Shown: piece after piece, positions 1-64,000 of the stretch
Position numbering within the stretch: the first letter of the stretch is position 1
Layout: every line of letters begins with the position of its first letter
Source of the DNA: Blastococcus sp. CT_GayMR19
Lineage (GTDB): Bacteria > Actinomycetota > Actinomycetes > Mycobacteriales > Geodermatophilaceae
Direction of reading: 5' to 3'
Assembly (NCBI RefSeq): GCF_004570385.1
Contig: NZ_SPQL01000008.1
Location: 162,667 to 226,666, forward strand
Length of the DNA: 64,000 bases
Notes under the pieces: model-generated
The model's database searches: none
Seen by the model: only the letters and a program-made list of their open reading frames with translations
What the model was told of the DNA's origin: nothing
Made by a program: the position numbers and the translations under genes

Positions 1-217
1 CCGGGAGGTCCGGGCGAACGAGGCGGTGCTCGGGCTCCTGCAGGAGCGTGCCGCCGAGCTGCTGGACGGCGATCCCCCGCTGACCGTCCTGCGGCTGCAC
101 GACATCCTGCTGTGGCTCAGCGGCGGCCTGCGGTTGACCCACGCCGTCGCGCTCGGCCGGCGCAGCGCCGAGTGGTGGACCTACCGGGAGGCCCACCCCG
201 GGTCGCGGCCGGTCTGA
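1..217 (+). CDS. C-terminal fragment of an unidentified protein (5' end outside window)
   Basis: The frame is open from base 2 to the TGA ending at 217, giving about 71 codons with strong GC third-position bias. The gene starts before the window. The visible part is mostly helical, with a leucine-rich stretch (LLWLSGGLRLTHAV) and the end ...HPGSRPV. I do not recognise the family. Its 3' end overlaps the convergent DinB-like gene by 37 bp, so no separate terminator fits between them. Confidence 0.55.
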   Translation, partial: REVRANEAVLGLLQERAAELLDGDPPLTVLRLHDILLWLSGGLRLTHAVALGRRSAEWWTYREAHPGSRPV

Positions 218-765
218 CCCAGCAGCCGGTCGAACACCGGGGAGTCCTCCGGCACCGGCACGACGGGTCCGTAGATGCCGTCGCGCGCCTCGGGGGCCTC
301 CTTCTCGAAGTCGGAGACGAACCCGAGGCATCGCTGCGCGGCGCCCGCATCGGGACGGTAAGGCTGGCCGGTGGCGACGGCGAGGTCCCAGCCGTGCACC
401 AGCACCTCGTTCAGGGCGACGATGCCCATCACCGGTGCCGGCATCTCCACTCCGCCGGCCTCCGCCGTCCCCTCCGACGCCGACGGCTGCGCCCACGCCG
501 CGACCTGAGCGTCCAGCTGCTGCGGCAGCCGCTCCCGCCAGTCGGCCGGCAGCTGGGCGGCGTCGGCGCTCGGAGCGCCCTGCATCGGGGTCTTCTCCGC
601 GGCCATCCGGAACGCCAGGGTCAGGCCGACGAGGTGGTCGAGCAGACCGGCGACCGAGGTTCCGGCGCACGGCGTCGGACCGTCGAGCTGGTCGTCTCGG
701 ACGCCGGCGACCACGTGGGCGACCTCGGCAGCGGCTGGGGCCAGCTCAGGAGTCTTGGTCTGCAT
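181..765 (-). CDS. TIGR03086-type metal-binding protein (DinB / maleylpyruvate isomerase-like fold)
   Basis: 194 aa, the usual length for small actinobacterial DinB-like proteins annotated as TIGR03086. The N-terminal half carries the family signature TPCAGTSVAGLLDH, whose last His is an expected metal ligand. Further on comes NEVLVHGWDLA, where the HGWDLA segment supplies another metal-site His. Relatives include mycothiol-dependent enzymes, but many members have no known reaction. It is probably cytosolic, with no signal peptide. It stands alone: the next gene is divergent (73 bp away), and it converges on and overlaps the partial gene at the window edge. The stop codon is TAG. Confidence 0.8.
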   Translation of the reverse strand: MQTKTPELAPAAAEVAHVVAGVRDDQLDGPTPCAGTSVAGLLDHLVGLTLAFRMAAEKTPMQGAPSADAAQLPADWRERLPQQLDAQVAAWAQPSASEGTAEAGGVEMPAPVMGIVALNEVLVHGWDLAVATGQPYRPDAGAAQRCLGFVSDFEKEAPEARDGIYGPVVPVPEDSPVFDRLLGQTGRDPGWASR

Positions 766-838
766 GTGTCTTGAGACTGCGGGCGGACGGGGAAGTCATC
801 GGGTTGCCGACAATGACCCAGGGCGTCAACCTGCGAGC

Positions 839-1264
839 GTGAGCGACCCCTTCGGCCTGCACCGCTTCGTCACGGCGCAGGACGGCGACGGCACCTACGA
901 CCAGGCGCTGCGCGAACTGCAGGCCGGCCGCAAGCACAGCCACTGGATGTGGTTCGTCTTCCCGCAGGTGGAGGGCCTGGGCAGCAGCCCGATGGCCCAG
1001 CACTACGCGATCTCCGGCCTCGCGGAGGCCCGGGCCTACCTGGCGCATCCGGTGCTGGGCCACCGGCTCGTCGAGTGCGCCCGTGCGCTGACCGCTCTGG
1101 AGGGGACGGACGCCGTCCGCGTGTTCGGCCCGGTGGACGCCCAGAAGCTGCAGTCGTCCATGACCCTGTTCGCGCAGGCGGCACCCGACCAGCCGGTCTT
1201 CCGTGCGGTGCTCGACCAGTACTTCGACGGCGTCCTCGACGAGGGGACGACGAGCCGTCTCTGA
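839..1264 (+). CDS. DUF1810 family protein
   Basis: 141 aa, full length for DUF1810, a small cytosolic family of unknown biochemical role. Its hallmark is near the N-terminus: YDQALRELQAGRKHSHWMWF followed by FPQ. The GTG at 839 was chosen because the family begins with a short leader before the DPF..RFV segment; an upstream in-frame start at 755 would run through the intergenic region. I see no strong Shine-Dalgarno sequence. The hemerythrin-like gene follows 115 bp downstream on the same strand, so the two may be separately transcribed. Confidence 0.85.
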   Translation: MSDPFGLHRFVTAQDGDGTYDQALRELQAGRKHSHWMWFVFPQVEGLGSSPMAQHYAISGLAEARAYLAHPVLGHRLVECARALTALEGTDAVRVFGPVDAQKLQSSMTLFAQAAPDQPVFRAVLDQYFDGVLDEGTTSRL

Positions 1265-1379
1265 CGGCCCGTCGCCGGGACGGATTCCCGGGATTCTCGG
1301 GACATCTGTACCTGTCGGGCGGGACGCGCCTCTTCCTAGCGTGAGCCGTCCGCTTCCGCCGAGCCCCCGAGGTGCCTCC

Positions 1380-2126
1380 ATGACCGCCGCGGTCCTCCCC
1401 CGCTCCGCCAAGACACTCATCCCGATGCCCCGGATGTCGACGGAGAAGCTGCCCCGCCGGACCGCCGCGGTCGGCTACCAGGAGGTCCTGCACCGGACCG
1501 TCCGCCGCGAGTTCCGGCTGCTCGCGGAGCTCGCGAGCTGGGCCCCGGCGGACGACGCCCAGCGCACCGCCGAGCTCACCCGGCACGCCGACCTGATCGG
1601 CCGCGTCCTGATCCAGCACCACGCCGCCGAGCGCGAGCACCTCTGGCCGGCGCTCTTCGCCTCCGTGCCCGCCTGGGAACAGGACGCCGTCCGCGTGGTC
1701 GTCGCCGACTGGACGACCCGGGCCGCGCTGCTGGACCACGGCCTCCGCGACCTGTCCACGGTCGGGCGTCAGTGGGCCGTGGCCACGACGCTCCCCGCCC
1801 GGGATGCCTTCGTCCGCGCCTGCGCCCGCGTCGCCGCCGCCGTCGACGCGCACACCGCCGCGGAGGAGAGGGAGCTGCTGCCGCTGCTCGCCCGGTACCT
1901 GCCGGACGGCGAGTGGACGGCGGTCCGCCGCGCGGCCGTCAGCACGCTGTCGGGCCGCGAGCAGATGCTGGTGCTGGGCCTCGCCCTCGAGGACGCCTGC
2001 GCGCTCGACCGGGCCCGCCTGCTCGCCGGTCTCTCCCCCGCCGCCCGCACCGCCTGGCGCGTCGTCGGCCGCCGCAATTTCCGCACCGCCGTCGTCCGGC
2101 TGCGGGGGGCGCCGCCGGCCGCCTGA
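1380..2126 (+). CDS. Hemerythrin-like (HHE) domain protein
   Basis: 248 aa with one HHE-type four-helix domain at about residues 35-170. Candidate di-iron ligands are all present: H38, H69, H80/H81 with E84, H120 and H158 with E162. HHE proteins bind O2, NO or iron, or act as stress sensors; the role here is not known. The C-terminal 70 residues are well conserved with the paralog at 54554-55327, down to the shared ending VVRLRGAPPA. The ATG at 1380 follows a weak purine stretch (CGAGG). The HTH/NB-ARC regulator starts 19 nt downstream but seems to have its own promoter. Confidence 0.8.
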   Translation: MTAAVLPRSAKTLIPMPRMSTEKLPRRTAAVGYQEVLHRTVRREFRLLAELASWAPADDAQRTAELTRHADLIGRVLIQHHAAEREHLWPALFASVPAWEQDAVRVVVADWTTRAALLDHGLRDLSTVGRQWAVATTLPARDAFVRACARVAAAVDAHTAAEERELLPLLARYLPDGEWTAVRRAAVSTLSGREQMLVLGLALEDACALDRARLLAGLSPAARTAWRVVGRRNFRTAVVRLRGAPPAA

Positions 2127-2133
2127 GGTCCGT

Positions 2134-2139
2134 TATCTT
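2134..2139 (+). promoter_or_regulatory. -10 box of a leaderless promoter
   Basis: TATCTT fits the actinobacterial TANNNT -10 consensus. It lies exactly 6 nt before the GTG at 2146, so transcription probably starts on the start codon, giving a leaderless mRNA. No Shine-Dalgarno sequence is present. No clear -35 is visible. Confidence 0.5.
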
Positions 2140-2145
2140 CCGCCG

Positions 2146-4425
2146 GTGAGCGAGGGCCCCGCGGAGTTCGCCGAGCTGCTCCGCCGGTTCCGGGAGCGCG
2201 GTGCCCTCAGCCAGGAGGAGCTGGCGACCCGCGCGGGCCTCACGGGGAAGGCGGTCGGCGCCCTCGAGCGGGGTGAACGGCGGCGTCCCTATCCGCACAC
2301 GGTGCGGGCGCTGGCCGACGCCCTCGGTCTGGACGACGGCGAGCGCGACGCCCTCACCGCCGCCGCACGGGCCGGCGACTCCCGCACCGCCGTCCCCACT
2401 GCGCGGATCCCGGCTCCCGCCACGCCGCTGATCGGGCGCGAAGCCGAGCGGGCCGAGGTCGTGGAGCTGCTGCGGTCGGGCGCCACCCGGCTGCTGACGC
2501 TCACGGGACCCGGCGGCGTGGGCAAGACCAGCCTGGCCCTCGACGTGGCCCGCGCCCTGGCGGCCGACTTCCCCGACGGCGTGGCCCTCGCCGAGCTGGC
2601 GCCGGTCTCCGAGGCGAGGCTGGTGCTGCCCACGGTGGCCCGGGCCCTCGGCGCGACGCAGCTCGCTCCGCCACTCGTCGACTCGCTCCCCTCGTTCCTC
2701 GGCAGCCGCCGGCAGCTGCTCGTGCTGGACAACGTGGAGCACGTGCTCGACGCGGCGGCCGACCTGGCCGGGCTGCTCGCCCGCTGCCCCGGGCTGGTCG
2801 TGCTGGCCACCAGCCGGGCGGCGCTTCGGGTGCGCGGGGAGCGCGACCGGCCGCTGGAGCCCCTGTCGCTGCCGGCTGGGTCCGATCCCGCGGCCGTCGC
2901 GTCCTCCGCCGCGGCGCAGGTCTTCCTGGACCGGGCCCGGGACGCCGGCCGTTCCGTCGCCCTGACCTCCGCGACCGCCGCCGACGTCGCCGCGATCTGC
3001 CGCCGGCTCGACGGGCTGCCCCTGGCCCTCGAGCTGGCCGCCGCGCACGCGCGGTTCCTGTCCCCTGCGGCACTGCTCGGCCGGCTCGACTCCGCGATCA
3101 GCTCCCCGCTGAGCCGCGACCTCCCCGCCCGCCAGCGCACGGTGCGGGCGACCCTCGACTGGAGCCACGAGCTGCTGACCGCGGACGAGCAGCGCCTGTT
3201 GCGCCGGCTGTCGGTCTTCGCCGGCGGCTTCTCCCTGGACGCCGCGCAGCAGGTGGCCGGCGAGGGCGCCGACGTCGTTCCGGCGCTGTCCGCCCTGGTC
3301 GAGCAGTCGCTGGTCATCCCCGAGGACGGCGACCGGTACCGGATGCTCGAGCCGGTCCGGCAGTACGCGGCGTCCCGGCTCGAGGAGGCGGGCGAGGCCA
3401 CGGCGCTCGCCGACCGTGCCGCCGACTTCTTCGCCGCTCTCGCCGCGGCGGCCCGGGACGGGCTGCGGACTGCCGACCAGGCGGAGTGGCTGGCGCGCCT
3501 GGACCGCGACCACGACAACCTGAGCGCCGCGCTGCGCCGGCTGATCGAGCGCGGCGACGCGGGGACGGCGGCCCGGCTCGGCGCGGACACCTGGCTGTAC
3601 TGGGCACTGCGGGCCCACGCCGTCGAGGGCCTCGGCTGGATGTCGCGCGTCCACGCCGACGCCCTCGCCGACCGGGCCGCGCTGCACCTGACCGTGGCGG
3701 GGCTGCGGTTCGCGTCGGGCGACGTCCCCGGCACGCTGACCTCCGCGACGGCCGCCGCCGACGCCGCCCGGCCGATCGGGGACGACGACGTGCTCGCCCA
3801 GGCGCTCGTGCTGTCGGCCTCGGCCGCGGCGTTCCTGGGCGACCTCGCCACGGCGGAAGCCGGGCTGGCTGAGGTCGCCGCGCTGTCCGGTACGGGCTGG
3901 GTGCGCGCCCACGCGGCCCTGGCCCGCAGCCAGCTGCTCTTCCAGGCCGGGGATCCCGCCGCGGCGATCGCCGCCCTCACCGAGGCCGAGACGCTGGCCC
4001 GGGAGCTGGGGGGCCCGTTCACCCTCGCGACGGTCCTCAACGTGCAGGCCAGCTTCGCCCTCCTCACCGACGACGAGGAGACCGCGCTCGACCAGTGGAC
4101 CGAGGCCGCTGCGCTGGCCGCCGACGTCGGCACCACCTGGACGCTGGTCTACACGGTGCCGGGGCTCGCGGTGGTGGCCGCCCGGCGGGGGCAGCACGAG
4201 CTCGCGGCGGAGCTGTTCGCGGCCGGGTCGGCCACCGCGGAGGCGGGGTCGGTGGCGGTGACCTTCCCGCCCGACCTGGAGTTCGCGCGGCAGTGGCTGG
4301 CCGCCGTCCGCACCGAGCTGGGGAACGACGCGTTCCGGCGAGCCTGGGAACGCGGGCGCGGGTTGCGCCCGGACGACGTCCCCCGGCTCGCCGGCACGAT
4401 CAGCGGCCCTCGCGCACGCGCCTGA
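2146..4425 (+). CDS. XRE-type HTH regulator with NB-ARC-like ATPase and TPR-like C-terminus
   Basis: 759 aa. Residues ~5-75 are an XRE-type helix-turn-helix (LSQEELATRAGLTGKAVGAL). A STAND-class ATPase follows: Walker A GPGGVGKT at 121-128, a Walker B-like LLVLDNVEHV near 188, and a TSR sensor segment. After the winged-helix region (~350-420) come alanine-rich helical repeats resembling TPRs. Proteins of this build are signal-responsive transcription regulators of the AfsR / LAL kind; the ligand is unknown. The GTG start is set by the family N-terminus and by the -10 box 6 nt upstream. The 3' end overlaps the convergent hemerythrin gene by 26 bp. Confidence 0.85.
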   Translation: MSEGPAEFAELLRRFRERGALSQEELATRAGLTGKAVGALERGERRRPYPHTVRALADALGLDDGERDALTAAARAGDSRTAVPTARIPAPATPLIGREAERAEVVELLRSGATRLLTLTGPGGVGKTSLALDVARALAADFPDGVALAELAPVSEARLVLPTVARALGATQLAPPLVDSLPSFLGSRRQLLVLDNVEHVLDAAADLAGLLARCPGLVVLATSRAALRVRGERDRPLEPLSLPAGSDPAAVASSAAAQVFLDRARDAGRSVALTSATAADVAAICRRLDGLPLALELAAAHARFLSPAALLGRLDSAISSPLSRDLPARQRTVRATLDWSHELLTADEQRLLRRLSVFAGGFSLDAAQQVAGEGADVVPALSALVEQSLVIPEDGDRYRMLEPVRQYAASRLEEAGEATALADRAADFFAALAAAARDGLRTADQAEWLARLDRDHDNLSAALRRLIERGDAGTAARLGADTWLYWALRAHAVEGLGWMSRVHADALADRAALHLTVAGLRFASGDVPGTLTSATAAADAARPIGDDDVLAQALVLSASAAAFLGDLATAEAGLAEVAALSGTGWVRAHAALARSQLLFQAGDPAAAIAALTEAETLARELGGPFTLATVLNVQASFALLTDDEETALDQWTEAAALAADVGTTWTLVYTVPGLAVVAARRGQHELAAELFAAGSATAEAGSVAVTFPPDLEFARQWLAAVRTELGNDAFRRAWERGRGLRPDDVPRLAGTISGPRARA

Positions 4426-5065
4426 TGTAGCGCTCGTACCGGCGGGCGAACACCGTCCGCAGCAGGAAGCGCACCGGGGCCGGGACGACCCCGAGCATCT
4501 CGGCACGCTCCTCGGGGGTGGCCTCCTCGAACACCGCGCCGAACAGGATCGGGAGGTCCTTCATCCGCATCTCCTTCTGGCCGTGCTCGCCGAGCTGGTT
4601 CCACTCGGCCTGCGTGATGTGGCGGGCGGCAAGCGGCAGGATCTCCCGCTCCTCGTCGTCGAGGTGCTCGAGCAGGGCGGTGCGCAGCTCGTCGAAACCG
4701 GCGCCCACCTCCTCGGTGACGGCGGGGCGGGCCTCGGCCTCCCAGCGGGTCAGCGCGGGGCCGAGCTTCTGGATCGCGGCGTCGACCCGCTCGTGCTGGG
4801 CCTCCATGCGGTGGACGAGGGCGGCGTCGGGCGTGCACCGCTCCAGCAGCTTCGGCCAGAGCAGGACGTCCTCGCCGGTGTGGTGCAGGTGCAGCCCGGT
4901 GAGGACCATCCGGGCGTGCCCGGCGAGGACGGCCGCGCGGGCGGTGTCGCCGGCGGGGACGGCGCGGACGAGCTCGGGGATCAGCCGGAACTCGCGGCGG
5001 AAGGCGCGGTGCACGACCACCATGTCGTGCACGTCGGTGAGCGGGGTGTTTGCGGTCTGGGTCAT
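4400..5065 (-). CDS. Hemerythrin-like (HHE) domain protein
   Basis: 221 aa. The four-helix HHE domain spans residues ~12-145 with a complete ligand set: H19, H50, H61/H62 with E65, H91, and H134 with E138. It is more canonical than the other two HHE proteins in the window. The C-terminal ~70 residues (ITQAEWNQLGEH, then a basic tail) form a conserved extension whose role I do not know. Iron, oxygen or NO binding is expected; no partner gene indicates which. It is transcribed away from the xi-class GST gene, with a 109-bp divergent spacer between them. Confidence 0.85.
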   Translation of the reverse strand: MTQTANTPLTDVHDMVVVHRAFRREFRLIPELVRAVPAGDTARAAVLAGHARMVLTGLHLHHTGEDVLLWPKLLERCTPDAALVHRMEAQHERVDAAIQKLGPALTRWEAEARPAVTEEVGAGFDELRTALLEHLDDEEREILPLAARHITQAEWNQLGEHGQKEMRMKDLPILFGAVFEEATPEERAEMLGVVPAPVRFLLRTVFARRYERYIRRVREGR

Positions 5066-5174
5066 GGCTCGACCCTGTCGGCGGCCGCCGTCCCGCTACA
5101 CCCACAGCAGACCCACGCCACCCCCACAGTCGCCCCGCGCGGCGCGATTTCCTGCAATCGAGCACGCTGGGGCC

Positions 5175-6209
5175 GTGAGCGAGGACAACAGCGGATCCGG
5201 CTACGTCGAGCGCGAGTACAAGCGCGACTCCAACTACATCCCCGACCGGATCACGGCGGACGGAGCGGACGGCTGGCCGGTGGAGCCGGACAGGTACCGC
5301 CTCGTCGCCGCCCGGGCCTGCCCGTGGGCGAACCGGGCGGTCATCGTCCGCCGCCTTCTGGGCCTGGAGCCGGCCATCTCGATGGGCATGTGCGGGCCGA
5401 CCCACGACGAGCGCAGCTGGACCTTCGACCTCGACCCCGGCGGCCGCGACCCGGTGCTCGGGTACGAGCGGCTGCAGGAGGCCTTCCTCGCCCGCTTCCC
5501 CGACTACGACCGCGGCATCACGGTGCCGGCGATGGTCGACGTCCCCTCGCGCCAGGTGGTCACCAACGACTTCGCGCAGCTCACCCTCGACCTCTCGACC
5601 GAGTGGACGGCGCACCACCGCGACGGCGCCCCGGACCTGTACCCGGAGAAGCTGCGGGACGAGATGGACGACGTCATGCAGCGCGTCTACACCGAGGTCA
5701 ACAACGGGGTCTACCGGTGCGGGTTCGCCGGCTCGCAGGACGCCTACGACAAGGCGTACGGCCGGCTGTTCACCACGCTCGACTGGCTCGAGGACCGCCT
5801 CGCCGACCAGCGGTACCTGATGGGCGAGACGATCACCGAGGCCGACGTCCGGCTGTTCACCACGCTGGCCCGCTTCGACGCCGTCTACCACGGCCACTTC
5901 AAGTGCAACCGGCAGAAGCTGACCGAGTTCCCCGCGCTGTGGGCCTACGCGCGCGACCTGTTCCAGACACCGGGATTCGGCGACACGATCGACTTCCCGC
6001 AGATCAAGGAGCACTACTACGTCGTCCACACCGACATCAATCCGACGCAGGTGATCCCGGGCGGCCCGGACACCTCGAACTGGCTGACGCCCCACGGCCG
6101 GGAGTCGCTCGGCGGCTCACCGTTCGGCGACGGCACGCCGCCCGGGCCGGTCTTCCCCGACGAGGAGGTCCCGGCCGAGCACGGTCCGGGTGGCATACCG
6201 CACCGCTGA
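5175..6209 (+). CDS. Xi-class GST-type reductase (glutathionyl-/mycothiolyl-hydroquinone reductase)
   Basis: 344 aa, typical for this family. The N-terminal thioredoxin fold carries the catalytic motif ARACPWANR with C49. The C-terminal helical domain has the family features NNGVYRCGFA and FDAVYHGHFKCN. These enzymes reduce thiol adducts of hydroquinones. Actinobacteria make mycothiol rather than glutathione, so the adducts are probably mycothiolyl ones (inference). The GTG was chosen because translation then begins just before the conserved GYVEREYKRDSNYI segment. A weak -10-like CACGCT lies 6 nt upstream. It is cytosolic and appears to be a single-gene unit. Confidence 0.85.
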   Translation: MSEDNSGSGYVEREYKRDSNYIPDRITADGADGWPVEPDRYRLVAARACPWANRAVIVRRLLGLEPAISMGMCGPTHDERSWTFDLDPGGRDPVLGYERLQEAFLARFPDYDRGITVPAMVDVPSRQVVTNDFAQLTLDLSTEWTAHHRDGAPDLYPEKLRDEMDDVMQRVYTEVNNGVYRCGFAGSQDAYDKAYGRLFTTLDWLEDRLADQRYLMGETITEADVRLFTTLARFDAVYHGHFKCNRQKLTEFPALWAYARDLFQTPGFGDTIDFPQIKEHYYVVHTDINPTQVIPGGPDTSNWLTPHGRESLGGSPFGDGTPPGPVFPDEEVPAEHGPGGIPHR

Positions 6210-6261
6210 GGCCTGTGGACGACGGATTCGCCGTCGCTCCGAATTTGCCACGGTGGGCGGC

Positions 6262-6699
6262 ATGACGAAGCCGTCGCTTGCCGAGGTCCCCATCCGCTCC
6301 GCCGCCGAGCTCACCGACCGGTGGGCCACGGTGCTCGATCCGCCGATCTTCGGCGCGCGCAGCCTCTGGCTCATGTGGCTGGGGACCGACGGCCTGGTCC
6401 TGCCGATCATCGTCCCGGTCGACGACCTGCCGCCGCTCCCCGACCAGGCCCTGGCGGCCGGACTGCTGCAGGTGCACGCCGGCGTGGTCGCCGACCACCT
6501 GGGCGGCGAGGGTCACCTGGCGCTCGCGCTGTGCCGCCCGGGGCGGCCCCAGGCGAGTTCCGACGACGAGCGATGGGCCGCCGGGCTGCGCGCCGCGTTC
6601 GACGACGGCCTGGACGGGACATGGAGCCTGCATCTGGCCGCAGGCGGCCGCGTGTCCCAGCTCGTCGCCCCACCCATCCGCATCTGGGCTCGCGGCTGA
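6262..6699 (+). CDS. Conserved hypothetical protein
   Basis: 145 aa, soluble and alternating hydrophobic/acidic, with no signal peptide or membrane segment. A central stretch (LWLMWLGTDGLVLPIIVPVD) and the end PPIRIWARG look like an alpha/beta fold of the kind seen in small actinobacterial regulators of RNA-polymerase-associated genes, but I cannot assign a family. The ATG at 6262 has only a weak purine stretch (GGGCGG) upstream. It stands between the GST-type reductase (52-bp gap) and a lipoprotein gene with its own promoter. Confidence 0.65.
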   Translation: MTKPSLAEVPIRSAAELTDRWATVLDPPIFGARSLWLMWLGTDGLVLPIIVPVDDLPPLPDQALAAGLLQVHAGVVADHLGGEGHLALALCRPGRPQASSDDERWAAGLRAAFDDGLDGTWSLHLAAGGRVSQLVAPPIRIWARG

Positions 6700-6767
6700 G
6701 TTCACCCGTTGCGGCGAACGGGGCCGGGATGTCCACAGTTCCGGTAAGGCCACGCCTCGGACCTGCG

Positions 6768-6773
6768 TACTCT
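6768..6773 (+). promoter_or_regulatory. -10 box of a leaderless promoter
   Basis: TACTCT (TANNNT) ends 6 nt before the GTG at 6780. This spacing supports transcription starting at the start codon. It favours the GTG over the in-frame ATG at 6729, which would lie upstream of the promoter. Confidence 0.5.
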
Positions 6774-6779
6774 CCGACG

Positions 6780-7367
6780 GTGCGTGATCTTCGGAGGGGC
6801 GGCCAGGTTCGGGGCGTGGTCGCCGGGCTCGTCCTGGGGACGGCGTTGCTGAGCGGCTGCTCAGAGGCGACGGAGGCCAACGACACGCTGCCCTCGGCGA
6901 GCCCGGCCCCCACCACCGAGGCGTTGCCGCCGATCGGACCGGCCGACTTCCCCGTCCCCAACGAAGCTCGCACCAAGGACGCCGCCAGCGCCGAGGCCTT
7001 TCTCCGCTACTGGATCGACCTGATTAACCGTCAACGTTCGCTGTTGGCCGGTCAGCCCCTGCGCGACCTCGGTCCGGAGTGTCGTGACTGCTTGCGTATC
7101 GCCAACAATTACGACGAAGCGGCGGCCGCCGGCCGCCACTTCGAGGGCGGCGAACTATCACTCAACGATGTCACAGAGCCCCAATTCAGCGGTGATGAAG
7201 TGTCAATCACCTTCGGAATCCGACGAGAAGCCGTCGTGTTGATGGATGCGGCCGGCGCACCCGTGGACGACGGGCTACCGATGCAGCCGAATTTGGGTTC
7301 CGGAATTACGCTCGCCTGGTCGGAGCCGGACAAGTCTTGGCTGGTGCTGAGCATGACGCTCGGATGA
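6780..7367 (+). CDS. DUF6318-type secreted lipoprotein
   Basis: 195 aa. A basic n-region (VRDLRRGGQVR), a hydrophobic core (GVVAGLVLGTALL) and the lipobox LLSGC predict a lipoprotein anchored on the outer face of the membrane. A Ser/Thr/Pro-rich linker (to ~residue 50) precedes a small domain with the family pattern AFLRYWIDLINR...CRDCLRIA, typical of DUF6318 proteins. Function is unknown. The GTG start gives a correct signal peptide and sits 6 nt after a -10 box. The stop codon overlaps the next gene's ATG (ATGA), so the two are probably co-translated. Base composition is visibly less GC-rich than in neighbouring genes. Confidence 0.7.
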   Translation: MRDLRRGGQVRGVVAGLVLGTALLSGCSEATEANDTLPSASPAPTTEALPPIGPADFPVPNEARTKDAASAEAFLRYWIDLINRQRSLLAGQPLRDLGPECRDCLRIANNYDEAAAAGRHFEGGELSLNDVTEPQFSGDEVSITFGIRREAVVLMDAAGAPVDDGLPMQPNLGSGITLAWSEPDKSWLVLSMTLG

Positions 7368-8257
7368 CGAGGGCCCTGCGCCGACTCCTCATCGCGGCGA
7401 CTTTCCTGAGTGCGCTGCTCGTCGCCTCACCCGCGGCCGCTTGCGGTTATGACACCGAGTGCCGAGTGGAGCTCGAAGATAGCGCGGCGACAGTGGGCTT
7501 TGAGGGGGCGGGCGTCTCCGAGGTCGTGGGCGTCGGCGGTCCCGAATACTTCCAATACGCGTATCGACTGCTCGACCCTTGTCTTGCAGCCGCCGAGACC
7601 AGGGGCTATTGCTCCCCTACCGACGTTCGGGAATGCCCTGAGCAGCCCGACCGTGTGATGGGCTACTTCGTCGTTGACCGTCGTCCGATCGTTCCGAGCC
7701 AGGGTCCCGCCGTCGAGCCAGTCCCGAACGGCTTCGGGCCAGGCGATCCGATTGGCGACTGGAGCTACTTCCGCGAGGGATGCTTCGACATCACGCCGCT
7801 CAACCCACCGCCCTCCCCGGGCGAGGTGTTCAGCTACTTCGAGCGGCTGCCGCTGCCGACCCTGACGACGCAGCACCAGCCACCGGGGAACGGGCTCTCC
7901 GGACTGCCGGTCATCTTCTACACCGACTCCCCGACGACGCAGACGTTCACCGTCGACGTGCGCGGCTTCACTGTCGTCATCGAGGCGAGGGCCACGCAGT
8001 ACACCTGGCACACCGGCGACCCCGCGAGCCCGGCCGTCGTCAGCACCGACCCGGGCCGGCCCTACCCGAACGAGACCGTCGAGCACGACTACCGCTCGGG
8101 CACGTACACCGCCTCCCTGACCGTGACCTGGGGCGCGACGTTCAGCATCAACGGCAGCGCGCCGCAGAACGTCCCGGGCACCACCACCACCGACGGCCCG
8201 CCGGTCACGTTCGACGTCCTCCAGGCCCGCCCGGTTCTCACCGACCCGTACAACTGA
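7364..8257 (+). CDS. Secreted protein with PKD-like C-terminal region
   Basis: 297 aa. An N-terminal Sec signal peptide (RRLLIATFLSALLVASPAAA) ends near residue 26, so the protein is exported. Six cysteines in the first half suggest disulfides. The C-terminal half (residues ~180-290) has the beta-rich pattern of PKD-like domains (YTWHTGDP, then VEHDYRSGTYTASLTVTW). The ATG overlaps the TGA of the lipoprotein gene by 4 bp, so the two probably form a surface pair. The N-terminal half is coded by lower-GC DNA than the C-terminal half. Function is not known. A strong hairpin terminator follows. Confidence 0.7.
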   Translation: MTRALRRLLIAATFLSALLVASPAAACGYDTECRVELEDSAATVGFEGAGVSEVVGVGGPEYFQYAYRLLDPCLAAAETRGYCSPTDVRECPEQPDRVMGYFVVDRRPIVPSQGPAVEPVPNGFGPGDPIGDWSYFREGCFDITPLNPPPSPGEVFSYFERLPLPTLTTQHQPPGNGLSGLPVIFYTDSPTTQTFTVDVRGFTVVIEARATQYTWHTGDPASPAVVSTDPGRPYPNETVEHDYRSGTYTASLTVTWGATFSINGSAPQNVPGTTTTDGPPVTFDVLQARPVLTDPYN

Positions 8258-8320
8258 CCGACCGTCCGGGCGATCGACGATCTCCAGTCCCGTAACGCGA
8301 GCGGTCCCCGCCCACGACCG

Positions 8321-8341
8321 CAGCGCCCCGGTAGGGCGCTG
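8321..8341 (+). terminator. Hairpin terminator
   Basis: A perfect 8-bp stem CAGCGCCC / GGGCGCTG around a 5-nt loop (CGGTA), 63 bp after the secreted-protein gene and before the next promoter. It lacks a U-tract, as many actinobacterial terminators do. Confidence 0.6.
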
Positions 8342-8463
8342 AGACCTCGTCGTTGCGACGCGCCGACCGCCAGCGGATGCCTCGGACCGTGCGACTCCCG
8401 AACCCCTCGCGTCGAGGTATGCCGCGGCTTACGTTCGGGGCACCGCCGACCTGAGGAGAACCC

Positions 8464-9648
8464 GTGGACCGCCTGCGCTTCGGCATCTTCCTGGCCCCGT
8501 TCCACCCGGCCGGGGAGAACCCGACCACGGCCCTGCAGCGCGACCTCGACCTGGTCGCCCACCTGGACCGGCTGGACTACGACGAGGCCTGGATCGGCGA
8601 GCACCACTCGGCCGGCACCGAGATCATCGCCTCGCCGGAGATCTTCATCGCGGCCGCCGCCCAGCACACCCGGCGGATCAAGCTGGGCACCGGAGTGACC
8701 TCGATCGCATACCACAACCCGCTCTGGGTGGCCGAGCGCATGGTGCTCCTCGACCACCTCACCCGCGGCCGGGCCATGCTGGGCTGCGGCCCGGGGTCCT
8801 TGCCGACCGACTCGATGATGCTCGGTCTCAACCCCACCGATACGCGGGAACTGCTCGAGGTCAACCTCGACATCATCATGCGGCTCCTGCGCGGCGAGAC
8901 GGTGACACAGCAGACCAAGACCCACAACCTGGTGAACGCCAGGCTGCACCTGCGGCCCTACACCCAGCCGTGTTTCGACGTCGCGGTGGCTGCCGTGGCG
9001 TCCCCGACGGGACCGCGGATGGCCGGCCGGCACGGCATCGGGCTGCTGTCGATCGGCGCCACCCTCACCAAGGACGGCTTCGACGCGCTGGCGCACCACT
9101 GGGGCGTGGTCGAGGAGCAGGCGCAGACCCACCACCAGACCATCTCGCGCGCGGCCTGGCGACTGGTCGGGCTCATGCACATCGCCGAGACCCGAGACCA
9201 GGCCTATCGCGACGTCGAGCACGGCATAGAGACGTGGTTCCGCTACTTCCAGAAGACCGCCGCGTTTCCCCAGATGGCGGTCGAGGGCGGCGACGTCAAG
9301 GAGATGATCGACTTCATCAACGACGCCGGCGTCGGCGCGATCGGCACCGTCGAGGACGCCCGGGCCCAGGTCCAGCGGCTGTGGGACCAGTCCCATGGCG
9401 GCTTCGGCGCCATGCTCCTGCTCGCACACGAGTGGGCCAACCCGCAGGCGACCAGGCGCTCCTACGAGCTCATCGCCCAGCACGTCATGCCGCACTTCCA
9501 AGGCGGTCAGACCACGCATGCCCAGGCCAGCCTCCAGGCGAAGGAGCACGCCATGGGCAAGCGGGAGGACTACGCCGCCCAGCAGATGCAGGCGGTCGCC
9601 ACCATGACCGAGCGCTACCAGCAGGAGCTCGCTGCGAAGAAGGGCTAG
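8464..9648 (+). CDS. LLM class flavin-dependent oxidoreductase (luciferase-like monooxygenase)
   Basis: 394 aa covering the full TIM-barrel luciferase-like fold. Recognisable parts are the N-terminal RFGIFLAPFHP strand, DEAWIGEHHSAG (family EHH motif), LGTGVTSIAYHNPLWVAERM, and GRAMLGCGPGSLP. Such enzymes use reduced FMN or F420 to oxygenate or dehydrogenate small substrates; the size and C-terminus resemble two-component flavin monooxygenases of the limonene / alkane type, but the substrate is not predictable. The GTG has a good Shine-Dalgarno (GAGGAGA) 4-9 nt upstream. A -10-like TACGTT lies at 8430-8435. It ends in TAG and converges on the SGNH hydrolase. Confidence 0.85.
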   Translation: MDRLRFGIFLAPFHPAGENPTTALQRDLDLVAHLDRLDYDEAWIGEHHSAGTEIIASPEIFIAAAAQHTRRIKLGTGVTSIAYHNPLWVAERMVLLDHLTRGRAMLGCGPGSLPTDSMMLGLNPTDTRELLEVNLDIIMRLLRGETVTQQTKTHNLVNARLHLRPYTQPCFDVAVAAVASPTGPRMAGRHGIGLLSIGATLTKDGFDALAHHWGVVEEQAQTHHQTISRAAWRLVGLMHIAETRDQAYRDVEHGIETWFRYFQKTAAFPQMAVEGGDVKEMIDFINDAGVGAIGTVEDARAQVQRLWDQSHGGFGAMLLLAHEWANPQATRRSYELIAQHVMPHFQGGQTTHAQASLQAKEHAMGKREDYAAQQMQAVATMTERYQQELAAKKG

Positions 9649-9683
9649 GTCCGTCGGGGGGCACCCGCTCTTCCGGATGCTCG

Positions 9684-10556
9684 TCAGTGCCCGACGGCCC
9701 GTTCCACGGCTCGCGCCAGCAGGCGATGGCCTTCGGCCGTCGGGTGGACGTCGTCGGGGTACAGGAGCCCCGCGGCGATCGTGCTGCCCCCGGCCTCGAG
9801 GGCACGCGACTCGAACGCCTCGAAGGCGTCCGCGACGACCGCATCGTTGTCGTCGGCGGCTTCGGCGATGGCTTCGTTCAGTGGCCGGACGAAGCCATCG
9901 ACCTCCACCACGTTGGTGTAGTCCAGCGCGTAGTAGGTCAGCACGACGATCCGCCCGCGGTAGTCCCCCTCGTCGCGCAGTGTGTCCAGGATGACGTCCA
10001 GGTTCTCCTCCAGCTGGTCGGCCATGACCTCCGCCTCGGCCGGCGTCGTGCACTGACCGGTGCCCAGGCAGAGGAACAGGTCGTTCGCGCCGAGCTGGAT
10101 GGTGACGAGCCGGACGCGGGGCGAGTCGTCCAGCACCTCGAGCGCGTAGTCGAGCTGTGCGCCTTCGTAGTCCTCGTGCAGGGGGAACCGATCCCGGTAA
10201 CCCAGGCCGGACGGGTCGAGGGAGTTCGCGCAACCGTTGCTCTGGGCGTCGGCGTCGATGAAGCTGGCCGTGGTCTCCCCCGGGCAGCTGGCGTTGATCA
10301 GGCGCAGGTCCCAGTCGTCGGCGATCAGGTCGGGATAGCCCACGAAGTTGTCGGGGTCCGGGTAGAGCTCCACTGCGTTCCCGATGAGGCCGAACGGCAC
10401 CGAGTCACCGAGGGCCAGGTAGGTGCGGTCCCGACTCTCCGAGTCGTCCTTCCCTGCCGGCGTCGCGAGCGCCGGGGTGCTCACGGCGACCGGACCGACG
10501 GCCGCCACCACCACCATGGCGACAAGACCCACCCGCCGGCGCAGGGAAGAAGACAT
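9684..10556 (-). CDS. Secreted SGNH/GDSL hydrolase
   Basis: 290 aa. A signal peptide (MSSSLRRR, then GLVAMVVVAAVGPVAVSTPA) predicts export. The mature enzyme shows the SGNH blocks: block I YLALGDSVPFG with the nucleophile Ser, block III LGANDLF with the Asn, and block V DDVHPTAEGH with the catalytic Asp and His. It is probably an extracellular esterase or lipase; eight cysteines may form disulfides. The ATG at 10556 was chosen because GAGGAG lies 8 nt upstream; the upstream in-frame ATG at 10610 would spoil the signal peptide. Confidence 0.85.
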   Translation of the reverse strand: MSSSLRRRVGLVAMVVVAAVGPVAVSTPALATPAGKDDSESRDRTYLALGDSVPFGLIGNAVELYPDPDNFVGYPDLIADDWDLRLINASCPGETTASFIDADAQSNGCANSLDPSGLGYRDRFPLHEDYEGAQLDYALEVLDDSPRVRLVTIQLGANDLFLCLGTGQCTTPAEAEVMADQLEENLDVILDTLRDEGDYRGRIVVLTYYALDYTNVVEVDGFVRPLNEAIAEAADDNDAVVADAFEAFESRALEAGGSTIAAGLLYPDDVHPTAEGHRLLARAVERAVGH

Positions 10557-10685
10557 GGGCGCTCCTCGGGGCGAGCGGCCGGCGGGCTCTCCGACCGCGG
10601 TCGGGGTCATGACCCCGCCACGCTAGGACCGGCCGTCTCGGAACGGAACGTCCTCTCTCCCGGTAACGGGCCCGGGCGACAGCGA

Positions 10686-11426
10686 CTAGACGATCCTGAT
10701 GCGCAGCCGGCGGAAGCCCCGCCCCTTGTTCTCCATCTTCACGACCTCGATCCGGCCGACCATCGCCGTCGACGCCACGTGCGTGCCGCCGTCCGCCTGG
10801 GTGTCGAGGCCGACGATGTCGACGATCCGCACCACGTCGATGTCCGGAGGCAGCAGGTCGGTCGCCGTGCGGATGATGTCCGGGATCGCGTAGGCCTCGT
10901 CCCGCGGCAGCGTCTTCACCTCGATCGGCCGGTCCGCGGTGATCTCCTCGTTGACGGCGGCAGCGACGCGCTCCTTGAAGTCCGCCGGCACCTCGGCCAG
11001 GTCGAAGTCCATCCGCGCGGTGAGCGGCTCCATGTTGCCGCCGGTCACCAGTGCGCCGAAGTCGCGGAAGACGACGCCGGTGAGCACGTGCAGCCCGGAG
11101 TGCGTCCGCATCAGGGCCGTCCGGCGCTCGTCGTCGAGCGCTCCCCGCACCGCCGTTCCCGGAGGCGGGACCGGGTCGCCCTCGACCGGGATCAGGTACA
11201 GCTCGTCGCCCTTGCGGGTACCGGCGATGCGGGTGCGCACCCCGCCCCACAGCAGCACGCCCTCGTCCGGCGGCTGCCCACCGCCGCCGGGATAGAACGC
11301 CGACCGGTCCAGCACGATCCCCTGCTCCGGGTCGGCGGCGAGCACGGTCGCGTCCCACTCGCGCACCGTGGAGTCGGCGAGGTCGAGGCGGTGGGTGTGG
11401 CCGTGCCGGTCCGTTTCGCTGGTCAC
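10686..11426 (-). CDS. AlaX-type alanyl-tRNA editing protein
   Basis: 246 aa. A short N-terminal beta domain (SAFYPGGGGQPPDEG is the family hallmark) precedes the editing domain related to the C-terminal editing domain of alanyl-tRNA synthetase. The first zinc motif is intact (H109-x3-H113 in THSGLH). In the second, the usual Cys of CxxxH is Asp: D212-G-G-T-H216. The family hydrolyses mischarged Ser- or Gly-tRNA(Ala) in trans. Start is GTG and stop is TAG. It is divergent from the DUF222/HNH gene, with a 58-bp spacer. Confidence 0.85.
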   Translation of the reverse strand: MTSETDRHGHTHRLDLADSTVREWDATVLAADPEQGIVLDRSAFYPGGGGQPPDEGVLLWGGVRTRIAGTRKGDELYLIPVEGDPVPPPGTAVRGALDDERRTALMRTHSGLHVLTGVVFRDFGALVTGGNMEPLTARMDFDLAEVPADFKERVAAAVNEEITADRPIEVKTLPRDEAYAIPDIIRTATDLLPPDIDVVRIVDIVGLDTQADGGTHVASTAMVGRIEVVKMENKGRGFRRLRIRIV

Positions 11427-11471
11427 GCCTGCATGGTGCCCTGGAGGGCGAAAACTGTCATAGGGCGCCTC

Positions 11472-11477
11472 TAACGT
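11472..11477 (+). promoter_or_regulatory. -10 box of a leaderless promoter
   Basis: TAACGT (TANNNT) lies 7 nt before the GTG at 11485, the spacing expected for a leaderless transcript. A second in-frame GTG at 11476 overlaps the box, so it is the less likely start. Confidence 0.4.
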
Positions 11478-11484
11478 GCGGTGT

Positions 11485-13038
11485 GTGTTCGACGGTCAGC
11501 CACCTCCGATCCCGGACGACGGCGACCCGATCCACGACCGACCGGACGACGTCGCCGCGCCGCTGAGCGACCTCGAGCTCGTGGCCGACATCTGGGCCGC
11601 CGACGCCCGCGAGTCCCGCCACGTCGCCGAGCGTGCCGCCTCCGTCGCCGCCCTGGCCCGGCGCCGCAGCATCGAGCGCGACAAGGATTTCAGGCAGCTC
11701 GGTGGTCCCGGGCTCGATTCCCGCCTGCGGCAGTCGCCGGTGCTCGCCGACGTGTCGGAGACGTTCGTGACCGAGCTGGCGATGATCCGGTGCTGCTCGG
11801 AGCGGGAGGCCGAACTCCTGGCCATCGAGTCGATCCTGCTGACCACCAAGCTCAGGGGCACCTGGAGCGAGCTGTACGCCGGGCGCATCGACGTCCGCAA
11901 GATGCGTGCCATGGTCGACCTGCTCGGTCCGGCCACGCCGAAGGTGGCCACCGCGATCGAGCAGCGCGTGCTTCCCGACGCCGAGCACCTCACCGTCGCT
12001 CAGCTTCGAGCCAGGGTTCGCCGGGTCCTCGCGCGGCTCGACGCCCAGGCGATGGACAAGCGGCGAGCCGAGGCCGCCCGCCGAGCCGGCGTCTGTCACC
12101 AGCCCACCCGCGACGGCATGAGCCAGCTCATCGTCGATCTGTCCGTCGCGGGCGCGGCCGCGTGCGTCGACGCGATCAGCCAGTACGCCGACCTGCTCCG
12201 TGCCGACGGCGACGAGCGTCCGATCGGGGTCATCCGCGCCGCGGTAGCCCAGGACCTGATCCTCCGGCCGTGGGACACGACCCGGCCGCCCGTCACCGCC
12301 CGGCTCGACATCCACGCGCCCCTCTCTGCGCTGTCGGCCGACTCCCCGTGCCCGCCCCCAGCCGAGATCGCCGGCGAGGTGGTCACCGCCGCGCAGTGCC
12401 GGGAGCTGCTCGAGCAGCTGGACATGCTGGGTGTGCGATCCGCTCCCGCGGGCGGATGCGTCCGGGTCGCCATCGGTGATCCGGTGACCGGCCGGCTCGT
12501 CGCCGTTGCCACCCGCAACGAGCTCCGCCGCGGGGCCTTCGGCACCGCCCGGCGCTCGAAGCGCCGGGGCCGCCGGCCCACGACCTCCTCGCCCCCAGGT
12601 GACAGGCCACGGGCCGGCGGACACCACGACCGAGACCCCGATCGGCCGGCGGACGGCCCCGGATTGCGGCCACCACCACCGAGCCATGGATATCGCCCCA
12701 CCGCTCCGCAGCAGAGATTCACCGAGGTGCGCGACCGGCACTGCCGCATGCCCGGCTGCCGGCGACGCGCCGGGCGCTGCGACATCGACCACGCCGTCGC
12801 CCATGCCGACGGCGGGGCCACCGCCTGCTGGAACCTCTGCTGCCTGTGCCGGCGGCATCACCGGATCAAGACGTTCGCCCGCGGCTGGCGCTTCGAGCTC
12901 CTCGCCGACGGACGACTGCTCGTCCGAACGCCGAGCGGGGTCTCCCGCGTCACCCGCCCCCCGAGCTGGACGTGGGACCCCGAACCCGACCCGCCCTGGC
13001 TCGAGGAGGAGGCTCCAGCCGACCGTGCCGCCCGGTGA
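11485..13038 (+). CDS. DUF222 domain protein with C-terminal HNH nuclease domain
   Basis: 517 aa. Residues ~30-330 form the helical DUF222 region (ELAMIRCCSEREAE, then a long run of Ala/Arg-rich helices). A Pro/Arg/Gly-rich linker follows, then an HNH domain with the pattern RHCRMPGCRR ... CDIDHAVAHADGGATACWNL ... CLCRRHHR, which has zinc-binding cysteines and the catalytic His. This large actinobacterial family is often multicopy, sometimes called 13E12 repeat proteins, and is of uncertain function. The GTG was chosen from promoter spacing. It stands alone, followed by a 232-bp spacer. Confidence 0.85.
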   Translation: MFDGQPPPIPDDGDPIHDRPDDVAAPLSDLELVADIWAADARESRHVAERAASVAALARRRSIERDKDFRQLGGPGLDSRLRQSPVLADVSETFVTELAMIRCCSEREAELLAIESILLTTKLRGTWSELYAGRIDVRKMRAMVDLLGPATPKVATAIEQRVLPDAEHLTVAQLRARVRRVLARLDAQAMDKRRAEAARRAGVCHQPTRDGMSQLIVDLSVAGAAACVDAISQYADLLRADGDERPIGVIRAAVAQDLILRPWDTTRPPVTARLDIHAPLSALSADSPCPPPAEIAGEVVTAAQCRELLEQLDMLGVRSAPAGGCVRVAIGDPVTGRLVAVATRNELRRGAFGTARRSKRRGRRPTTSSPPGDRPRAGGHHDRDPDRPADGPGLRPPPPSHGYRPTAPQQRFTEVRDRHCRMPGCRRRAGRCDIDHAVAHADGGATACWNLCCLCRRHHRIKTFARGWRFELLADGRLLVRTPSGVSRVTRPPSWTWDPEPDPPWLEEEAPADRAAR

Positions 13039-13221
13039 TGCGTGCCCGGCCGCCGCCGCCGGGGGCAGGGCGTGCGACTCCCGCGTGGGGTGACCCGGGT
13101 GCGGCTGGGGCGCGTGGGGCGCCTGCTGCCCCCCGGGCGACAGTGCCGTGCGAGGTGTCTCCCCGTCGACGGAGGGGGGTCCTCCGCGCGTTTCTCGTGA
13201 ACGGCGGTTAAGTTTCATCCA

Positions 13222-13237
13222 CGTGACGCGCGTCACG
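13222..13237. promoter_or_regulatory. Perfect 16-bp palindrome, Crp/GlxR-type candidate site
   Basis: The palindrome CGTGACGCGCGTCACG holds the core GTGA-N6-TCAC typical of the Crp/GlxR family. It lies 33 bp before the PHB depolymerase start and just after a -10-like TAAGTT at 13209-13214, a position more consistent with repression than activation. Confidence 0.4.
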
Positions 13238-13270
13238 CTCAGCTCTCCGCGCCGACGACAGGCAGGTCCC

Positions 13271-14515
13271 GTGCTCTACACCGCTTACGAAATGAACCGT
13301 CGAGCAGGCGCGCCTGTCGTCGCCGCCTCCGAGCTGACCGCGCGCGCCCTGCACGCGCTGCCCGCCCCGCTGGCCCGGACGCCCGGTGTGCGGCACCTCC
13401 GGGCCGCGTGCGAGATCGTCGCCAAGGCGCGGCCCACGCACGACCGCCCCGCCTACGGCATCGAGACCGTGCGCGTCGACGGCCAGTCGGTCGACGTGTT
13501 CGAGCGCCCGGCGACGACGACCCCGTTCGCCACCCTCCTGCACTTCGCCAAGCCGTCGGTCCACGGCCAGCCCCGCGTGCTCGTCGTCGGGCCCATGTCC
13601 GGGCATTTCACGACCCTGATCCGGCCCACCATCACGACCCTGCTGTCCGACCACGACGTCTACGTCATCGACTGGCACAACGCCCGGGACATCCCCGCCG
13701 ACCAGGGGAAGTTCGGGCTCGACGAGTACATCGAGCACGTCGTGGAGGCCCTTCGCCACCTCGGGCCGGACACCCACGTCGTCGCCGTCTGCCAGCCCGC
13801 CGTCCCCGTGCTGGCCGCCGTCGCCCTGCTCGCCGCCGCGGACGACCCCGCCCAGCCGAGCAGCGTCACGCTCATGGCCGGCCCGGTCGACACCCGCGTG
13901 AACCCCAACCGGGTCAACACCGCGGCCGAGACCAAGCCGCTCTCCTTCTTCGAGAAGCGACTCATCTCCACCGTCCCGGCGCGGTACCCCGGCGCCGGCC
14001 GGCGGGTCTACCCGGGCGTCGTCCAGCTGACCGCCTTCATGTCGATGAACCCCAAGCGGCACCTGACCGCCCACGCGCGGCTCTACCGCGAGCTCGTGGC
14101 CGGCAACGAGGTGGGGGCGGCGGCGATCCGCGACTTCTACGACGAGTACGGCGCCGTCATGGACGTCCCGGCCGACTTCTACCTGGAGACGGTCGGGCGC
14201 ATCTTCCAGGAGCACCACATGGCGACCGGCCGGTTCACCTGGCGTGGCCAGCACGTCGACCCGGGTGCCATCCGGCGCACCGCGCTGCTCACGGTCGAGG
14301 GCGCCCGCGACGACATCTGCTCCCCCGGGCAGACCCTGGCGGCGCACGACCTGTGCACCGGGATCCCGGCGGAGCGCAAGCACCACCACCTGCAGTCCGG
14401 TGTAGGCCACTACGGCGTCTTCAGCGGATCCCGCTGGGAGGCCGAGGTCTACCCCGTCCTGCGGTCCTTCATCGAGGCCTCCCGCGTCGAGGAACCGGTC
14501 GCCGCGCCCGCCTGA
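13271..14515 (+). CDS. Intracellular polyhydroxybutyrate depolymerase (PhaZ-like)
   Basis: 414 aa alpha/beta-hydrolase without signal peptide. The nucleophile elbow reads VAVCQPAVP, with C174 in place of Ser, which is the mark of intracellular PhaZ enzymes of the Ralstonia PhaZ1 type. The acid lies in EGARDDICSPGQ and the His in SGVGHYGVFSG. The predicted role is degrading stored PHB to 3-hydroxybutyrate oligomers. The GTG follows AGGCAGG 5-6 nt upstream and precedes the conserved LYTAYEMNR start. Regulation may involve the palindrome just upstream. The thiolase and FabG-like genes at 59-61 kb could handle related intermediates. Confidence 0.85.
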   Translation: MLYTAYEMNRRAGAPVVAASELTARALHALPAPLARTPGVRHLRAACEIVAKARPTHDRPAYGIETVRVDGQSVDVFERPATTTPFATLLHFAKPSVHGQPRVLVVGPMSGHFTTLIRPTITTLLSDHDVYVIDWHNARDIPADQGKFGLDEYIEHVVEALRHLGPDTHVVAVCQPAVPVLAAVALLAAADDPAQPSSVTLMAGPVDTRVNPNRVNTAAETKPLSFFEKRLISTVPARYPGAGRRVYPGVVQLTAFMSMNPKRHLTAHARLYRELVAGNEVGAAAIRDFYDEYGAVMDVPADFYLETVGRIFQEHHMATGRFTWRGQHVDPGAIRRTALLTVEGARDDICSPGQTLAAHDLCTGIPAERKHHHLQSGVGHYGVFSGSRWEAEVYPVLRSFIEASRVEEPVAAPA

Positions 14516-14674
14516 GCTGCTGGTTCCCTCGGCTGCCCCTCAGCGGCCCCTTCGGAACGCCAGGACGCCCCACTCCGGCACGCCCGGGAGCGTTGCCACC
14601 GGTGCGTCCGGCGAGGACGGTGGACGGCGCGGCGATGCCGCGGGGCGTCGCCGGCAACCGAGAGGAGTGGTGGC

Positions 14675-15295
14675 ATGTACGCCCGATCAACCACCGTCCG
14701 AGGGGATCCGCAGAAGATCGACGACGCGGTCAGGTACGTGCGTGACGAAGTCATGCCGGCCGTTCAGCAGATGAGCGGCTGCGTCGGCCTGTCGATGCTC
14801 TGCGACCGCGAATCCGGCCGCTGCATCGTCACGACCGCCTGGGCCGACGAGAGCGCGATGCACGCGACCGAGGAGGCCGTCCGCCCGATGCGGGAGCGCC
14901 TGGCGGAGATGTACGACGGGCAGCGCGAGATCAACGAGTGGGAGATCGCGATCCTGCACCGAATGCACGAGGCACCGGACGGCGCCTGTACGCGCGTGAC
15001 CTGGACCCGCGCCGATCCGGCCGAGATGGACCGGGTCGTCGACACCGTCCGCATGGCGCTGCTCCCCCGCCTCGAGGACCTGGACGGGTTCTGCAGCGTC
15101 AGCGTGATGGTCAACCGGGACAACGGCATGTGCGCCCTCGCCGCGACCTACATGACCCGGGACGCGATGAGCGGATCGCGCGAGGCGGTCTCGAAGATGC
15201 GGGACGAGTTCACCCAGCAGCTCGGCATGGAGGTCTTGGACATCGCCGAGTTCGACCTGGCCCTCGCCCACCTGCGAGTACCCGAGACAGTCTGA
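14675..15295 (+). CDS. Protein with two tandem ABM-like (dimeric alpha/beta barrel) domains
   Basis: 206 aa made of two repeats of about 100 residues each. Each has the ferredoxin-like pattern of antibiotic-biosynthesis-monooxygenase / dimeric alpha-beta barrel proteins. Repeat 1 contains VQQMSGCVGLSMLCDRESG and W.DESAM; repeat 2 contains LEDLDGFCSVSVMVNRDNG and MTRDAM. The duplication should let one chain mimic the usual dimer. The substrate is unknown; such folds also act as stress-related or heme-degrading proteins. A strong Shine-Dalgarno GAGGAG lies 7 nt before the ATG. A bidirectional terminator follows. Confidence 0.7.
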   Translation: MYARSTTVRGDPQKIDDAVRYVRDEVMPAVQQMSGCVGLSMLCDRESGRCIVTTAWADESAMHATEEAVRPMRERLAEMYDGQREINEWEIAILHRMHEAPDGACTRVTWTRADPAEMDRVVDTVRMALLPRLEDLDGFCSVSVMVNRDNGMCALAATYMTRDAMSGSREAVSKMRDEFTQQLGMEVLDIAEFDLALAHLRVPETV

Positions 15296-15305
15296 GGGGG
15301 TTCCC

Positions 15306-15338
15306 GGCCGGTTCCCCGTCGCAGCACGGGGACCGGCC
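15306..15338. terminator. Bidirectional hairpin terminator
   Basis: Two arms, GGCCGGT-T-CCCCGT and ACGGGG-ACCGGCC, pair over 13 bp with one bulged T and a 6-nt loop. The hairpin lies between two convergent genes and can serve both. Confidence 0.65.
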
Positions 15339-15343
15339 AGCTC

Positions 15344-16372
15344 TCACAAAGGCAGTACCGGCGCCGAGACCGAACGCGTTCCGCCCATCCACCCGGGCAG
15401 GAGCAGCATCTTCACGCCCGCTCCCCCGGTGACGACGACGTGCACGTCCGCCGCGGAGGCGGCCACCGTCAACCCGCCGAGCGCATCGGCCGCCACCAGA
15501 CCGGCCGCACCCGATCTCAGCAGCGCGCTCCCCCGCTCGAACAGGAATCCCGCGATCCGCTCGGTGTCCCATCCGCGCTGCGCGGTGTAGGCCGCCAGCT
15601 CCGGCGGCATCAGCAGGAACTGCTCACCCAGGCGGGCCCGGCGCGGATCGCCCGCGGCCAGGGCCACCCCGGCCATCGCCGCCGCGGCCGGCGCCAGGAC
15701 GTCCGGCACGTCGCGGTAGCCCTCGGCCGGCAGCACCTCCACCACGCTCCCGGCCCCCACCACGGTCACGGCGTCCGCGTCCGCCGCGAACCCCCGCCGG
15801 ACGGCGAGCGAGGGCAGCGGCCCGCCGGGGACCTCCGCCGTGCAGCATGTGTACTTCGCCGGCGAGCCGATGGTCGCCATGTCGGTCAGGCCCGCCGTCG
15901 CGCCGCCGATCCCGGCCAGCGCCAGCGAGACGGCCCGGCCCGCGCACGCGTTGGCCCGGTTGCCGGTGCCCAGCCCACCGGCACCCGATGTCAGGCCCGC
16001 CCGCGCCGCGACCGGACCGTGCACCAGCACCGCCACCGCCGGCGCACCGGTCGTCGTCGCGATGCCGAGCAGGTTGAACGCGTCGTCCAGCGCCGCCCGG
16101 CAAGCGGCCACCACCACCGGCAGCTGCACCGGCCGGCAGCCGGCCAGCACCGCGTACCAGCCGACGGCGCCCACCGTCAGCTCGCCGAACAGCGGCGGCA
16201 CGAGTCCGAGCACCGCGTCCGGAGCACGGACGCCGGCCAGCATCGCCGTGAGCCGGCCAGCGGTCGGCGGCACGACCGGCAGCCCGTCCCCGTGCCCGGT
16301 CGCCAGCAGGTCGTCGAGCACCACCGACGGGTCGGCGTCGGCCGCCACGAGAGGCGGGTCCGACGAGGTCAC
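15344..16372 (-). CDS. Conserved protein of unknown function, paralog of 17624-18667
   Basis: 342 aa, cytosolic. Shared motifs with its paralog are a GDGLPVVPPT segment near residue 29, AGCRP..LPVVVAACRAAL, RANACAGRAV, GSPAKYTCC and LAVRRGFA. The pattern is of a conserved enzyme-like fold with several cysteines, but I cannot name the reaction. It is the last gene of the operon: its GTG overlaps the MFS stop by 4 bp (GTGA), and a strong terminator follows. Compared with the paralog it lacks the CGTNCFG cysteine pair, having SGAGGLG there, which suggests divergence after duplication. Confidence 0.65.
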   Translation of the reverse strand: MTSSDPPLVAADADPSVVLDDLLATGHGDGLPVVPPTAGRLTAMLAGVRAPDAVLGLVPPLFGELTVGAVGWYAVLAGCRPVQLPVVVAACRAALDDAFNLLGIATTTGAPAVAVLVHGPVAARAGLTSGAGGLGTGNRANACAGRAVSLALAGIGGATAGLTDMATIGSPAKYTCCTAEVPGGPLPSLAVRRGFAADADAVTVVGAGSVVEVLPAEGYRDVPDVLAPAAAAMAGVALAAGDPRRARLGEQFLLMPPELAAYTAQRGWDTERIAGFLFERGSALLRSGAAGLVAADALGGLTVAASAADVHVVVTGGAGVKMLLLPGWMGGTRSVSAPVLPL

Positions 16373-17577
16373 GGGACGGGCTGTTCGACCCGCGGCTCGG
16401 GTGCGCGGTCCGGGCGCGGCACCCACCGCCACATCGCCACCGCACCGAGCAGCCCGACGCCACCCACGAACCACACCCCGCTGGCGAGCCCGGCGACCGC
16501 CGCCACCCCGCCGAGCAGCAGCGGACCTGCACCGAGGCCGAGGTCGGCGAGCAACCGGAAAACGCCGAGGAAGGATGCCCGGCCCGCGCTGGGCGAGGCG
16601 TCGGCACCCAGGACCATGACGAGGCCGCTGCTCATGCCGTTGCCCAGCCCCATGAGGGCCGCGGCGAGCGCGAACGTCACGACCCCCGAGGTGAACGGCA
16701 CGGCGATCAACCCCAGGCCCATGAGCAGCATGGCCGGAACGGCCACCCACATCCGGCCGTAGCGGTCCATCACCTTGCCGGCCGGATAGAACAGCAGCAT
16801 GTCGACCGCGCTGCTGAGGCCGAAGATCAGCGCCGTGGTCGAGGCGTCCAACCCGATGCTCTGGCCCCAGATCGGGATGACCGCCAGCCGCGCGGCCCGG
16901 ACCACGCCGACGAACGACGCCGCCGTCCCCACGGTGAGCAGGACCTTGCGGTGCGAACGGACGACGTCGGCCAGCCCGACCTTGGCCGAGGACGTCCCGG
17001 CCCCGTGTCCGGGGACGTCCGGCAGGAACAGCAGCAGCAGGGCACCGGCGGCCGCCGCGGCGATGTGGACCCCGTACGCCGCGTCGGTCCCGCCCAGCGC
17101 CATGGCACCGGCACCCAGGAAGGGGCCGGCGAACGTACCGATCCGCTGCACCCCGCCCAGGGTGGACAGCGCCCGGGCCCGCATGTCCGGGGAGACGGCC
17201 TCGGTGAGGTAGGCCTGCCTGGCCAGCTGCCACACCGCGGTGGCCGCGCCGGTCAGGCCGACGGCCACACCCAGCACCCACACCGCCGGAGCCAGGACGC
17301 ACACGACCAGCGCGGCCGAGACGAGCAGCGTCGCCCACAGCATGGCGCGGCGCTCGCCGATCCTCGCGGTCAGTTGGCCCGCCGGGATGTCAGCCAGCAG
17401 GTGACCGAGGCCGACGGCGCCGACGACGACGCTGGCGCCCCCGACACCGGCACCTAGATCCAGCGCCGTCAGGGCGATGACCGGCGCGATCGCCCCTTGA
17501 CCCAGCCCATAGAGCATCGACGGCAGGAACACGGTCGGTGCGACCGACCGCAGCGACACCGTGCCGGCGACCGTCAC
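16369..17577 (-). CDS. MFS transporter
   Basis: 402 aa with about 12 hydrophobic segments and a central polar loop near residue 195. The MFS motif between segments 2 and 3 is visible as AGQLTARIGERRAM. A second copy, AGKVMDRYGRMW, marks the second half, as expected for two 6-helix halves. The direction of transport and substrate are unknown; position in an acyl-CoA operon next to the UGSC gene suggests uptake or efflux of an organic acid or an intermediate (inference). It begins 47 nt after one paralogous gene and overlaps the other by 4 bp. Confidence 0.8.
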   Translation of the reverse strand: MTVAGTVSLRSVAPTVFLPSMLYGLGQGAIAPVIALTALDLGAGVGGASVVVGAVGLGHLLADIPAGQLTARIGERRAMLWATLLVSAALVVCVLAPAVWVLGVAVGLTGAATAVWQLARQAYLTEAVSPDMRARALSTLGGVQRIGTFAGPFLGAGAMALGGTDAAYGVHIAAAAAGALLLLFLPDVPGHGAGTSSAKVGLADVVRSHRKVLLTVGTAASFVGVVRAARLAVIPIWGQSIGLDASTTALIFGLSSAVDMLLFYPAGKVMDRYGRMWVAVPAMLLMGLGLIAVPFTSGVVTFALAAALMGLGNGMSSGLVMVLGADASPSAGRASFLGVFRLLADLGLGAGPLLLGGVAAVAGLASGVWFVGGVGLLGAVAMWRWVPRPDRAPEPRVEQPVP

Positions 17578-17623
17578 CGGCGGTCCCCGTCAGCAGCGAG
17601 TGCGGGCGGCCGCGCGACGGCGG

Positions 17624-18667
17624 TCACGAGCGCACGGGGACGGGACGCGAGACCGCCGCCGTGGCCCCGAACGACGGGATCCACGCCGAGTGCTTCCCCG
17701 CACCCCCGGCGACCAGGACGTGCAGCATGTCGGGGCCGGTGCTGACCGGGAAGAAGTCGCCGTCGGGCTTCACACCCCAGTCCTCGAACTGGCGGTGGTT
17801 CTCCTCCGACACCTTCGACACCGGCACGCGCGCCCGCTCCCACAACGTCTCTCGCAGCTCGTCCGCCGTCCACCCGTCGCGGTGCAGCGTCGCCGCGTGC
17901 TCCGGCCCGAGCACCAGGAAGTGCGGGCCCTTCACGTACAGGTTGTTGGACCCAGTCTGCGCCATCGTCCCGGCGATGGTCATCAGCAGGCCCTCGCCGG
18001 TCGTGCTGCCGTGGTCGTTGATGTTGTGCGGCCCCTCGCAGGCCGCCACCGTCACCACCGACTCACCCGGCGCGAACCCGCGGCGCACCGACAACGGCTC
18101 GAACGGGCTCTCCTCCTCGTTCTCACCGAAGCACCACGAGTACTTCGCCGGGTTGCCCTGCGTCGACCGGTCCATCGAGCCGGGGCGCGCGCCGCCGATG
18201 TGCGTCGTCACCAGCTGCACCGCCCGCCCGATGACGGCGTTGGCCCGCGTCCCCTGTCCGAAGCAGTTCGTCCCGCAGTTGATCCCCAGGGCGGGGCGCA
18301 CGGGACCGTTGACGATCACCAGCGGCGCGCACGGGTGCGTCGTGGCCAGCACGCCGTGCAGGTTGTACTCCGGCGCGAGCATCGCCCGCACCGCCGCGAG
18401 CACCACCGGCAGGTCGGCGGGCCGGCACCCGGCCATCACGGCGTTGGCCGCGAAGCTCTCCCGCGTCGGCACCAGCCCGGACGGCGGCACCGGCCCCAGC
18501 TCGAGCTCGATGCCCTCGAGCGCGGCCAGCGCCGCCGACACCCGCGCCGGGGTCGGCGGCACCGTGGGCAGCCCGTCGCCCCAGCCCCGCTCCCAGGCGA
18601 CCTCGTGCCAGTTCTCCTCGGTGACGCCCGGCAGCTCGAGCACCTCGGTCGTCCCCCCGGCGGTCAC
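17624..18667 (-). CDS. Conserved protein of unknown function, UGSC-gene neighbour
   Basis: 347 aa, cytosolic. Key segments are GWGDGLPTVPPTPARV (residues 28-43), AGCRPADLPVVLAAVRA, INCGTNCFGQGTRANAVIGRAV (C131 and C135), and GNPAKYSWCFGE (C179). Clustered conserved cysteines and glycine-rich turns suggest a redox or cofactor-binding enzyme, but this is only inference. The GTG overlaps the TGA of the UGSC gene by 4 bp, so it should be translated with the selenoprotein; this start requires ribosomes to pass the TAG. It is a full-length paralog of 15344-16372. Confidence 0.7.
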   Translation of the reverse strand: MTAGGTTEVLELPGVTEENWHEVAWERGWGDGLPTVPPTPARVSAALAALEGIELELGPVPPSGLVPTRESFAANAVMAGCRPADLPVVLAAVRAMLAPEYNLHGVLATTHPCAPLVIVNGPVRPALGINCGTNCFGQGTRANAVIGRAVQLVTTHIGGARPGSMDRSTQGNPAKYSWCFGENEEESPFEPLSVRRGFAPGESVVTVAACEGPHNINDHGSTTGEGLLMTIAGTMAQTGSNNLYVKGPHFLVLGPEHAATLHRDGWTADELRETLWERARVPVSKVSEENHRQFEDWGVKPDGDFFPVSTGPDMLHVLVAGGAGKHSAWIPSFGATAAVSRPVPVRS

Positions 18668-20124
18668 TCGGCCCCCCGCGCCTCGTCGGCCAGCGTCAGC
18701 AGCTCCGCCGCGGCGGTCTCGATCTTCGCGGCCAGCTCCCCCTCGTTCAGCCCGCCCACCGGGTGCGGCACCACGATCAGCCGCGGCGACACCCGCCGGG
18801 CCTTCGCCTGCGCCTCCACCAGCGGCAGGAACGTCGAGGTCACCAGCAGCGGTGCCACGACGCCACGCTTCTCCAGTTCGACCGAGTCGTGGAGACTCCA
18901 CGACGAGCACGAGCCCTAATCACCGACCGCCACCACGACCATCTTGTAGTTCTGCGAGAGCCAGTCGATGGTGTCCTTGTCGGCCGCCGCCGAGGCGTTG
19001 TCCTTGCTGGCGAAGCCCAGGTCCCGCAGGTCCCAGTGCGCCTGCAGCCGCTCCCCCACCCCGCGCAGCAGCTCGGTGGCGTTGGGCTTGGAGTTGGTGA
19101 ACAGCGCGACCTGGGTCCAGTCGGCGGTCCCGCCCGCCCGCACCTCGACGTCGGCGTCGTCCGGCAGCACGCCGAACGTCGGATCGACGATGCGCAGCCC
19201 GCCGCCCGCCGGCCCCCCACCCGCCGGTCTCAGTGCCGCGACGGCGGCCTGGCCCGCAGCTGCCCCGTCGGCGACGACGGACAGCAGCGTCTGGGCGGCG
19301 CCGGCACGCGCGTCACCGGCCACGAACACCGTGGGGACGGCGGTGCGCACGCCGTCCTCGGTCAGGAGACGCTTCTCCGCGTCCGCCGGTAGGCCGTCGA
19401 CCAGCCCGACCGGCCCGCTCCGCCCGACGTACGGGAAGACGCCCTGCACCGGGAGCTCGCGCTCGCCGTCGCCGGTCCGGACCGTGACGCCCTGCAGCAC
19501 GCCGTCGGCGCGCAGCCCGGTCACCATGGCGCCGGTCAGCACCTCGACCCGGTCGGCCGCCGTCAGCCGCTGGTCGCGCTCGGGTGACCAGCGCGGCGTC
19601 CCGGGCACCAGCACCGTCACCGAGGACGCCAGCTCCGCGAGCTCGAGCGCCTCCTCCGCGGTCCACTCGTCGTCCCCGACCACCGCGACCGCCTTGCCCC
19701 GGTAGAGCGGACCGTCGCAGCCGGCGCAGGTCGACAGGCCACGGCCGACCAGCGCCTCCTCGCCGGGCAGCCCGAGGCGCCCGTTGGTCAGCCCGGTCGC
19801 GATCACCACGGCGCCCGCCGTCACCTCGCCGCCGGACGTCTCCAGGCGCGCCGGCGCCCCGGCGTGCACGCGCGTCACCTCGTCGAAGCTCATCGTGACG
19901 CCGGCCGCCTCCGCCCGGGCGACCAGCTCGGAGATCAGCGCCCAGGGCTCCGCGGAGCCGCCCGGCTCCGGGTAGTCGTGCAGCGTGGTCAGGTTGACGA
20001 GCTGACCGCCGGGCGACAGCCGGTCGTAGGCGATCACCCGCCGGCCCGCCTCCGCCGCCACCCGCGCCGCGGTCAGCCCGGCGACACCCCCGCCGACGAC
20101 GGCGATCTCCCATTCGGTGCTCAT
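18664..20124 (-). CDS. Thioredoxin-reductase-like flavoprotein fused to a UGSC (seleno)protein domain; selenocysteine coded by TAG
   Basis: 486 aa if the TAG at 18916-18918 is read as selenocysteine (U403). Residues 1-300 are a thioredoxin-reductase-like FAD domain: VVGGGVAGL at 9-17, redox-active C133-A-G-C136, and the FAD segment VFVAGDARAGAAQ. The second Rossmann motif is degenerate (VVGDDEWTAEEA), so NADPH binding is doubtful. Residues ~310-486 are the UGSC domain (LFTNSKPNA, then AVGD-U403-G-S-C406-SSWSLHD). The frame continues 83 codons past TAG with homologous sequence and ends in a TGA that overlaps the next gene. The ATG overlaps the upstream dehydrogenase stop. The predicted role is selenol/thiol redox chemistry linked to this acyl-CoA operon. 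The alternative is termination giving a 402-aa protein. Confidence 0.85.
18886..18904 (-). promoter_or_regulatory. Candidate bacterial SECIS hairpin
   Basis: In the mRNA, nucleotides 12-30 after the TAG form a perfect 7-bp stem, GTCGTGG / CCACGAC, around the loop AGUCU; A and U at the loop edges may also pair. From memory, the loop bases G20-U21-C22-U23 fall in the same register as in the E. coli fdhF SECIS element, where SelB contacts the loop. The stem also codes the conserved residues SSWSLHD, so protein constraint may explain part of it. Confidence 0.55.
18916..18918 (-). other. In-frame TAG at the selenocysteine position of the UGSC motif
   Basis: The codons read GTC GGT GAT TAG GGC TCG TGC TCG: V-G-D-(TAG)-G-S-C-S. 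The amber codon sits exactly where family members have UGA (Sec). UAG-directed selenocysteine has been reported in Geodermatophilus and Blastococcus (Mukai and colleagues, 2016). At least seven other genes in this window end in TAG. Confidence 0.8.
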
Positions 20125-21200
20125 GCGTTGCCCAGTCCCGTCGAGATCCGTGGCCAGAGCTCGTCCGCGCCGGCCTCCGCCAGCTGGCGGCCGAGCTCGC
20201 GGCTCCAGTAGCGCTCGCTGCCGAACTCGTCCCGCCAGGACCACAGCCGCCGGCTGAGCTGGCCGAGCTCGTACTCCTTGGTCATCCCGATCGCCCCGTG
20301 TGCCTGATGGGAGGCGCGCGCCGCGATCGTCGCCGCCTCGCTCGCCGCCGCCTTGGCCGCGGCGACGTCGAAGAAGCCCGGCTCCGGCCGGGCGTTCAGC
20401 GTGGCCACCTCGGTCGCCAGCCCGGCCATCTGCGCCTCCTCGGCGATCGTCACGAGGTGAGTCTGCACCGCCTGGAACCGGGCGATCGGACGGCCGAACT
20501 GGTGCCGCTCCCCGGTGTACCGGACGGTCAGCTCGCTCACCCGCGCCAGTGCCCCGGAGATCAGTGCGGCCCGGCTCAGCGCACCCCGCAGCCGCAGCGC
20601 ATCGCCGGTCACGCCGGCGGGGGCGACCCCCACGGCGTCGTCGGGCAGTCCGGCGTCGGTCCACTCCAGGGTGTCCCGCGGCTCGGCGGCCAGGTTGCGG
20701 CCCCCGGTCACGCCCGCCGACGCGACCGGCGCGGACACCACGTACCGGTCGCCGCCGGCGTCGGCCAGCAGCGCGACCCGCTCACTGCGGCCGCCCCACG
20801 GCACCCGCTGCACCCGCGCGGTCAGCCGCCAGGCGCCCGGCCCGCCGGCGAGCTCGACGGCGTCCCCGGGCCGGCCGACCGCCACCGAGAGCGGGCCCTC
20901 CGGGAGCTCCAGGCCCGCCGCGGCCAGCAGCCAGCCGCCCAGCAGACCGGTCTCCGCCAGGGGCACCGGCGCGGCGAAGCGCCCGGCCACGGTGAGCAGC
21001 GCGCACGCGTCGGCGATGTCGCCCCCGGACCCGCCGGCCTCCTCGGGCACCGACACGTACGGGAAGCCGGACTCGGCGAGCGCCGACCAGAGCCGCTCGC
21101 TCCACCCGGTCGCCTCGGCGGCGACGACGTCCTCGGGGGTGCACAGATCGCGGAAGAGGCCGGTGGCGACGTCGGTCAGCATCGCGCGGTCGTCGCTCAT
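20121..21200 (-). CDS. Acyl-CoA dehydrogenase, small subunit type
   Basis: 359 aa. The C-terminal four-helix FAD domain is clear (RYTGERHQFGRPIARFQAVQ and HQAHGAIGMTKEYEL); the N-terminal half is divergent and shortened, as in the smaller partner of two-subunit acyl-CoA dehydrogenases such as the FadE28/FadE29 type. It overlaps the larger partner by 4 bp (ATGA), which supports a heteromeric enzyme. The predicted role is introducing the alpha-beta double bond in a CoA thioester. The operon then runs directly into the thioredoxin-reductase/UGSC gene, again with ATGA. Confidence 0.85.
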   Translation of the reverse strand: MSDDRAMLTDVATGLFRDLCTPEDVVAAEATGWSERLWSALAESGFPYVSVPEEAGGSGGDIADACALLTVAGRFAAPVPLAETGLLGGWLLAAAGLELPEGPLSVAVGRPGDAVELAGGPGAWRLTARVQRVPWGGRSERVALLADAGGDRYVVSAPVASAGVTGGRNLAAEPRDTLEWTDAGLPDDAVGVAPAGVTGDALRLRGALSRAALISGALARVSELTVRYTGERHQFGRPIARFQAVQTHLVTIAEEAQMAGLATEVATLNARPEPGFFDVAAAKAAASEAATIAARASHQAHGAIGMTKEYELGQLSRRLWSWRDEFGSERYWSRELGRQLAEAGADELWPRISTGLGNA

Positions 21201-22336
21201 GCCGAGAGCCCCTTCGCCGCCACCGAGCGCAGGATCTCCGTCGTCCCGCCCTGCAGCGTGTACTTCGGCGACGTGAGCACCGCCTCGGCGAGCAGCTCGC
21301 CGAACAGCGACCCCGAGCCCTGGTCGAGCTCGGTCTCGGCCGCGACCCGCAGCGCCTCCACCAGGTCCTGCTCGAACCGGGTCCCGACCTCCTTGACCAG
21401 CGCCGCCTCGATCGCCGGCGCAGCACCGGCGTCCAGCGCCCGGGCGACCGACAGCGACAGCTGGCGGATCGCCCAGAACCGCGCGGCCAGCCGCCCGACG
21501 ACCGTCGCCTCCTCGTCGGAGACACCCGTGCCGGCCTTCTCGCGGAGGAACTCGCGCAGCACCGGGAAGGTCGACAGCCACCGGTCCGGGCCGCTGCGCT
21601 CGTAGGCCAGCTCGCTGGTCACCTGCTGCCAGCCGGACCCGATCTCGCCGAGCACCATGTCGTCGGGCACGAAGACGTCCTCGAGCGCGACCTCGTTGAA
21701 GTGGTGCGAGCCGTCGATGTAGGGGATCGGCGAGATCCGCACCCCGTCGGCGTGCAGGTCGACGATCAGCTGGGAGAGCCCGGCGTGCTTCTTCCCCTCC
21801 TCCATCGGGGAGGTCCGGCAGAGGACGGCGAAGAAGTGGTTGTTGTGCGCCTCGCTGGTCCACACCTTGGTGCCGGTGACGGTCCAGCCGCCCTCGACCC
21901 TGGTCGCGCGGGTGCGGACGGAGGCGAGGTCGGAGCCGGAGTCGGGCTCGCTCATGCCGAGGGAGAAGTAGATCTCCCCCGCCGAGATGCCCGGGAGGAA
22001 CCGCTGCCGCTGCTCCTCGGTGCCGTAGTGCAGCAGGGCCGGGCCGGTCTGCCGGTCGGCGACGAAGTGCGCGCCGACCGGGGCGCCGGCAGCCAGGAGC
22101 TCCTCCGCGACGACGAACCGCTCGACCGCGCTGCGCCCGTGCCCGCCGTACTCGGGCGGGAGCGCCATCCCCACCCACCCGCGGGCGGCGAGCTTCCGCG
22201 AGAACGCCGGGTCGTGCCGGCCGGCGAACCCGAGCGCCGGCCGGTGGTCCGGGGGCAGCTCCGCGGCCAGGAACTCGCGCACCTCGGCACGCAGCGCCGC
22301 CTCGGCGGGGCTGAGCGGGGTGGGACCGAACTGCAT
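21197..22336 (-). CDS. Acyl-CoA dehydrogenase, large subunit type
   Basis: 379 aa with all acyl-CoA dehydrogenase regions: MALPPEYGGHGRS, GMSEPDSGSDLASVRTRA (FAD / substrate loop), GTKVWTSEAHN, and the C-terminal PKYTLQGGTTEILRSVAA. It is close in arrangement and motifs to the large subunit at 49499-50659. Together with the overlapping small subunit it should form a heteromeric dehydrogenase acting on an unidentified acyl-CoA. Electrons would pass to an electron-transfer flavoprotein encoded elsewhere. ATG at 22336; the enoyl-CoA hydratase ends 26 nt upstream. Confidence 0.88.
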   Translation of the reverse strand: MQFGPTPLSPAEAALRAEVREFLAAELPPDHRPALGFAGRHDPAFSRKLAARGWVGMALPPEYGGHGRSAVERFVVAEELLAAGAPVGAHFVADRQTGPALLHYGTEEQRQRFLPGISAGEIYFSLGMSEPDSGSDLASVRTRATRVEGGWTVTGTKVWTSEAHNNHFFAVLCRTSPMEEGKKHAGLSQLIVDLHADGVRISPIPYIDGSHHFNEVALEDVFVPDDMVLGEIGSGWQQVTSELAYERSGPDRWLSTFPVLREFLREKAGTGVSDEEATVVGRLAARFWAIRQLSLSVARALDAGAAPAIEAALVKEVGTRFEQDLVEALRVAAETELDQGSGSLFGELLAEAVLTSPKYTLQGGTTEILRSVAAKGLSA

Positions 22337-22362
22337 GCGGAGCTCCTGGGTCGCCGGGGGGA

Positions 22363-23100
22363 TCAGGCCGTCTCGCGCCGCCGCATGGACCACATCTGGG
22401 TGGCCCGCTCGAAGTGCAGCCCGGCGTCCCAGCCGATCCCGGGCGGGCCGGCCTCGGTACGGAAGGACCGCACCGCCTCGCGGGCGAGCTCGGGGTCCTT
22501 CGCCGCCCGCCCCGCCAGCTCCAGCGCCAGGTCCTCGACCTGGTCGTCCGGCACGGCCTTCCAGGCCAGGCCGATCTCGGCCGCCCGGACGCCGTCGATC
22601 TCCTCGCTGAACAGCCCCATCGCGGCGGTGGCCTCGCGGCCCGCCGTGCGCGAGGAGATGGTGAAGTAACCGCCACCGGGGTGCAGGCCGATCCGGAGGA
22701 AGCCGGCCAGCAGGCGGGCGTTCTCCGCCACCACGCGCAGGTCGGTGGCCAGCGCCAGGTTGATCCCGGCCCCGACGGCCGCCCCGCGGACGGCCGCGAT
22801 CGTCGGCATCGAGAGGCTGCCGACCCGCTTGAAGGCGGTGTAGACCGCGCCGAGCTCCTTGTAGTTCTGGTCCTCGGCCTGGTCCGCGCCCGGGTTCCAG
22901 CGGCGGCGGTCGGCGCCCGAGCAGAACATGCCCCCGGCACCCCGGACCACGGCTGCGCCCACGGCCCGATCGGCGTCCACCTCGTCGCACAGCGCCGACA
23001 GCTGCAGCCCCATCTCCGGGGTCAGCCCGTTCTTCACGTCGGGGTTGTCGACGGTGAAGACGGCGACGCCGCCCTGCTTCTCGAGCGTTATCTGTCCCAC
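22363..23100 (-). CDS. Enoyl-CoA hydratase/isomerase family protein
   Basis: 245 aa, a full crotonase fold. The oxyanion-hole segments are VRGAGGMFCSGADRR and AVRGAAVGAGINLA. The usual catalytic Glu region reads FLRIGLHPGGGYF, lacking the PE pair of true hydratases and more like the PaaG-type isomerase pattern, so isomerase or another crotonase reaction is possible. It is second in the TetR-controlled operon, 52 nt after the CoA ligase. It should act after the paired acyl-CoA dehydrogenases. Confidence 0.82.
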   Translation of the reverse strand: MGQITLEKQGGVAVFTVDNPDVKNGLTPEMGLQLSALCDEVDADRAVGAAVVRGAGGMFCSGADRRRWNPGADQAEDQNYKELGAVYTAFKRVGSLSMPTIAAVRGAAVGAGINLALATDLRVVAENARLLAGFLRIGLHPGGGYFTISSRTAGREATAAMGLFSEEIDGVRAAEIGLAWKAVPDDQVEDLALELAGRAAKDPELAREAVRSFRTEAGPPGIGWDAGLHFERATQMWSMRRRETA

Positions 23101-23152
23101 GGGGGATGTCCTGCCTCTCTAGGGGTCGGGTCGGGCGGGGTGCGTTGCAGCC

Positions 23153-25321
23153 TCATTCGCCGAGCGGAACGCCGCGCCCGCTCGTGCTGACCAGGACGTC
23201 GACGGCGGTGGCACCGCGCCCGCGCGCTGCCACGATGAGCGGGTTGACCTCGAGTTCGGTGAGCCGGTCCCCGCCCGCGACGATGGCCTGGGACAGCCGC
23301 ATCACGGCGTCGACGGCGGCCGGGACGTCGGCCGGCTCGGCACCGCGGAACCCGGCCAGCAGCGGCCACGCGCGCAGGCTGCGCAGCATCGCCCAGGCCC
23401 GCTCGGGGGTGACCGGGGCCAGCCCGGAGGCGATGTCCCGGTAGAGCTCGGTCGTCACACCGCCGAGCCCGACCGTGATCACCGGCGGGAAGCCGTCCCG
23501 CCCGGCGGTGGCGCCGAGGATCAGCTCGGTGCCGGGCGGGATCAGCTCCTGCACCAGCACGCCCTCGACGTCCGGCACGTGGTGCCGCTTCGCGGAGTCG
23601 AGCAGCTCGCGGAAGACCGCCGCGGCCTGCTCCGCCGGGACGCCGACCCGCACCCCCCCGACGTCGCTCTTGTGCGCCAGCTCGCCCGCCGCCAGCTTGA
23701 GCACGCCCGGGCCGGGCAGCGCGGCGACGGCCTCACGGGCCGCCTCGGGGGTGGTGACCAGCGTCGAGGAGGGCTGCGCTATCCCGATCGCGCGCAGCAG
23801 CGCCGACCCGTCGACGACCGGCGCCTGCAGCAGCTCCCGGATCTCCGCGGACGGCGGCGCCGGCGCCGGCGGCAGCGCCGGGACGGTGCCGGGGTGGCGG
23901 GGTGGGGCCATGCGGGCCGCGCACCGGGCGACGTCGCCGACCGAGCCGAAGATGGGGATGCCGGCCTCGCGGAAGACCGCACGGCCCTCGGTGGTGAGTT
24001 CCTGGCCGGCGATCCAGCCGACCAGCAGCGGGACGGGCAGCTTGCCGGCCGTGGCCACCAGGTCCTCGGCCAGCCGGGCGCCGGCGTCGCCGACGACCAT
24101 CGTGACGAACACGGCCACCACGTCGACGGACGGGTCGTCGGCGACCATCCGGCAGACGTCGCCGAAGGCGTGCGCGCCGCGGTTGAACAGCTGGGCGGTC
24201 ACGTCCACCGGGTTGGTGAGCGCCCCGAAGGCCGGGATCAGCGGGCGGAGCCGGTCCTGCGTCGCCGCGGCCAGTTCCGGCATCTCCAGGCCGAGGTCCT
24301 CGCACTGGTCGGCCGCCAGGCTCCCCGCGCCGCCCGAGGTGGTGACGACGGCGACCCGCCGTCCCTCCGACCGCTTGCCGGTGGCCAGCACGGCCGCGAC
24401 CGCCAGCAGCTCGTCGATGTCGTGGACCAGGACGACGCCGTGCTCCTGGGAGGTCAGCACGAACGCGACGTCGTCACCCAGCATCGACCCGGTGTGGCTG
24501 GCCACCGCGCGCCGGCCGGCGCTGGAGCGCCCCGAGCGCAGCACCACGAGGTGCTTGCCCATCTCCCGCGCCCGGCGCGCCAGCGCGGCGTAGGCGACGC
24601 CGTCGTCGGCGGCCTCGACGTAGAGCATGAGCACCCGGACCGCCGGGTCCGCCAGCAGCTCACCGGACACCTGCACCAGGTCGAGGTCGGCCTGGTTGCC
24701 GGTGCTCGCCCACGCGGCCAGCCCGAGGCCCATGTCGGTGGCCAGGTCGAGCACCGACCCGCCGACCGCCCCGCTCTGCCCGACGTAGGCCACCCCGCTG
24801 TCGTGCGCCAGGGGCCGGTCGGCCGCGGCGGTGAAGGTCGCGACGACGCCGGTCGGTGCGTACAGGAAGCCCTGGCAGTTGGGGCCGAGCACGCGCACCC
24901 CGGTCTCGCGGGCCACCGCGGTCAGCCGCTGCTGCAGGGCCACGCCCTCCGGGCCGACCTCGGCGAAACCGGACGCGTAGACGACGGCGGCCTTCGCCCC
25001 GACCGCCGCCGCCTGCCGGATGGCGTCCTCGACCCGCTCCGCGGCGACCAGCACGAGCACCAGGTCGACCGGGCCGGGCACGTCGGCCAGCGTCGGGTAG
25101 CACTTCTGCCCGACCAGCTCCTGGTAGTTCGGGTTGACCGGGTAGATGCCGCCCGCGTAGCCGTGCTCGACGAGGTAGCGCAGCGGCCGCGCCATCAGGT
25201 TCTCCGAGCGACCCGAGATCCCGAGCAACGCGATGCCGCGCGGCCGCAGCAGCGCCTGCAGGCCGTCGGGCCGGGCCCCCTGCGGCGGTTCCGGGGCGGA
25301 TCCCGACGGCGGCTCGGTCAT
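23153..25321 (-). CDS. Acetate--CoA ligase family (ADP-forming acyl-CoA synthetase, fused alpha-beta)
   Basis: 722 aa. The N-terminal part (~20-480) is the CoA-binding / succinyl-CoA-ligase-like alpha region (GIALLGISGRSENLMARPL, VLGPNCQGF, YVGQSGAVGGSVLDL, SHTGSM with the phospho-His). The C-terminal part (~500-722) is an ATP-grasp beta region (KLAAGELAHKSDVGGVRVGV, TELEVNPLIV). It makes a CoA thioester from a carboxylic acid with ATP. As first gene of the operon it probably supplies the acyl-CoA for the dehydrogenases downstream. ATG at 25321; the TetR operator is 48 bp upstream. Confidence 0.87.
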   Translation of the reverse strand: MTEPPSGSAPEPPQGARPDGLQALLRPRGIALLGISGRSENLMARPLRYLVEHGYAGGIYPVNPNYQELVGQKCYPTLADVPGPVDLVLVLVAAERVEDAIRQAAAVGAKAAVVYASGFAEVGPEGVALQQRLTAVARETGVRVLGPNCQGFLYAPTGVVATFTAAADRPLAHDSGVAYVGQSGAVGGSVLDLATDMGLGLAAWASTGNQADLDLVQVSGELLADPAVRVLMLYVEAADDGVAYAALARRAREMGKHLVVLRSGRSSAGRRAVASHTGSMLGDDVAFVLTSQEHGVVLVHDIDELLAVAAVLATGKRSEGRRVAVVTTSGGAGSLAADQCEDLGLEMPELAAATQDRLRPLIPAFGALTNPVDVTAQLFNRGAHAFGDVCRMVADDPSVDVVAVFVTMVVGDAGARLAEDLVATAGKLPVPLLVGWIAGQELTTEGRAVFREAGIPIFGSVGDVARCAARMAPPRHPGTVPALPPAPAPPSAEIRELLQAPVVDGSALLRAIGIAQPSSTLVTTPEAAREAVAALPGPGVLKLAAGELAHKSDVGGVRVGVPAEQAAAVFRELLDSAKRHHVPDVEGVLVQELIPPGTELILGATAGRDGFPPVITVGLGGVTTELYRDIASGLAPVTPERAWAMLRSLRAWPLLAGFRGAEPADVPAAVDAVMRLSQAIVAGGDRLTELEVNPLIVAARGRGATAVDVLVSTSGRGVPLGE

Positions 25322-25363
25322 CGGGCAGCGCCTTCCGGGAGGGCGACGGGAGGGGTCCCCAGC

Positions 25364-25369
25364 AGCTAA
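25364..25369 (-). promoter_or_regulatory. Putative -10 box of the acyl-CoA / UGSC operon
   Basis: TTAGCT on the minus strand, 17 nt after a perfect TTGACA (-35, 25387-25392) that forms one arm of the palindromic operator. A repressor bound there would block this promoter. Confidence 0.45.
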
Positions 25370-25393
25370 GTTGACACCGACGTCAGTGTCAAC
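25370..25393. promoter_or_regulatory. TetR-type operator palindrome
   Basis: A 24-bp dyad with outer arms GTTGACAC and GTGTCAAC and centre CGACGTCA; only one symmetric base pair is mismatched. It lies between the divergent CoA-ligase and TetR genes. Each arm contains TTGACA, so it overlaps possible -35 boxes in both directions. Autoregulation and control of the operon are likely. Confidence 0.65.
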
Positions 25394-25439
25394 CTGGCCC
25401 GGGCAGTCCGCCGGGCGTTCTGCGGGAGGGATGCGCGCG

Positions 25440-26132
25440 GTGCCCACCCCAGGCCCGGGATCCGACCCCGTGGACGGCGCGGTGGGGTCCCCCGACCCGT
25501 CGCTCCCGACGACCGAGCGCGGCCGCCGGATGCGCACCCGGCTGCTGGCCGCGGCCCGCGAGGTCTTCGAGCGCGACGGCTTCCTGGACGCGCGGGTCAC
25601 CGACATCTCGGCCGCCGCCGGGGCCGCCCACGGCAGCTTCTACACCTACTTCGGGAGCAAGACCGAGATCTTCCGCGCGCTGGTCGCCGCCACGATGGAC
25701 GAGCTGTACGCCTCCCTCGGCGGCGGCGCCGGTGAGCCGGGCGGCGCGCGGAGGTCCCCCTCCTCGACGTCCGACGCCGTGCTGCGCATCGACCGGGCCA
25801 ACCGCCGCTTCGTGGCGATGTACCGGCAGAACACCGCCCTGATGGCGCTCTTCGAGCAGGTGACCACCTTCGACCCGGAGGTGCGCGCGCTCCGGCAGGC
25901 AGCCCGGGAGCGCATGGTCGGCCGGGTCCGGCACAGCATCGAGCAACTGCAGTCCGACGGCCTGGTCGCCGCCGACCTCGACGCCGAGTACAGCGCACAC
26001 GCGCTGGTCGCCATGGTCAACGGCCTGGTGCACTACTGGCTGGTGCTCGGGGCCGACTTCGATGAGGACCGGCTGGTCGCCACGATGACCGGTCTCTGGG
26101 CACGGTCGCTCGGCCTCGCCGCCGCACCCTGA
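25440..26132 (+). CDS. TetR/AcrR family regulator
   Basis: 230 aa. The N-terminal HTH is intact (RLLAAAREVFERDGFLDARV, DISAAAGAAHGSFYTYFGSK at residues ~35-80), followed by an all-helical ligand-binding domain. It is probably a repressor of the divergent acyl-CoA / UGSC operon, with an acyl-CoA or related effector (inference from context). The GTG at 25440 has GGGAGGG 9 nt upstream, better spacing than the ATG at 25431. The operator is 46 bp upstream. A long bidirectional terminator follows. Confidence 0.85.
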   Translation: MPTPGPGSDPVDGAVGSPDPSLPTTERGRRMRTRLLAAAREVFERDGFLDARVTDISAAAGAAHGSFYTYFGSKTEIFRALVAATMDELYASLGGGAGEPGGARRSPSSTSDAVLRIDRANRRFVAMYRQNTALMALFEQVTTFDPEVRALRQAARERMVGRVRHSIEQLQSDGLVAADLDAEYSAHALVAMVNGLVHYWLVLGADFDEDRLVATMTGLWARSLGLAAAP

Positions 26133-26133
26133 G

Positions 26134-26175
26134 CCCTGTCCCTGGTCTCGACGAGGGTCGTGACCAGGGACAGGG
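26134..26175. terminator. Long bidirectional hairpin terminator
   Basis: A perfect 14-bp inverted repeat, CCCTGTCCCTGGTC and GACCAGGGACAGGG, with a 14-nt loop that can itself pair (CGAC / GTCG). It lies exactly between the convergent TetR and TctA genes. Confidence 0.75.
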
Positions 26176-26178
26176 GCA

Positions 26179-27501
26179 TCAGACCCCGGCCTTGTCGTCC
26201 TCCCGGGCTGCCTTCGACTCGGCCCGCCGCCGGCCGTAGGCGGCCAGCCGGGCCCGGACCACGTTCCGGATCATCGGCGCCAGGACCGGGACCAGCACGA
26301 TGAACGCCATCACCGCGAGGAGCACGATGGACGTCGTCCGCTCGACGAAGATGCCCCAGCTTCCGTCGGAGATGAGCAGCGTCTGCCGCAACGTCTCCTC
26401 ACCCAGCGGACCGAGCACCAGGGCGATCATCAGGGCGGCCGGGGAGAACCCGTAACGCCGCATGAAGAAGCCCAGTACGCCGCAGGCCAGCATGACGCCG
26501 ACCTCGATCATGCTGCCGTTCACCGTGTACGTGCCGACGATGCAGACCACCAGGATGATCGGCGCGAGGATCCGGAACGGCACCCGGGCGATGCTGGCGA
26601 ACGCCGGGATGAAGAAGATGTTCACGATCAGCAACATGATGTTGCCCAGGTACATGCTGGCGATCAGGCCCCAGGCGAACTCGGGGTTCTGCTCCATCAG
26701 CAGGGGGCCGGGCTGCAGGCCCCACATCAGGAACCCACCGATGAGGACGGCGGTCGCCGCGGAGCCCGGGATGCCCAGGGTCAGCAGCGGCACCATCGCG
26801 CCGGCCGACGCGGCGTTGTTGGCCGCCTCGGGGCCGACCAGTCCGGGCATGTGGCCCTTGCCGAACTTCTCGGGCGTCTTGGAGATGGACTTCTCGAGGT
26901 TGTAGGACATCAGCGAGGCGACGGTGGCGCCGGCCCCGGGCGTGGTGCCGACGAGGAATCCGAGGAAGGAGCCGCGGACCATGGGGCCGCGCGACTCGCG
27001 CCGGTCCTGCTTCGTCGGCCAGAAGCCCTTGCTGCGCGAGCTGACGCTGAAGTAGCCGAGCTTCTCCAGGTGCCCGCCGCGCCACAGCGTGTGCAGGACC
27101 TCCCCGACGCCGAAGAGGCCGATGGCCACCGGGATGAAGTCGATCCCGTTGATGAGCTCGGTCGAGCCGAAGGTGTACCGCTGCTGGCCGCCGCCGATGT
27201 CGATGCCGACCGTCGCCAGGCCGAACCCCAGGAGCGCGGACAGCGCTCCGAGCAGGCGGTTCTTGCCCACGATCACGATGAGGGTGAGCAGGCCCAGGAT
27301 GACGACCAGGAAGAGCTCCGGCGGACCGAAGCTCGAGGCGACCGACGCCATCAACGGTGCCGCGACGCTGATCAGGACCGCGCCGATGGTCCCGGCGACG
27401 AACGAGGCGACCGCGGCCATCACGAGCGCCGGTCCCGCTCGGCCCTGCTTGGCCATCGGATAGCCGTCGAAGGTGCTGGCCACCGTGGCCGATTCGCCCA
27501 A
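26179..27501 (-). CDS. TctA-type tripartite tricarboxylate transporter permease, lacking its N-terminus
   Basis: 440 aa from a TTG. The visible protein aligns with TctA from GESATVASTFDGYPMAKQGR onward and contains GTTPGAGATVASLMSYN and GPEAANNAASAGAMVPLLTLG, the hallmark second repeat. About 85-90 residues expected upstream (first membrane segments with the PGLGP motif) are absent; the sequence there codes the divergent IclR gene. No TctB or TctC gene is nearby. It is probably a non-functional remnant of a 5' deletion or rearrangement, although the rest of the frame is intact. Substrates of the family are carboxylates. Confidence 0.75.
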   Translation of the reverse strand: MGESATVASTFDGYPMAKQGRAGPALVMAAVASFVAGTIGAVLISVAAPLMASVASSFGPPELFLVVILGLLTLIVIVGKNRLLGALSALLGFGLATVGIDIGGGQQRYTFGSTELINGIDFIPVAIGLFGVGEVLHTLWRGGHLEKLGYFSVSSRSKGFWPTKQDRRESRGPMVRGSFLGFLVGTTPGAGATVASLMSYNLEKSISKTPEKFGKGHMPGLVGPEAANNAASAGAMVPLLTLGIPGSAATAVLIGGFLMWGLQPGPLLMEQNPEFAWGLIASMYLGNIMLLIVNIFFIPAFASIARVPFRILAPIILVVCIVGTYTVNGSMIEVGVMLACGVLGFFMRRYGFSPAALMIALVLGPLGEETLRQTLLISDGSWGIFVERTTSIVLLAVMAFIVLVPVLAPMIRNVVRARLAAYGRRRAESKAAREDDKAGV

Positions 27502-27512
27502 TCGACCGGGCG

Positions 27513-28280
27513 GTGGCCATCCTCCGGTGCTTCGACGCCCGCCGTCCGGCTCTCGGGATCACCGACATCGCCCGGGCGACCGGGCTGTCCACGACGACCA
27601 CCCATCGGCTGCTGGTCGCCCTGCAGGCGAACCGGCTCATCCGCCAGACCAGCGACCGCCGCTACGGCCTGGGGCCCCTGCTCGTGCAGCTCGCCCGCAG
27701 CGGCGCGCTACCGACCACGCTGCGCGACGCCGCACTGCCGCTGATGACGGCGTTGCGCGACGAGGTCGACGAGACGGTCGGGCTGCACGAACTGCTGCCG
27801 AGCGGAGAACGGGCCGTCGTCGACCAGGTCGAGAGCCACCAGGAACTCAGGCGTACCTACACCGAGATCGGTGTGCCCATCGCGTTGCCGCACGGCGCGC
27901 CCGGGAAGGCGATCCTGTCCGTGCTCCCGCCGGAGCAGCAGGAGGCGTGGCTGTCCCGGCCGATCGATGCCGTCACTCCGAGGACGATCACCGATGCCGG
28001 GGCCCTGCGGGCACAGCTCGCCGCCACACGCGCGCGCGGCTGGGCCGGCTCGGTGTCCGAGCGGACCCCGGGCATCCGGGCGGTCGCCGCACCGATCTTC
28101 GACCACACGGGCGGGGTGATCGGCGCGCTCGGCCTCTCGGTGCCCGAGATCCGGATGGCCGACGCCCGCGCCGAGGAGCTCGGTCGACGGGTCAAGGAGA
28201 CCGCGTGGCTGGTCTCCGAAGCGCTGGGCGCCACGCCGGCGGCCGTCGAGGCCACCGTGGAGCGCGCCGGGGGACGCTGA
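27513..28280 (+). CDS. IclR family regulator, N-terminus shortened
   Basis: 255 aa. The winged HTH (ITDIARATGLSTTTTHRLLVAL) and the IclR effector domain (GVPIALPHGAPGKAILSVLP and VAAPIFDHTGGVIGALGLSV) are complete. The family normally has 5-20 residues before the DRAVAIL segment; here codons for PIRPIDRA precede the GTG in frame, but no start codon lies among them. The gene seems to begin at the same junction that truncates TctA. It may still be expressed from the GTG. Its original target was probably the divergent tct genes (inference). Confidence 0.75.
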   Translation: MAILRCFDARRPALGITDIARATGLSTTTTHRLLVALQANRLIRQTSDRRYGLGPLLVQLARSGALPTTLRDAALPLMTALRDEVDETVGLHELLPSGERAVVDQVESHQELRRTYTEIGVPIALPHGAPGKAILSVLPPEQQEAWLSRPIDAVTPRTITDAGALRAQLAATRARGWAGSVSERTPGIRAVAAPIFDHTGGVIGALGLSVPEIRMADARAEELGRRVKETAWLVSEALGATPAAVEATVERAGGR

Positions 28281-28295
28281 CCGGCGACCGGGGGC

Positions 28296-28317
28296 CGCCG
28301 CGGGTCAGTCCGCGGCG
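28296..28317. terminator. Hairpin between convergent genes
   Basis: Arms CGCCGCGG and CCGCGGCG pair over 8 bp with a 6-nt loop. The hairpin spans the stop codon of the FAH gene and lies 15 bp after the IclR stop, so it can act for both. Confidence 0.5.
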
Positions 28318-29069
28318 ATGCGCGTGGTCAGCGTGCCGATGCCCTCGATCGTCACCGCGACCTCGTCGCCACGCTGAAGGGCGCCCACTCCGGCCGGCGT
28401 CCCGGTCAGCACGACGTCACCGGGCAGCAGCGTCATGGTCTGACTGACCCAGGCGAGGCACGCGGCGACGTCGAGCAGCATGTCGGCGGTGGTGCCGTCC
28501 TGCCGGACCTCCCCGTTGACCGTCGTCCGCAGCGACAGCGCGCCGGGGTCGATCTCGGTCTCCACCCAGGGGCCCAGCGGGCAGGACCCGTCGAAGCCCT
28601 TGGCCCGCGTCCACTGCTTCTCCGCGCGCTGCATGTCGCGCATCGTGAGGTCGTTGGCGACCGTGTAGCCGAACACGACGTCGGCCACCTCGTCGGCCTG
28701 CACGCGCGTGCAGCGACGGCCGATGACGATCGCCAGCTCGCCCTCGAAGTGCAGGTTGCTGGTCAGTTCCGGGTACGGGACCTCGGCATCGGGCCCGACC
28801 ACCGCCGTCGAGAACTTGCTGAACACGACCGGGATCTCGGGGACCTCGTTGCCGAGTTCCTTCGCGTGCTCGGCGTAGTTGCGACCGAAGCACAGCACCT
28901 TGCTCGGCTCGACCGGAGCCAACAGGGTGACCTCCGACAGCGGGGTGCGCTCCTCCGTCTGCCGCAGACCGTCGAAGGGCGAACCGTCCAGCGCGACGAC
29001 CGCGTCGTCCTCGATCACGCCGTAGGTGGCCGGCCCGCCACTGGCGGGGGTGTACCGGGCGATCCGCAT
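28305..29069 (-). CDS. Fumarylacetoacetate hydrolase (FAH) family protein
   Basis: 254 aa. The conserved FAH core is complete: KVLCFGRNYAEHAKE, the metal-binding E-x-E (HFEGELAIVIGRR), VANDLTMRDMQ, KGFDGSCPLGPW, and the end GDVVLTGTPAGVG. These enzymes cleave or hydrate 2,4-diketo acids, or act as oxaloacetate decarboxylase / acylpyruvase. It is last of a four-gene operon (aldolase, FAH, SDR, FAH). In that context a 2,4-diketo-3-deoxy sugar acid is a plausible substrate, but this is inference. Its ATG overlaps the SDR stop (TGATG). Confidence 0.85.
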   Translation of the reverse strand: MRIARYTPASGGPATYGVIEDDAVVALDGSPFDGLRQTEERTPLSEVTLLAPVEPSKVLCFGRNYAEHAKELGNEVPEIPVVFSKFSTAVVGPDAEVPYPELTSNLHFEGELAIVIGRRCTRVQADEVADVVFGYTVANDLTMRDMQRAEKQWTRAKGFDGSCPLGPWVETEIDPGALSLRTTVNGEVRQDGTTADMLLDVAACLAWVSQTMTLLPGDVVLTGTPAGVGALQRGDEVAVTIEGIGTLTTRIAAD

Positions 29070-29857
29070 CAGATGGCCTTGACCATGCCGCCGTCGACCA
29101 GGAAGTGCTGGCCGGTGAGGTAGGTGTTGGCGCCGCTGACGACGAAGGCCAGGACCTTGGCGAACTCCTCGGTGGTGCCGTAGCGGCCCAGCGGGATGTT
29201 CCGCTCCGTCTGCGCGCGCACCTCCTCGATCGGGACGCCGGCCTTCTCCGCGTTGGTGGCGTCCAGCTGGGCGGTCCGTTCGGTGGCGATCCGCCCCGGG
29301 CCCACGGTGTTGATGAGCACGCCGTCCGGGGCGAACTCGACCGCCAGGCTCTTGGCCAGCCCGAGGATCGCGACCCGGTAGGTGTTGGACAGCAGCAGGT
29401 TCGGGATCGGCTGCTTGATCGACGACGAGGCGATCGTGACGATCCGACCCCACTTCTGCTGCCGCATGTGCGGCAGCGCACCGCGGATCAGCCGGACGCC
29501 GGACAGCAGGTTCAGCTCGAAGGCCTCCTGCCAGGCTGTGTCGTCCAGGGCGTCGAAGCCGCCGGCGCGCGGGCCGCCGGCGTTGTTCACGAGCACGTCC
29601 ACACCCCCGAGGCGCTGCTCGGTCTCCTGCAGCAGGCGCGTGATGTCGGCCGCGTCGGACACGTCCGCCGCGCAGTACTCGACCTGGGCGCCGGTGGCCT
29701 CGGCGATCTCCGACGCCGTCTTCGCCAGCTGCTCCTCGCCACGACTGGAGATCATCACGCGGGCGCCCTCGGCGGCGAGCTGGGTCGCGATCGCCCGGCC
29801 CAGTCCTTTGCTGGCGGCGGTCACGAGCGCGACCCGGCCGGTCAGTTCCAGATCCAT
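29069..29857 (-). CDS. Short-chain dehydrogenase/reductase, non-classical active site
   Basis: 262 aa. The NAD(P)-binding motif TAASKGLGRAIA (in place of TGxxxGIG) and NNAGGP are present. At the position of the classical YxxxK the sequence is SNTYRVAILGLAKSL, so the catalytic Tyr aligns with Ser and the Lys with Arg. This SN..R pattern occurs in a known SDR subgroup, so a frameshift is not needed to explain it. It is flanked by two FAH genes in one operon and may oxidise a sugar acid or a hydroxy acid. ATG at 29857, 4 nt after the upstream stop. Confidence 0.82.
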   Translation of the reverse strand: MDLELTGRVALVTAASKGLGRAIATQLAAEGARVMISSRGEEQLAKTASEIAEATGAQVEYCAADVSDAADITRLLQETEQRLGGVDVLVNNAGGPRAGGFDALDDTAWQEAFELNLLSGVRLIRGALPHMRQQKWGRIVTIASSSIKQPIPNLLLSNTYRVAILGLAKSLAVEFAPDGVLINTVGPGRIATERTAQLDATNAEKAGVPIEEVRAQTERNIPLGRYGTTEEFAKVLAFVVSGANTYLTGQHFLVDGGMVKAI

Positions 29858-29861
29858 CAGT

Positions 29862-30716
29862 TCACTCCACGGGGTTCGAGAGGTCGCGGAAGCCCGCGAT
29901 CGAGACGCCGGCGGTGTCGCCGGGCCGGATGTGCGCGGCACCGGGGGTGCCGGTCGAGATGATGTCGCCCGGCAGCAGGGTCATGACGCGGGAGTGGAAG
30001 GCCACCAGCCACCATGGGCGGAAGGTCATGTTGGAGACGGCGTTGCGCCGGTGGACCTCGCCGTTCAGGAGGGTCGCGACCTCCAGCGCATCGACGTCGT
30101 CCACCTCGTCGACGGTCACCAGCTCCGGCCCGAAGCTGAAGAACGTGTCGAAGCTCTTCGAGCGGGTGAGGTAGCGCGGATTCTTCTCGAGGATGTCCTC
30201 GGCGGTCATGTCCACGATGGTGGTGAACCCCGCGACCACCGAGGCGGCGTCGGCCTCGTCCACGTCCTTGCACTGCTTGCCGATGATCACGCCGAGCTCG
30301 CCCTCGGCGGTCGTCCGCTGCGACTGCGGCGGGATCCGGATCGTGTCGCCGGGCCCGATGATCGTGGTGTCGGGCTTCATGAAGCTGGCCGGTTCGGTCG
30401 ACGGCGCCTTCTCCGAGAGGTCGGACGCGTGCTCGACGTAGTTGAGCCCGATACCCCAGATCTTGCGGGGATGGCGGTAGAGCGGCGCGTAGACCAGCTG
30501 GTCCTGCGGGATCGCGAGCTCGTCCAGCAGCCCGGACGGAGCGCCGCCCACCCACCTCCGCAGGTCATCCAGCTGACCGAGCTCGAGCAGCTCCTGCACG
30601 GTGGAGGCCCAGGTGGTGCCGAGTGCCTCGTTCACCGCGGTCAGCAGCACGGCGCCGGACGGGCGCACCAGGGCGGCCGGCTCGGCGCCGTCCAGCCGCA
30701 GGGACGTGAGTCGCAC
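29862..30716 (-). CDS. Fumarylacetoacetate hydrolase family protein
   Basis: 284 aa. An N-terminal regulatory-like domain (~1-80) precedes the FAH core: KIWGIGLNYVEHASD, the metal ligands in TAEGELGVIIGKQ, KSFDTFFSFGPELVT, and GDIISTGTPGAAH. It is distinct from the shorter FAH at 28305-29069, so the operon has two different members, perhaps acting on successive intermediates. GTG start, 28 nt after the aldolase-family gene; the weak AGGTCC leader is unremarkable. Confidence 0.85.
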   Translation of the reverse strand: MRLTSLRLDGAEPAALVRPSGAVLLTAVNEALGTTWASTVQELLELGQLDDLRRWVGGAPSGLLDELAIPQDQLVYAPLYRHPRKIWGIGLNYVEHASDLSEKAPSTEPASFMKPDTTIIGPGDTIRIPPQSQRTTAEGELGVIIGKQCKDVDEADAASVVAGFTTIVDMTAEDILEKNPRYLTRSKSFDTFFSFGPELVTVDEVDDVDALEVATLLNGEVHRRNAVSNMTFRPWWLVAFHSRVMTLLPGDIISTGTPGAAHIRPGDTAGVSIAGFRDLSNPVE

Positions 30717-30744
30717 AGAGGTCCTACCTCTCGGGTCGCGCCGG

Positions 30745-31632
30745 TCAGAGACCGACGGCGGTGATCAGGTCGTCGAGCTCGGCGAGCGTGAGTTCGTCCA
30801 CCGGCGGGGCCGGGAAGCGCGCGTGCGGGGAGCTGATCGACCCCCGCCGGGCGAACACGGCCTTGCGGATCGTCACCCCGCCCACGCCCAGCTGCGCCTC
30901 GTACCGGATCAGCGGCAGGTGGCGGAAGAAGTACTCCTGCGCCTCGGTGCGGTTGCCGGCCGCGAAGAGCTCGTAGGTCCGCACGAGCACCTGCGGGAAG
31001 CCGAATCCGGTCATGATCCCGTCGGCCCCGCGCAGCAGCTCCTCGTAGAGGTAGACCCCGCCGAGCCCGCCGAAGATGCCCACCGGCGAGCTCACCTTGT
31101 TCCGCACCGCCGTGATCTTGGGCAGGGTCGGCGTCTCCTCCAGCTTGAGATAGCGACAGCCCTCGATCTCGTCGAGCAGCCGCACGAGGAAGGGTGCCGG
31201 CATCGTCACGCCGGTGTTCACGGGCTCGTCCTGGACGACGACGGGCACCGAGACGGCGTCGGCGACCCGGCGGAAGTGCTCGAAGACCAGGTCGAGGTTC
31301 TTCGTGTTGTCCGGCGGCGCCAGCATGACCGCGGCTGCCCCCGCGTCCTCGGCCCGGCGGGCGTAGTCCAGCGACATGCGGGTCGCGCGGGCCGACACCC
31401 CTGCGACGACGGGCACCCGCCCGGCGGTCGCCCCGACGTAACGGCGCAGGACCCGCTCGCGCTCGTCGTCCAGCAGCTTGGCCGCCTCGCCCATGATGCC
31501 GAGGATGGTCAGTCCGTGGGCCCCGGCGCCGAGGTAGTCCTCGACGAGGCTGTCGATGCTCGCCTCGTCCACGTCCCCGTCGTCGGTGAACGGGGTCAGT
31601 GTGATCGGTAGCACGCCCTGGAGGTCGCTCAT
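30745..31632 (-). CDS. Dihydrodipicolinate synthase / KDG aldolase family protein
   Basis: 295 aa TIM barrel. The Schiff-base Lys is K163 in YLKLEETP. The conserved Tyr of the YNxP motif is replaced: the segment reads VVQDEPVNTG. This QDxP version occurs in family members of unknown reaction and argues against true dihydrodipicolinate synthase. It is the first gene of the operon with two FAH proteins and an SDR, suggesting aldol cleavage of a 2-keto-3-deoxy acid (inference). A perfect 10-bp palindrome, GGTGATCACC, lies upstream at 31683-31692 and may be a regulator site. Confidence 0.83.
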   Translation of the reverse strand: MSDLQGVLPITLTPFTDDGDVDEASIDSLVEDYLGAGAHGLTILGIMGEAAKLLDDERERVLRRYVGATAGRVPVVAGVSARATRMSLDYARRAEDAGAAAVMLAPPDNTKNLDLVFEHFRRVADAVSVPVVVQDEPVNTGVTMPAPFLVRLLDEIEGCRYLKLEETPTLPKITAVRNKVSSPVGIFGGLGGVYLYEELLRGADGIMTGFGFPQVLVRTYELFAAGNRTEAQEYFFRHLPLIRYEAQLGVGGVTIRKAVFARRGSISSPHARFPAPPVDELTLAELDDLITAVGL

Positions 31633-31767
31633 CGGGAACTACCCTGCACTGAGGCCCGGCCGGCTCTCCCGAGGTCCGTGATGGTGATCACCGGCCCACC
31701 GTAACGGCCTGCTCAGGCAGCCCGCTTCCCGGAGGGGAGGCTCCGGCCACGACACGATCGGAGGACT

Positions 31768-32992
31768 ATGGCCGCCCAGCGCTACGCCGTCGTCGGCGGC
31801 GGGATCATCGGCGCGGCGGTGGCCCGCCGGCTGCTCGAGCTCCGCCCCGATGCCGAGGTGACCCTCCTGGAGAAGGAGGATCGCCTCGCCGCGCACCAGA
31901 CCGGCCGCAACAGCGGCGTCGTGCACGCCGGCCTCTACTACCAGCCCGGTTCGCTCAAGGCCCTACTGTGCCGCCGCGGCGTCGGACTGCTGAAGGACTT
32001 CTGCGCGGAGAAGGGCATCGCCTACGACGAGATCGGCAAGGTGCTCGTCGCCCTCGACGCCGAGGAGCAGCAGCGGCTCGACGCCATCGCGGAGCGGGCA
32101 CGGGCCAACGACGTGCCGGGCATCCGCGTCATCGACCGCGCCGAGCTCACGGAGCTCGAGCCGCACGTCACCGGCATCGCCGGCCTGCACTCCCCCACGA
32201 CGGCGATCGTCGACTACCCGGCGATCACCCGGGCGCTCGCGGCCGACGCGGAGGCCCGCGGCGCCACCGTCCGCACCGGCTTTCCGGTCACCGGACTGCA
32301 GCACACCACCGGCACCGCCGACGAGACCGTGGTGGTCCGCGGGGCCCTCGGGCGAGGAACTCGTCGTGGACGAGGTCGTGCTGTGCGCCGGGCTGCAGGT
32401 CGACCGCCTGGCCGAGCTGGCCGGCGACGCGCACGCGCCCCGCATCGTGCCGTTCCGCGGCGAGTACTTCGCGCTGGTGCCGGAGAAGCGCTCGCTGGTC
32501 AACGGCCTGGTCTATCCGGTGCCCGATCCGCGCTACCCGTTCCTCGGGGTGCACCTGACCCCACGGTTCGACGGCGAGGTGCTCGTCGGGCCCAACGCCG
32601 TCCTGGCCCTGGCCCGGGAGGGGTACCGCCGTCGCGACGTGTCCGTGCGGGAGCTCGCCGAGATCGTCCGCTACGCGGGGTTCCGCCGTTTCGCCCGGCA
32701 GCACTGGAGGACGGGCGTCGCCGAGATGCGCGGCTCGCTGAGCAAGCGTGCCTTCACCGCCGCCGCCCAGCGCTACGTGCCCGAGCTGACCGTGGCGGAC
32801 ATGGTGCCGGCGGCCGCGGGCATCCGCGCCCAGGCGCTGGAGACCGACGGCAGCCTGGTCGACGACTTCCGCATCAGCCGCACCGGCGCGGTCGTCGCCG
32901 TCCGGAACGCCCCCTCGCCCGCCGCCACGTCGTCCCTGGCCATCGCCGAGCACATCGTCGACACCCTCCTCGGCCGCGTCGCGGACTCGTGA
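31768..32992 (+). pseudogene. L-2-hydroxyglutarate oxidase-like FAD protein, frameshifted
   Basis: The first part (from ATG 31768) starts with VVGGGIIGAAVARRLLE and has QTGRNSGVVHAGLYY, the LhgO hallmark. Homology breaks after ADETVVVRG near 32341 and resumes one frame later as GPSGEELVVDEVVLCAGLQ, running to RVADS and TGA at 32992. A single extra G in the GGGG run at 32341-32344 explains it: GGG would restore a ~408-residue protein. It may be a real inactivation or a homopolymer sequencing error. Shine-Dalgarno GGAGG precedes the ATG. The gene is divergent from the aldolase operon. Confidence 0.8.
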
Positions 32993-33075
32993 CCACCGTC
33001 CCGACGCCCTGGGCGCTCGAGGAGCGTCCCGCCCGCGTGCTGCTGCCCGTCGACGGCTCCCGCGGGCCGGTCTGA
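32989..33075 (+). CDS. Possible 28-residue ORF coupled to the LhgO-like gene
   Basis: A GTG overlaps the LhgO-like stop by 4 bp (GTGA) and opens a 28-codon frame with GC-rich third positions that ends 5 nt before the MFS start. The peptide contains RVLLPVDGS, reminiscent of the first strand of UspA proteins, but is far too short to be one. It may only be a coupling peptide or chance. Confidence 0.25.
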   Translation: MTTVPTPWALEERPARVLLPVDGSRGPV

Positions 33076-33080
33076 ACCCC

Positions 33081-34304
33081 GTGTCCACGAGCCGCCGCGA
33101 CCGGCCGGCGTCCTCCCTCTCGGCGGGCGGCGCCGCCGTCACGGTGACCACCGTCGGGGTCCTCCCCGTCTACATGGTCGGTGTGCTGTGGGTGCAGATC
33201 CGGGAGGACCTCGGCTTCGGTGTCTCCCTCCTCGGCACCCTGGTGGCCTGCTTCTTCTTCACCTCGGGGCTCGCGGCGTTCACCGCGGGCATGGTCGTGC
33301 GCCGCTTCGGCACGTCGCCGGTGGTGCGGCTGTCCGCGGTGATCAGTGCCGCCTCGATGCTGGTCATCGCGCTGGCGGCGCAGCACACGGTGGCCCTGGT
33401 CGCGGCGCTCGTGGTCGCCGGCTGGGGCAACGGCGTCGGGCAGCCCGCGAGCAACGACCTCATCGCCCGCGCGGTGTCCGCCACCCGGCACGGGCTGGCC
33501 TTCGGTACCAAGCAGGCGGCGATCCCGCTGTCGACGATGATCGCCGGCATCGCGGTACCGGTCGTCGCGATCCCGCTCGGCTGGCGGCCGGCGTTCGCCA
33601 TCGGGGCCGGGCTGGCATTGCTCGTGGTGCTGACCGTGCCCGGTGGCCACCGGCTGCCGCCGTCCGGCACGGCCACGCCCACGGAGGCCGCCGGCCCCTT
33701 CCGCCGGGCCCCGCTCCTCGTGCTGTCGGCCGGGGTGATGCTGGGTGCCGGCTCCGGCAACGCGCTGGGGTCGTTCTTCGTCGCCACCGCCGTGGACGGC
33801 GGCATCTCCCCGGCCACCGCGGGTGTGCTCGCCGCGGTGGCCAGCGGCACCGGGGCGGCGTCCCGGATCGCGTTCGGCTGGCTGGCCGACAAGGTCCGGA
33901 CGAAGTGGCTGAACGTCGTCGCCGCCCAGATGGTGCTCGGCGGGTTCGCCTACGCGCTGCTCGGCACGGGCGTCGAGGTGCTCATCGCGGCGGGCGCGGT
34001 CATCGGCTACTGCACCGGCTGGGCGTGGGCCGGGCTGTCCACGTTCGCGGTCGCCCGGATGCACCCGGGCATGGCCGCCCGCGCCACCTCGATCACGCAG
34101 GGCGGGATGGGCGCCGGCGCCGCCCTCGGTCCGCTCGTGTTCGGGCTGGTCGCCTCGGCCACCTCCTACTCGGTCGCCTGGTACGCCAACGCGGGAATGG
34201 CGCTGCTCGCCGGGGTGGTCGTCGTCCAGGGCCGCCGGATGCTCATGCGCGAGCGCCCCCGACTGGTCGCCGCCCAGCTGCAGCGGAAGGCAGCGCGCCG
34301 CTGA
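33081..34304 (+). CDS. MFS transporter
   Basis: 407 aa with 12 predicted membrane segments in two halves. The loop between segments 2 and 3 is TAGMVVRRFGTSPVVR. Other family-like segments are GLAFGTKQAAIPLSTMIAG and FGWLADKVRTKWLN. It resembles carboxylate / CynX-like MFS proteins and the MFS gene at 35922-37178 (shared IKQ/TKQ..IP motif). Substrate is unknown; it sits near catabolic genes for organic acids. The GTG at 33081 is 5 nt after the small ORF. It converges on the reductase gene, 6 nt apart. Confidence 0.82.
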   Translation: MSTSRRDRPASSLSAGGAAVTVTTVGVLPVYMVGVLWVQIREDLGFGVSLLGTLVACFFFTSGLAAFTAGMVVRRFGTSPVVRLSAVISAASMLVIALAAQHTVALVAALVVAGWGNGVGQPASNDLIARAVSATRHGLAFGTKQAAIPLSTMIAGIAVPVVAIPLGWRPAFAIGAGLALLVVLTVPGGHRLPPSGTATPTEAAGPFRRAPLLVLSAGVMLGAGSGNALGSFFVATAVDGGISPATAGVLAAVASGTGAASRIAFGWLADKVRTKWLNVVAAQMVLGGFAYALLGTGVEVLIAAGAVIGYCTGWAWAGLSTFAVARMHPGMAARATSITQGGMGAGAALGPLVFGLVASATSYSVAWYANAGMALLAGVVVVQGRRMLMRERPRLVAAQLQRKAARR

Positions 34305-34310
34305 TCCGGG

Positions 34311-35204
34311 TCAGCCGGGTGGGGCGCCCGGCAGGGTGCCGAGGATCTCCAGGGCGGCGTGCAGGGTCGGGGGCACCACGCCGGGCTCCGCACCCGCAGC
34401 GGCCAGCCCCCGCGCATCCTGCTCGTAGCGGGCGACGATCCCGTCGGACAGCAGCGGCGGGACACCGGTGCCGGCCACCGTGTCCCGGGACATGCGCACC
34501 TCGACCTGCCTGCGGCCGGCGTGCCCGACGTGGGTGGTGACCAGCATCGTGGCGAAGTCGCGGGCCGAGTAGCGGTCCAGCGTCTCCTCGATCATGGCCA
34601 GCAGTGGCTCCACGACCCCGCGCTCCCGGGCGGCGAGCAGGGCCTCGACCCACAGCCCCTCCATGCCCTTGATGACGACGCTGCGCAGCATCTTCAACGC
34701 CGCGGCGGCACCGATCTCCTCCCCGACGACGGCGGCGTTGAGGCCGGCGCCGTTCAGCAGGTCCGCCGCCTCGGCGGCGTCCGGACCGGCGAGCGAGATC
34801 GGGATGCGCTGGGCGTCCAGCTGGATGCCCCCGCCGGTCATGACGCCGTCGACCACCCGGGCGCCCGGGAGCGAGGCGGCGACCTCCTGCTTGTCGCCGG
34901 GCGCGGTGGAGTTCAGGTCGACGTAGAGGACACCGTCGGCCGCGTGCGGCGCGAACCCCCGGGCCGCGGGAACCGCCGTCGCCGGCGTGACCAGGGAGAC
35001 GACGACGTCGCGATCGGCGAACTCCGCGAGGTCGTCGACGGGGGTCGCGCCGGCGGCGACGACCGCCTCGCGCACCGCCGCGCCCCGCGCCGGGTCGAGC
35101 AGCATCCGGTCGTGCACCGCGAGGTCCACCCCCGACGCGGCCAGCGCCCCGCCGATGATCCGGCCGGCCTCCCCGAAGCCGATCAGTCCCCAGCGCCGGC
35201 TCAT
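34311..35204 (-). CDS. NAD(P)-dependent oxidoreductase, 3-hydroxyisobutyrate dehydrogenase-like with DUF1932 C-terminus
   Basis: 297 aa. The N-terminal Rossmann fold begins GLIGFGEAGRIIGGAL, followed by VDLNSTAPGDKQ and DGVMTGGGIQL. The catalytic-Lys segment is AALKMLRSVVIKGMEG, and the C-terminal helical domain is of DUF1932 type. Members oxidise beta-hydroxy acids; together with the RraA-type gene that overlaps it by 4 bp, it may handle a branched or hydroxylated acid. It is the last gene of the TRAP operon. Confidence 0.82.
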   Translation of the reverse strand: MSRRWGLIGFGEAGRIIGGALAASGVDLAVHDRMLLDPARGAAVREAVVAAGATPVDDLAEFADRDVVVSLVTPATAVPAARGFAPHAADGVLYVDLNSTAPGDKQEVAASLPGARVVDGVMTGGGIQLDAQRIPISLAGPDAAEAADLLNGAGLNAAVVGEEIGAAAALKMLRSVVIKGMEGLWVEALLAARERGVVEPLLAMIEETLDRYSARDFATMLVTTHVGHAGRRQVEVRMSRDTVAGTGVPPLLSDGIVARYEQDARGLAAAGAEPGVVPPTLHAALEILGTLPGAPPG

Positions 35205-35884
35205 CGGGGTCCCTCCCCGACCACGTGCACCTCGGACAGCGCCCGCAGCACCCACGCCCGGTCGAACGTGCCCGCGGCGATCTGCGCGAACTGCTCCTCC
35301 TCGTCGCGCAGGCGTGCCTGCCCGACGGCCACCACCTCCGCCGCCCGCTCGTGCGGGAGGACGACGACGCCGTCGCCGTCCCCCACGACGACGTCGCCGG
35401 AGCGGACCACCGTGCCGCCGGCCTGCACCGGCCCGTGCACCTCACCGGGCCCGTCCTTGTAGGGGCCGAGGTGGTTGATGCCGAGCGCGAACACCGGGAT
35501 CGGTCCCGCCGCGAGGCCCTCGGCGTCCCGGACGGCACCGTCGACCACGAGCGCGGCCAGCCCGCAGGTGACGGCGTAGCGCCCCATGATCTCGCCGAGC
35601 AGCGCCCGCTCCTGGGACCCGCCCCCGTCGACCACGAGCACGTCCCCGGGCACGGCGAGGTCCAGGGCCCGGTGCACCACGAGGTTGTCCCCGGGCCGGG
35701 TGCGGACGGTCAGGGCCGGGCCGGCCACCCGGGGCCAGCGGCCACCGGGCACCCAGTGGACGCCACGGACGCCGCCCACCCGCTCCATGCTGTCGGACAG
35801 GATGCTGGTCGGCAGGTCCCGGCACTGCTCGAGCAGGGCCGGATCCGGTCGGGGGCCGGGCGGGTACAGCCGGCAGGTGCTCAT
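35201..35884 (-). CDS. RraA-like / HMG-CHA aldolase family protein
   Basis: 227 aa. Characteristic stretches are LPTSILSDSMERVGGVRGV, GDVLVVDGGGSQERALLGEI, GLAALVVDGAVRDAEGLA and GDVVVGDGDGVVVLP. The family includes class II 4-hydroxy-4-methyl-2-oxoglutarate / 4-carboxy-4-hydroxy-2-oxoadipate aldolases; the R-x-x-D residues in GAVRDAEG fit the divalent-metal and substrate site. In a catabolic operon, an aldolase or decarboxylase role is more likely than RNase E regulation. Its TGA overlaps the next gene's ATG; the MFS gene is 37 nt upstream. Confidence 0.82.
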   Translation of the reverse strand: MSTCRLYPPGPRPDPALLEQCRDLPTSILSDSMERVGGVRGVHWVPGGRWPRVAGPALTVRTRPGDNLVVHRALDLAVPGDVLVVDGGGSQERALLGEIMGRYAVTCGLAALVVDGAVRDAEGLAAGPIPVFALGINHLGPYKDGPGEVHGPVQAGGTVVRSGDVVVGDGDGVVVLPHERAAEVVAVGQARLRDEEEQFAQIAAGTFDRAWVLRALSEVHVVGEGPR

Positions 35885-35921
35885 GAAGGCCTTCTTCCTC
35901 GCGTCGGGGTGGAGGTACGGA

Positions 35922-37178
35922 TCAGGTGGGCGCCTGGATGCCGGCGCCCTGGACCGGGGGGCGACGCCACAGCCCGGCGATCGGGAGCCCGCGGGCGCGC
36001 CGCACCATCCGGCGGCTGACCCGGATGGTGACGGCGGCGAGCAGGCTCAGGACGGCGGCGGTCAGCCAGGCCGCGGTGTAGGAGAAGGTCTGGGCGACGA
36101 TCCCGAAGAACAGCGGTCCGGTCGCCGCACCGAGGGAGAGACCGGTCTGCACGAAGCCGGTGACCGAGGCTGCCGCGGCGCGGTTGTCCTTGATGACCGC
36201 GAAGTGGAACAGGCCCGTCCAGGCCCAGCCCATGACGTAGGCGAGGACCGAGCCCGCGACCACCATCGGCACCTCGCCGGTGGCCAGCAGCCCGTAGCCG
36301 ATCGCCCCGCCGGCGAGCAGGTTCGCGATGAAGAGGTAGCGGCTGCGCTCGGCGTGCCGGTCGGCCAGCAGGCCGAACCCGACCCGGCTGACGATGCCGA
36401 GGACGGAGCAGGCGGCGAACAGCAGACCCGCCGTCCCCGGCGCCACACCTGAGGACACCGCGGAGTCGACGAGGAAGACGCCGGTCGGCGTGGCGGCCGC
36501 CGAGCCGAGGAAACCGCCCAGCGTCAGCACGACCAGGCCACCGCGCGGCAGTCCTTTGTCGGGCTCCCCGGTCTCGGCCGCACGAGCCGGGCCGGGGGCG
36601 TCCCGCCTGCTGACCTGCGACCAGATCAGCAGCGCGACCGCCAGGGCCACCGCGGCGGCCACGGCCCAGCGCCAGCCGAACACCAGCGCGATGCCCGGCA
36701 CTGCCAGCCCGCCGAGCAGCGTCGCCGCCGGGATCGACGACTGCTTGATGCCGAACGCCACGCCCAGGCGCTGCTCGGTCACGAACTCCGAGATGCCGAG
36801 GTTGGCCGACGGCTGCGCCACCGCGTTGCCCAGGCCGCCGATGGCGAGGCCGGCCATCAGCCACACCGGCGACTGCGCGAGCATCACCGCGGTCAGCGAG
36901 AGGATCGACAGGACCGCGGCCAGCGCCGTCCCCTTCCGCGCCCCCAGCCGCTGCACCAGCCGGCCGCCCGGCCGCGCGCACAGCCCGGAGACCCCGAAGA
37001 GGGTCGCCGCCGCGAAGCCGAACAGGCCGAGGCCCACATCCAGGTCGGCCCGGATCTGCACGGCCAGGGCACCGGTCAGGAACGCGGGCAGGACGCCGAG
37101 CACAGAGACCGCGACGGCCTGCAGCGTGGCCCGGATCGTCGTCGACCGGGCCGTGCGCCCCGGCCGCGGATCAGGCAC
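35922..37178 (-). CDS. MFS transporter
   Basis: 418 aa with 12 predicted membrane segments. Segment 2-3 loop: ARPGGRLVQRLGARKGT. Other features are GVAFGIKQSSIPAATLLGG and FGLLADRHAERSRY. It is similar to the MFS at 33081-34304 and likely of the same subfamily. The GTG at 37178 overlaps the end of the dehydrogenase fusion by 8 bp. With the TRAP system upstream, the operon carries two different transporters, perhaps for substrate and product. Confidence 0.8.
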   Translation of the reverse strand: MPDPRPGRTARSTTIRATLQAVAVSVLGVLPAFLTGALAVQIRADLDVGLGLFGFAAATLFGVSGLCARPGGRLVQRLGARKGTALAAVLSILSLTAVMLAQSPVWLMAGLAIGGLGNAVAQPSANLGISEFVTEQRLGVAFGIKQSSIPAATLLGGLAVPGIALVFGWRWAVAAAVALAVALLIWSQVSRRDAPGPARAAETGEPDKGLPRGGLVVLTLGGFLGSAAATPTGVFLVDSAVSSGVAPGTAGLLFAACSVLGIVSRVGFGLLADRHAERSRYLFIANLLAGGAIGYGLLATGEVPMVVAGSVLAYVMGWAWTGLFHFAVIKDNRAAAASVTGFVQTGLSLGAATGPLFFGIVAQTFSYTAAWLTAAVLSLLAAVTIRVSRRMVRRARGLPIAGLWRRPPVQGAGIQAPT

Positions 37179-39378
37179 GGCCGGCGGTCTCCAGCGGCCG
37201 GCCCACCTGTCGGCCCAGCGCGACCAGGGCCCGGTGCGTCTCCCGGTCCAGCGGCACGCCCTCGGCCCGGCGCAGCGCCCGCTCGGCCGCCGAGCGCTGG
37301 CCCGGCGTCCGGACCGGCAGGTCCGCCTCCACCGGGTCGAGCGCCCGCAGCTCGGCCAGCATCCGCTGCGTCTCGGCCTGCATGCGCGCCGGGTCGCCGA
37401 GACGCGCCGGGTCGAGGACGACGACGAGGTGGCTGGTCCGCGGCGGACCGGTCGCCGCCCGGGCGGTGAGGTTGCCCACGCCCGGTCCCATGGGCCCACC
37501 CGCGAGCACGGCGGTGAGCAGCTCGACCAGCAGCGCCAGGCCGTAGCCCTTGTGGCTCGAGCGCTCGCGGTCGCTGCCCAGCGGGAGCAGCGCGCCCTTG
37601 CCGGGGTAGACGGCGCTCGGGTCGGTGGTCGGCTGTCCCTCTGGGGTCAGGCCCCACCCCAGCGGGATCGATTTGCCCAGCCGCAGCGCGATCTCGAACT
37701 TGCCGCCGGCGACCGCGGAGGTCGCCATGTCGAACACCATCGGCTCCTCCCCCGCCACCGGCATGCCGAGCGCCAGCGGGTTGGTGCCGAACCAGGGACG
37801 GGTGGCCCCGGTGGGCGCGACGACGGGCCCGGTGTTGGTGGCGGCCAGGCCGACCAGCCCGAGCTTCGCGGCGTCGTAGACGTAGGAGCCGCTCGCGCCG
37901 TGGTGGCTGCTGCCCCGCACGTTGACCCAGCCGACGCCGAATCGCCGCGCCCGCTCGACCGCCTCCCCGAGCGCCAGCGTGGTGACCGGGTGGCCGAGCA
38001 GGTCGTGCCCGTCGATCAGCGCGACGGCACCGCCGTCGGAGTGCACGGTCGCCTCGCCGTCCGCGGCGATGACCCCGGCGCCGATCAGCGTGACGTAGGC
38101 CGGCAGCCGGGCGATGCCGTGCGAGTCGATGCCGGACAGGTCGGCGTAGCCGAGCACCCGCGCGACGTCGCGGGCGTACGCGGGGCGGACGCCGACGGCT
38201 TCCAGCACGCCGACCGTCCACGACTCCAGGACGTCGGCCGGCACCCGGACCTCCGGCTCGTGCAGCACCTGCACCGCCTCGACCCCTGCGGGCTCGACCC
38301 GTGCGTCCTCGGCGTGCGCGCCCGACTCGAAGGCGGCGAGCACGGCGTCGGCGACCTCCGTCGTGGCGGCCGGCGCGACGCCCTCCGGGACGAGGTCGTA
38401 GGTCCACGGCCCCTGGTGCAGCACGGTGTGCGTGGCCGCCCGCAACCGGTCGCCCAGCGCGCGGGTCTCGTCGAAGTGCTGCAGCAGCGCGACCAGTGCG
38501 AGGAACCCGCCGAGGGGGTCCACCCGGCCGAGGCCCGCCCGGCGGGGCGCCGAGCCGTGGGCCGGCTCGAACAACCCCTGGCATCGCCCCTGCACCGGCG
38601 GGCCGGGGTGGATCGACGCCGAGCCGCAGAGCGCCGGCGACCCCGCGCGGCCGGCGGCGAGGTCGCTGAGGATGTCGCCGAGCAGCCCCTCGGTGACGAT
38701 CACCGCCGGAACCTCGGCTCCCGAGCCGAGTTCGAAGGCGGCGCGGTCGACGTAGCGGTGCTCGACCGGCACGCCCCGTGCGCGTGCGACCGCCTCGGCG
38801 GTCTGCCGCCACAGCCGTCCGGTCGCGTAGAGGTTGGCCTTGTCGACCGACACCAGCCCGCCGCCACCAGAGCCGGGAGGGCGCTGCTGCAGACGGTCGA
38901 CGCCCAGCTCGACCACCTCGGCGATGCGCTCCGGCGTCAGCCGCAGCACGTCGACCGCCTCCCCGCCGTCCTGGGAGTACGTGCGGTCGGCCGGCCCGGT
39001 GCCGTAGGAGCCGCCGATCAGGTTGCGGACCACGGTGAGGTCGCTGTGCTCGTCGACCGGGATGTCGCGCACCGAGATGCGCAGGTCGTAGCGCGCCCGG
39101 AGCCGGTGCAGCGCCACCTCGGGCCGCGGGCAGACCTCCGGCGGCACCGTGGGGTCCTCGCCCACCGCGCCGAGCAGGATCGCGTCCGCGTCGTCGCAGG
39201 CGGCGAGCGTCTCCTCCGGAAGGACCCCTCCGGTCGCGGCGGCAGCTCGCGCACCCACCGGCCAGGGCCCGGTCACCTCGAGCAGCCCCCGGTCGGCCAG
39301 CCCGCGGAGGAGCCGCGACGGGCCCTCGAGAACCTCCTCCCCGACGCCGTCGCCGGGGAGGAGCGCGATCCGGATCAC
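37171..39378 (-). CDS. Fusion: isopropylmalate/tartrate-type dehydrogenase + LDH2-type malate/lactate dehydrogenase
   Basis: 735 aa in one frame. Residues ~1-365 are a beta-decarboxylating dehydrogenase of the IPMDH / tartrate dehydrogenase family: IALLPGDGVGEEVLEG, SVDKANLYATGRLWR, VTEGLLGDILSDLAAG, FEPAHGSAP. After a ~20-residue linker, residues ~385-735 are an LDH2-family NAD(P)-dependent 2-hydroxyacid dehydrogenase: YADLSGIDSHGIARLPAYV with its catalytic His near residue 418, SSHHGASGSYVYDAAK, and GTNPLALGMPV. No stop separates them. The two are normally separate proteins; the fusion suggests successive oxidation of one hydroxy acid. The GTG overlaps the DUF6282 stop by 4 bp. Confidence 0.8.
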   Translation of the reverse strand: MIRIALLPGDGVGEEVLEGPSRLLRGLADRGLLEVTGPWPVGARAAAATGGVLPEETLAACDDADAILLGAVGEDPTVPPEVCPRPEVALHRLRARYDLRISVRDIPVDEHSDLTVVRNLIGGSYGTGPADRTYSQDGGEAVDVLRLTPERIAEVVELGVDRLQQRPPGSGGGGLVSVDKANLYATGRLWRQTAEAVARARGVPVEHRYVDRAAFELGSGAEVPAVIVTEGLLGDILSDLAAGRAGSPALCGSASIHPGPPVQGRCQGLFEPAHGSAPRRAGLGRVDPLGGFLALVALLQHFDETRALGDRLRAATHTVLHQGPWTYDLVPEGVAPAATTEVADAVLAAFESGAHAEDARVEPAGVEAVQVLHEPEVRVPADVLESWTVGVLEAVGVRPAYARDVARVLGYADLSGIDSHGIARLPAYVTLIGAGVIAADGEATVHSDGGAVALIDGHDLLGHPVTTLALGEAVERARRFGVGWVNVRGSSHHGASGSYVYDAAKLGLVGLAATNTGPVVAPTGATRPWFGTNPLALGMPVAGEEPMVFDMATSAVAGGKFEIALRLGKSIPLGWGLTPEGQPTTDPSAVYPGKGALLPLGSDRERSSHKGYGLALLVELLTAVLAGGPMGPGVGNLTARAATGPPRTSHLVVVLDPARLGDPARMQAETQRMLAELRALDPVEADLPVRTPGQRSAAERALRRAEGVPLDRETHRALVALGRQVGRPLETAGRA

Positions 39379-40214
39379 CGCTGCACCAGCCGCCGGCCGA
39401 CGGTGGTCATGATCAGCTCGGTGTCGGACTCCCCCACACACCGTTCGAGGTCGGCCAGCCAGCCGGGGAGGGCCTGTTCCATCGTCGGGTAGTGGGCGTG
39501 CCCGAGATCGCCCCCGAAGGCCAGCATGTCGTGGGGGTAGACGTCCCCGAGCGTCGTCGACGGCGGACCGTCCGTGGTCAGGATGTCGGGCAGGATGCCG
39601 AGCTCGAGCACCACGCCGAGCTGGGCGAACTCCGGCGCGGCGGCGTCGTCCCACTGCAGGAACGGCATCCGGGGGTGGTTGAGCAGCATCCGCGTCACGC
39701 CGGCCGCCGTCGCCGCGCGGAACAGCACCAGCGACTGCGCGCAGGTCAGGTGACCCGAGGCCAGGACCAGGTCGTGCGCGGCGACGACGTCGAGGACGTC
39801 CTGCCACGCGGGGAGGAGCGCGCCGGCGTCGTCGAGCACGTCCACCTGCCGGAACGCCAGCCCCTTGTGCACCGACAGCTCCGGGTTGGCGGCCGACGCG
39901 ATGTGGGCGGGTGCCGAGACCGTCGGCATCCACACCACCCGCCCGCCGAGACGCGCGGCCACCTCGACGGCGTCGGGGTTCGCGCCCCCCACGGGCGAGT
40001 TGAGCACGATCCCGCCGGCGACCGTGACGCCGGCGGCCGCGCTCCGCTGCCCCGCGAGCACCGCGCGCTCGACCGTCGAGCCCTCGTGCGCCTTGAGCAC
40101 CGCGAAGTCGACGCCGACCGACCCGTGTGCGCCCAGCACCTCGTGGTCGAAGCCGTGCCGCTCCACCAGGCTGGGCGCGCCGTGGACGTGCAGGTCGGCG
40201 ACTCCCGAGATCAC
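39375..40214 (-). CDS. DUF6282 family protein (amidohydrolase-like)
   Basis: 279 aa. It begins with VADLHVHGAPS, whose H-x-H (H9, H11) is a metal motif of amidohydrolase / PHP-like barrels. Further candidates are LKAHEGSTVE, SGHLTCAQ, LNHPRMPF and FGGDLGHA. It is probably a cytosolic metal-dependent hydrolase, perhaps acting on a lactone or amide of the transported acid (inference). It lies between the TRAP permease (30 nt) and the dehydrogenase fusion (4-bp GTGA overlap). Confidence 0.78.
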   Translation of the reverse strand: MISGVADLHVHGAPSLVERHGFDHEVLGAHGSVGVDFAVLKAHEGSTVERAVLAGQRSAAAGVTVAGGIVLNSPVGGANPDAVEVAARLGGRVVWMPTVSAPAHIASAANPELSVHKGLAFRQVDVLDDAGALLPAWQDVLDVVAAHDLVLASGHLTCAQSLVLFRAATAAGVTRMLLNHPRMPFLQWDDAAAPEFAQLGVVLELGILPDILTTDGPPSTTLGDVYPHDMLAFGGDLGHAHYPTMEQALPGWLADLERCVGESDTELIMTTVGRRLVQR

Positions 40215-40244
40215 GACCTCGCCCGCTGCGGTCCGGCCGCCACG

Positions 40245-42494
40245 TCAGCGGCCCTGGTTCCGGTCGGTCGGCGAGGAGTCCTCGGCGGCGGTGCTGGCCG
40301 CGCCGGTCGTGGGGGTGGTCGCGGTGGGCGTGGTCGCGGTGGGCGTGGTCACGGCAGCGGTGTCCGCTGCCGGTTCCCCGTCCGGCGCCGACCCGTTCCC
40401 CCCCGATCCCTTCTTGAGTCCGATCAGGTGCACGACGACACCGGCGGCCAGGAAGGCGGCACCGATCCCGATCCAGAGCGGCTCCATCACCAGCAACGCG
40501 ACCGCCGCGGCCAGGAACAGCACCCGCTCCGGGATCTTCGCGGGACCGAGCAGCCACGACCCGGTGACCACGGCCAGCGCGCTGACGGCGAAGACCGAGG
40601 TGACGAAGGCGATCAGGACGGTGGTCACGCCGCCCTCGAAGAGCAGGCCCACGCCGTTCTCCGACAGCACGAAGATGAAGGGCACCAGGAAGGCCGGGAG
40701 CGTGTACTTCCACGTCAGCCACATCGTCTTCACCGGTTTGCCGCCGGTGATGGCCGCGGCCGCGAACGGGGACAGCGCCGTCGGCGGCGAGACCTCGCTG
40801 AGGACGGCGTAGTAGAAGATGAACATCGCCGAGGCGAACGGCTCGACGCCGACCTGCTGCAGCGCCGGCGAGATGACGACGAACGAGATGATGAAGCTCG
40901 CCGTCACCGGGACCGCGAGCCCGAGCAGCACGACCACCGCGGCCGACAGGACCGCCGTGAAGACGAGGCTGCCGCCGGCGAGGTCGACGATGATGCCGGC
41001 CAGCCGCAGCGCCAGCCCGGTCAGGGTCATGACGCCGACGATGATGCCGGCGACGGCCATCACCGGGATGACCGAGAGCGCGCCGATGGCGCCCTCCCGG
41101 AGCGCGTGGAGCGCCCGCTTCGGGGTGATCCACTGGCGGCGGTCGAGGAAGCTCAGCAGGAACGCCAGCGCGGTGGCGTAGACGACGGCGCGGAACGGCG
41201 TGTAGCCGAGCACCATGAAGAAGACGATCGCCGCCAGCGAGCTGAAGTGGTACCCGAAGCGGAAGAGCAGCTTCCAGGGCGACTGGGTCTCCAGCTCGAC
41301 GGTGTGGGTCTTGTGCCGGCGAGCGTCCATCTCGATCGCCAGGATGATCCCGAGGTAGTACAGGATCGTCGGGATCGTCGCCCAGACGAGGACCTCCAGG
41401 TAGGACACCTGGAGGAGCTCGGCGATGAGGAAGGCGGCCGCACCCAGCGTCGGGGGCGACAGGATCGCGCCGATGCCGGCGGCGGCCAGCACACCGCCGC
41501 CGTGCTCGGCCGGGTAGCCGGCCTTCTTCAGCAGCGGCCAGGCGATGCCACCGAGGGTGACGGTGGTCGCGACACCCGAGCCGGAGACGGTGCCGAGGAG
41601 GAACCCGGACAGGGTCACGGTCCGGCCCGGGCCGGCCGGCGACTGTCCGAACGCCGCGAAGGACAGGTCGATGAAGAACCGGGTCGCGCCGGACGCGGCG
41701 AGCACCGCGCCGTAGATCGTGAACAGGATGATGTAGGTGGCCGCCACGTCCAGCGGGGTGCCGAAGATGCCCTGCGTGCCCATGACGTTGTGCCCGATGA
41801 GCCGGGGCACGCCGAAGTCCGACGTCGTGAAGGGACGGGGCAGGCTCGAGCCGAAGTAGGCCGTGATCATGAAGCCGACGACGACGATGGGGACCAGGAT
41901 CCCGACCGTCCGGCGCGCGGCCTCCAGGCACAGGAGCACCAGGCCGATGCCGATGATGAGGTCGAGGTCGGTCGGGACGACGGCCCGCCGGAAGAACGCC
42001 TGCCAGTCCGAGACGATGTAGACCGCCGGGACCAGCGACACGAGGGCGAGCGCCCAGTCCAGGACGTTGGGGTGGTCCGCGCCGCCCGCCGCCTTCGACT
42101 TCTCCGAGCGTCCCCAGCCGCGATAGGTGAGGAACGTCAGGAACAGACCCACGCTCAGGAAGCTCGGCAGGTACACCTGGCGCGGCATCGGGTTGAACAC
42201 CCAGTACAGGGCGTACAGCGACAACCCGATGCCGAAGACCGCCGTGATCATGTACGGGATGCCCGACAGCACGCGCGCCGGCTTCTCCGCCTCGAACTCG
42301 GCGAGCAGTGCCTCCTCGTCGATCGCCGAGGCGTCGTCGAGCTTGGGGGCGTTCGGCGACTTGTCGAGGGTGGCGACGTCCACGATGCCCCCGGGGCGGT
42401 GGCCGGCGGAGTGGGCGAGGTGGTGCTGCCGGGCGTCGACCTCCTGCTGCTCGTCCTCGGGAGTTGACGCCCGCCTGAGACCTGGCAGCTTCAT
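40245..42494 (-). CDS. TRAP transporter fused permease (TAXI type)
   Basis: 749 aa. After a polar N-terminus (~75 residues) come many membrane segments. The DctM-like core contains TLSGFLLGTVSGSGVATTVTLG and AAAGIGAILSPPTLGAAAF, the usual substrate-site loops, with a second repeat VLGLAVPVTASFIIS...FYYAVLSEVSPPTALSPFAA. It moves a carboxylate inward with sodium together with the TAXI-type binding protein at 43093-44112. The C-terminal tail is Thr/Pro/Ala-rich and encoded by a short tandem repeat. The ATG overlaps the DUF1850 stop by 4 bp. Confidence 0.87.
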   Translation of the reverse strand: MKLPGLRRASTPEDEQQEVDARQHHLAHSAGHRPGGIVDVATLDKSPNAPKLDDASAIDEEALLAEFEAEKPARVLSGIPYMITAVFGIGLSLYALYWVFNPMPRQVYLPSFLSVGLFLTFLTYRGWGRSEKSKAAGGADHPNVLDWALALVSLVPAVYIVSDWQAFFRRAVVPTDLDLIIGIGLVLLCLEAARRTVGILVPIVVVGFMITAYFGSSLPRPFTTSDFGVPRLIGHNVMGTQGIFGTPLDVAATYIILFTIYGAVLAASGATRFFIDLSFAAFGQSPAGPGRTVTLSGFLLGTVSGSGVATTVTLGGIAWPLLKKAGYPAEHGGGVLAAAGIGAILSPPTLGAAAFLIAELLQVSYLEVLVWATIPTILYYLGIILAIEMDARRHKTHTVELETQSPWKLLFRFGYHFSSLAAIVFFMVLGYTPFRAVVYATALAFLLSFLDRRQWITPKRALHALREGAIGALSVIPVMAVAGIIVGVMTLTGLALRLAGIIVDLAGGSLVFTAVLSAAVVVLLGLAVPVTASFIISFVVISPALQQVGVEPFASAMFIFYYAVLSEVSPPTALSPFAAAAITGGKPVKTMWLTWKYTLPAFLVPFIFVLSENGVGLLFEGGVTTVLIAFVTSVFAVSALAVVTGSWLLGPAKIPERVLFLAAAVALLVMEPLWIGIGAAFLAAGVVVHLIGLKKGSGGNGSAPDGEPAADTAAVTTPTATTPTATTPTTGAASTAAEDSSPTDRNQGR
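40315..40350. repeat. 15-bp tandem repeat in the TRAP permease C-terminal tail
   Basis: The unit GTGGTCGCGGTGGGC (plus strand) occurs about 2.4 times in a row and codes the tail (T-T-P-T-A) units. A likely slippage-prone, length-variable segment outside the membrane domain. Confidence 0.6.
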
Positions 42495-43072
42495 TTCGTC
42501 TCCTCGATTTCCAGCAGCACGGTCGGGTTGTCACTGACGACGCGTTTCCAGACAGGTACGGGTGGCGAGCCGGGCACCCAGAGCGTCCGCTCGCCGAGAT
42601 CGGTGGCAGCGATGTTCAGGTCGTCGAAGACAGCGGGCCGCTCCGGGTCGGGGGCTGCCACGTAGGCCCGGCGGTCCCCGTCCGGGGCCGGGCGGGGTGC
42701 GCCCGGGACGGCGTAGTACTCCTCCAGCACCGCCGTCTGGTCGGCGGCGATCTCCACCAGTTCGAACCGGCCGTCCGGGTCCACCCGGTAGCGCTCCTCG
42801 GCGAGCGTTCCGTAGACGCTGTTGCGGTAGCTGACGGCGAACCGGTCACCGCGTAGCGGTACCCGCGCGATGAGCTGGCCGTCCGCTGCGCGCACGGTCA
42901 CAGATTGCTCCCCGTTCCCGCTGGCGGCGACCGCTGATGCGAGGCCCGCGACGACCGTCGTGAGGACGAGCAGGACGACCAGCTGGAGCAGTCGGCCCGA
43001 CGGCCGGCCCCTGCCCTCCGTGCTGCCGGGACCGGAGCGAACTCCGGCGCCCGGCAGCACGGCGACGTCCAC
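42491..43072 (-). CDS. DUF1850 domain protein (TRAP accessory)
   Basis: 193 aa. One N-terminal membrane segment (LLQLVVLLVLTTVVAGLASA, residues ~29-48) is followed by an extracytoplasmic DUF1850 domain: VPLRGDRFAVSYRNSVYGT, then the LVEIAADQTAVLEEYYAVPG segment. DUF1850 genes typically sit between the TAXI binding protein and the fused TRAP permease, as here, but their role in the transporter is unknown. GTG start; overlaps the permease gene by 4 bp. Confidence 0.8.
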   Translation of the reverse strand: MDVAVLPGAGVRSGPGSTEGRGRPSGRLLQLVVLLVLTTVVAGLASAVAASGNGEQSVTVRAADGQLIARVPLRGDRFAVSYRNSVYGTLAEERYRVDPDGRFELVEIAADQTAVLEEYYAVPGAPRPAPDGDRRAYVAAPDPERPAVFDDLNIAATDLGERTLWVPGSPPVPVWKRVVSDNPTVLLEIEETK

Positions 43073-43092
43073 GGACCTTCGGACCGGCCGGC

Positions 43093-44112
43093 TCAGCCGG
43101 CCGAGTCGAAGAAGGTCTGGGCGCCGGGGCAGGTCTCGATGAACGAGACCTCACCGGCTGTCGCCGGATCCAGCTCCTCGGCCGCGGGGTGCACGGTGAT
43201 GAGCTGTTCCTTGTTCTCGAAGATCACGCGGGTGATGTCCTCCTGCAGCGACTCGTCCATGTCGGTGCGGACCACGAGGATGTTCGGCGAGACCACCTGG
43301 GGCGAGGCCTCGTCCTGACCCTCGTACGTGTTGGCCGGGATCTCCTCCTCGAAGTAGTAGTCGCCGTACTCCTCGGCCAGCTGTTCGGCGTACTCACCGG
43401 TCGGGATCAGGACCAGCTCGTCGGTGCTCGCCAGGTCGACGATCGCGCCGGTCGGCAGCCCGCCGGACCATGCGCCGGCGTCCACCGTGCCGTCCTGGAT
43501 GGCGGCGACGGTCTCGGCGACGCCCAGCTGCGAGCGCTCGATGTCGGTCTGCGGGTCGAGGCCAGCCGCCTGCATGATGCGGTCGGCGGTGACCTCGGAG
43601 GCCGAGCCCACGGCACCGGGTGAGACCCGCTTGCCCTTCAGGTCCTCGATCGTCTCGATGCCGGTGTCGGCGGTCGTGAAGAAGTGGACGAAGTTGTTGT
43701 AGAGGTTGCCGAGGGAGCAGACGTCGATCGGCTCCGTGAAGGTGTTCTCGCCGTTGACGGCGTCGGAGACCACGTCGCCGAGGGCCAGCGCGAGCTGGGC
43801 CTGGTCCGACTCGAGCAGCTTCATGTTGTCGACCGAGGCGTTGGTCTCCTGCACGGTGACCACCACGCCGGGCAGTTCGGCGCTGATCACGTTCGCGATG
43901 CCGCCGCCGTAGGGGTAGTAGACGCCGCCGGTGCCACCCGTGGCGAAGGTGAGGTTCTCGTTGCGTTCCTCGGCTGCGGGCTCGCCGCCGCCGCCTCCGC
44001 CTTCGTCGGCGTCGCCTCCGCCACAGGCGGCGAGGAGGACGCTCGCGGCGACCCCCGCGGCGAGGAGCAGACGGGGTCGCTGCCGTGGGGCAACGGGTGA
44101 GCTGGAAGTCAT
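43093..44112 (-). CDS. TAXI family TRAP transporter solute-binding lipoprotein
   Basis: 339 aa. A lipoprotein signal (LLLAAGVAASVLLAAC) with the lipobox Cys, then a Gly/Glu-rich linker, then the TAXI domain: FATGGTGGVYYPYGGGIANV, VQETNASVDNMKLL, DLKGKRVSPGAVGSASEVTA. It captures the substrate outside the membrane and delivers it to the fused TRAP permease. The substrate is unknown; related proteins bind glutamate-like or other carboxylates. AGGAAGG lies ~6 nt before the ATG. It is the first gene of the minus-strand operon reaching to 34311. Confidence 0.87.
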   Translation of the reverse strand: MTSSSPVAPRQRPRLLLAAGVAASVLLAACGGGDADEGGGGGGEPAAEERNENLTFATGGTGGVYYPYGGGIANVISAELPGVVVTVQETNASVDNMKLLESDQAQLALALGDVVSDAVNGENTFTEPIDVCSLGNLYNNFVHFFTTADTGIETIEDLKGKRVSPGAVGSASEVTADRIMQAAGLDPQTDIERSQLGVAETVAAIQDGTVDAGAWSGGLPTGAIVDLASTDELVLIPTGEYAEQLAEEYGDYYFEEEIPANTYEGQDEASPQVVSPNILVVRTDMDESLQEDITRVIFENKEQLITVHPAAEELDPATAGEVSFIETCPGAQTFFDSAG

Positions 44113-44210
44113 CGTCGGCCTTCCTGGGAGTGCGTCCGGACCGCCGTGGGGCCACAGTCGGCATGCGCACCGTGGCACGCCATCCGCGCTCGTGCCGGTC
44201 GGGGCGGCTG

Positions 44211-44216
44211 AAGTTA
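44211..44216 (-). promoter_or_regulatory. Putative -10 box of the TRAP operon
   Basis: TAACTT on the minus strand, in the most AT-rich part of the spacer, about 99 nt before the TAXI-gene start. The Crp/GlxR-type dyad lies ~36 bp upstream of the predicted start, a position compatible with activation. Confidence 0.35.
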
Positions 44217-44232
44217 TGAACCAGTGACCGGA

Positions 44233-44246
44233 GTGAACCACTTCAC
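44233..44246. promoter_or_regulatory. Crp/GlxR-type candidate site
   Basis: GTGAACCACTTCAC fits GTGA-N6-TCAC with extra symmetry (GTGAA / TTCAC). It lies between the divergent TRAP operon and the GntR gene, where catabolite control of transport would make sense. Confidence 0.4.
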
Positions 44247-44318
44247 ACTTTTCGTTGTCTACTGTTTACGATGTTGGTAGCGAGGCAGGTCCGGTGCGAG
44301 CCGTGGAGGTCACTGACC

Positions 44319-45047
44319 GTGTCGGACGAGCAGCCCATCCGTGCCCTTCCCCTCCGCGAGCTGGTCCACGAGCGGCTGCAGGAGATGCTGATCAGCCGGG
44401 TCCTGGCCCCGGGTGACCACCTCGTGGAGGAACGGCTCGCCGCCCAGCTCGGGGTGAGCCGCGGCCCGGTGCGCGAGGCGCTGCAGCGGCTGCACCGCGA
44501 CGGCTGGATCACGCTGCGGCCCCGCTACGGCGCCTTCGTGAACCAGCCCACGACGGAGCAGGTGCACGAGTTCTTCGAGGCCAGGGAACTGGTGGAGCGG
44601 TCCGCGGCCCGGCTCGCCGCCGAGCGGTGCACTCCGGAGGACGCCGCCGCGCTGGTGCGCATCTGTGACGAGGCGGACGAGGACCTGGGCCGGGGGGCCT
44701 CCCCCGAGCGGATGGGGGCCCACACGGCCCGCTTCCACCGCGGGGTGCTGGAGACCGCCCGCAACCACATCCTGCTCGAGTTCGGGGAGCAGCTCTCCCT
44801 CCGCAGCCGCTGGTTCTTCGCCCCGCTCGTCGCGACCCTCGCCCCGAAGGCCTGGATCGAGCACCGCGAGGTGGCCGGCCTGATCGCTGCCGGCGACGCC
44901 GACTCGGCCGCCCTGGCCATGCACGCGCACATCTCGATGTCGCGGGACGCCTACCTCGAGACGCGGGGCTCGGACCGACCGGACGCCGTCCTGCCGCCCG
45001 CTCCCAGATCGCCCGCTGCCGCGCCTCCGCACGTCGGCACACACTGA
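44319..45047 (+). CDS. GntR family (FadR/FCD-type) regulator
   Basis: 242 aa. The N-terminal winged HTH is typical (LRELVHERLQEMLISR, ERLAAQLGVSRGPVREALQR), followed by an all-helical FCD domain whose metal/ligand histidines include the H in AHTARFHRGVLE. It probably controls the divergent TRAP operon, sensing the transported acid or a product. GTG 44319 has GGAGGT 8 nt upstream, better than the ATG at 44271. A weak promoter (TTGTCT-17-TAGCGA) lies at 44255-44283. A short-chain dehydrogenase gene follows. Confidence 0.85.
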   Translation: MSDEQPIRALPLRELVHERLQEMLISRVLAPGDHLVEERLAAQLGVSRGPVREALQRLHRDGWITLRPRYGAFVNQPTTEQVHEFFEARELVERSAARLAAERCTPEDAAALVRICDEADEDLGRGASPERMGAHTARFHRGVLETARNHILLEFGEQLSLRSRWFFAPLVATLAPKAWIEHREVAGLIAAGDADSAALAMHAHISMSRDAYLETRGSDRPDAVLPPAPRSPAAAPPHVGTH

Positions 45048-45093
45048 GCAGACCGTTCCGCCCACGCCCGCCCCACGTCGAACGAGGAGACCC

Positions 45094-45849
45094 ATGGCCA
45101 CGGATCAGGTAGTGCTGGTGACCGGCGCATCGAGCGGCATCGGGCGCGCGTGCGTCGATGCCTTCCTCGCGCAGGGCGCCCGCGTCATCGCGGCCGCCCG
45201 CCGCACGGAGCGCCTGCAGGAGCTGCAGGCGCAGCAGGACGGCGACGTCCTGCCGCTGGTGCTGGACGTGCGCGACCGGGCCCAGGTCAACGAGGTTCTC
45301 GGCTCCCTGCCCGACGAGTGGTCGCCGATCGACGTCCTGGTGAACAACGCCGGGCTCGCCCGGGGGAAGACCCCGCTGCACAAGGACGACCCCGACGACT
45401 GGGACCAGATGCTCGACACCAACGTGCGCGGGCTGCTGAACGTCTCCGGCGCGGTGCTGCCCGGGATGGTCGAGCGCGGCGCGGGTCACGTGATCAACAT
45501 CGGGTCGAACGCCGGCCGGGAGGTCTATCCCGGCGGCACCGTCTACTGCGCGACGAAGGCCGCGGTCGAGCGGATCACCCGCGGCATGCGCATGGACCTG
45601 CTGGGCAGCGGCGTGAAGATCAGCGAGGTCGACCCCGGCATGGTGGAGACCGAGTTCTCCGTCGTCAGGTTCCACGGCGATGAAGCGGCGGCCGGCGCGG
45701 TGTACCAGGGCGTCACCCCGCTGCAGGCGGCCGACATCGCCAACGTCGTCACCTGGATCGCGAACCAGCCGCCGCACGTCGTGATCGCCGACGTCCTGGT
45801 CTATCCGCTCGACCAGGCCGGCTCGGGCAAGCTCGCCCGGCGTACCTGA
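45094..45849 (+). CDS. SDR family NAD(P)-dependent oxidoreductase (YdfG / hydroxy-acid type)
   Basis: 251 aa, classical SDR: cofactor motif TGASSGIGRA at 10-19, NNAG, and the catalytic YCATK. The sequence resembles YdfG-type serine / 3-hydroxy acid dehydrogenases (ends with WIANQPPHVVIADVLVYPLDQ). A hydroxy-acid oxidation matches the neighbouring catabolic genes. Shine-Dalgarno GAGGAG lies 5-6 nt before the ATG. It is downstream of GntR on the same strand and 13 nt before an MFS gene, so the three may be one operon. Confidence 0.87.
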   Translation: MATDQVVLVTGASSGIGRACVDAFLAQGARVIAAARRTERLQELQAQQDGDVLPLVLDVRDRAQVNEVLGSLPDEWSPIDVLVNNAGLARGKTPLHKDDPDDWDQMLDTNVRGLLNVSGAVLPGMVERGAGHVINIGSNAGREVYPGGTVYCATKAAVERITRGMRMDLLGSGVKISEVDPGMVETEFSVVRFHGDEAAAGAVYQGVTPLQAADIANVVTWIANQPPHVVIADVLVYPLDQAGSGKLARRT

Positions 45850-45862
45850 CCCCCCGCTGACC

Positions 45863-47197
45863 GTGGGCGGACGCCCCGGGTCGCGGGAGCGGCCGGTCGC
45901 CGTGCGCCGCCGGGAGTTCCCCGGCTGGCGCATGGTCTGGGCGCTCGCGGTCACCGAGACGGTCTCCTACGGCGTCCTGTACTACTCGTTCGCCGTCTTC
46001 CTCGTGCCGATGCGCGAGGAGCTCGGGGCGAGCACCGCCCAGCTGTCCGGTGCGCTCACGCTCGCCTTGGCGCTGACCGGCATCGGCGGCGTGGTGGTCG
46101 GCCGGTGGCTCGACCGGTTCGGTGCGCGCTGGGTGATGACGGCGGGCAGCCTGCTGGGTGCGGCGTCGGTGGTGGCCTGGTCGCAGGCGCACGGCCTGCT
46201 GCAGCTCTACGTCGCCTTCACCGGCATCGGGCTGGCCAGCGCCGCGGTCCTGTACGAGCCGGCCTACGCGGTCATCAACACGTGGTTCCGGCGTGACCGG
46301 CACAAGGCGCTGTTCACGCTCACCGTGGTGGCCGGGTTCGCCTCGACGATCTTCCTGCCGGCGTCCCAGCTCCTCATCGAGGTCGTCGGCTGGCGGCCGG
46401 CGCTGCTGGTCCTGGCCGGGGTCGTCGCCGCCTGTGCGCTGCCCCACGCGTTGCTGCTGCGCCGGTCGCCGGCCGACCTCGGCCTGGTGCCCGACGGTCG
46501 ACCGGACGACGACCTCCTCCCGACCGCGGCGGCCGCGCCGCCCGATCCCGACGACGACGGCGACCTCTCCCCCTACCGCGGCCCCGGCGCGGCGTGGCGA
46601 CGGCCGCCGGTCCGCTGGCTGACGCTGGCGAGCGCGCTGCAGATGATCTCGAACGCCGCGGTCGCGGTGTTCCTGGTCGCCTACCTGCTCGAGACGGGCG
46701 CGCCGCCCGGGCTGGCCGCGGTGGCCGCCGGCGGGCTGGGTGCCCTGTCCGTCACCGGGCGCGTGGTCCTCACCGTGCTCGCCGCGCGGCTCGGCATCGG
46801 GCATGTCACCGCGGCGATGGTGGCGGGGCAGGCCGTCGGCGTGGCGATGCTCTTCCTGCTGCCCCAGCCCGCGGCCACCGTGGTCTTCGTGCTCCTGTTC
46901 GGCGTGGGCTTCGGCGTGCTCAACATCTCGCGCCCGGTGCTGCTGGGCGCCTACGTGCCGGCCGGCGTCTTCGCCTCGGTGTCCGCCCACCAGGCGCTGG
47001 CCGGGCAGTTCGGCCGCGTCGTCGCACCGATCACCGCCGGCGCCCTGATCACCGGCTTCGGGTACGGCGCCGCGTTCACCGTGATCGCCGGCTGCGCCCT
47101 CGTCGCCGCCGTCCTGCTCGTGGCCTCGGAACGGGCGGCGGACGCCGACGATGGCCAAGATGGCCATTTTGGCCGGAGAGGGACGACGCGGGGGTGA
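45863..47197 (+). CDS. MFS transporter (OFA / monocarboxylate-like)
   Basis: 444 aa, 12 membrane segments. The start of segment 1 (GWRMVWALAVTETVSYGVLYYSF) and FAVFLVPMREELG resemble OFA or MCT-like porters; the 2-3 loop is VVGRWLDRFGARWVM. A central acidic loop is at ~210-240. A monocarboxylate substrate is likely but unproven. The GTG at 45863 is 13 nt after the SDR; an in-frame GTG near 45901 is an alternative. A 22-bp palindrome lies in the final codons. Confidence 0.8.
   Translation: MGGRPGSRERPVAVRRREFPGWRMVWALAVTETVSYGVLYYSFAVFLVPMREELGASTAQLSGALTLALALTGIGGVVVGRWLDRFGARWVMTAGSLLGAASVVAWSQAHGLLQLYVAFTGIGLASAAVLYEPAYAVINTWFRRDRHKALFTLTVVAGFASTIFLPASQLLIEVVGWRPALLVLAGVVAACALPHALLLRRSPADLGLVPDGRPDDDLLPTAAAAPPDPDDDGDLSPYRGPGAAWRRPPVRWLTLASALQMISNAAVAVFLVAYLLETGAPPGLAAVAAGGLGALSVTGRVVLTVLAARLGIGHVTAAMVAGQAVGVAMLFLLPQPAATVVFVLLFGVGFGVLNISRPVLLGAYVPAGVFASVSAHQALAGQFGRVVAPITAGALITGFGYGAAFTVIAGCALVAAVLLVASERAADADDGQDGHFGRRGTTRG
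47153..47174. repeat. 22-bp near-perfect palindrome at the end of the MFS gene
   Basis: Outer arms GGCCAA / TTGGCC with centre GATGGCCATT; just one symmetric pair mismatches. It contains a smaller GGCCA-TTT-TGGCC hairpin. It lies 23 bp before the MFS stop and close to the convergent CoA-transferase stop, so it may be a bidirectional terminator, or a regulator site. Confidence 0.5.
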
Positions 47198-47201
47198 CCC
47201 C

Positions 47202-48422
47202 TCAGGCGGGTGGGCCCGCCTGCGGCTCCGGCGGGTGGTGCGGCCGGCCGGCCGCCGACCGGACCGCCGCGTCGTCCAGGCCGAGGGCGGCCAGCGTCGC
47301 CTCCGTGTGCTGCCCGAGCGAGGGCGCACCCGGAACGGAGGGCACGCCGCTGCGGGAGAACGTCCACGGCAGCCGGGCGTGCACGAGCGGGCCCTCGCTG
47401 GGGTGCTCGACGTCCTCGAAGAACCCGACGGCACGGAGGTGCTCGTCGTCGAAGAGGTCCTCGATGCTGTTCACCGGCATCGAGGGGATGGCGTTGCTCC
47501 GCAGCACCTCGAGCCACTCCGCGGTCGTGCGCCTGGCCAGTTCCTCCTCCACCAGCCGGTACAGCTCGTCGATCCGCTCCGTCCGGCCCCGGATGCTCTG
47601 CAGCTGGGCATCGTCGGCCAGGTCGGGGCGCTCGATCAGCCGGAAGAACGACCGCCACTGCGCGTCGGTGTAGAGCAGGGCGGCGATCATCCCGTCGGCG
47701 GTGCGATAGGGCTTGCGGTACGGCGACGCGGTGCGCGCGTACCCCGTGCCGCCGCGCCGGCCGGCGTACACCCGGGCGCCCTGCTGCTCCATGAGCAGGA
47801 AGCTCGCCATCGACTCGAACATCGGCACCTCGACGGCCTGGCCCCGACCCGAGACCGACCGCTCGTGCAGGGCGGCCAGGATCGCGGCGACCGCCATCAC
47901 GCCCACCGTCTTGTCCACGACCTGAGTGCGCACGTACTGCGGCTCGGCACTGCCGCCCTGCACCGCGGCGAGGCCCGACACCCCCTGCACGACGTCGTCG
48001 TAGGCGGGTTCGTCACGGTAGGGGCCGCCGGAGCCGTAGCCGACCGCGTGGCAGTACACGACGCGGGAATTGCGCCCGAGGACGGTGTCGGGATCGATGC
48101 GCAGCTTCCGCATCGCCGCGGGCCGCATGTTGTGGAGGAAGACGTCCGCGGAGTCGATCAGCAGATCCAGCGTCTCCCGGCCCGCAGGCGACGCGAGGTC
48201 CAGGACGACGGACTCCTTCCCGCGGTTGAAGTTCAGGAAGGCCGACCCCAGTCCGACCTGCCGTTCGTCCGCGACGTACCGGATGATGTCGCCCTCCGGC
48301 GGCTCGATCTTCACCACCCGCGCCCCCATCTGGGCGAGCAGCAGCGCGCAGTAGGGACCCAGGAACGTCGAGGTGAGCTCGACGACGGTGAGGCCGGCCA
48401 GCGGACCCCGGGGCGAGGTCAC
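47202..48422 (-). CDS. CaiB/BaiF (family III) CoA-transferase
   Basis: 406 aa. Typical regions are LAGLTVVELTSTFLGPYCAL, VVKIEPPEGDIIR, NFNRGKESVVLDL, the catalytic-Asp segment AYDDVVQGVSG (Asp near 142), and GRGQAVEVPMFESMASF. It transfers CoA between carboxylic acids without ATP. Being the last gene behind a dehydrogenase pair, it likely activates that pathway's substrate. GTG start, 3 nt after the small dehydrogenase subunit. Confidence 0.87.
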   Translation of the reverse strand: MTSPRGPLAGLTVVELTSTFLGPYCALLLAQMGARVVKIEPPEGDIIRYVADERQVGLGSAFLNFNRGKESVVLDLASPAGRETLDLLIDSADVFLHNMRPAAMRKLRIDPDTVLGRNSRVVYCHAVGYGSGGPYRDEPAYDDVVQGVSGLAAVQGGSAEPQYVRTQVVDKTVGVMAVAAILAALHERSVSGRGQAVEVPMFESMASFLLMEQQGARVYAGRRGGTGYARTASPYRKPYRTADGMIAALLYTDAQWRSFFRLIERPDLADDAQLQSIRGRTERIDELYRLVEEELARRTTAEWLEVLRSNAIPSMPVNSIEDLFDDEHLRAVGFFEDVEHPSEGPLVHARLPWTFSRSGVPSVPGAPSLGQHTEATLAALGLDDAAVRSAAGRPHHPPEPQAGPPA

Positions 48423-48425
48423 CGG

Positions 48426-49499
48426 TCAGACCACGCGGGTCAGCGCCGGCCAGAAGTCGTCCGGGCCGGCCAGCAACCCGGCGCCCAGGACGCGCGACCA
48501 CGCCAGGTCGCTGCCGGCCTCGTCCCGCCACGACCACAGCCGCCGGGTCAGGTGATGCAGCTTGTGCTCCTGCGTGAACCCGATCGCGCCGTGCACCTGG
48601 TGCGCCAGCCGGGCCACGACCTCGACCGCCGCCCCCGCCCGCACCTTCGCAGCCGCGGCGGCCAGGACGACGTCCGCCGACCCGCGGTCCAGGGCCTGGA
48701 CGGCCGCATCGGTCAGCGCCGTCACCGCGGTCACCTCGCCGGCCATCTCGGCCAGCTCCATCTGGATCGCCTGGAACTTGCCCAGCGGCCGGCCGAACTG
48801 CTGCCGCTCCCCCGCGTACTGCACCGTCCACGCCAGCACCTGCTCCAGCGCCGCGGCCAGCTGCACCGCCCGGGCCAGCGCAAAGCGCGCCCGCAGCTCC
48901 TGCGCCTGCGCGGCGCTCAGCAGAGCCCCGGTCGCGGCGACCTGGTCCAGCACCAGCGAGCCGCGCGGCTCACCGGCGAGGTTGAAGGCGTCGGTCGCTT
49001 CGAGGTCCGCCACGTGGACCAGCGCCAGCAGCGCCCCGTCCGACCCGGCGGAAGCCGGCGCCAGGAGGACGACGTGGCTGGCCACGCCGGCCCACGCCAG
49101 GTCGGTCACCGTCCCGTTCACGGTGAACCGGCCCGGACCGTCGCCGTTGTCGACCGGGTGCACGGTGACCGCGTCGGCGACTGCGAAGGTCATCGGCTCC
49201 TCCGGCGACGGCAGGTCGAGGTCGGCGGCCACCAGCGCGGGCCCGGCCACCAGCAGCTGCTCGGCCACCGGCACGGCAGCGGCGCCCGCAGCCAGCGTCC
49301 GCACGATCGCCACCGCGTCGGCCAGCTCGCCGCCGGAGCCGCCCGCCTCCTCCGGCAGACCCACACCGGTCAGCCCGGCCTCGGCGAGCGCGCTCCAGAG
49401 GCCCTCGTCCCAGCGCCGCTCCGGCGTCAGCACGAACGGCTCGAAGCCGGTGAGGATGTCCCGGACGGTCTCGACCACCAGGTCCTGATCGCTCGCCAT
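48426..49499 (-). CDS. Acyl-CoA dehydrogenase, small subunit type
   Basis: 357 aa. The C-terminal domain has YAGERQQFGRPLGKFQAIQ and HQVHGAIGFTQEHKLHH; the N-terminal half is divergent, as in the small partner of two-subunit dehydrogenases. It shows end-to-end resemblance to 20121-21200. Its ATG overlaps the large subunit's stop by one base (TGATG), so the two are co-translated and probably form one heteromeric enzyme. Confidence 0.85.
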   Translation of the reverse strand: MASDQDLVVETVRDILTGFEPFVLTPERRWDEGLWSALAEAGLTGVGLPEEAGGSGGELADAVAIVRTLAAGAAAVPVAEQLLVAGPALVAADLDLPSPEEPMTFAVADAVTVHPVDNGDGPGRFTVNGTVTDLAWAGVASHVVLLAPASAGSDGALLALVHVADLEATDAFNLAGEPRGSLVLDQVAATGALLSAAQAQELRARFALARAVQLAAALEQVLAWTVQYAGERQQFGRPLGKFQAIQMELAEMAGEVTAVTALTDAAVQALDRGSADVVLAAAAAKVRAGAAVEVVARLAHQVHGAIGFTQEHKLHHLTRRLWSWRDEAGSDLAWSRVLGAGLLAGPDDFWPALTRVV

Positions 49500-50659
49500 C
49501 AGCGCAGCCCCAATCCACGAGCGACGATTCCCCGCAGGATCTCGTTCGTCCCGCCGCGCAGCGTGTAGCCCGGCGCGTGCAGCTGCGCCTCTGCCAGCGC
49601 ACGGCCCAGCGGGTCCGGGGAGTCCAGGGACGGCGTCACGTCGACGACCTTGCGGATCTCCTCGATGACGTCCGCTTCGAACGTCGTCCCCACGTCCTTC
49701 ACCAGGGCTGCCGGGATGTTCGGCAGCTCGCCGCGGTCCAGGGCGGCGGCGATCCGCAGCGACATCTGCCGCAGCGCGAGCAGCCGGGCAGAGATGCGGC
49801 CGAGGGTCGCGACGGCCGCCGGGTCGCCCGAGTCGCCGACTCGACGAGCGAACTCGGCGACAAGCGGATATGTCGACAGGAACCGTTCCGGTCCCGACCG
49901 CTCGAACGCGAGCTCGGCGGTCACCTGGTGCCAGCCGTTGCCCTCCTCGCCCAGCAGCATGTCGCCCGGGACGACGACGTCGTCGAACACGACCTCGTTG
50001 AAGTGGTGACCGCCGTCGAGGATCCGGATCGGGTTGATCGTGATCCCGGGCAGCGACAGGTCGACGAGCAGCTGCGACATGCCGGCGTGCCGGTTCGCGG
50101 AGTCCGACGGCGAGGTGCGGACCAGGAAGATCCCGTAGTGCGAGTGGTGCGCGTTCGACGTCCAGACCTTCGCGCCGTTGACCACCCAGTCGCCGTCCCC
50201 GTTGCGGGCGGCGCGGGTGCGGATCGAGGCGAGATCGGAGCCGGAATCCGGCTCGCTCATCCCGATGACGAAGAAGCACTCCCCCGCGGCGATGCGGGGC
50301 AGGATCTCCCGGCGCTGCTTCTCGGTGCCGAACTTCAGCAGGTTGGGCCCCGACTGCCGGTCGGCGATCCAGTGCGCGGCCACCGGGGCGCCGGCCGAGA
50401 GCAGTTCCTCGGTGACGGCGTAGCGCTCCATCGCCGAGCGCTCGTGACCGCCGTACTCCTTGGGCCAGGTCATCCCCAGCCAGCCGCGCTCGCCCAGCTT
50501 CTTCGAGAACGCCGGGTCGACGCCGCCGAGCCAGGTGTCGACGTGCGTCTCGAAGCTGCCGGCGGCCAGCTCGGCGGCGAGGAACTCGCGCACCTCCGCC
50601 CGTACCTGTTCGGCGGCGTCGGACCGGGGCGCAGGCGCCAGGGTCAACGAGTTGCTCAT
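49499..50659 (-). CDS. Acyl-CoA dehydrogenase, large subunit type
   Basis: 386 aa. Motifs are MTWPKEYGGHERSAMERY, GMSEPDSGSDLASIRTRA, GAKVWTSNAHHSHYG and APGYTLRGGTNEILRGIVA. The same order of large then small subunit is seen at 21197-20121. The ATG at 50659 (GGGGAG just upstream) was chosen over the ATG at 50713, which lies inside a small upstream ORF that overlaps this ATG by 4 bp. Confidence 0.88.
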   Translation of the reverse strand: MSNSLTLAPAPRSDAAEQVRAEVREFLAAELAAGSFETHVDTWLGGVDPAFSKKLGERGWLGMTWPKEYGGHERSAMERYAVTEELLSAGAPVAAHWIADRQSGPNLLKFGTEKQRREILPRIAAGECFFVIGMSEPDSGSDLASIRTRAARNGDGDWVVNGAKVWTSNAHHSHYGIFLVRTSPSDSANRHAGMSQLLVDLSLPGITINPIRILDGGHHFNEVVFDDVVVPGDMLLGEEGNGWHQVTAELAFERSGPERFLSTYPLVAEFARRVGDSGDPAAVATLGRISARLLALRQMSLRIAAALDRGELPNIPAALVKDVGTTFEADVIEEIRKVVDVTPSLDSPDPLGRALAEAQLHAPGYTLRGGTNEILRGIVARGLGLR

Positions 50660-50826
50660 GTGACTCCCCACGTCGTTGTGGTGGTTCCCCGCACGGTTGT
50701 ACAGGGCGCCCACCAGACGTGGAGCCCCGGCTCGGACGGCGCCCCACCCGACGCTGGCGGCTGCTGCGCCACCGTCAGCGAGACCGTCTCCCGCAGCAGG
50801 ACACCGACGACGTCCTCCGGCTCCAC
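50656..50826 (-). CDS. Small ORF (56 aa) coupled to the acyl-CoA dehydrogenase operon
   Basis: A GTG at 50826 has GGAGGAGG 4 nt upstream and opens a 57-codon frame with strong GC third-position bias (VEPEDVVGVLLRETVSLTVA at the start). Its TGA overlaps the ATG of the dehydrogenase (ATGA). The peptide is soluble with a Thr-rich end and matches no family I know. It may be a real small protein or a translational-coupling leader. Confidence 0.5.
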   Translation of the reverse strand: MEPEDVVGVLLRETVSLTVAQQPPASGGAPSEPGLHVWWAPCTTVRGTTTTTWGVT

Positions 50827-50878
50827 ACGGCCTCCTCCACGGCGGATTCCCGACCGATCCGGAGCGTAGGTGCCGGGG

Positions 50879-51184
50879 TCAGCCCCCGCCGTCCGGGGCG
50901 TCGTCCTCGGCCGGGCCGCGGGTCAGCGAACGGAACTCCGTGACGACGTCGTTCGCCACCGTCCCCAGCGAGGTGAGTGCACCCGTCACCAGCCGGCGCA
51001 CCGAGTCCATGTCGAGCCCGAGCCCGGCCCCGATCCCGGCCGCGGCGTCCAGCCCCGGCAGCTCGCTGCCCGCCGGACCGTGCTCGGCCAGCTCGGGTGA
51101 CCACCGCATCGCGTCCCCCGACATAGACCAGTCACCCGTCGCGCCGTCGATGGCCTGGGCCACCGGATTCTCTGCCGCGTCCAT
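50879..51184 (-). CDS. Hypothetical protein
   Basis: 101 aa, acidic and soluble (starts MDAAENPVAQAIDGATGDWS), with a Gly/Ala/Leu-rich central part and no known domain. The ATG at 51184 has GGGGAGGG directly upstream, which favours it over the in-frame ATG at 51226. It lies between the RsbP-like gene (73 bp upstream) and the dehydrogenase operon. No function can be proposed. Confidence 0.6.
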   Translation of the reverse strand: MDAAENPVAQAIDGATGDWSMSGDAMRWSPELAEHGPAGSELPGLDAAAGIGAGLGLDMDSVRRLVTGALTSLGTVANDVVTEFRSLTRGPAEDDAPDGGG

Positions 51185-51257
51185 GCCCTCCCCCTGACGC
51201 CGGTCCCCTCCGCATCGTCCCCCCACGGCGGCGGACGCAACAGGGCCGCGCGAGAAG

Positions 51258-53525
51258 TCAGGGCAGCCGGGTCAGCGCGAGCAGGGCGATGTCGTCGGCG
51301 CGGTGCGCGCCGGTCAGGTCGGCCAGCAGCCGGTCGCACAGCTCGTCGGGACCGAACGCCGCCCACCTCGTCGCGGCCTCCAGGAGGTGCGCCAGCCCCT
51401 CGTCCAGATCCGCGGTCCGGCTCTCCACCAGCCCGTCGGTGAAGAGCACCATCGTCGCCCCGACGGGCAGGACACCGGCCCACTCCAGCGCCGGCGCCGG
51501 GGCGGGCGGCGCGCCCAGCATCCGGCTCGGCTGCACCGGCAGGAACTCGGCATGCCCGGCGGTGATCAGCAGCGGCGGCAGGTGCCCGGCCGAGGCGATG
51601 GCCAGCTGCCCGGTCGCCGGGTCCAGCGCCGCGAACAGCGCCGTCGCCATCCGCTGCAGTCCCAGCAGCGACCAGCTCGCCTGCAGCCGGTCGATCATCG
51701 CGCTCGGCGACGGCCCGTCCACCAGGAGGGCCCGGAAGACGCTGTTGAGCTGGCCCATCGTCGCCGCGGCGGTGATGTCGTGGCCGACGACGTCCCCGAC
51801 CGCCAGCGCCACCTGGCCGTTCGGCAGCCGAACGACGTCGTAGAAGTCGCCGCCCACCTCCACGCCCTGCGTCGCCGCCAGGTACCGCACCGCCGTCGCC
51901 AGTCCGGCGATCTCGGGCGGGGGCGGCGGGAGCAAGTTGGCCTGCAGGGTGTGCGACGTGCGGACGTCGAGCTCGTAGCGCTGCGCCTTGGCCAGGACCA
52001 GCGACACCTGCAGGCCGAGCTGCTCGGCGACCTCCACGTCGGCCTCGGTGAACGGCGTCCGCCGCCGGTCGGTCGCCAGCGTCAGCACCCCGAGCCGGCG
52101 GCCGTCGGCGATCAGCGGCACGGCGACCACGCTGCTCAGCTGCATGGCCCGGATCGCCTCGAGGTGCCGCTCGTCGGACGTCACCCCCGCCAGGAACGCC
52201 TCGTCCACCACCCGGACCCACTGCGTGCCGCCCTGCTGCAGCGCCCGCGTGCTCGGATGCGTCGCCGCGCGCTGCGGCAGGTGCCGCTCCCGCACCTCGT
52301 CGGCCAGGTGCTGGCGCGCCGGGTCCCGGTGCCGGGCGGCGGCCCGGTGCGGGCCCTGCTCGGACTCCAGGTCGAGGACGCAGAGGTCGGCGAGCCGGTC
52401 GACGGCGAGCTCGGCCACCCGCTCCACCGTGTCGGTGACGTCCGAGGCGGCGGCGAGCAGCCGGGCGGCGTCCAGCAGGAAGGCGGCGCGCTCGGCCTGC
52501 CGGACGGTCTGCTCGTGCAGCCGGGCCCGCTCCAGCGCCTGCCCGGCCTGGCGGCCCAAGGTCCAGAGCAGGTCGATCTCGGCGGCCGTGAGGCCGAGGC
52601 GCGCGTCCGGCTCGGTCAGGCTGATCAGGTCGCCCGGCCCCCCGTGACCCAGGCCCAGGATCAGCACGCCCAGCCGTCGGCTGTCGGCCGTCACCGGCAC
52701 GATCACCAGGGACACCAACCCGGCCGCCGCCATCGCCTCGGCGACCCCGGGCTGCGCGGCACGCAGTCGCTCGTCCAGCGGCACCGATCGGACGCCCTGC
52801 GCCAGCTCCAGCGCGAGCTGCCCGCTCGCTGCCTCCCGCAGCGCCGCCAGCAGGGCAGCGGGCAGGCCCAGAGAGCGCACGGGACGCAGTCCGGGGAGCC
52901 CGTCCGTGCCGTCGGGCGCCTCGTCGACCTGCACGAGGGCCGCCCCGCGCGCGTCGAGCGCCGCCCGGCTGCGCTCCACGATCACCGTCGCGACGTCCTC
53001 CGCGGACGACGCCGCCGCGAGGTCGGACACCACCTGCTGCAGGGTCCGCGACCGTGCCTCCGACTCCTGGGCGGCCCGCTGCGCGGCCAGCAGCTCGCGC
53101 TCGTAGCGCCGTCGCGCCGTCGCCTCGAACAGGGTCGCCCGCACGAGCACGGCCGATCCGTCCTCGTCGCGCAGCTCGACGGCGTTGACCAGGCACGGCA
53201 GCATCGAGCCGTCGGCGCGCAGCACGTCGAGCGCGACCTCCCGCACCGCTCCCTGCATGCGCAGCAACGGAGCCAGATGGGTGTCGTGGAAGACCTTGCC
53301 GCCGACGGTCAGCAGGTCCCGGAACCGCGCCCCGAGGAGGTCGTCCGGCGACCGGCCGGTCCAGGCGCAGAAGGTGCGGTTGACCTTGACGATCCGGCCG
53401 TCGGGCAGCGTCGAGAGGTACCCCATCGGCGCGTTCTCGTACAGGTCGGCCGGATCTTCGTCGAGGAGCCGGTCGAGGGGTCCCGGCGGGTCGACTCCGG
53501 ACGGGTCGGTCCCCGCGGAGCTCAC
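51258..53525 (-). CDS. RsbP-like PP2C phosphatase with PAS and two GAF domains
   Basis: 755 aa: PAS (~25-140; VNRTFCAWTGRSPDDLLG), a short coiled coil, GAF 1 (~170-335), GAF 2 (~355-525), and a SpoIIE/PP2C phosphatase (~545-755) with metal-site segments VGGDFYDVVRLPNGQVALAV near 557, GDVVGHD and LFTDGLVESR. It is expected to dephosphorylate an anti-anti-sigma (STAS) protein and so free a sigma factor. The GTG overlaps the stop of the RsbQ-like hydrolase gene by 4 bp, matching the rsbQ-rsbP pair of Bacillus. B. subtilis RsbP has only PAS + PP2C, so the GAF domains are an addition. Confidence 0.85.
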   Translation of the reverse strand: MSSAGTDPSGVDPPGPLDRLLDEDPADLYENAPMGYLSTLPDGRIVKVNRTFCAWTGRSPDDLLGARFRDLLTVGGKVFHDTHLAPLLRMQGAVREVALDVLRADGSMLPCLVNAVELRDEDGSAVLVRATLFEATARRRYERELLAAQRAAQESEARSRTLQQVVSDLAAASSAEDVATVIVERSRAALDARGAALVQVDEAPDGTDGLPGLRPVRSLGLPAALLAALREAASGQLALELAQGVRSVPLDERLRAAQPGVAEAMAAAGLVSLVIVPVTADSRRLGVLILGLGHGGPGDLISLTEPDARLGLTAAEIDLLWTLGRQAGQALERARLHEQTVRQAERAAFLLDAARLLAAASDVTDTVERVAELAVDRLADLCVLDLESEQGPHRAAARHRDPARQHLADEVRERHLPQRAATHPSTRALQQGGTQWVRVVDEAFLAGVTSDERHLEAIRAMQLSSVVAVPLIADGRRLGVLTLATDRRRTPFTEADVEVAEQLGLQVSLVLAKAQRYELDVRTSHTLQANLLPPPPPEIAGLATAVRYLAATQGVEVGGDFYDVVRLPNGQVALAVGDVVGHDITAAATMGQLNSVFRALLVDGPSPSAMIDRLQASWSLLGLQRMATALFAALDPATGQLAIASAGHLPPLLITAGHAEFLPVQPSRMLGAPPAPAPALEWAGVLPVGATMVLFTDGLVESRTADLDEGLAHLLEAATRWAAFGPDELCDRLLADLTGAHRADDIALLALTRLP

Positions 53526-54322
53526 GGCGAGAGGAAGGCCCGGATGGCGGCGGTGGTCTCCTCCGGGGCGCTCAGGTTCGGGCAGTGCCCGGTGGCGGCC
53601 AGCTTGGTGAACACGCTGCCGGGGATGGCCTCGTGCACGTACCGGCCGACGACCTCAGGGGCGATGACGTCGTCGCTGCACTGGAGCACCAGCGTCGGGA
53701 TCGTGACGGCGGAGAGGTCCTTGCGGTTGTCCGACAGGAAGGTGACCCGCGCGAACTGGCTGGCGATGCCGGGATCGGTGCGGCAGAAGCTGTTGGTCAG
53801 CTCCTCGCCGAGCTCCGGCCGGTCCGGGTTGCCCATGATCACCGGCGCCATCTGGGCCGACCAGCCGAGGTGGTTGCTCTCCAGCGAGTCCAGCAGCCCC
53901 GCGATGTCGGTACGGGAGAAGCCGCCGGTGTAGTCGCCGTCGTTCACGTAGCGGGGGCTGGGCCCGACCATCACGAGCACGCCGAACAGCTCAGGGGCCT
54001 GCTGCACGGCGAGGACGCCGATCATCGCGCTCACCGAGTGGCCGACGAACACGACGTCGGAGAGCTCGAGCTCGCGGCAGATCTCGACGAGGTCGGAGGC
54101 GTAGCCGCTCAGGGATCCGTACTTCTCCGGGTCGTAGGCGGACAGGTCGGAGTTGCCCGAACCCACCTGGTCGAAGAGGACGACGCGGTGGTCCACCTCG
54201 AAGTCGGGGGCCACGAAGCGCCACATGCCCTGGTCACACCCGAATCCGTGGGCGAAGACGATGGGCCGCCCGCCCGGCACGCCGGTGACCCGTACGGCAT
54301 TGCGCTCGAGCACTGTTCCCAC
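53522..54322 (-). CDS. rsbQ: RsbQ-like alpha/beta hydrolase (energy-stress signalling)
   Basis: 266 aa, close along its whole length to B. subtilis RsbQ as I recall it: HGFGCDQGMWRFVAP, VLFDQVGSGNSDLSAYD, VFVGHSVSAMIGVLA and LVMVGPSPRYVND. The triad is S96, D218 and H246, nearly the same numbering as in RsbQ. RsbQ binds a hydrophobic ligand and activates the PAS-containing phosphatase RsbP. Here the two genes overlap by GTGA. The gene is probably leaderless (see 54329-54334). The KAI2/D14 plant receptors share this fold. Confidence 0.88.
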   Translation of the reverse strand: MGTVLERNAVRVTGVPGGRPIVFAHGFGCDQGMWRFVAPDFEVDHRVVLFDQVGSGNSDLSAYDPEKYGSLSGYASDLVEICRELELSDVVFVGHSVSAMIGVLAVQQAPELFGVLVMVGPSPRYVNDGDYTGGFSRTDIAGLLDSLESNHLGWSAQMAPVIMGNPDRPELGEELTNSFCRTDPGIASQFARVTFLSDNRKDLSAVTIPTLVLQCSDDVIAPEVVGRYVHEAIPGSVFTKLAATGHCPNLSAPEETTAAIRAFLSP

Positions 54323-54328
54323 GCGAAG

Positions 54329-54334
54329 ACCCTA
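54329..54334 (-). promoter_or_regulatory. -10 box of a leaderless promoter (rsbQ-rsbP)
   Basis: TAGGGT (TANNNT) lies 6 nt before the GTG of the RsbQ-like gene on the minus strand, with no Shine-Dalgarno between. Confidence 0.45.
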
Positions 54335-54553
54335 GGGGACGCCCGCCCGCCTGTCGCCGGTCCGAAGATCACGAACTGGTCCGGCTCGGCCGCACACAGC
54401 GGGGTACGACTCGCCGGGCGCCGGGCGATCCGGCACCCGGACGGTATCCGAAAACCCCTGTCGCGCCTCCTCCGGTCAGCCCTACCCTGCCCGGCATCAG
54501 CTCCGGCAGGACCGCCGGTGTCCCCCGGCACGACCGCCGAACGAGGTGTACGC

Positions 54554-55327
54554 ATGACCGCAGCCGCGGTCCGTTCGACCGCCCTCATCCCTGCCCCGCG
54601 CCCAGCGGGCGACGACGCCCCCGGCTCCGGAACGACGCCGTCGCTCCGTGACGGGACGACCTGCCGGGCCGTCGCCTACCAGCGCGTGGTGCACCGGCTG
54701 GTCCGGCGTGAACTGCGCCTGCTGGCCGATCTGGCTGCCTGGGCGCCGGACGACGAGGCGGAGCGCACCGCCACGCTCGCCCGGCACGCCGAACTCGTCG
54801 GCAAGGTGCTGCTGCACCACCATCGGGTCGAGCGCGACGCCGTCTGGCCGGCACTCCTGCGCACCGTGCCGGACGCCGCACTCGAGGACGTGCGCGCCGA
54901 GCTGGCCGAGTGCACCGCGCGCTGCGCGCGGATCGACCAGATGCTGCGTGACGTCGCCACGGCCGCCCGGCAGTGGGGCGTCGCTGCCACTCCCCCGGCG
55001 CGGCGGGCGTTCGCGACCGCGTGCCGCGCGCTCGCCGACGCCGTCGACGCCCAGACCGACGACGAGGAGAACACCCTCCTGCCGCTGCTGGAGACCCACC
55101 TCGAGCCCGAGGACTGGGCGGCGATCGCGCAGTCCGCCGACTGCCGGCTCAGCGCCCGGGAACAACTCCTCGTGCTCGGCCTCGCCATGGAGGACTCCTC
55201 CGCCGCCGATCGGGCGCGGCTGCTCGACGGGCTGTCACCCGCCACCCGTTCCGCCTGGCGGCTGTTCGGCGGCCGGCGCTACCGGGCGGCCGTCGTCCGG
55301 CTGCGGGGTGCGCCGCCGGCGCGCTGA
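54554..55327 (+). CDS. Hemerythrin-like protein with altered iron ligands
   Basis: 257 aa, a paralog of 1380-2126 with the same C-terminal extension and ending (VVRLRGAPPAR). H47, H78 and H88-90 are retained, but two positions that are His in the paralog are Gln: Q129 (RIDQMLRD) and Q167 (DAQTDDEE). It may bind iron weakly or not at all. The divergent RsbQ-RsbP module lies 231 bp away, so it could be a stress gene. The ATG at 54554 has only GAGGTG as a weak Shine-Dalgarno. Confidence 0.78.
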   Translation: MTAAAVRSTALIPAPRPAGDDAPGSGTTPSLRDGTTCRAVAYQRVVHRLVRRELRLLADLAAWAPDDEAERTATLARHAELVGKVLLHHHRVERDAVWPALLRTVPDAALEDVRAELAECTARCARIDQMLRDVATAARQWGVAATPPARRAFATACRALADAVDAQTDDEENTLLPLLETHLEPEDWAAIAQSADCRLSAREQLLVLGLAMEDSSAADRARLLDGLSPATRSAWRLFGGRRYRAAVVRLRGAPPAR

Positions 55328-55337
55328 CCGGCTCGGA

Positions 55338-55460
55338 TCAGTAGCGGGAGGTGCCGCAGTCCGCGCAGCGCTTGCGCAGCCCGGCCGTACGGCTGTGGCA
55401 GTTGTCGCAGACCCAGGTGGCCCGCTCGCGCGCCGGGCGTTCCTGCGTGCTGGTGCTCAT
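55338..55460 (-). CDS. Small zinc-ribbon protein
   Basis: 40 aa, with WVCDNCHSR and RCADCGTSRY: two CxxC pairs separated by 13 residues, a minimal zinc ribbon. The N-terminal part is polar. GGGGGAG lies 7-8 nt before the ATG, which supports this start over any upstream one. No function is known; it may be nucleic-acid binding. It converges on the hemerythrin-like gene, 10 nt apart. Confidence 0.7.
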   Translation of the reverse strand: MSTSTQERPARERATWVCDNCHSRTAGLRKRCADCGTSRY

Positions 55461-55593
55461 GGCTCGCTCCCCCTTCGTCGATCCCTCGCGTCCGACGGTA
55501 GGAAGCGCCGATGACGCGAAGGTGTCCTGAGAGTTGCATTTCCGGAACGGCCTGGACCGCTCAGTTCGGGACGCCGCTCCGGTCGGACGCACC

Positions 55594-56277
55594 ATGACGA
55601 CGTTCGTGCTGGTGCCCGGCGCCGGCGGGCAGGCCTGGTACTGGCACCGGCTGGTGGCCGAGCTCGAACGCCGGGGTCACGAGGCCGTGGCCGTGGACCT
55701 GCCGGCCGACGACGAGTCCGCCGGGCTGGCCGCGTATGCGGACACGGTGGTCGCGGCCATCGGGAACCGGGGCCCGGTCGTCCTGGTCGCCCAGTCGATG
55801 GGCGGTCTCACCGCGCCGCTGGTGTGCGCGCGGGTGCCGGTCGCGCTGCTGGTGCTGGTCAACGCGATGGTCCCGCTGCCCGGCGAGACCGGCGGCGACT
55901 GGTGGTCGGTGACCGGGCAGGCCCGCGCCATGGCCGACCACGCGGAGCGGCACGGCCTGCCCCACGAGCCGGGGGACCTGTCCGCCGCGTTCTTCCACGA
56001 CGTCCCGGCCGACGTCGCCGCCGCGGCGCAGTCGCAGCCCTTCGCCCAGGCCGACCGCCCGTTCGCCGATCCGTGGCCGCTCCGCCGCTGGCCCGACGTC
56101 CCCACCGGGGTGGTGGCCGGGCGCGACGACCGGTTCTTCCCCGCGGACTTCCAGCGGAAGGTGGCCGCCGGGCGGCTCGGCGTGGGAGTCGACGAGGTAC
56201 CGGGCGGCCACCTGGTGGCCCTGAGCCGCCCGGTCGAGCTGGCCGACCGGCTGGAGGGCTACCTGCGCTCGACGTAG
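55594..56277 (+). CDS. Alpha/beta hydrolase
   Basis: 227 aa. FVLVPGAGGQAWYWHRL (oxyanion loop), the nucleophile elbow VAQSMGGLTAP (Ser in QSMGG), a candidate acid in AGRDDRFFP and the His in PGGHLVALS. It resembles salicylate-esterase / MenH-like small esterases, with no signal peptide. It stands alone; its end overlaps the next convergent gene by 19 bp. It stops with TAG. Confidence 0.82.
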   Translation: MTTFVLVPGAGGQAWYWHRLVAELERRGHEAVAVDLPADDESAGLAAYADTVVAAIGNRGPVVLVAQSMGGLTAPLVCARVPVALLVLVNAMVPLPGETGGDWWSVTGQARAMADHAERHGLPHEPGDLSAAFFHDVPADVAAAAQSQPFAQADRPFADPWPLRRWPDVPTGVVAGRDDRFFPADFQRKVAAGRLGVGVDEVPGGHLVALSRPVELADRLEGYLRST

Positions 56278-56582
56278 ACGACGCCGGAGTCGAGGTCGAT
56301 GCGGGTGTTGGGCGGCGCCCCGCTCTCGACGTCGTCCCGGGTGAGCTCGCGCACCCGCTGCTGCTCCAGGTCGATCGACTTCCCAGGGAAGAGGGCCGCG
56401 GAGAACACGTCCATCCCACCCGCGGAGAGCGCATGCCGCTCCCGCCGGTACAGCGGACTGCGCCGGCCGAAGCGCGACCAGAGGTGCTCGGCCGCCGCCA
56501 CGCCCACCAGGAGCACGACCAGCCCCGGCAAGGTCAACGCGAACAGGACACCCGGACCCATCCGCCGACCGTAGCGCCGCAT
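56259..56582 (-). CDS. DUF6191-type small membrane protein
   Basis: 107 aa. One N-terminal membrane segment (VLFALTLPGLVVLLVGVAAA) is followed by a cytoplasmic part with the conserved stretch GRRSPLYRRERHALSAGGMD, and an end rich in charged and polar residues. Function is unknown. ATG 56582 has GGAG 4-7 nt upstream; the second ATG at 56561 is possible. It is 24 nt after the next membrane protein gene in the same direction. Confidence 0.68.
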   Translation of the reverse strand: MRRYGRRMGPGVLFALTLPGLVVLLVGVAAAEHLWSRFGRRSPLYRRERHALSAGGMDVFSAALFPGKSIDLEQQRVRELTRDDVESGAPPNTRIDLDSGVVYVERR

Positions 56583-56605
56583 CAGCTCCGGACGGGGAGA
56601 ACGGG

Positions 56606-57253
56606 TCAGCTGCCGCAGCCCCCGGCGCCGCAGGCGCAGCCCGCGCACCCGGCAGGAGCGGCCGGGAGCGGGCGTGCGGCGATGGTCCGGAGGTGGAGGG
56701 CGGCGACCAGCAGCGGAACGCCCAGGCCGGCCAGCATCAGGGCCGTGAGGACCGTGGCGGTGTCCGCCGCCCGGTCCCAGTCCTGCGCGATCCCCAGGGC
56801 GACGAGCAGACCGGTCACCAGCACCGCCACGACCAGCAGCGACCGGCCGCCGCGGCGTCCGTCGCGGCCGCCGGACAGCTGCCCGGCGCCGGCCGCCAGC
56901 AGCACCAGCGGGACGGCGACCAGCAGCACGCGGTCGGCGGCGGAGGAGGCGAGCGCGGCGACGCCGGCCACCACACCCGCCGCGAGAGCCGCGGTTCCGA
57001 GGCCGCGGGCCCGGGCGACCAGCTCCGGCGCCAGGGTCTTCGCGGTGGCCGCACGCAGGAGCAGCGCACCACGGACGGTCAGTGCCAGACCGGCCGCCCC
57101 GAGCAGCAGGCGGGCGCCGTCGCCGACCAGGAAGAGCGCGGCCACGGCGACGGCGATCGCGCCGAACCCGAGCGCGAGCCACCACGGCCAGATGCGCCGG
57201 GCCGTCTCCGGGGTCGCCTGCGCCGTCAGGATGCCGATTCCGCCGTTCGCCAC
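56606..57253 (-). CDS. Hypothetical integral membrane protein with Cys/Gly-rich tail
   Basis: 215 aa, about six hydrophobic segments (e.g. ALGFGAIAVAVAALFLVGDG, LLVVAVLVTGLLVALGIA). The last residues are Cys/Gly-rich (CAGCACGAGGCGS), which could bind metal or be a disordered tail. No family recognised. The GTG start at 57253 was chosen because it opens a short polar N-terminus. Likely co-transcribed with the DUF6191 gene. Confidence 0.65.
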   Translation of the reverse strand: MANGGIGILTAQATPETARRIWPWWLALGFGAIAVAVAALFLVGDGARLLLGAAGLALTVRGALLLRAATAKTLAPELVARARGLGTAALAAGVVAGVAALASSAADRVLLVAVPLVLLAAGAGQLSGGRDGRRGGRSLLVVAVLVTGLLVALGIAQDWDRAADTATVLTALMLAGLGVPLLVAALHLRTIAARPLPAAPAGCAGCACGAGGCGS

Positions 57254-57354
57254 GCGGCCATTCTCCCTCACCCGCGCGGCGGCTCCGCAGGCGCCGCGGT
57301 GGCGAGGCGTGCGACGCTGAACCGCTGACCGTCCCACTGTCGAAGGAGCCGCTC

Positions 57355-58185
57355 GTGAGTGCGCAGGACGCCGCCCGACGGGCCGGCAACAGCGATGCCC
57401 TCGAGCACCTGGCGCGGGTCGGGCTGATCGCCTACGGCGTCGTCCATCTGCTGGTGGCCTGGCTGGCGATCCAGCTGGCCTGGTTCCCTGGTGGCGGGGA
57501 GTCCGCCGACCAGTCCGGCGCGATGGCCACCCTCGCCGAGTCGCCCGTCGGCAAACCGGTGCTGTGGGTCGTGGCCATCGGGCTGATCGCGCTCGCCGTG
57601 TGGCAGGCGGCCGAGGTGCTGCGCTGGCGGAGCGATTGGTCGGCGTCGGGCAAGGCGCGCACCAAGGCGCTCCGGAAGTCGGGGAACTCGCTGGTCAAGG
57701 CGGTCATCTACGTCGTCCTCGCGGTGCTGGCCATCCGCTACGCCACCGGCACCGGGAAGTCGAGCTCCTCGTCCCAGCAGGAGACGACGGCCGGCGTGTT
57801 CGGCTGGCCGGGCGGGCAGTTCCTCGTCGGGGCCGCCGGGCTGATCCTGATCGGCGTGGGCGTCTGGCACGTCCGCAAGGGCTTCAACAAGCACTTCCTC
57901 AAGCAGATCGACACCTCCGGCTGCGACCCGGGCGCGGTCCGCCTGGTCACGCGCCTCGGGCAGATCGGCTTCCCGGGCAAGGGGATCGGGCTCGCGGGCG
58001 TCGGGGGGCTGCTGATCTGGGCCGCCGTCACCTTCGACCCGTCCAAGGCCCAAGGGCTCGACGGTGCCCTGCGCGGGGTGCTCGAGCTGCCGTTCGGCCG
58101 GATCCTGCTCACGCTCGTCGCGGTGGGCATCGCCGCTTTCGGCGCCTTCTGCTTCGTCCGCGCCCGCTATCCCGAGCGCACCTAG
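57355..58185 (+). CDS. DUF1206 family membrane protein
   Basis: 276 aa, three repeats of a two-helix unit (HLARVGLIAYGVVHLLVAWLA near 20-40, later VRLVTRLGQIGFPGKGIGLAG), which is typical of DUF1206. These integral membrane proteins have no established role. AAGGAG lies ~5 nt before the GTG. A paralog follows 4 nt downstream. It stops with TAG. Confidence 0.8.
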   Translation: MSAQDAARRAGNSDALEHLARVGLIAYGVVHLLVAWLAIQLAWFPGGGESADQSGAMATLAESPVGKPVLWVVAIGLIALAVWQAAEVLRWRSDWSASGKARTKALRKSGNSLVKAVIYVVLAVLAIRYATGTGKSSSSSQQETTAGVFGWPGGQFLVGAAGLILIGVGVWHVRKGFNKHFLKQIDTSGCDPGAVRLVTRLGQIGFPGKGIGLAGVGGLLIWAAVTFDPSKAQGLDGALRGVLELPFGRILLTLVAVGIAAFGAFCFVRARYPERT

Positions 58186-58189
58186 GCCG

Positions 58190-59059
58190 GTGGTCGCCTC
58201 CCGCTCCCTGCTCGACCGCGTGCACGGCGTCGTCCGCCGGGCCCGCGAGGTCACCGACCACCCGGTCCTCACCCACGTCGCGCGGGTCGGTCTCATCGCC
58301 TACGGCGTGATGCACCTGCTCATCGGCTACCTGGCCGCGCGGCTGGCCTGGGGCGCCCGCGGGGCCGACGCCGACCAGACCGGCGCCCTGCAGACCGTCG
58401 CCGACGGCCCCGGCGGCTCGACCCTGCTCTGGGCGATCGGGCTGGGCATGCTCGCCCTCGCGCTCTGGCAGGCCGGCGAGGTGCTGCTCTGGTGGCACGG
58501 ACTGCTCGACCCCGAGCACCGGCAGCGCACCGCGCTCGTCTGCGCCAAGTGCCTGGCCAAGGCGCTGGTCTACGCCGTCCTCGGGATCACGGCGCTGCTC
58601 TTCGCGGTGGGCATCGAGTACGAGGCCGACGAACGGCTGCGGGAGCTGACCGACACCACCCTCGGCGTCCCCGGTGGTGCCCTGCTGGTGGGCGCCGTGG
58701 CCGGAGGGGTGGTCGCCGTCGGGATCTACACCCTGATCCGCGGCGTCACCGGCGGCTTCATGAAGGACATCGACCTGCCGGCCGCCCCCGACCGGTGGGA
58801 GCCGCTGATCGAGACGCTCGGGCGCGTGGGCTACGTCGCCAAGGGCATCGCGTTCGGACTGGTCGGTGTGCTGCTGTGGCGTGCGGCCACCTCCGCCGAC
58901 GTGTCGACGGCGACCGGCCTCGAGGGCGCCATGACCGCGATCGCGGGGGTGGCCGCGGCGGGGCCCTGGCTGCTCACCGGCGTCGCGGTCGGCTTCGCCG
59001 CGTTCGGCCTCTACGCGCTCGCGCGCGCCCGCTACCCCGACCGCGACCCGTCGTCCTGA
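58190..59059 (+). CDS. DUF1206 family membrane protein (tandem paralog)
   Basis: 289 aa with the same repeat plan as the gene before it: VARVGLIAYGVMHLLIGYLA, the middle repeat ALVCAKCLAKALVYAVLGIT and the third repeat IETLGRVGYVAKGIAFGLVG. Tandem copies probably form one operon and could make a heteromer. It ends one base before the convergent FabG-like gene. Confidence 0.8.
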   Translation: MVASRSLLDRVHGVVRRAREVTDHPVLTHVARVGLIAYGVMHLLIGYLAARLAWGARGADADQTGALQTVADGPGGSTLLWAIGLGMLALALWQAGEVLLWWHGLLDPEHRQRTALVCAKCLAKALVYAVLGITALLFAVGIEYEADERLRELTDTTLGVPGGALLVGAVAGGVVAVGIYTLIRGVTGGFMKDIDLPAAPDRWEPLIETLGRVGYVAKGIAFGLVGVLLWRAATSADVSTATGLEGAMTAIAGVAAAGPWLLTGVAVGFAAFGLYALARARYPDRDPSS

Positions 59060-59060
59060 C

Positions 59061-59813
59061 TCAGGCTCTCGGGCCGCCGGCGACGTAGAGGACCTGGCCC
59101 GACACGAAGCCGGCTCCCTCGCTCACCAGGAACGAGACGGTGTGCGCGATGTCCTCGGGACGGCCCGCGCGGGCGACCGGGATCGCGGCGGCGCGGGCCG
59201 CGACGTAGGGCTCCCACTCCTGGCCGATCCGCGCGGCGGTCGCCTTCGTCATGTCGGTGACGATGAAGCCGGGGGCGATCGCGTTGGCCGTGACGCCGAA
59301 CTTCCCGAGTTCGATGGCCAGGGTCTTGGTGAAGCCCTGCAGGCCGGCCTTCGCGGTGGCGTAGTTGGCCTGGCCGCGGTTGCCCAGCGCCGAGGTGCTG
59401 GACAGGTTGACGATCCGGCCCCACTGCGCCTCGATCATGTGCTTCTGCGCCGCGCGGGTCATGAGGAAGGAACCCCGCAGGTGCACGTGCATCACGAGGT
59501 CCCAGTCCTCGTCGGTCATCTTGAACAGCAGGTTGTCGCGGGTGACGCCGGCGTTGTTGACCAGCACCACGGGCGGACCGAGCTCGGCCGCGATCCGGTC
59601 GACCACGGCCTGCACCTGCTCCGCGTCGCCGACGTCCGCCCCGACCGCCAGCGCGCGCCCGCCGGCGGCCTCGATCGCGGTGACGGTGTCCTTGGCGTCC
59701 GACTCGCTCAGGTCGAGCACGGCGACGGCGAAGCCGTCCGCGGCCAGCCGCTGCGCGGTGGCGGCCCCGATGCCCCGGGCCGCCCCGGTGACGATCGCGA
59801 CGCGGCCCGTCAT
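59061..59813 (-). CDS. FabG-like SDR (3-oxoacyl-ACP/CoA reductase)
   Basis: 250 aa classical SDR: TGAARGIGAATAQRLA, NNAGVTRDNLL, catalytic YATAK in NYATAKAGLQGFTK, and the end FVSGQVLYVAGGP. NNAGVTRDN.. and the overall pattern match FabG / PhaB-type reductases, so it may reduce acetoacetyl-CoA or another 3-oxoacyl thioester. It overlaps the thiolase gene by 4 bp (ATGA), which would provide such a substrate. Confidence 0.87.
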   Translation of the reverse strand: MTGRVAIVTGAARGIGAATAQRLAADGFAVAVLDLSESDAKDTVTAIEAAGGRALAVGADVGDAEQVQAVVDRIAAELGPPVVLVNNAGVTRDNLLFKMTDEDWDLVMHVHLRGSFLMTRAAQKHMIEAQWGRIVNLSSTSALGNRGQANYATAKAGLQGFTKTLAIELGKFGVTANAIAPGFIVTDMTKATAARIGQEWEPYVAARAAAIPVARAGRPEDIAHTVSFLVSEGAGFVSGQVLYVAGGPRA

Positions 59814-61024
59814 GAGACCCGCTCGAACAGCGCGGCCAGGCCCTGGCCGCCGCCGATGCACATCGTCTCCAGGCCGTAGCGGGCCCCGCGGCGGTCCATC
59901 TCGCGCAGCAGGGTGGCCAGGATGCGCCCACCGGTCGCGCCGACCGGGTGCCCCAGGGAGATGCCGGAGCCGTTGACGTTGGTCCGCTCCCAGTCGGCCT
60001 CGGTGAAGCCCCACTCGCGGGCCACCGCGAGCACCTGGCTGGCGAACGCCTCGTTGAGCTCGATGAGGTCGACGTCGGCGAGCTTGACGTCGGCCAGCGC
60101 CAGCGCCTTCGCCGTGGCCGCCACCGGCCCGATGCCCATGGTCTTCGGCGGGACGCCGCCCACGCCCCAGGACACGAGCCGGGCCAGCGGGCGCAGGCCC
60201 AGCTCGGCGGCCTTGTCGGGGTGGGTGACGATCGCGATCGCGGCGCCGTCGTTCTGGCCGCTGGCGTTGCCGGCCGTGACGGTCGCCTCGGGGTCGTCCC
60301 GGCCCATGATCGGGCGCAGCCTGGCGAGCGTCTCCACGCTGGAATCGGGCCGGATGTGCTCGTCGCGGTCGACGACGGTGTCGGCCTTCCGGCCCTTCAC
60401 GGTCACCGGGACGATCTCGTCGGCGAACCGCCCCGCCTCGACGGCAGCGGCCGCGCGCTGGTGGCTGCGGACGGCGTACTCGTCCTGCTCCTCGCGACCG
60501 ATCCCGTACTCGCGGCGCAGGTTCTCCGCCGTCTCGAGCATGCCGCCGGGCACCGGGTGGTGCTGGCCCCCGGCGGTGACCCGGCCGCGGGCCAGCCCGT
60601 CCTGCAGCAGCACACCCGGGCCGGCCTTGACGCCCCAGCGCATCGCGGTCGAGTAGAACGGCGCGTTGCTCATCGACTCCGCGCCACCGGCGAGGACGAC
60701 GTCGCAGGCGCCGGACTGCACCTGCATCGCGGCGTAGACGACCGCCTGCAGGCCGGAGCCGCAGCGCCGGTCGATCTGGAGCCCCGACGCCGTGACCGGC
60801 AGCCCGGCGTCGAGGGCGGCGACGCGGCCGATCGCGGGGGCCTCCATGGTCGGGTAGCAGTGGCCGAGCAGGACGTCGTCCACCGAGTCCGGCGGGAGGC
60901 CGGTGCGGTCCATCAGCGCGCGGATCACGGTGGCCGCGAGCTCCTGGGGGGTCACGTCCCGGAGCGATCCTCCGAAGCCCCCCACGGGGGTCCGCAGCGG
61001 CTCGCAGATGACCGCATCTCGCAC
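59810..61024 (-). CDS. Thiolase (acetyl-CoA C-acyltransferase)
   Basis: 404 aa with the full thiolase set: nucleophile C88 in DRRCGSGLQAV, NEAFASQVLAV, GHPVGATGGR with the catalytic His, and CIGGGQG with the second Cys. It makes or cleaves 3-oxoacyl-CoA. Together with the FabG-like partner it could feed hydroxyalkanoate synthesis or fatty-acid turnover. GTG at 61024 with GGAGG just upstream (rc of cctcc). A 17-bp dyad sits 66 bp upstream. Confidence 0.9.
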   Translation of the reverse strand: MRDAVICEPLRTPVGGFGGSLRDVTPQELAATVIRALMDRTGLPPDSVDDVLLGHCYPTMEAPAIGRVAALDAGLPVTASGLQIDRRCGSGLQAVVYAAMQVQSGACDVVLAGGAESMSNAPFYSTAMRWGVKAGPGVLLQDGLARGRVTAGGQHHPVPGGMLETAENLRREYGIGREEQDEYAVRSHQRAAAAVEAGRFADEIVPVTVKGRKADTVVDRDEHIRPDSSVETLARLRPIMGRDDPEATVTAGNASGQNDGAAIAIVTHPDKAAELGLRPLARLVSWGVGGVPPKTMGIGPVAATAKALALADVKLADVDLIELNEAFASQVLAVAREWGFTEADWERTNVNGSGISLGHPVGATGGRILATLLREMDRRGARYGLETMCIGGGQGLAALFERVS

Positions 61025-61089
61025 GGTGGTCCTCCCTGTTCGTCAGCGGCCCGGGCACGGGCCCGGACACACGTCACCCGAGTGTCCTC

Positions 61090-61106
61090 CGGTCCGGATC
61101 GGACCG
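61090..61106. promoter_or_regulatory. 17-bp dyad between the STAS and thiolase genes
   Basis: Perfect arms CGGTCCG / CGGACCG around GAT. It could terminate the STAS transcript or be a regulator site of the thiolase operon; its short loop makes a DNA operator at least as plausible. Confidence 0.35.
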
Positions 61107-61141
61107 TACGGGCACCCGGGCGCGGGCGAAGAGAGGAGGGA

Positions 61142-61510
61142 TCAGGCAGTGCTGCCGGCGGTCTCCCCGACCTGCTCGGCGTGCAGGAGCTGCCACAGAC
61201 CCGTGATCTGGAGGGGCCGGATGACTGCGCGCGAGGACGCGAGCACCCGCAGGGGGACGTCGCTGCCGACGCGGCGGTGCGCGGCCGCCAGGACGCAGAG
61301 CCCGGCGGAGTCGAGGAACGTGACCCCGGAGAGGTCGATGGTGAGCTCGCTGAGCGGGCTGTCGAGCAACGTGTCGATGTGCTCGCGGAGCAGGGGTGCG
61401 GACGAGGAGTCGATCTCACCGACGACTGTGAGTCGGGCCGTCGGCGCCGGCTCGCTGACCTCGACCGTCAGCAGATCGGTGGTGGGGCGGTGGATCGGGG
61501 ATGCGGTCAC
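61142..61510 (-). CDS. STAS domain protein (anti-sigma factor antagonist)
   Basis: 122 aa, one STAS domain: LTVVGEIDSSSAPLL, then TIDLSGVTFLDSAGLCVLAAA with the phosphorylatable S68 in DSAG. Such proteins, when dephosphorylated by a PP2C enzyme, sequester an anti-sigma kinase. The RsbP-like phosphatase at 51258-53525 is a possible partner, though no anti-sigma kinase or sigma gene lies next to it. GTG start with GAGAGG 6 nt upstream. Confidence 0.87.
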   Translation of the reverse strand: MTASPIHRPTTDLLTVEVSEPAPTARLTVVGEIDSSSAPLLREHIDTLLDSPLSELTIDLSGVTFLDSAGLCVLAAAHRRVGSDVPLRVLASSRAVIRPLQITGLWQLLHAEQVGETAGSTA

Positions 61511-61710
61511 GGGCTGCCTCTCAGGCGCATTGCCGGACCAGTGGTGGAGGCGCGCGGTGCTGTTGCGATACCGGGCACTGGTGGCGGCTGGCTGTTGAAC
61601 CGCATACCGAACGGTAGGGACCGAAGTCCCGGATGGCAAGGGGCTGTGACCCATCTGCCCCCGCCCGTGCGCGGCCCGTAACCGCGTCCGACCCGTCGTC
61701 GCAGGTGGCA

Positions 61711-61716
61711 GATACT
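61711..61716 (+). promoter_or_regulatory. -10-like box of a leaderless promoter
   Basis: GATACT keeps the key A and final T of the -10 and lies 6 nt before the GTG at 61723; no Shine-Dalgarno is present. Confidence 0.4.
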
Positions 61717-61722
61717 GGTCCC

Positions 61723-62061
61723 GTGACGCACGAGGGGACGACGGACGCGAGGCCGCCATCAGGACGCCGCCGCTCGGTCGGGCTCGCACTCGGTGCCGCC
61801 GTCTGGGCCGGTGCGTCGGTCCTTGCCTTCCTCGAGCTCGACCCCATCATCGCCGCCTTCCTGGTGATCCTGGCGGGAACCGCGGTGGTCATCGCCGCCG
61901 TCGCGCGCGATTGGGACCGGCACCCCAGCTTCGAGGAGCGCGAGCTGGCCCGCGCCCGGAAGCGCGCCGCCAAGTGGGAGCGCAACAAGGACGTCCGCGC
62001 CCGCGACCGGGCCCGCTGGGAGGCCCACCAGGCCCGCCGGGCGAAGAAGAGCGCCGGCTAA
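61723..62061 (+). CDS. Hypothetical membrane protein with basic C-terminus
   Basis: 112 aa. Two hydrophobic segments (VGLALGAAVWAGASVLAFLE and IIAAFLVILAGTAVVIAAVA) form a helical hairpin, followed by a highly charged, likely coiled-coil tail (FEERELARARKRAAKWER...). No family recognised. GTG leaderless start, divergent from the STAS gene (212-bp spacer). Confidence 0.68.
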   Translation: MTHEGTTDARPPSGRRRSVGLALGAAVWAGASVLAFLELDPIIAAFLVILAGTAVVIAAVARDWDRHPSFEERELARARKRAAKWERNKDVRARDRARWEAHQARRAKKSAG

Positions 62062-62065
62062 TCCG

Positions 62066-62095
62066 TTCGACACCGGCAGCGGGGTTTCCTACCGT
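62066..62095 (+). promoter_or_regulatory. Promoter of the leader peptide / 62264 gene
   Basis: -35 TTCGAC (62066-62071), 18-bp spacer, -10 TACCGT (62090-62095, TANNNT), then 7 nt to an ATG. The geometry predicts a leaderless transcript starting at the 10-codon leader ORF. Confidence 0.5.
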
Positions 62096-62102
62096 CGTCG
62101 CC

Positions 62103-62135
62103 ATGCGGTTCTCCGTGCGCACGCGCACCGTCTGA
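62103..62135 (+). CDS. Leaderless 10-residue leader peptide (MRFSVRTRTV)
   Basis: An ATG 7 nt after a good -10 box opens a 10-codon ORF ending in TGA at 62135. It is basic (3 Arg) and Thr/Val-rich. A 12-bp perfect palindrome (CGCCCGCGGGCG) follows directly at 62136-62147. This layout is like ribosome-mediated attenuation or translation-control leaders; the downstream gene starts 128 nt later. Confidence 0.4.
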   Translation: MRFSVRTRTV

Positions 62136-62263
62136 CGCCCGCGGGCGCCCACTGCGCCCCGCCGTCCGCGCCCGTGGCTCGTCCGGGCGCCGTCCTTCCC
62201 TCGCTGCCCGCCCGGCTCCCCGAGCCGGCGGGTCCCGTTCCGCACCTCGTCCGGAGGTCCCCC

Positions 62264-62626
62264 ATGTCACGTCCCGTACCCGAGGCCGCCGCCGCGGCCC
62301 GCGCCGAGCTCGCCGACAGCGACGCGCACGCCTTCGACCGGCTGGCGGCTGCCGTGCTCGCGTCGGCGCGCGCCCCGCTCGGTCCCGTCCTGCGCGCCCA
62401 GCTGCCCGGCACCGCCGGCGTCCGGTGGCTGCGTCAGGAGAACCTGCCGCCGACGGCCCGTCCCGCCGCGCTGACAACGGCGCACTGGCTGTCGCTGTAC
62501 CGGTGCTGGAGCGCCGAGCACCGGATCGCGGCGTCCGGGGGGCCGGACGGCCGGCGCACCGGCGGTCGCCCGTCGGCGCACGGCCACGCGCCCGGTGCCC
62601 TGTCCATCCCGCGCTGGGGCCAGTAG
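62264..62626 (+). CDS. Hypothetical protein
   Basis: 120 aa, mostly helical and soluble (starts MSRPVPEAAAAARAELADSD), with a Gly/Pro/Arg-rich C-terminus. It has no recognised domain. The ATG at 62264 has a strong GGAGGT with 5-nt spacing, clearly better than the in-frame GTG at 62174. The leaderless small ORF may control it. It ends in TAG and meets the convergent large gene 3 nt later. Confidence 0.65.
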   Translation: MSRPVPEAAAAARAELADSDAHAFDRLAAAVLASARAPLGPVLRAQLPGTAGVRWLRQENLPPTARPAALTTAHWLSLYRCWSAEHRIAASGGPDGRRTGGRPSAHGHAPGALSIPRWGQ

Positions 62627-62629
62627 GCC

Positions 62630-64000
62630 CTAGTCCCCCACCCCGTCCTCGGCCGTCAGTGCGTCGGCGCGGTCGGGATGCGCGAACGCCTCGGCGAGCG
62701 CCTGGCGGGCGGACCACGTCCCCGCCCGCCAGGCCAGCGCCCGCCCGAGGGCCTCCGGGCTGCCGTCGACGTGGTCGATGTCCCCGCCCGGCCACCAGGA
62801 GACCGGCCGGCCGCCCACGACCAGGGACGCATGGACGGCCACGTCCCCGGAGAGCTCGGACCGGCCCAGGCGCGCGGCGGCGAGTGCGGCCCCCGGCAGC
62901 TGTGCCCATGGCAGCTGCCGGTCGGGCCGGCCGGACACCGTCGCCCGCACCAGCTCGCCGGCCAGCGGCAGGTCGAGCAGGTCGGCGACGGCCCCGGGTG
63001 CCCCGCCCGCCGGCACGACGGGCGAATCGACCAGTGGCTGCAGGTAGGGCGCATCGAGGACGACGGCCTCGCCGGCCACCCGGTCCGGGGCGACCCGGAC
63101 GCGGTCCGGAGGCGCGACGTCGATGCCGTCCAGCGCCGCCGCGAGCCGCGCGTAGATCGTGCGCAGCACGGCCGGGCGGACGCTGCGGGCGGGGTCGCCG
63201 AGGCGGTCGAGCAGGTCGATCGCGCTGTCCACGTCGAGGAGCACGTCGTCGACCGTGGCGGGTGGGCGGAGCAGCCCGAGAAGCTCCGGATCGTCCGGCG
63301 CGGGTTCGTACAGTCCCTGTAATTCCGTGCCGTCCGGGTGCCGCAGCCGATCCGGGCGGGCGCCGCCGAGCACCCGGTGCGTCGAGAGCCACCACCGGAG
63401 ATAACCGGGCACGGTGACTCCGCCCAGCACGACGTCCGCCCGCGCCTCGGCCGGGAGAGTGGCGAGCAGGGGCAGCGCCCGGGGCCAGTCCGCGACCAGC
63501 TCCAGGTCGCGCACCGCCACGAGCGCGGGCCACTCGGGCGGCGGCGCGTCGTGCGGCAGCCGGTCCAGGACGGCATCGGCCCAGGACTCGGCGCCGTCGA
63601 CGTCCAGCTCGTCGGGGTCCTGGGCGCGCACGACGGCGAACGAGTCGAGCACGCCCACGGCGCGCAGCGCGTCGCCGTCGACCCCGGCCGCGAAGTCCCG
63701 ATCGAGCGTCCCGAGGGAACCCGGCTCGAGGACGGCGTCCAGGAGGGAGCCCGGCAGAACCAGCTCCCCGGCCGGCGCCCATCCCCCGTCCTCGTCGGGC
63801 AGCGCCAGGTCGGCCAGCCAGGGCAGCTCCCCGACGGCGGGCCGCGCCGCCCCGACCAGTGCGAGCACCGCCCCGGCCAGCTCGTCGGGGTGGGGGGCGC
63901 CGGGCGGCGCGTCGTCGACGGCGTCCATCGACGTCTCGACGGCCGCGCGCACCGCCGGATCGGCCAGGACTGCGGCGGCGGTGGCCGGCTGCGCCGTCGC
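62630..64000 (-). CDS. C-terminal part of a large protein (possible sacsin/Hsp90-like ATPase family)
   Basis: The frame is open from the right window edge to TAG at 62630, at least 456 codons. The part seen is rich in Leu/Asp and beta-strands, with segments WLSTHRVLGGARPDRLRHPD, ELQGLYEPAPDDPELLGLL and SWWPGGDIDHVDGSPEALGR. The style resembles the C-terminus of actinobacterial proteins of ~1000 aa that begin with a sacsin / Hsp90-type ATPase domain, but that domain would lie outside the window, so this is a weak assignment. It converges on the 62264 gene. Confidence 0.5.
   Translation of the reverse strand, partial: ATAQPATAAAVLADPAVRAAVETSMDAVDDAPPGAPHPDELAGAVLALVGAARPAVGELPWLADLALPDEDGGWAPAGELVLPGSLLDAVLEPGSLGTLDRDFAAGVDGDALRAVGVLDSFAVVRAQDPDELDVDGAESWADAVLDRLPHDAPPPEWPALVAVRDLELVADWPRALPLLATLPAEARADVVLGGVTVPGYLRWWLSTHRVLGGARPDRLRHPDGTELQGLYEPAPDDPELLGLLRPPATVDDVLLDVDSAIDLLDRLGDPARSVRPAVLRTIYARLAAALDGIDVAPPDRVRVAPDRVAGEAVVLDAPYLQPLVDSPVVPAGGAPGAVADLLDLPLAGELVRATVSGRPDRQLPWAQLPGAALAAARLGRSELSGDVAVHASLVVGGRPVSWWPGGDIDHVDGSPEALGRALAWRAGTWSARQALAEAFAHPDRADALTAEDGVGD

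Follow-up and report, generated by a model that had tools for sequence, protein, structure and literature searches.

A flavoprotein reductase-UGSC fusion encoded on the minus strand at 18664..20124 of the window (the whole stretch of 64,000 nucleotides analysed here) very likely contains selenocysteine (Sec) encoded by UAG, with the tRNA-Sec of the same genome (anticodon CUA) as its decoder. We put the probability of this reading at about 0.93, because an in-frame TAG stands at the predicted active site and the anticodon of the tRNA-Sec matches UAG. UAG-coded selenocysteine in Geodermatophilaceae was reportedly described by Mukai et al. in 2016.

By translation, the minus-strand frame opens with ATG and comprises 402 codons, the TAG (18916-18918), 83 codons and TGA, with this TAG as the single internal stop, which gives a product of 486 residues with UAG as the predicted Sec403. 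The local reading is VVVAVGD-TAG-GSCSSWSLHDSVE. Residues 312-477 (18694..19191, minus strand), which include Sec403 and C406, match the Pfam domain UGSC (PF24696) with 123.8 bits against a cut-off of 25. The match spans the TAG, and the pieces before and after it hit PF24696 separately with 46.8 and 55.0 bits; since they match the two halves of the model, the TAG takes the position of the U of UGSC. The earlier note had placed the TAG exactly there and assigned the following 83 codons to the rest of the UGSC domain, and it was right on both points as well as on the coordinates and the residue number 403; the strand, which it did not give, is minus. The score against the NCBIfam equivalog UGSC_fam (NF041046), 107.9 bits, is below the cut-off of 125, and therefore the window protein belongs to a diverged UGSC branch and not to that equivalog. 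It is the product of the sole UGSC gene found in the host genome. Residues 6-294 (19243..20109, minus strand) form a thioredoxin reductase (TrxR)-like flavoprotein domain with degenerate NADPH motifs, in which the Pyr_redox_2 match covers residues 6-273, and the score against thioredoxin-disulfide reductase (TIGR01292) is 180.7 bits, below the equivalog cut-off of 343.45. In the alignment the NADPH-binding motifs of TIGR01292 are absent: where the low-molecular-weight thioredoxin reductase has GGDSA and HRR, the usual NADPH-binding motifs of these enzymes, the window protein has GDDEWTA and VPG, and it differs further in the added UGSC domain. This loss of the usual NADPH-binding motifs refines the description 'thioredoxin-reductase-like' given earlier. 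A candidate redox dithiol, C133-A-G-C136 (19717..19728, minus strand), lies in this half, and both cysteines are conserved in 18/18 aligned fused proteins. The predicted structure model of the fused protein is middling (mean pLDDT 69.7).

The fused type was found as 19 genes in 19 genomes among the 112 Geodermatophilaceae genomes searched, and Blastococcus saxobsidens DD2 carries such a gene. Because all 19 genes of this type carry one TAG, which is at the predicted Sec codon in 19/19, the TAG in the window is not there by chance. This count leaves out a locus in genome G108, which scores similarly to the fused genes but has no stop and lacks the motif V(G/A)D-TAG-GSC. Leaving the window aside, 17 of the 18 fetched homologs read V(G/A)D-TAG-GSC followed by exactly 83 codons to TGA, and the remaining one (L374, genome G104) reads VAAGD-TAG-GSC. 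The dN/dS ratio after the TAG is 0.32-0.70 in 18/18 homologs, against 0.19-0.84 for the 60 codons before it, and 12 of the 18 have a lower dN behind the TAG than in front of it. The codons on its two sides are therefore under roughly equal constraint.

A SECIS-like hairpin of 8 bp with an apical GU and the loop GUC (18886..18904, minus strand) starts 11 nt after the TAG and is supported by conservation and by synonymous constraint. In fdhF of E. coli the spacing is similar and the apex reads GGUCU. The alignment, from which identical sequences were dropped beforehand, holds 28 distinct sequences of UGSC (11) and FDH-N (17) genes, 27 with TAG and one with TGA; it is gapless and 98.7% of its 224 cells pair, while sliding the partner lowers pairing to 33.0-51.3%. 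Changes on both sides occur in seven of the eight pairs (a count reached by 13/500 shuffles), the covariation score was reached by 0/500 shuffles and the number of further pair types by 248/500; the apical-loop G23 and U24 are invariant in 28/28. Register and pairing are common to the UGSC and the formate dehydrogenase genes, and much of the covariation lies between these two genes, which are unrelated but keep one register, as would be expected of a SelB signal common to both. At codons +1 to +13 synonymous variability is 0.0175, against 0.138 for 94 others, and values this low came up in 4 of 20000 random draws; when 95 contiguous stretches were ranked, those beginning at +1, +2 and +3 had the three lowest values. 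For its composition, the 54-nt stretch that follows the TAG has no unusual folding energy (z -0.60 against shuffles), and when consensus folding was scanned along the gene, the 57 nt behind the TAG ranked fourth of 266 windows, the three that fold lower starting 18-24 nt before the TAG. The case for the hairpin thus rests on conservation.

The host genome (4.57 Mb in 42 contigs, 100% complete by estimate) contains one selA (420.8 bits), one selB (288.4 bits) and one selD (385.6 bits), all over the family cut-offs, in a single cluster with the tRNA-Sec gene, which is located between selD and selA. The tRNA-Sec matches its model over the whole length with 66.7 bits against a cut-off of 47, and its anticodon loop CUCUAAA gives the anticodon CUA. 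A second match over the cut-off of RF01852 in this genome is a tRNA-Ser with anticodon UGA. TAG also occupies the Sec site of the host FDH-N (ENQARI-TAG-HSSTVPGLG). The search for selA, selB, selD and a tRNA-Sec with anticodon CUA proposed in the earlier note therefore found the complete set, with CUA and not UCA alone, and these genes together with the TAG in the host FDH-N support its interpretation of a UAG-coded Sec. As a separate observation, 6 of the 36 frames picked by base composition in positions 1-64000 terminate in TAG, and UAG is therefore probably also an ordinary stop here.

Other readings of the TAG have to be considered. If it were a true stop, the product would be a 402-residue flavoprotein and the last 83 codons a remnant. 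The public homologs of the window protein could be taken in this sense: there are 971, and among the 120 matches listed, which include the window's own entry, query coverage is at most 83%, lengths are 320-414 residues and none extends past the TAG. However, gene callers end at TAG whatever the truth; many of the listed homologs are annotated as thioredoxin reductase (NADPH), and these public entries lack the selenoprotein part. Against a true stop are also the exactly 83 downstream codons in 17/17 homologs, as constrained as the codons before them, the TAG itself in 19/19 genes, and the presence of both a conserved hairpin and a tRNA-Sec with CUA, so that we consider termination as the full explanation very improbable, although some 402-residue protein, truncated at the TAG, may be made alongside the selenoprotein.

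It is still less probable, to a degree that leaves it hardly credible, that UAG is read through in another way, either as pyrrolysine or by a near-cognate tRNA inserting a standard residue. ARAGORN does label the CUA tRNA as tRNA-Pyl (cta), but we infer that this label follows from the anticodon alone, while the tRNA-Sec model is matched along the full RNA with 66.7 bits, the gene lies beside selA, and other homologs have Cys (TGC) at the same place. A sequencing or assembly error is already refuted, since the TAG is common to 19/19 genes of the type in as many genomes. UAG decoded as Sec is the reading we retain.

The relation between codon and anticodon was followed through the family. At a threshold of E 1e-9 or better, tRNA-Sec was found in 108 of the 112 Geodermatophilaceae genomes, with 110 genes in which the anticodon was read in every case: 102 are CUA (in 101 genomes) and eight are UCA. 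Seven of the UCA genes are the only tRNA-Sec gene of their genome, in fragmented assemblies from three genera (g5, g6 and g7), and the eighth is a second gene in Geodermatophilus sp. LHW52908 (G058). Completeness is 72-82% in the four genomes that gave no match. UGSC was matched in 54/112 genomes with 95 matches, of which 72 contain one in-frame TAG and 23 are uninterrupted, and none of the 95 is interrupted by TGA. FDH-N was matched in 100/112 genomes, and the Sec site was read in 30 fetched loci, 29 of them with TAG. One partial FDH-N match (L341, contig C12 of G079, whose tRNA-Sec is CUA) has no Sec-site motif and a TGA elsewhere; it is possibly a decayed gene, and its TGA counts as a point against the UAG-Sec reading. 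Among the UCA-type genera, FDH matches with one TGA each were seen in G071, G073 and G074; in the two of these matches tried, the TGA could not be placed at the Sec residue, and G071 itself gave no tRNA-Sec match.

In a sample of the class comprising 394 genomes, 23 have UGSC, with TAG only in G000 and G023, both Geodermatophilaceae, and TGA only in G197, which is outside the family. There the sequence is EALAD-TGA-GSCTSCSVHDIADLERR, where the family counterpart has EALAD-TAG-GSCTSCSVHDIADLERR, and the tRNA-Sec of G197 is UCA; because G197 pairs TGA with UCA at the same UGSC site, codon and anticodon differ together. The UGSC codon was searched for in 57 loci (30 from the family and 27 from the class) and obtained for 48, with none for nine: 18 TAG, 28 TGC, one TGA and one false motif hit. 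Thus all three codons that the earlier note had suggested looking for in homologs occur at the U site. A pattern scan for CUA tRNA-Sec in 84,980 species genomes gave 101 stretches, namely 88 Geodermatophilaceae-like tRNA-Sec, one cut copy and 12 others, among which we judged one (L179) to be a real tRNA-Sec. Another CUA tRNA, in an Erysipelotrichaceae MAG (L155, G505:C27:13498-13586), scores 41.8 bits to tRNA-Sec, below the cut-off, lies beside another weak match and is perhaps a suppressor-type tRNA. Apart from these, plasmids of Tsukamurella and Arthrobacter (L378 and L379), one of which is predicted to be conjugative, carry selA-selB-selD clusters and a tRNA-Sec-like sequence with anticodon UCA beside FDH genes.

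Geodermatophilus sp. LHW52908 has a CUA tRNA-Sec with selA, selB and selD on contig C11, and TAG in both FDH-N and UGSC. Its second tRNA-Sec, on contig C17 (L084, 1169-1263), has the anticodon UCA, scores 81.8 bits and lies about 300 bases from an AhpD-like gene (1579-2157) reading NRCFY-TGA-MESHAEF, where a GU-apex hairpin follows the TGA; with the TGA read through, the product is over the cut-off of TIGR01926 and below that of the (seleno)protein family NF041238. The two tRNA-Sec genes are 65% identical. The first 6 kb of C17 have a GC content of 0.62-0.66 and differing tetranucleotides (0.87), whereas the remainder looks native (0.95-0.99), and selA, selB and selD were looked for on C17 and not found. 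This stretch is likely a horizontally acquired cassette served by the native SelA and SelB, the alternative being that the start of C17 is a chimeric contig end. On reading, transposase-like frames were seen flanking the low-GC stretch.

The one tRNA-Sec from elsewhere that we judged real in the scan belongs to a Coriobacteriia MAG (G504; loci L179 and L393). It has the anticodon CUA, scores 64.2 bits, shares 63-69% identity with the nine other tRNAs in the comparison, and lies on a contig that also carries homologs of selA, selB and selD. TAGs are found in GrdA and GrdB genes of this MAG (L179 2448-2450; L393 5945-5947 and 10448-10450), at what are presumably the Sec positions of the two proteins: GrdA reads SSTECFV-TAG-TSAGAMDLE and, read through, matches PF04723 with 266.7 bits, and in GrdB, which reads LTST-TAG-GTCTRCG, 86 codons come after the TAG. 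When the GrdA sequence is folded singly, the hairpin behind its TAG is weak. The MAG is apparently an independent case of UAG-selenocysteine. Taking both genomes together, we regard as an evenly balanced proposition that the identity of the Sec codon is modular and mobile, with LHW52908 reading UAG by its native CUA tRNA in FDH and UGSC and UGA by an acquired UCA tRNA with the AhpD-like gene, and with a second origin of UAG-Sec in GrdA and GrdB of the Coriobacteriia.

As to the mechanism, SerRS and SelA would make Sec-tRNA-Sec(CUA), and SelB, bound to the hairpin 11 nt downstream, would bring it to the UAG and outcompete release factor 1, while UAGs without such a hairpin would remain stop codons. 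At the protein level, where we draw on the domains, the neighbouring genes and the middling model, electrons may pass from the flavin to the C133/C136 dithiol and on to Sec403/C406 of the UGSC domain; the usual NADPH route is probably not their source. The selenoprotein gene has its stop codon overlapped by a partner gene (17624..18667, minus strand), a homolog of which was found in 76 of the 79 UGSC-bearing sequences searched, window included. The searches of Pfam and NCBIfam gave no match for the partner gene, nor a family for its paralog with 37% identity (15344..16369, minus strand). Upstream are acyl-CoA dehydrogenases of the small-subunit type (20121..21251, minus strand) and the large-subunit type (21248..22405, minus strand), followed on the same strand by an enoyl-CoA hydratase/isomerase family protein (22363..23100) and a protein of the ADP-forming acyl-CoA ligase type (23153..25369). 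Together with the partner protein, the UGSC domain might reduce a substrate of this neighbouring acyl-CoA pathway.

The Sec-G-x-C region of one GrdB (glycine reductase) sequence aligns with UGSC over 58 columns with 28% identity, while the remaining sequence of GrdB is absent from the window protein; judged from this alignment, the UGSC domain is possibly a distant relative of the GrdB Sec region. The UGSC motif is shared with the UGSC selenoproteins of the GOS data, for which a passage of PMC2398784 also notes a fusion. The partner there is the domain Unknown_1, whereas the window gene has a TrxR-like flavoprotein in this role and UAG as the codon; a thioredoxin-like fold was thought likely there, while the model of the window protein looks flavodoxin- or Rossmann-like.

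UAG-coded Sec with UGSC and FDH selenoproteins is a rare code change that is already in print for Geodermatophilaceae. The section of the Secmarker paper (PMC5330540) on this family describes the CUA tRNA-Sec, credits the UAG-containing FDH and UGSC selenoproteins to Mukai et al. 2016 and adds AhpC; the present gene agrees with it in family, anticodon and the use of UAG in UGSC-motif and FDH selenoproteins, and the TrxR-UGSC fusion is not mentioned in that section. A passage of PMC5133445 likewise gives Sec as UAG in Blastococcus, and a passage of PMC10778597 mentions, for some species, a recoding of UAG, of UAA and of ten sense codons. Neither the fused architecture nor the family-wide boundary, the possible two-codon genome or the Coriobacteriia case turned up in the parts of the literature searched. 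The window gene provides sequence support for a natural recoding that is hidden by standard annotation. The Geodermatophilaceae show a clean switch of codon and anticodon, with UCA alone in three genera and CUA in the rest, LHW52908 may use both codons, and the apparently independent Coriobacteriia case lies in another bacterial class. With such a switch, a possible two-codon genome and an apparently independent case at hand, how a recoded codon changes its identity becomes directly testable.
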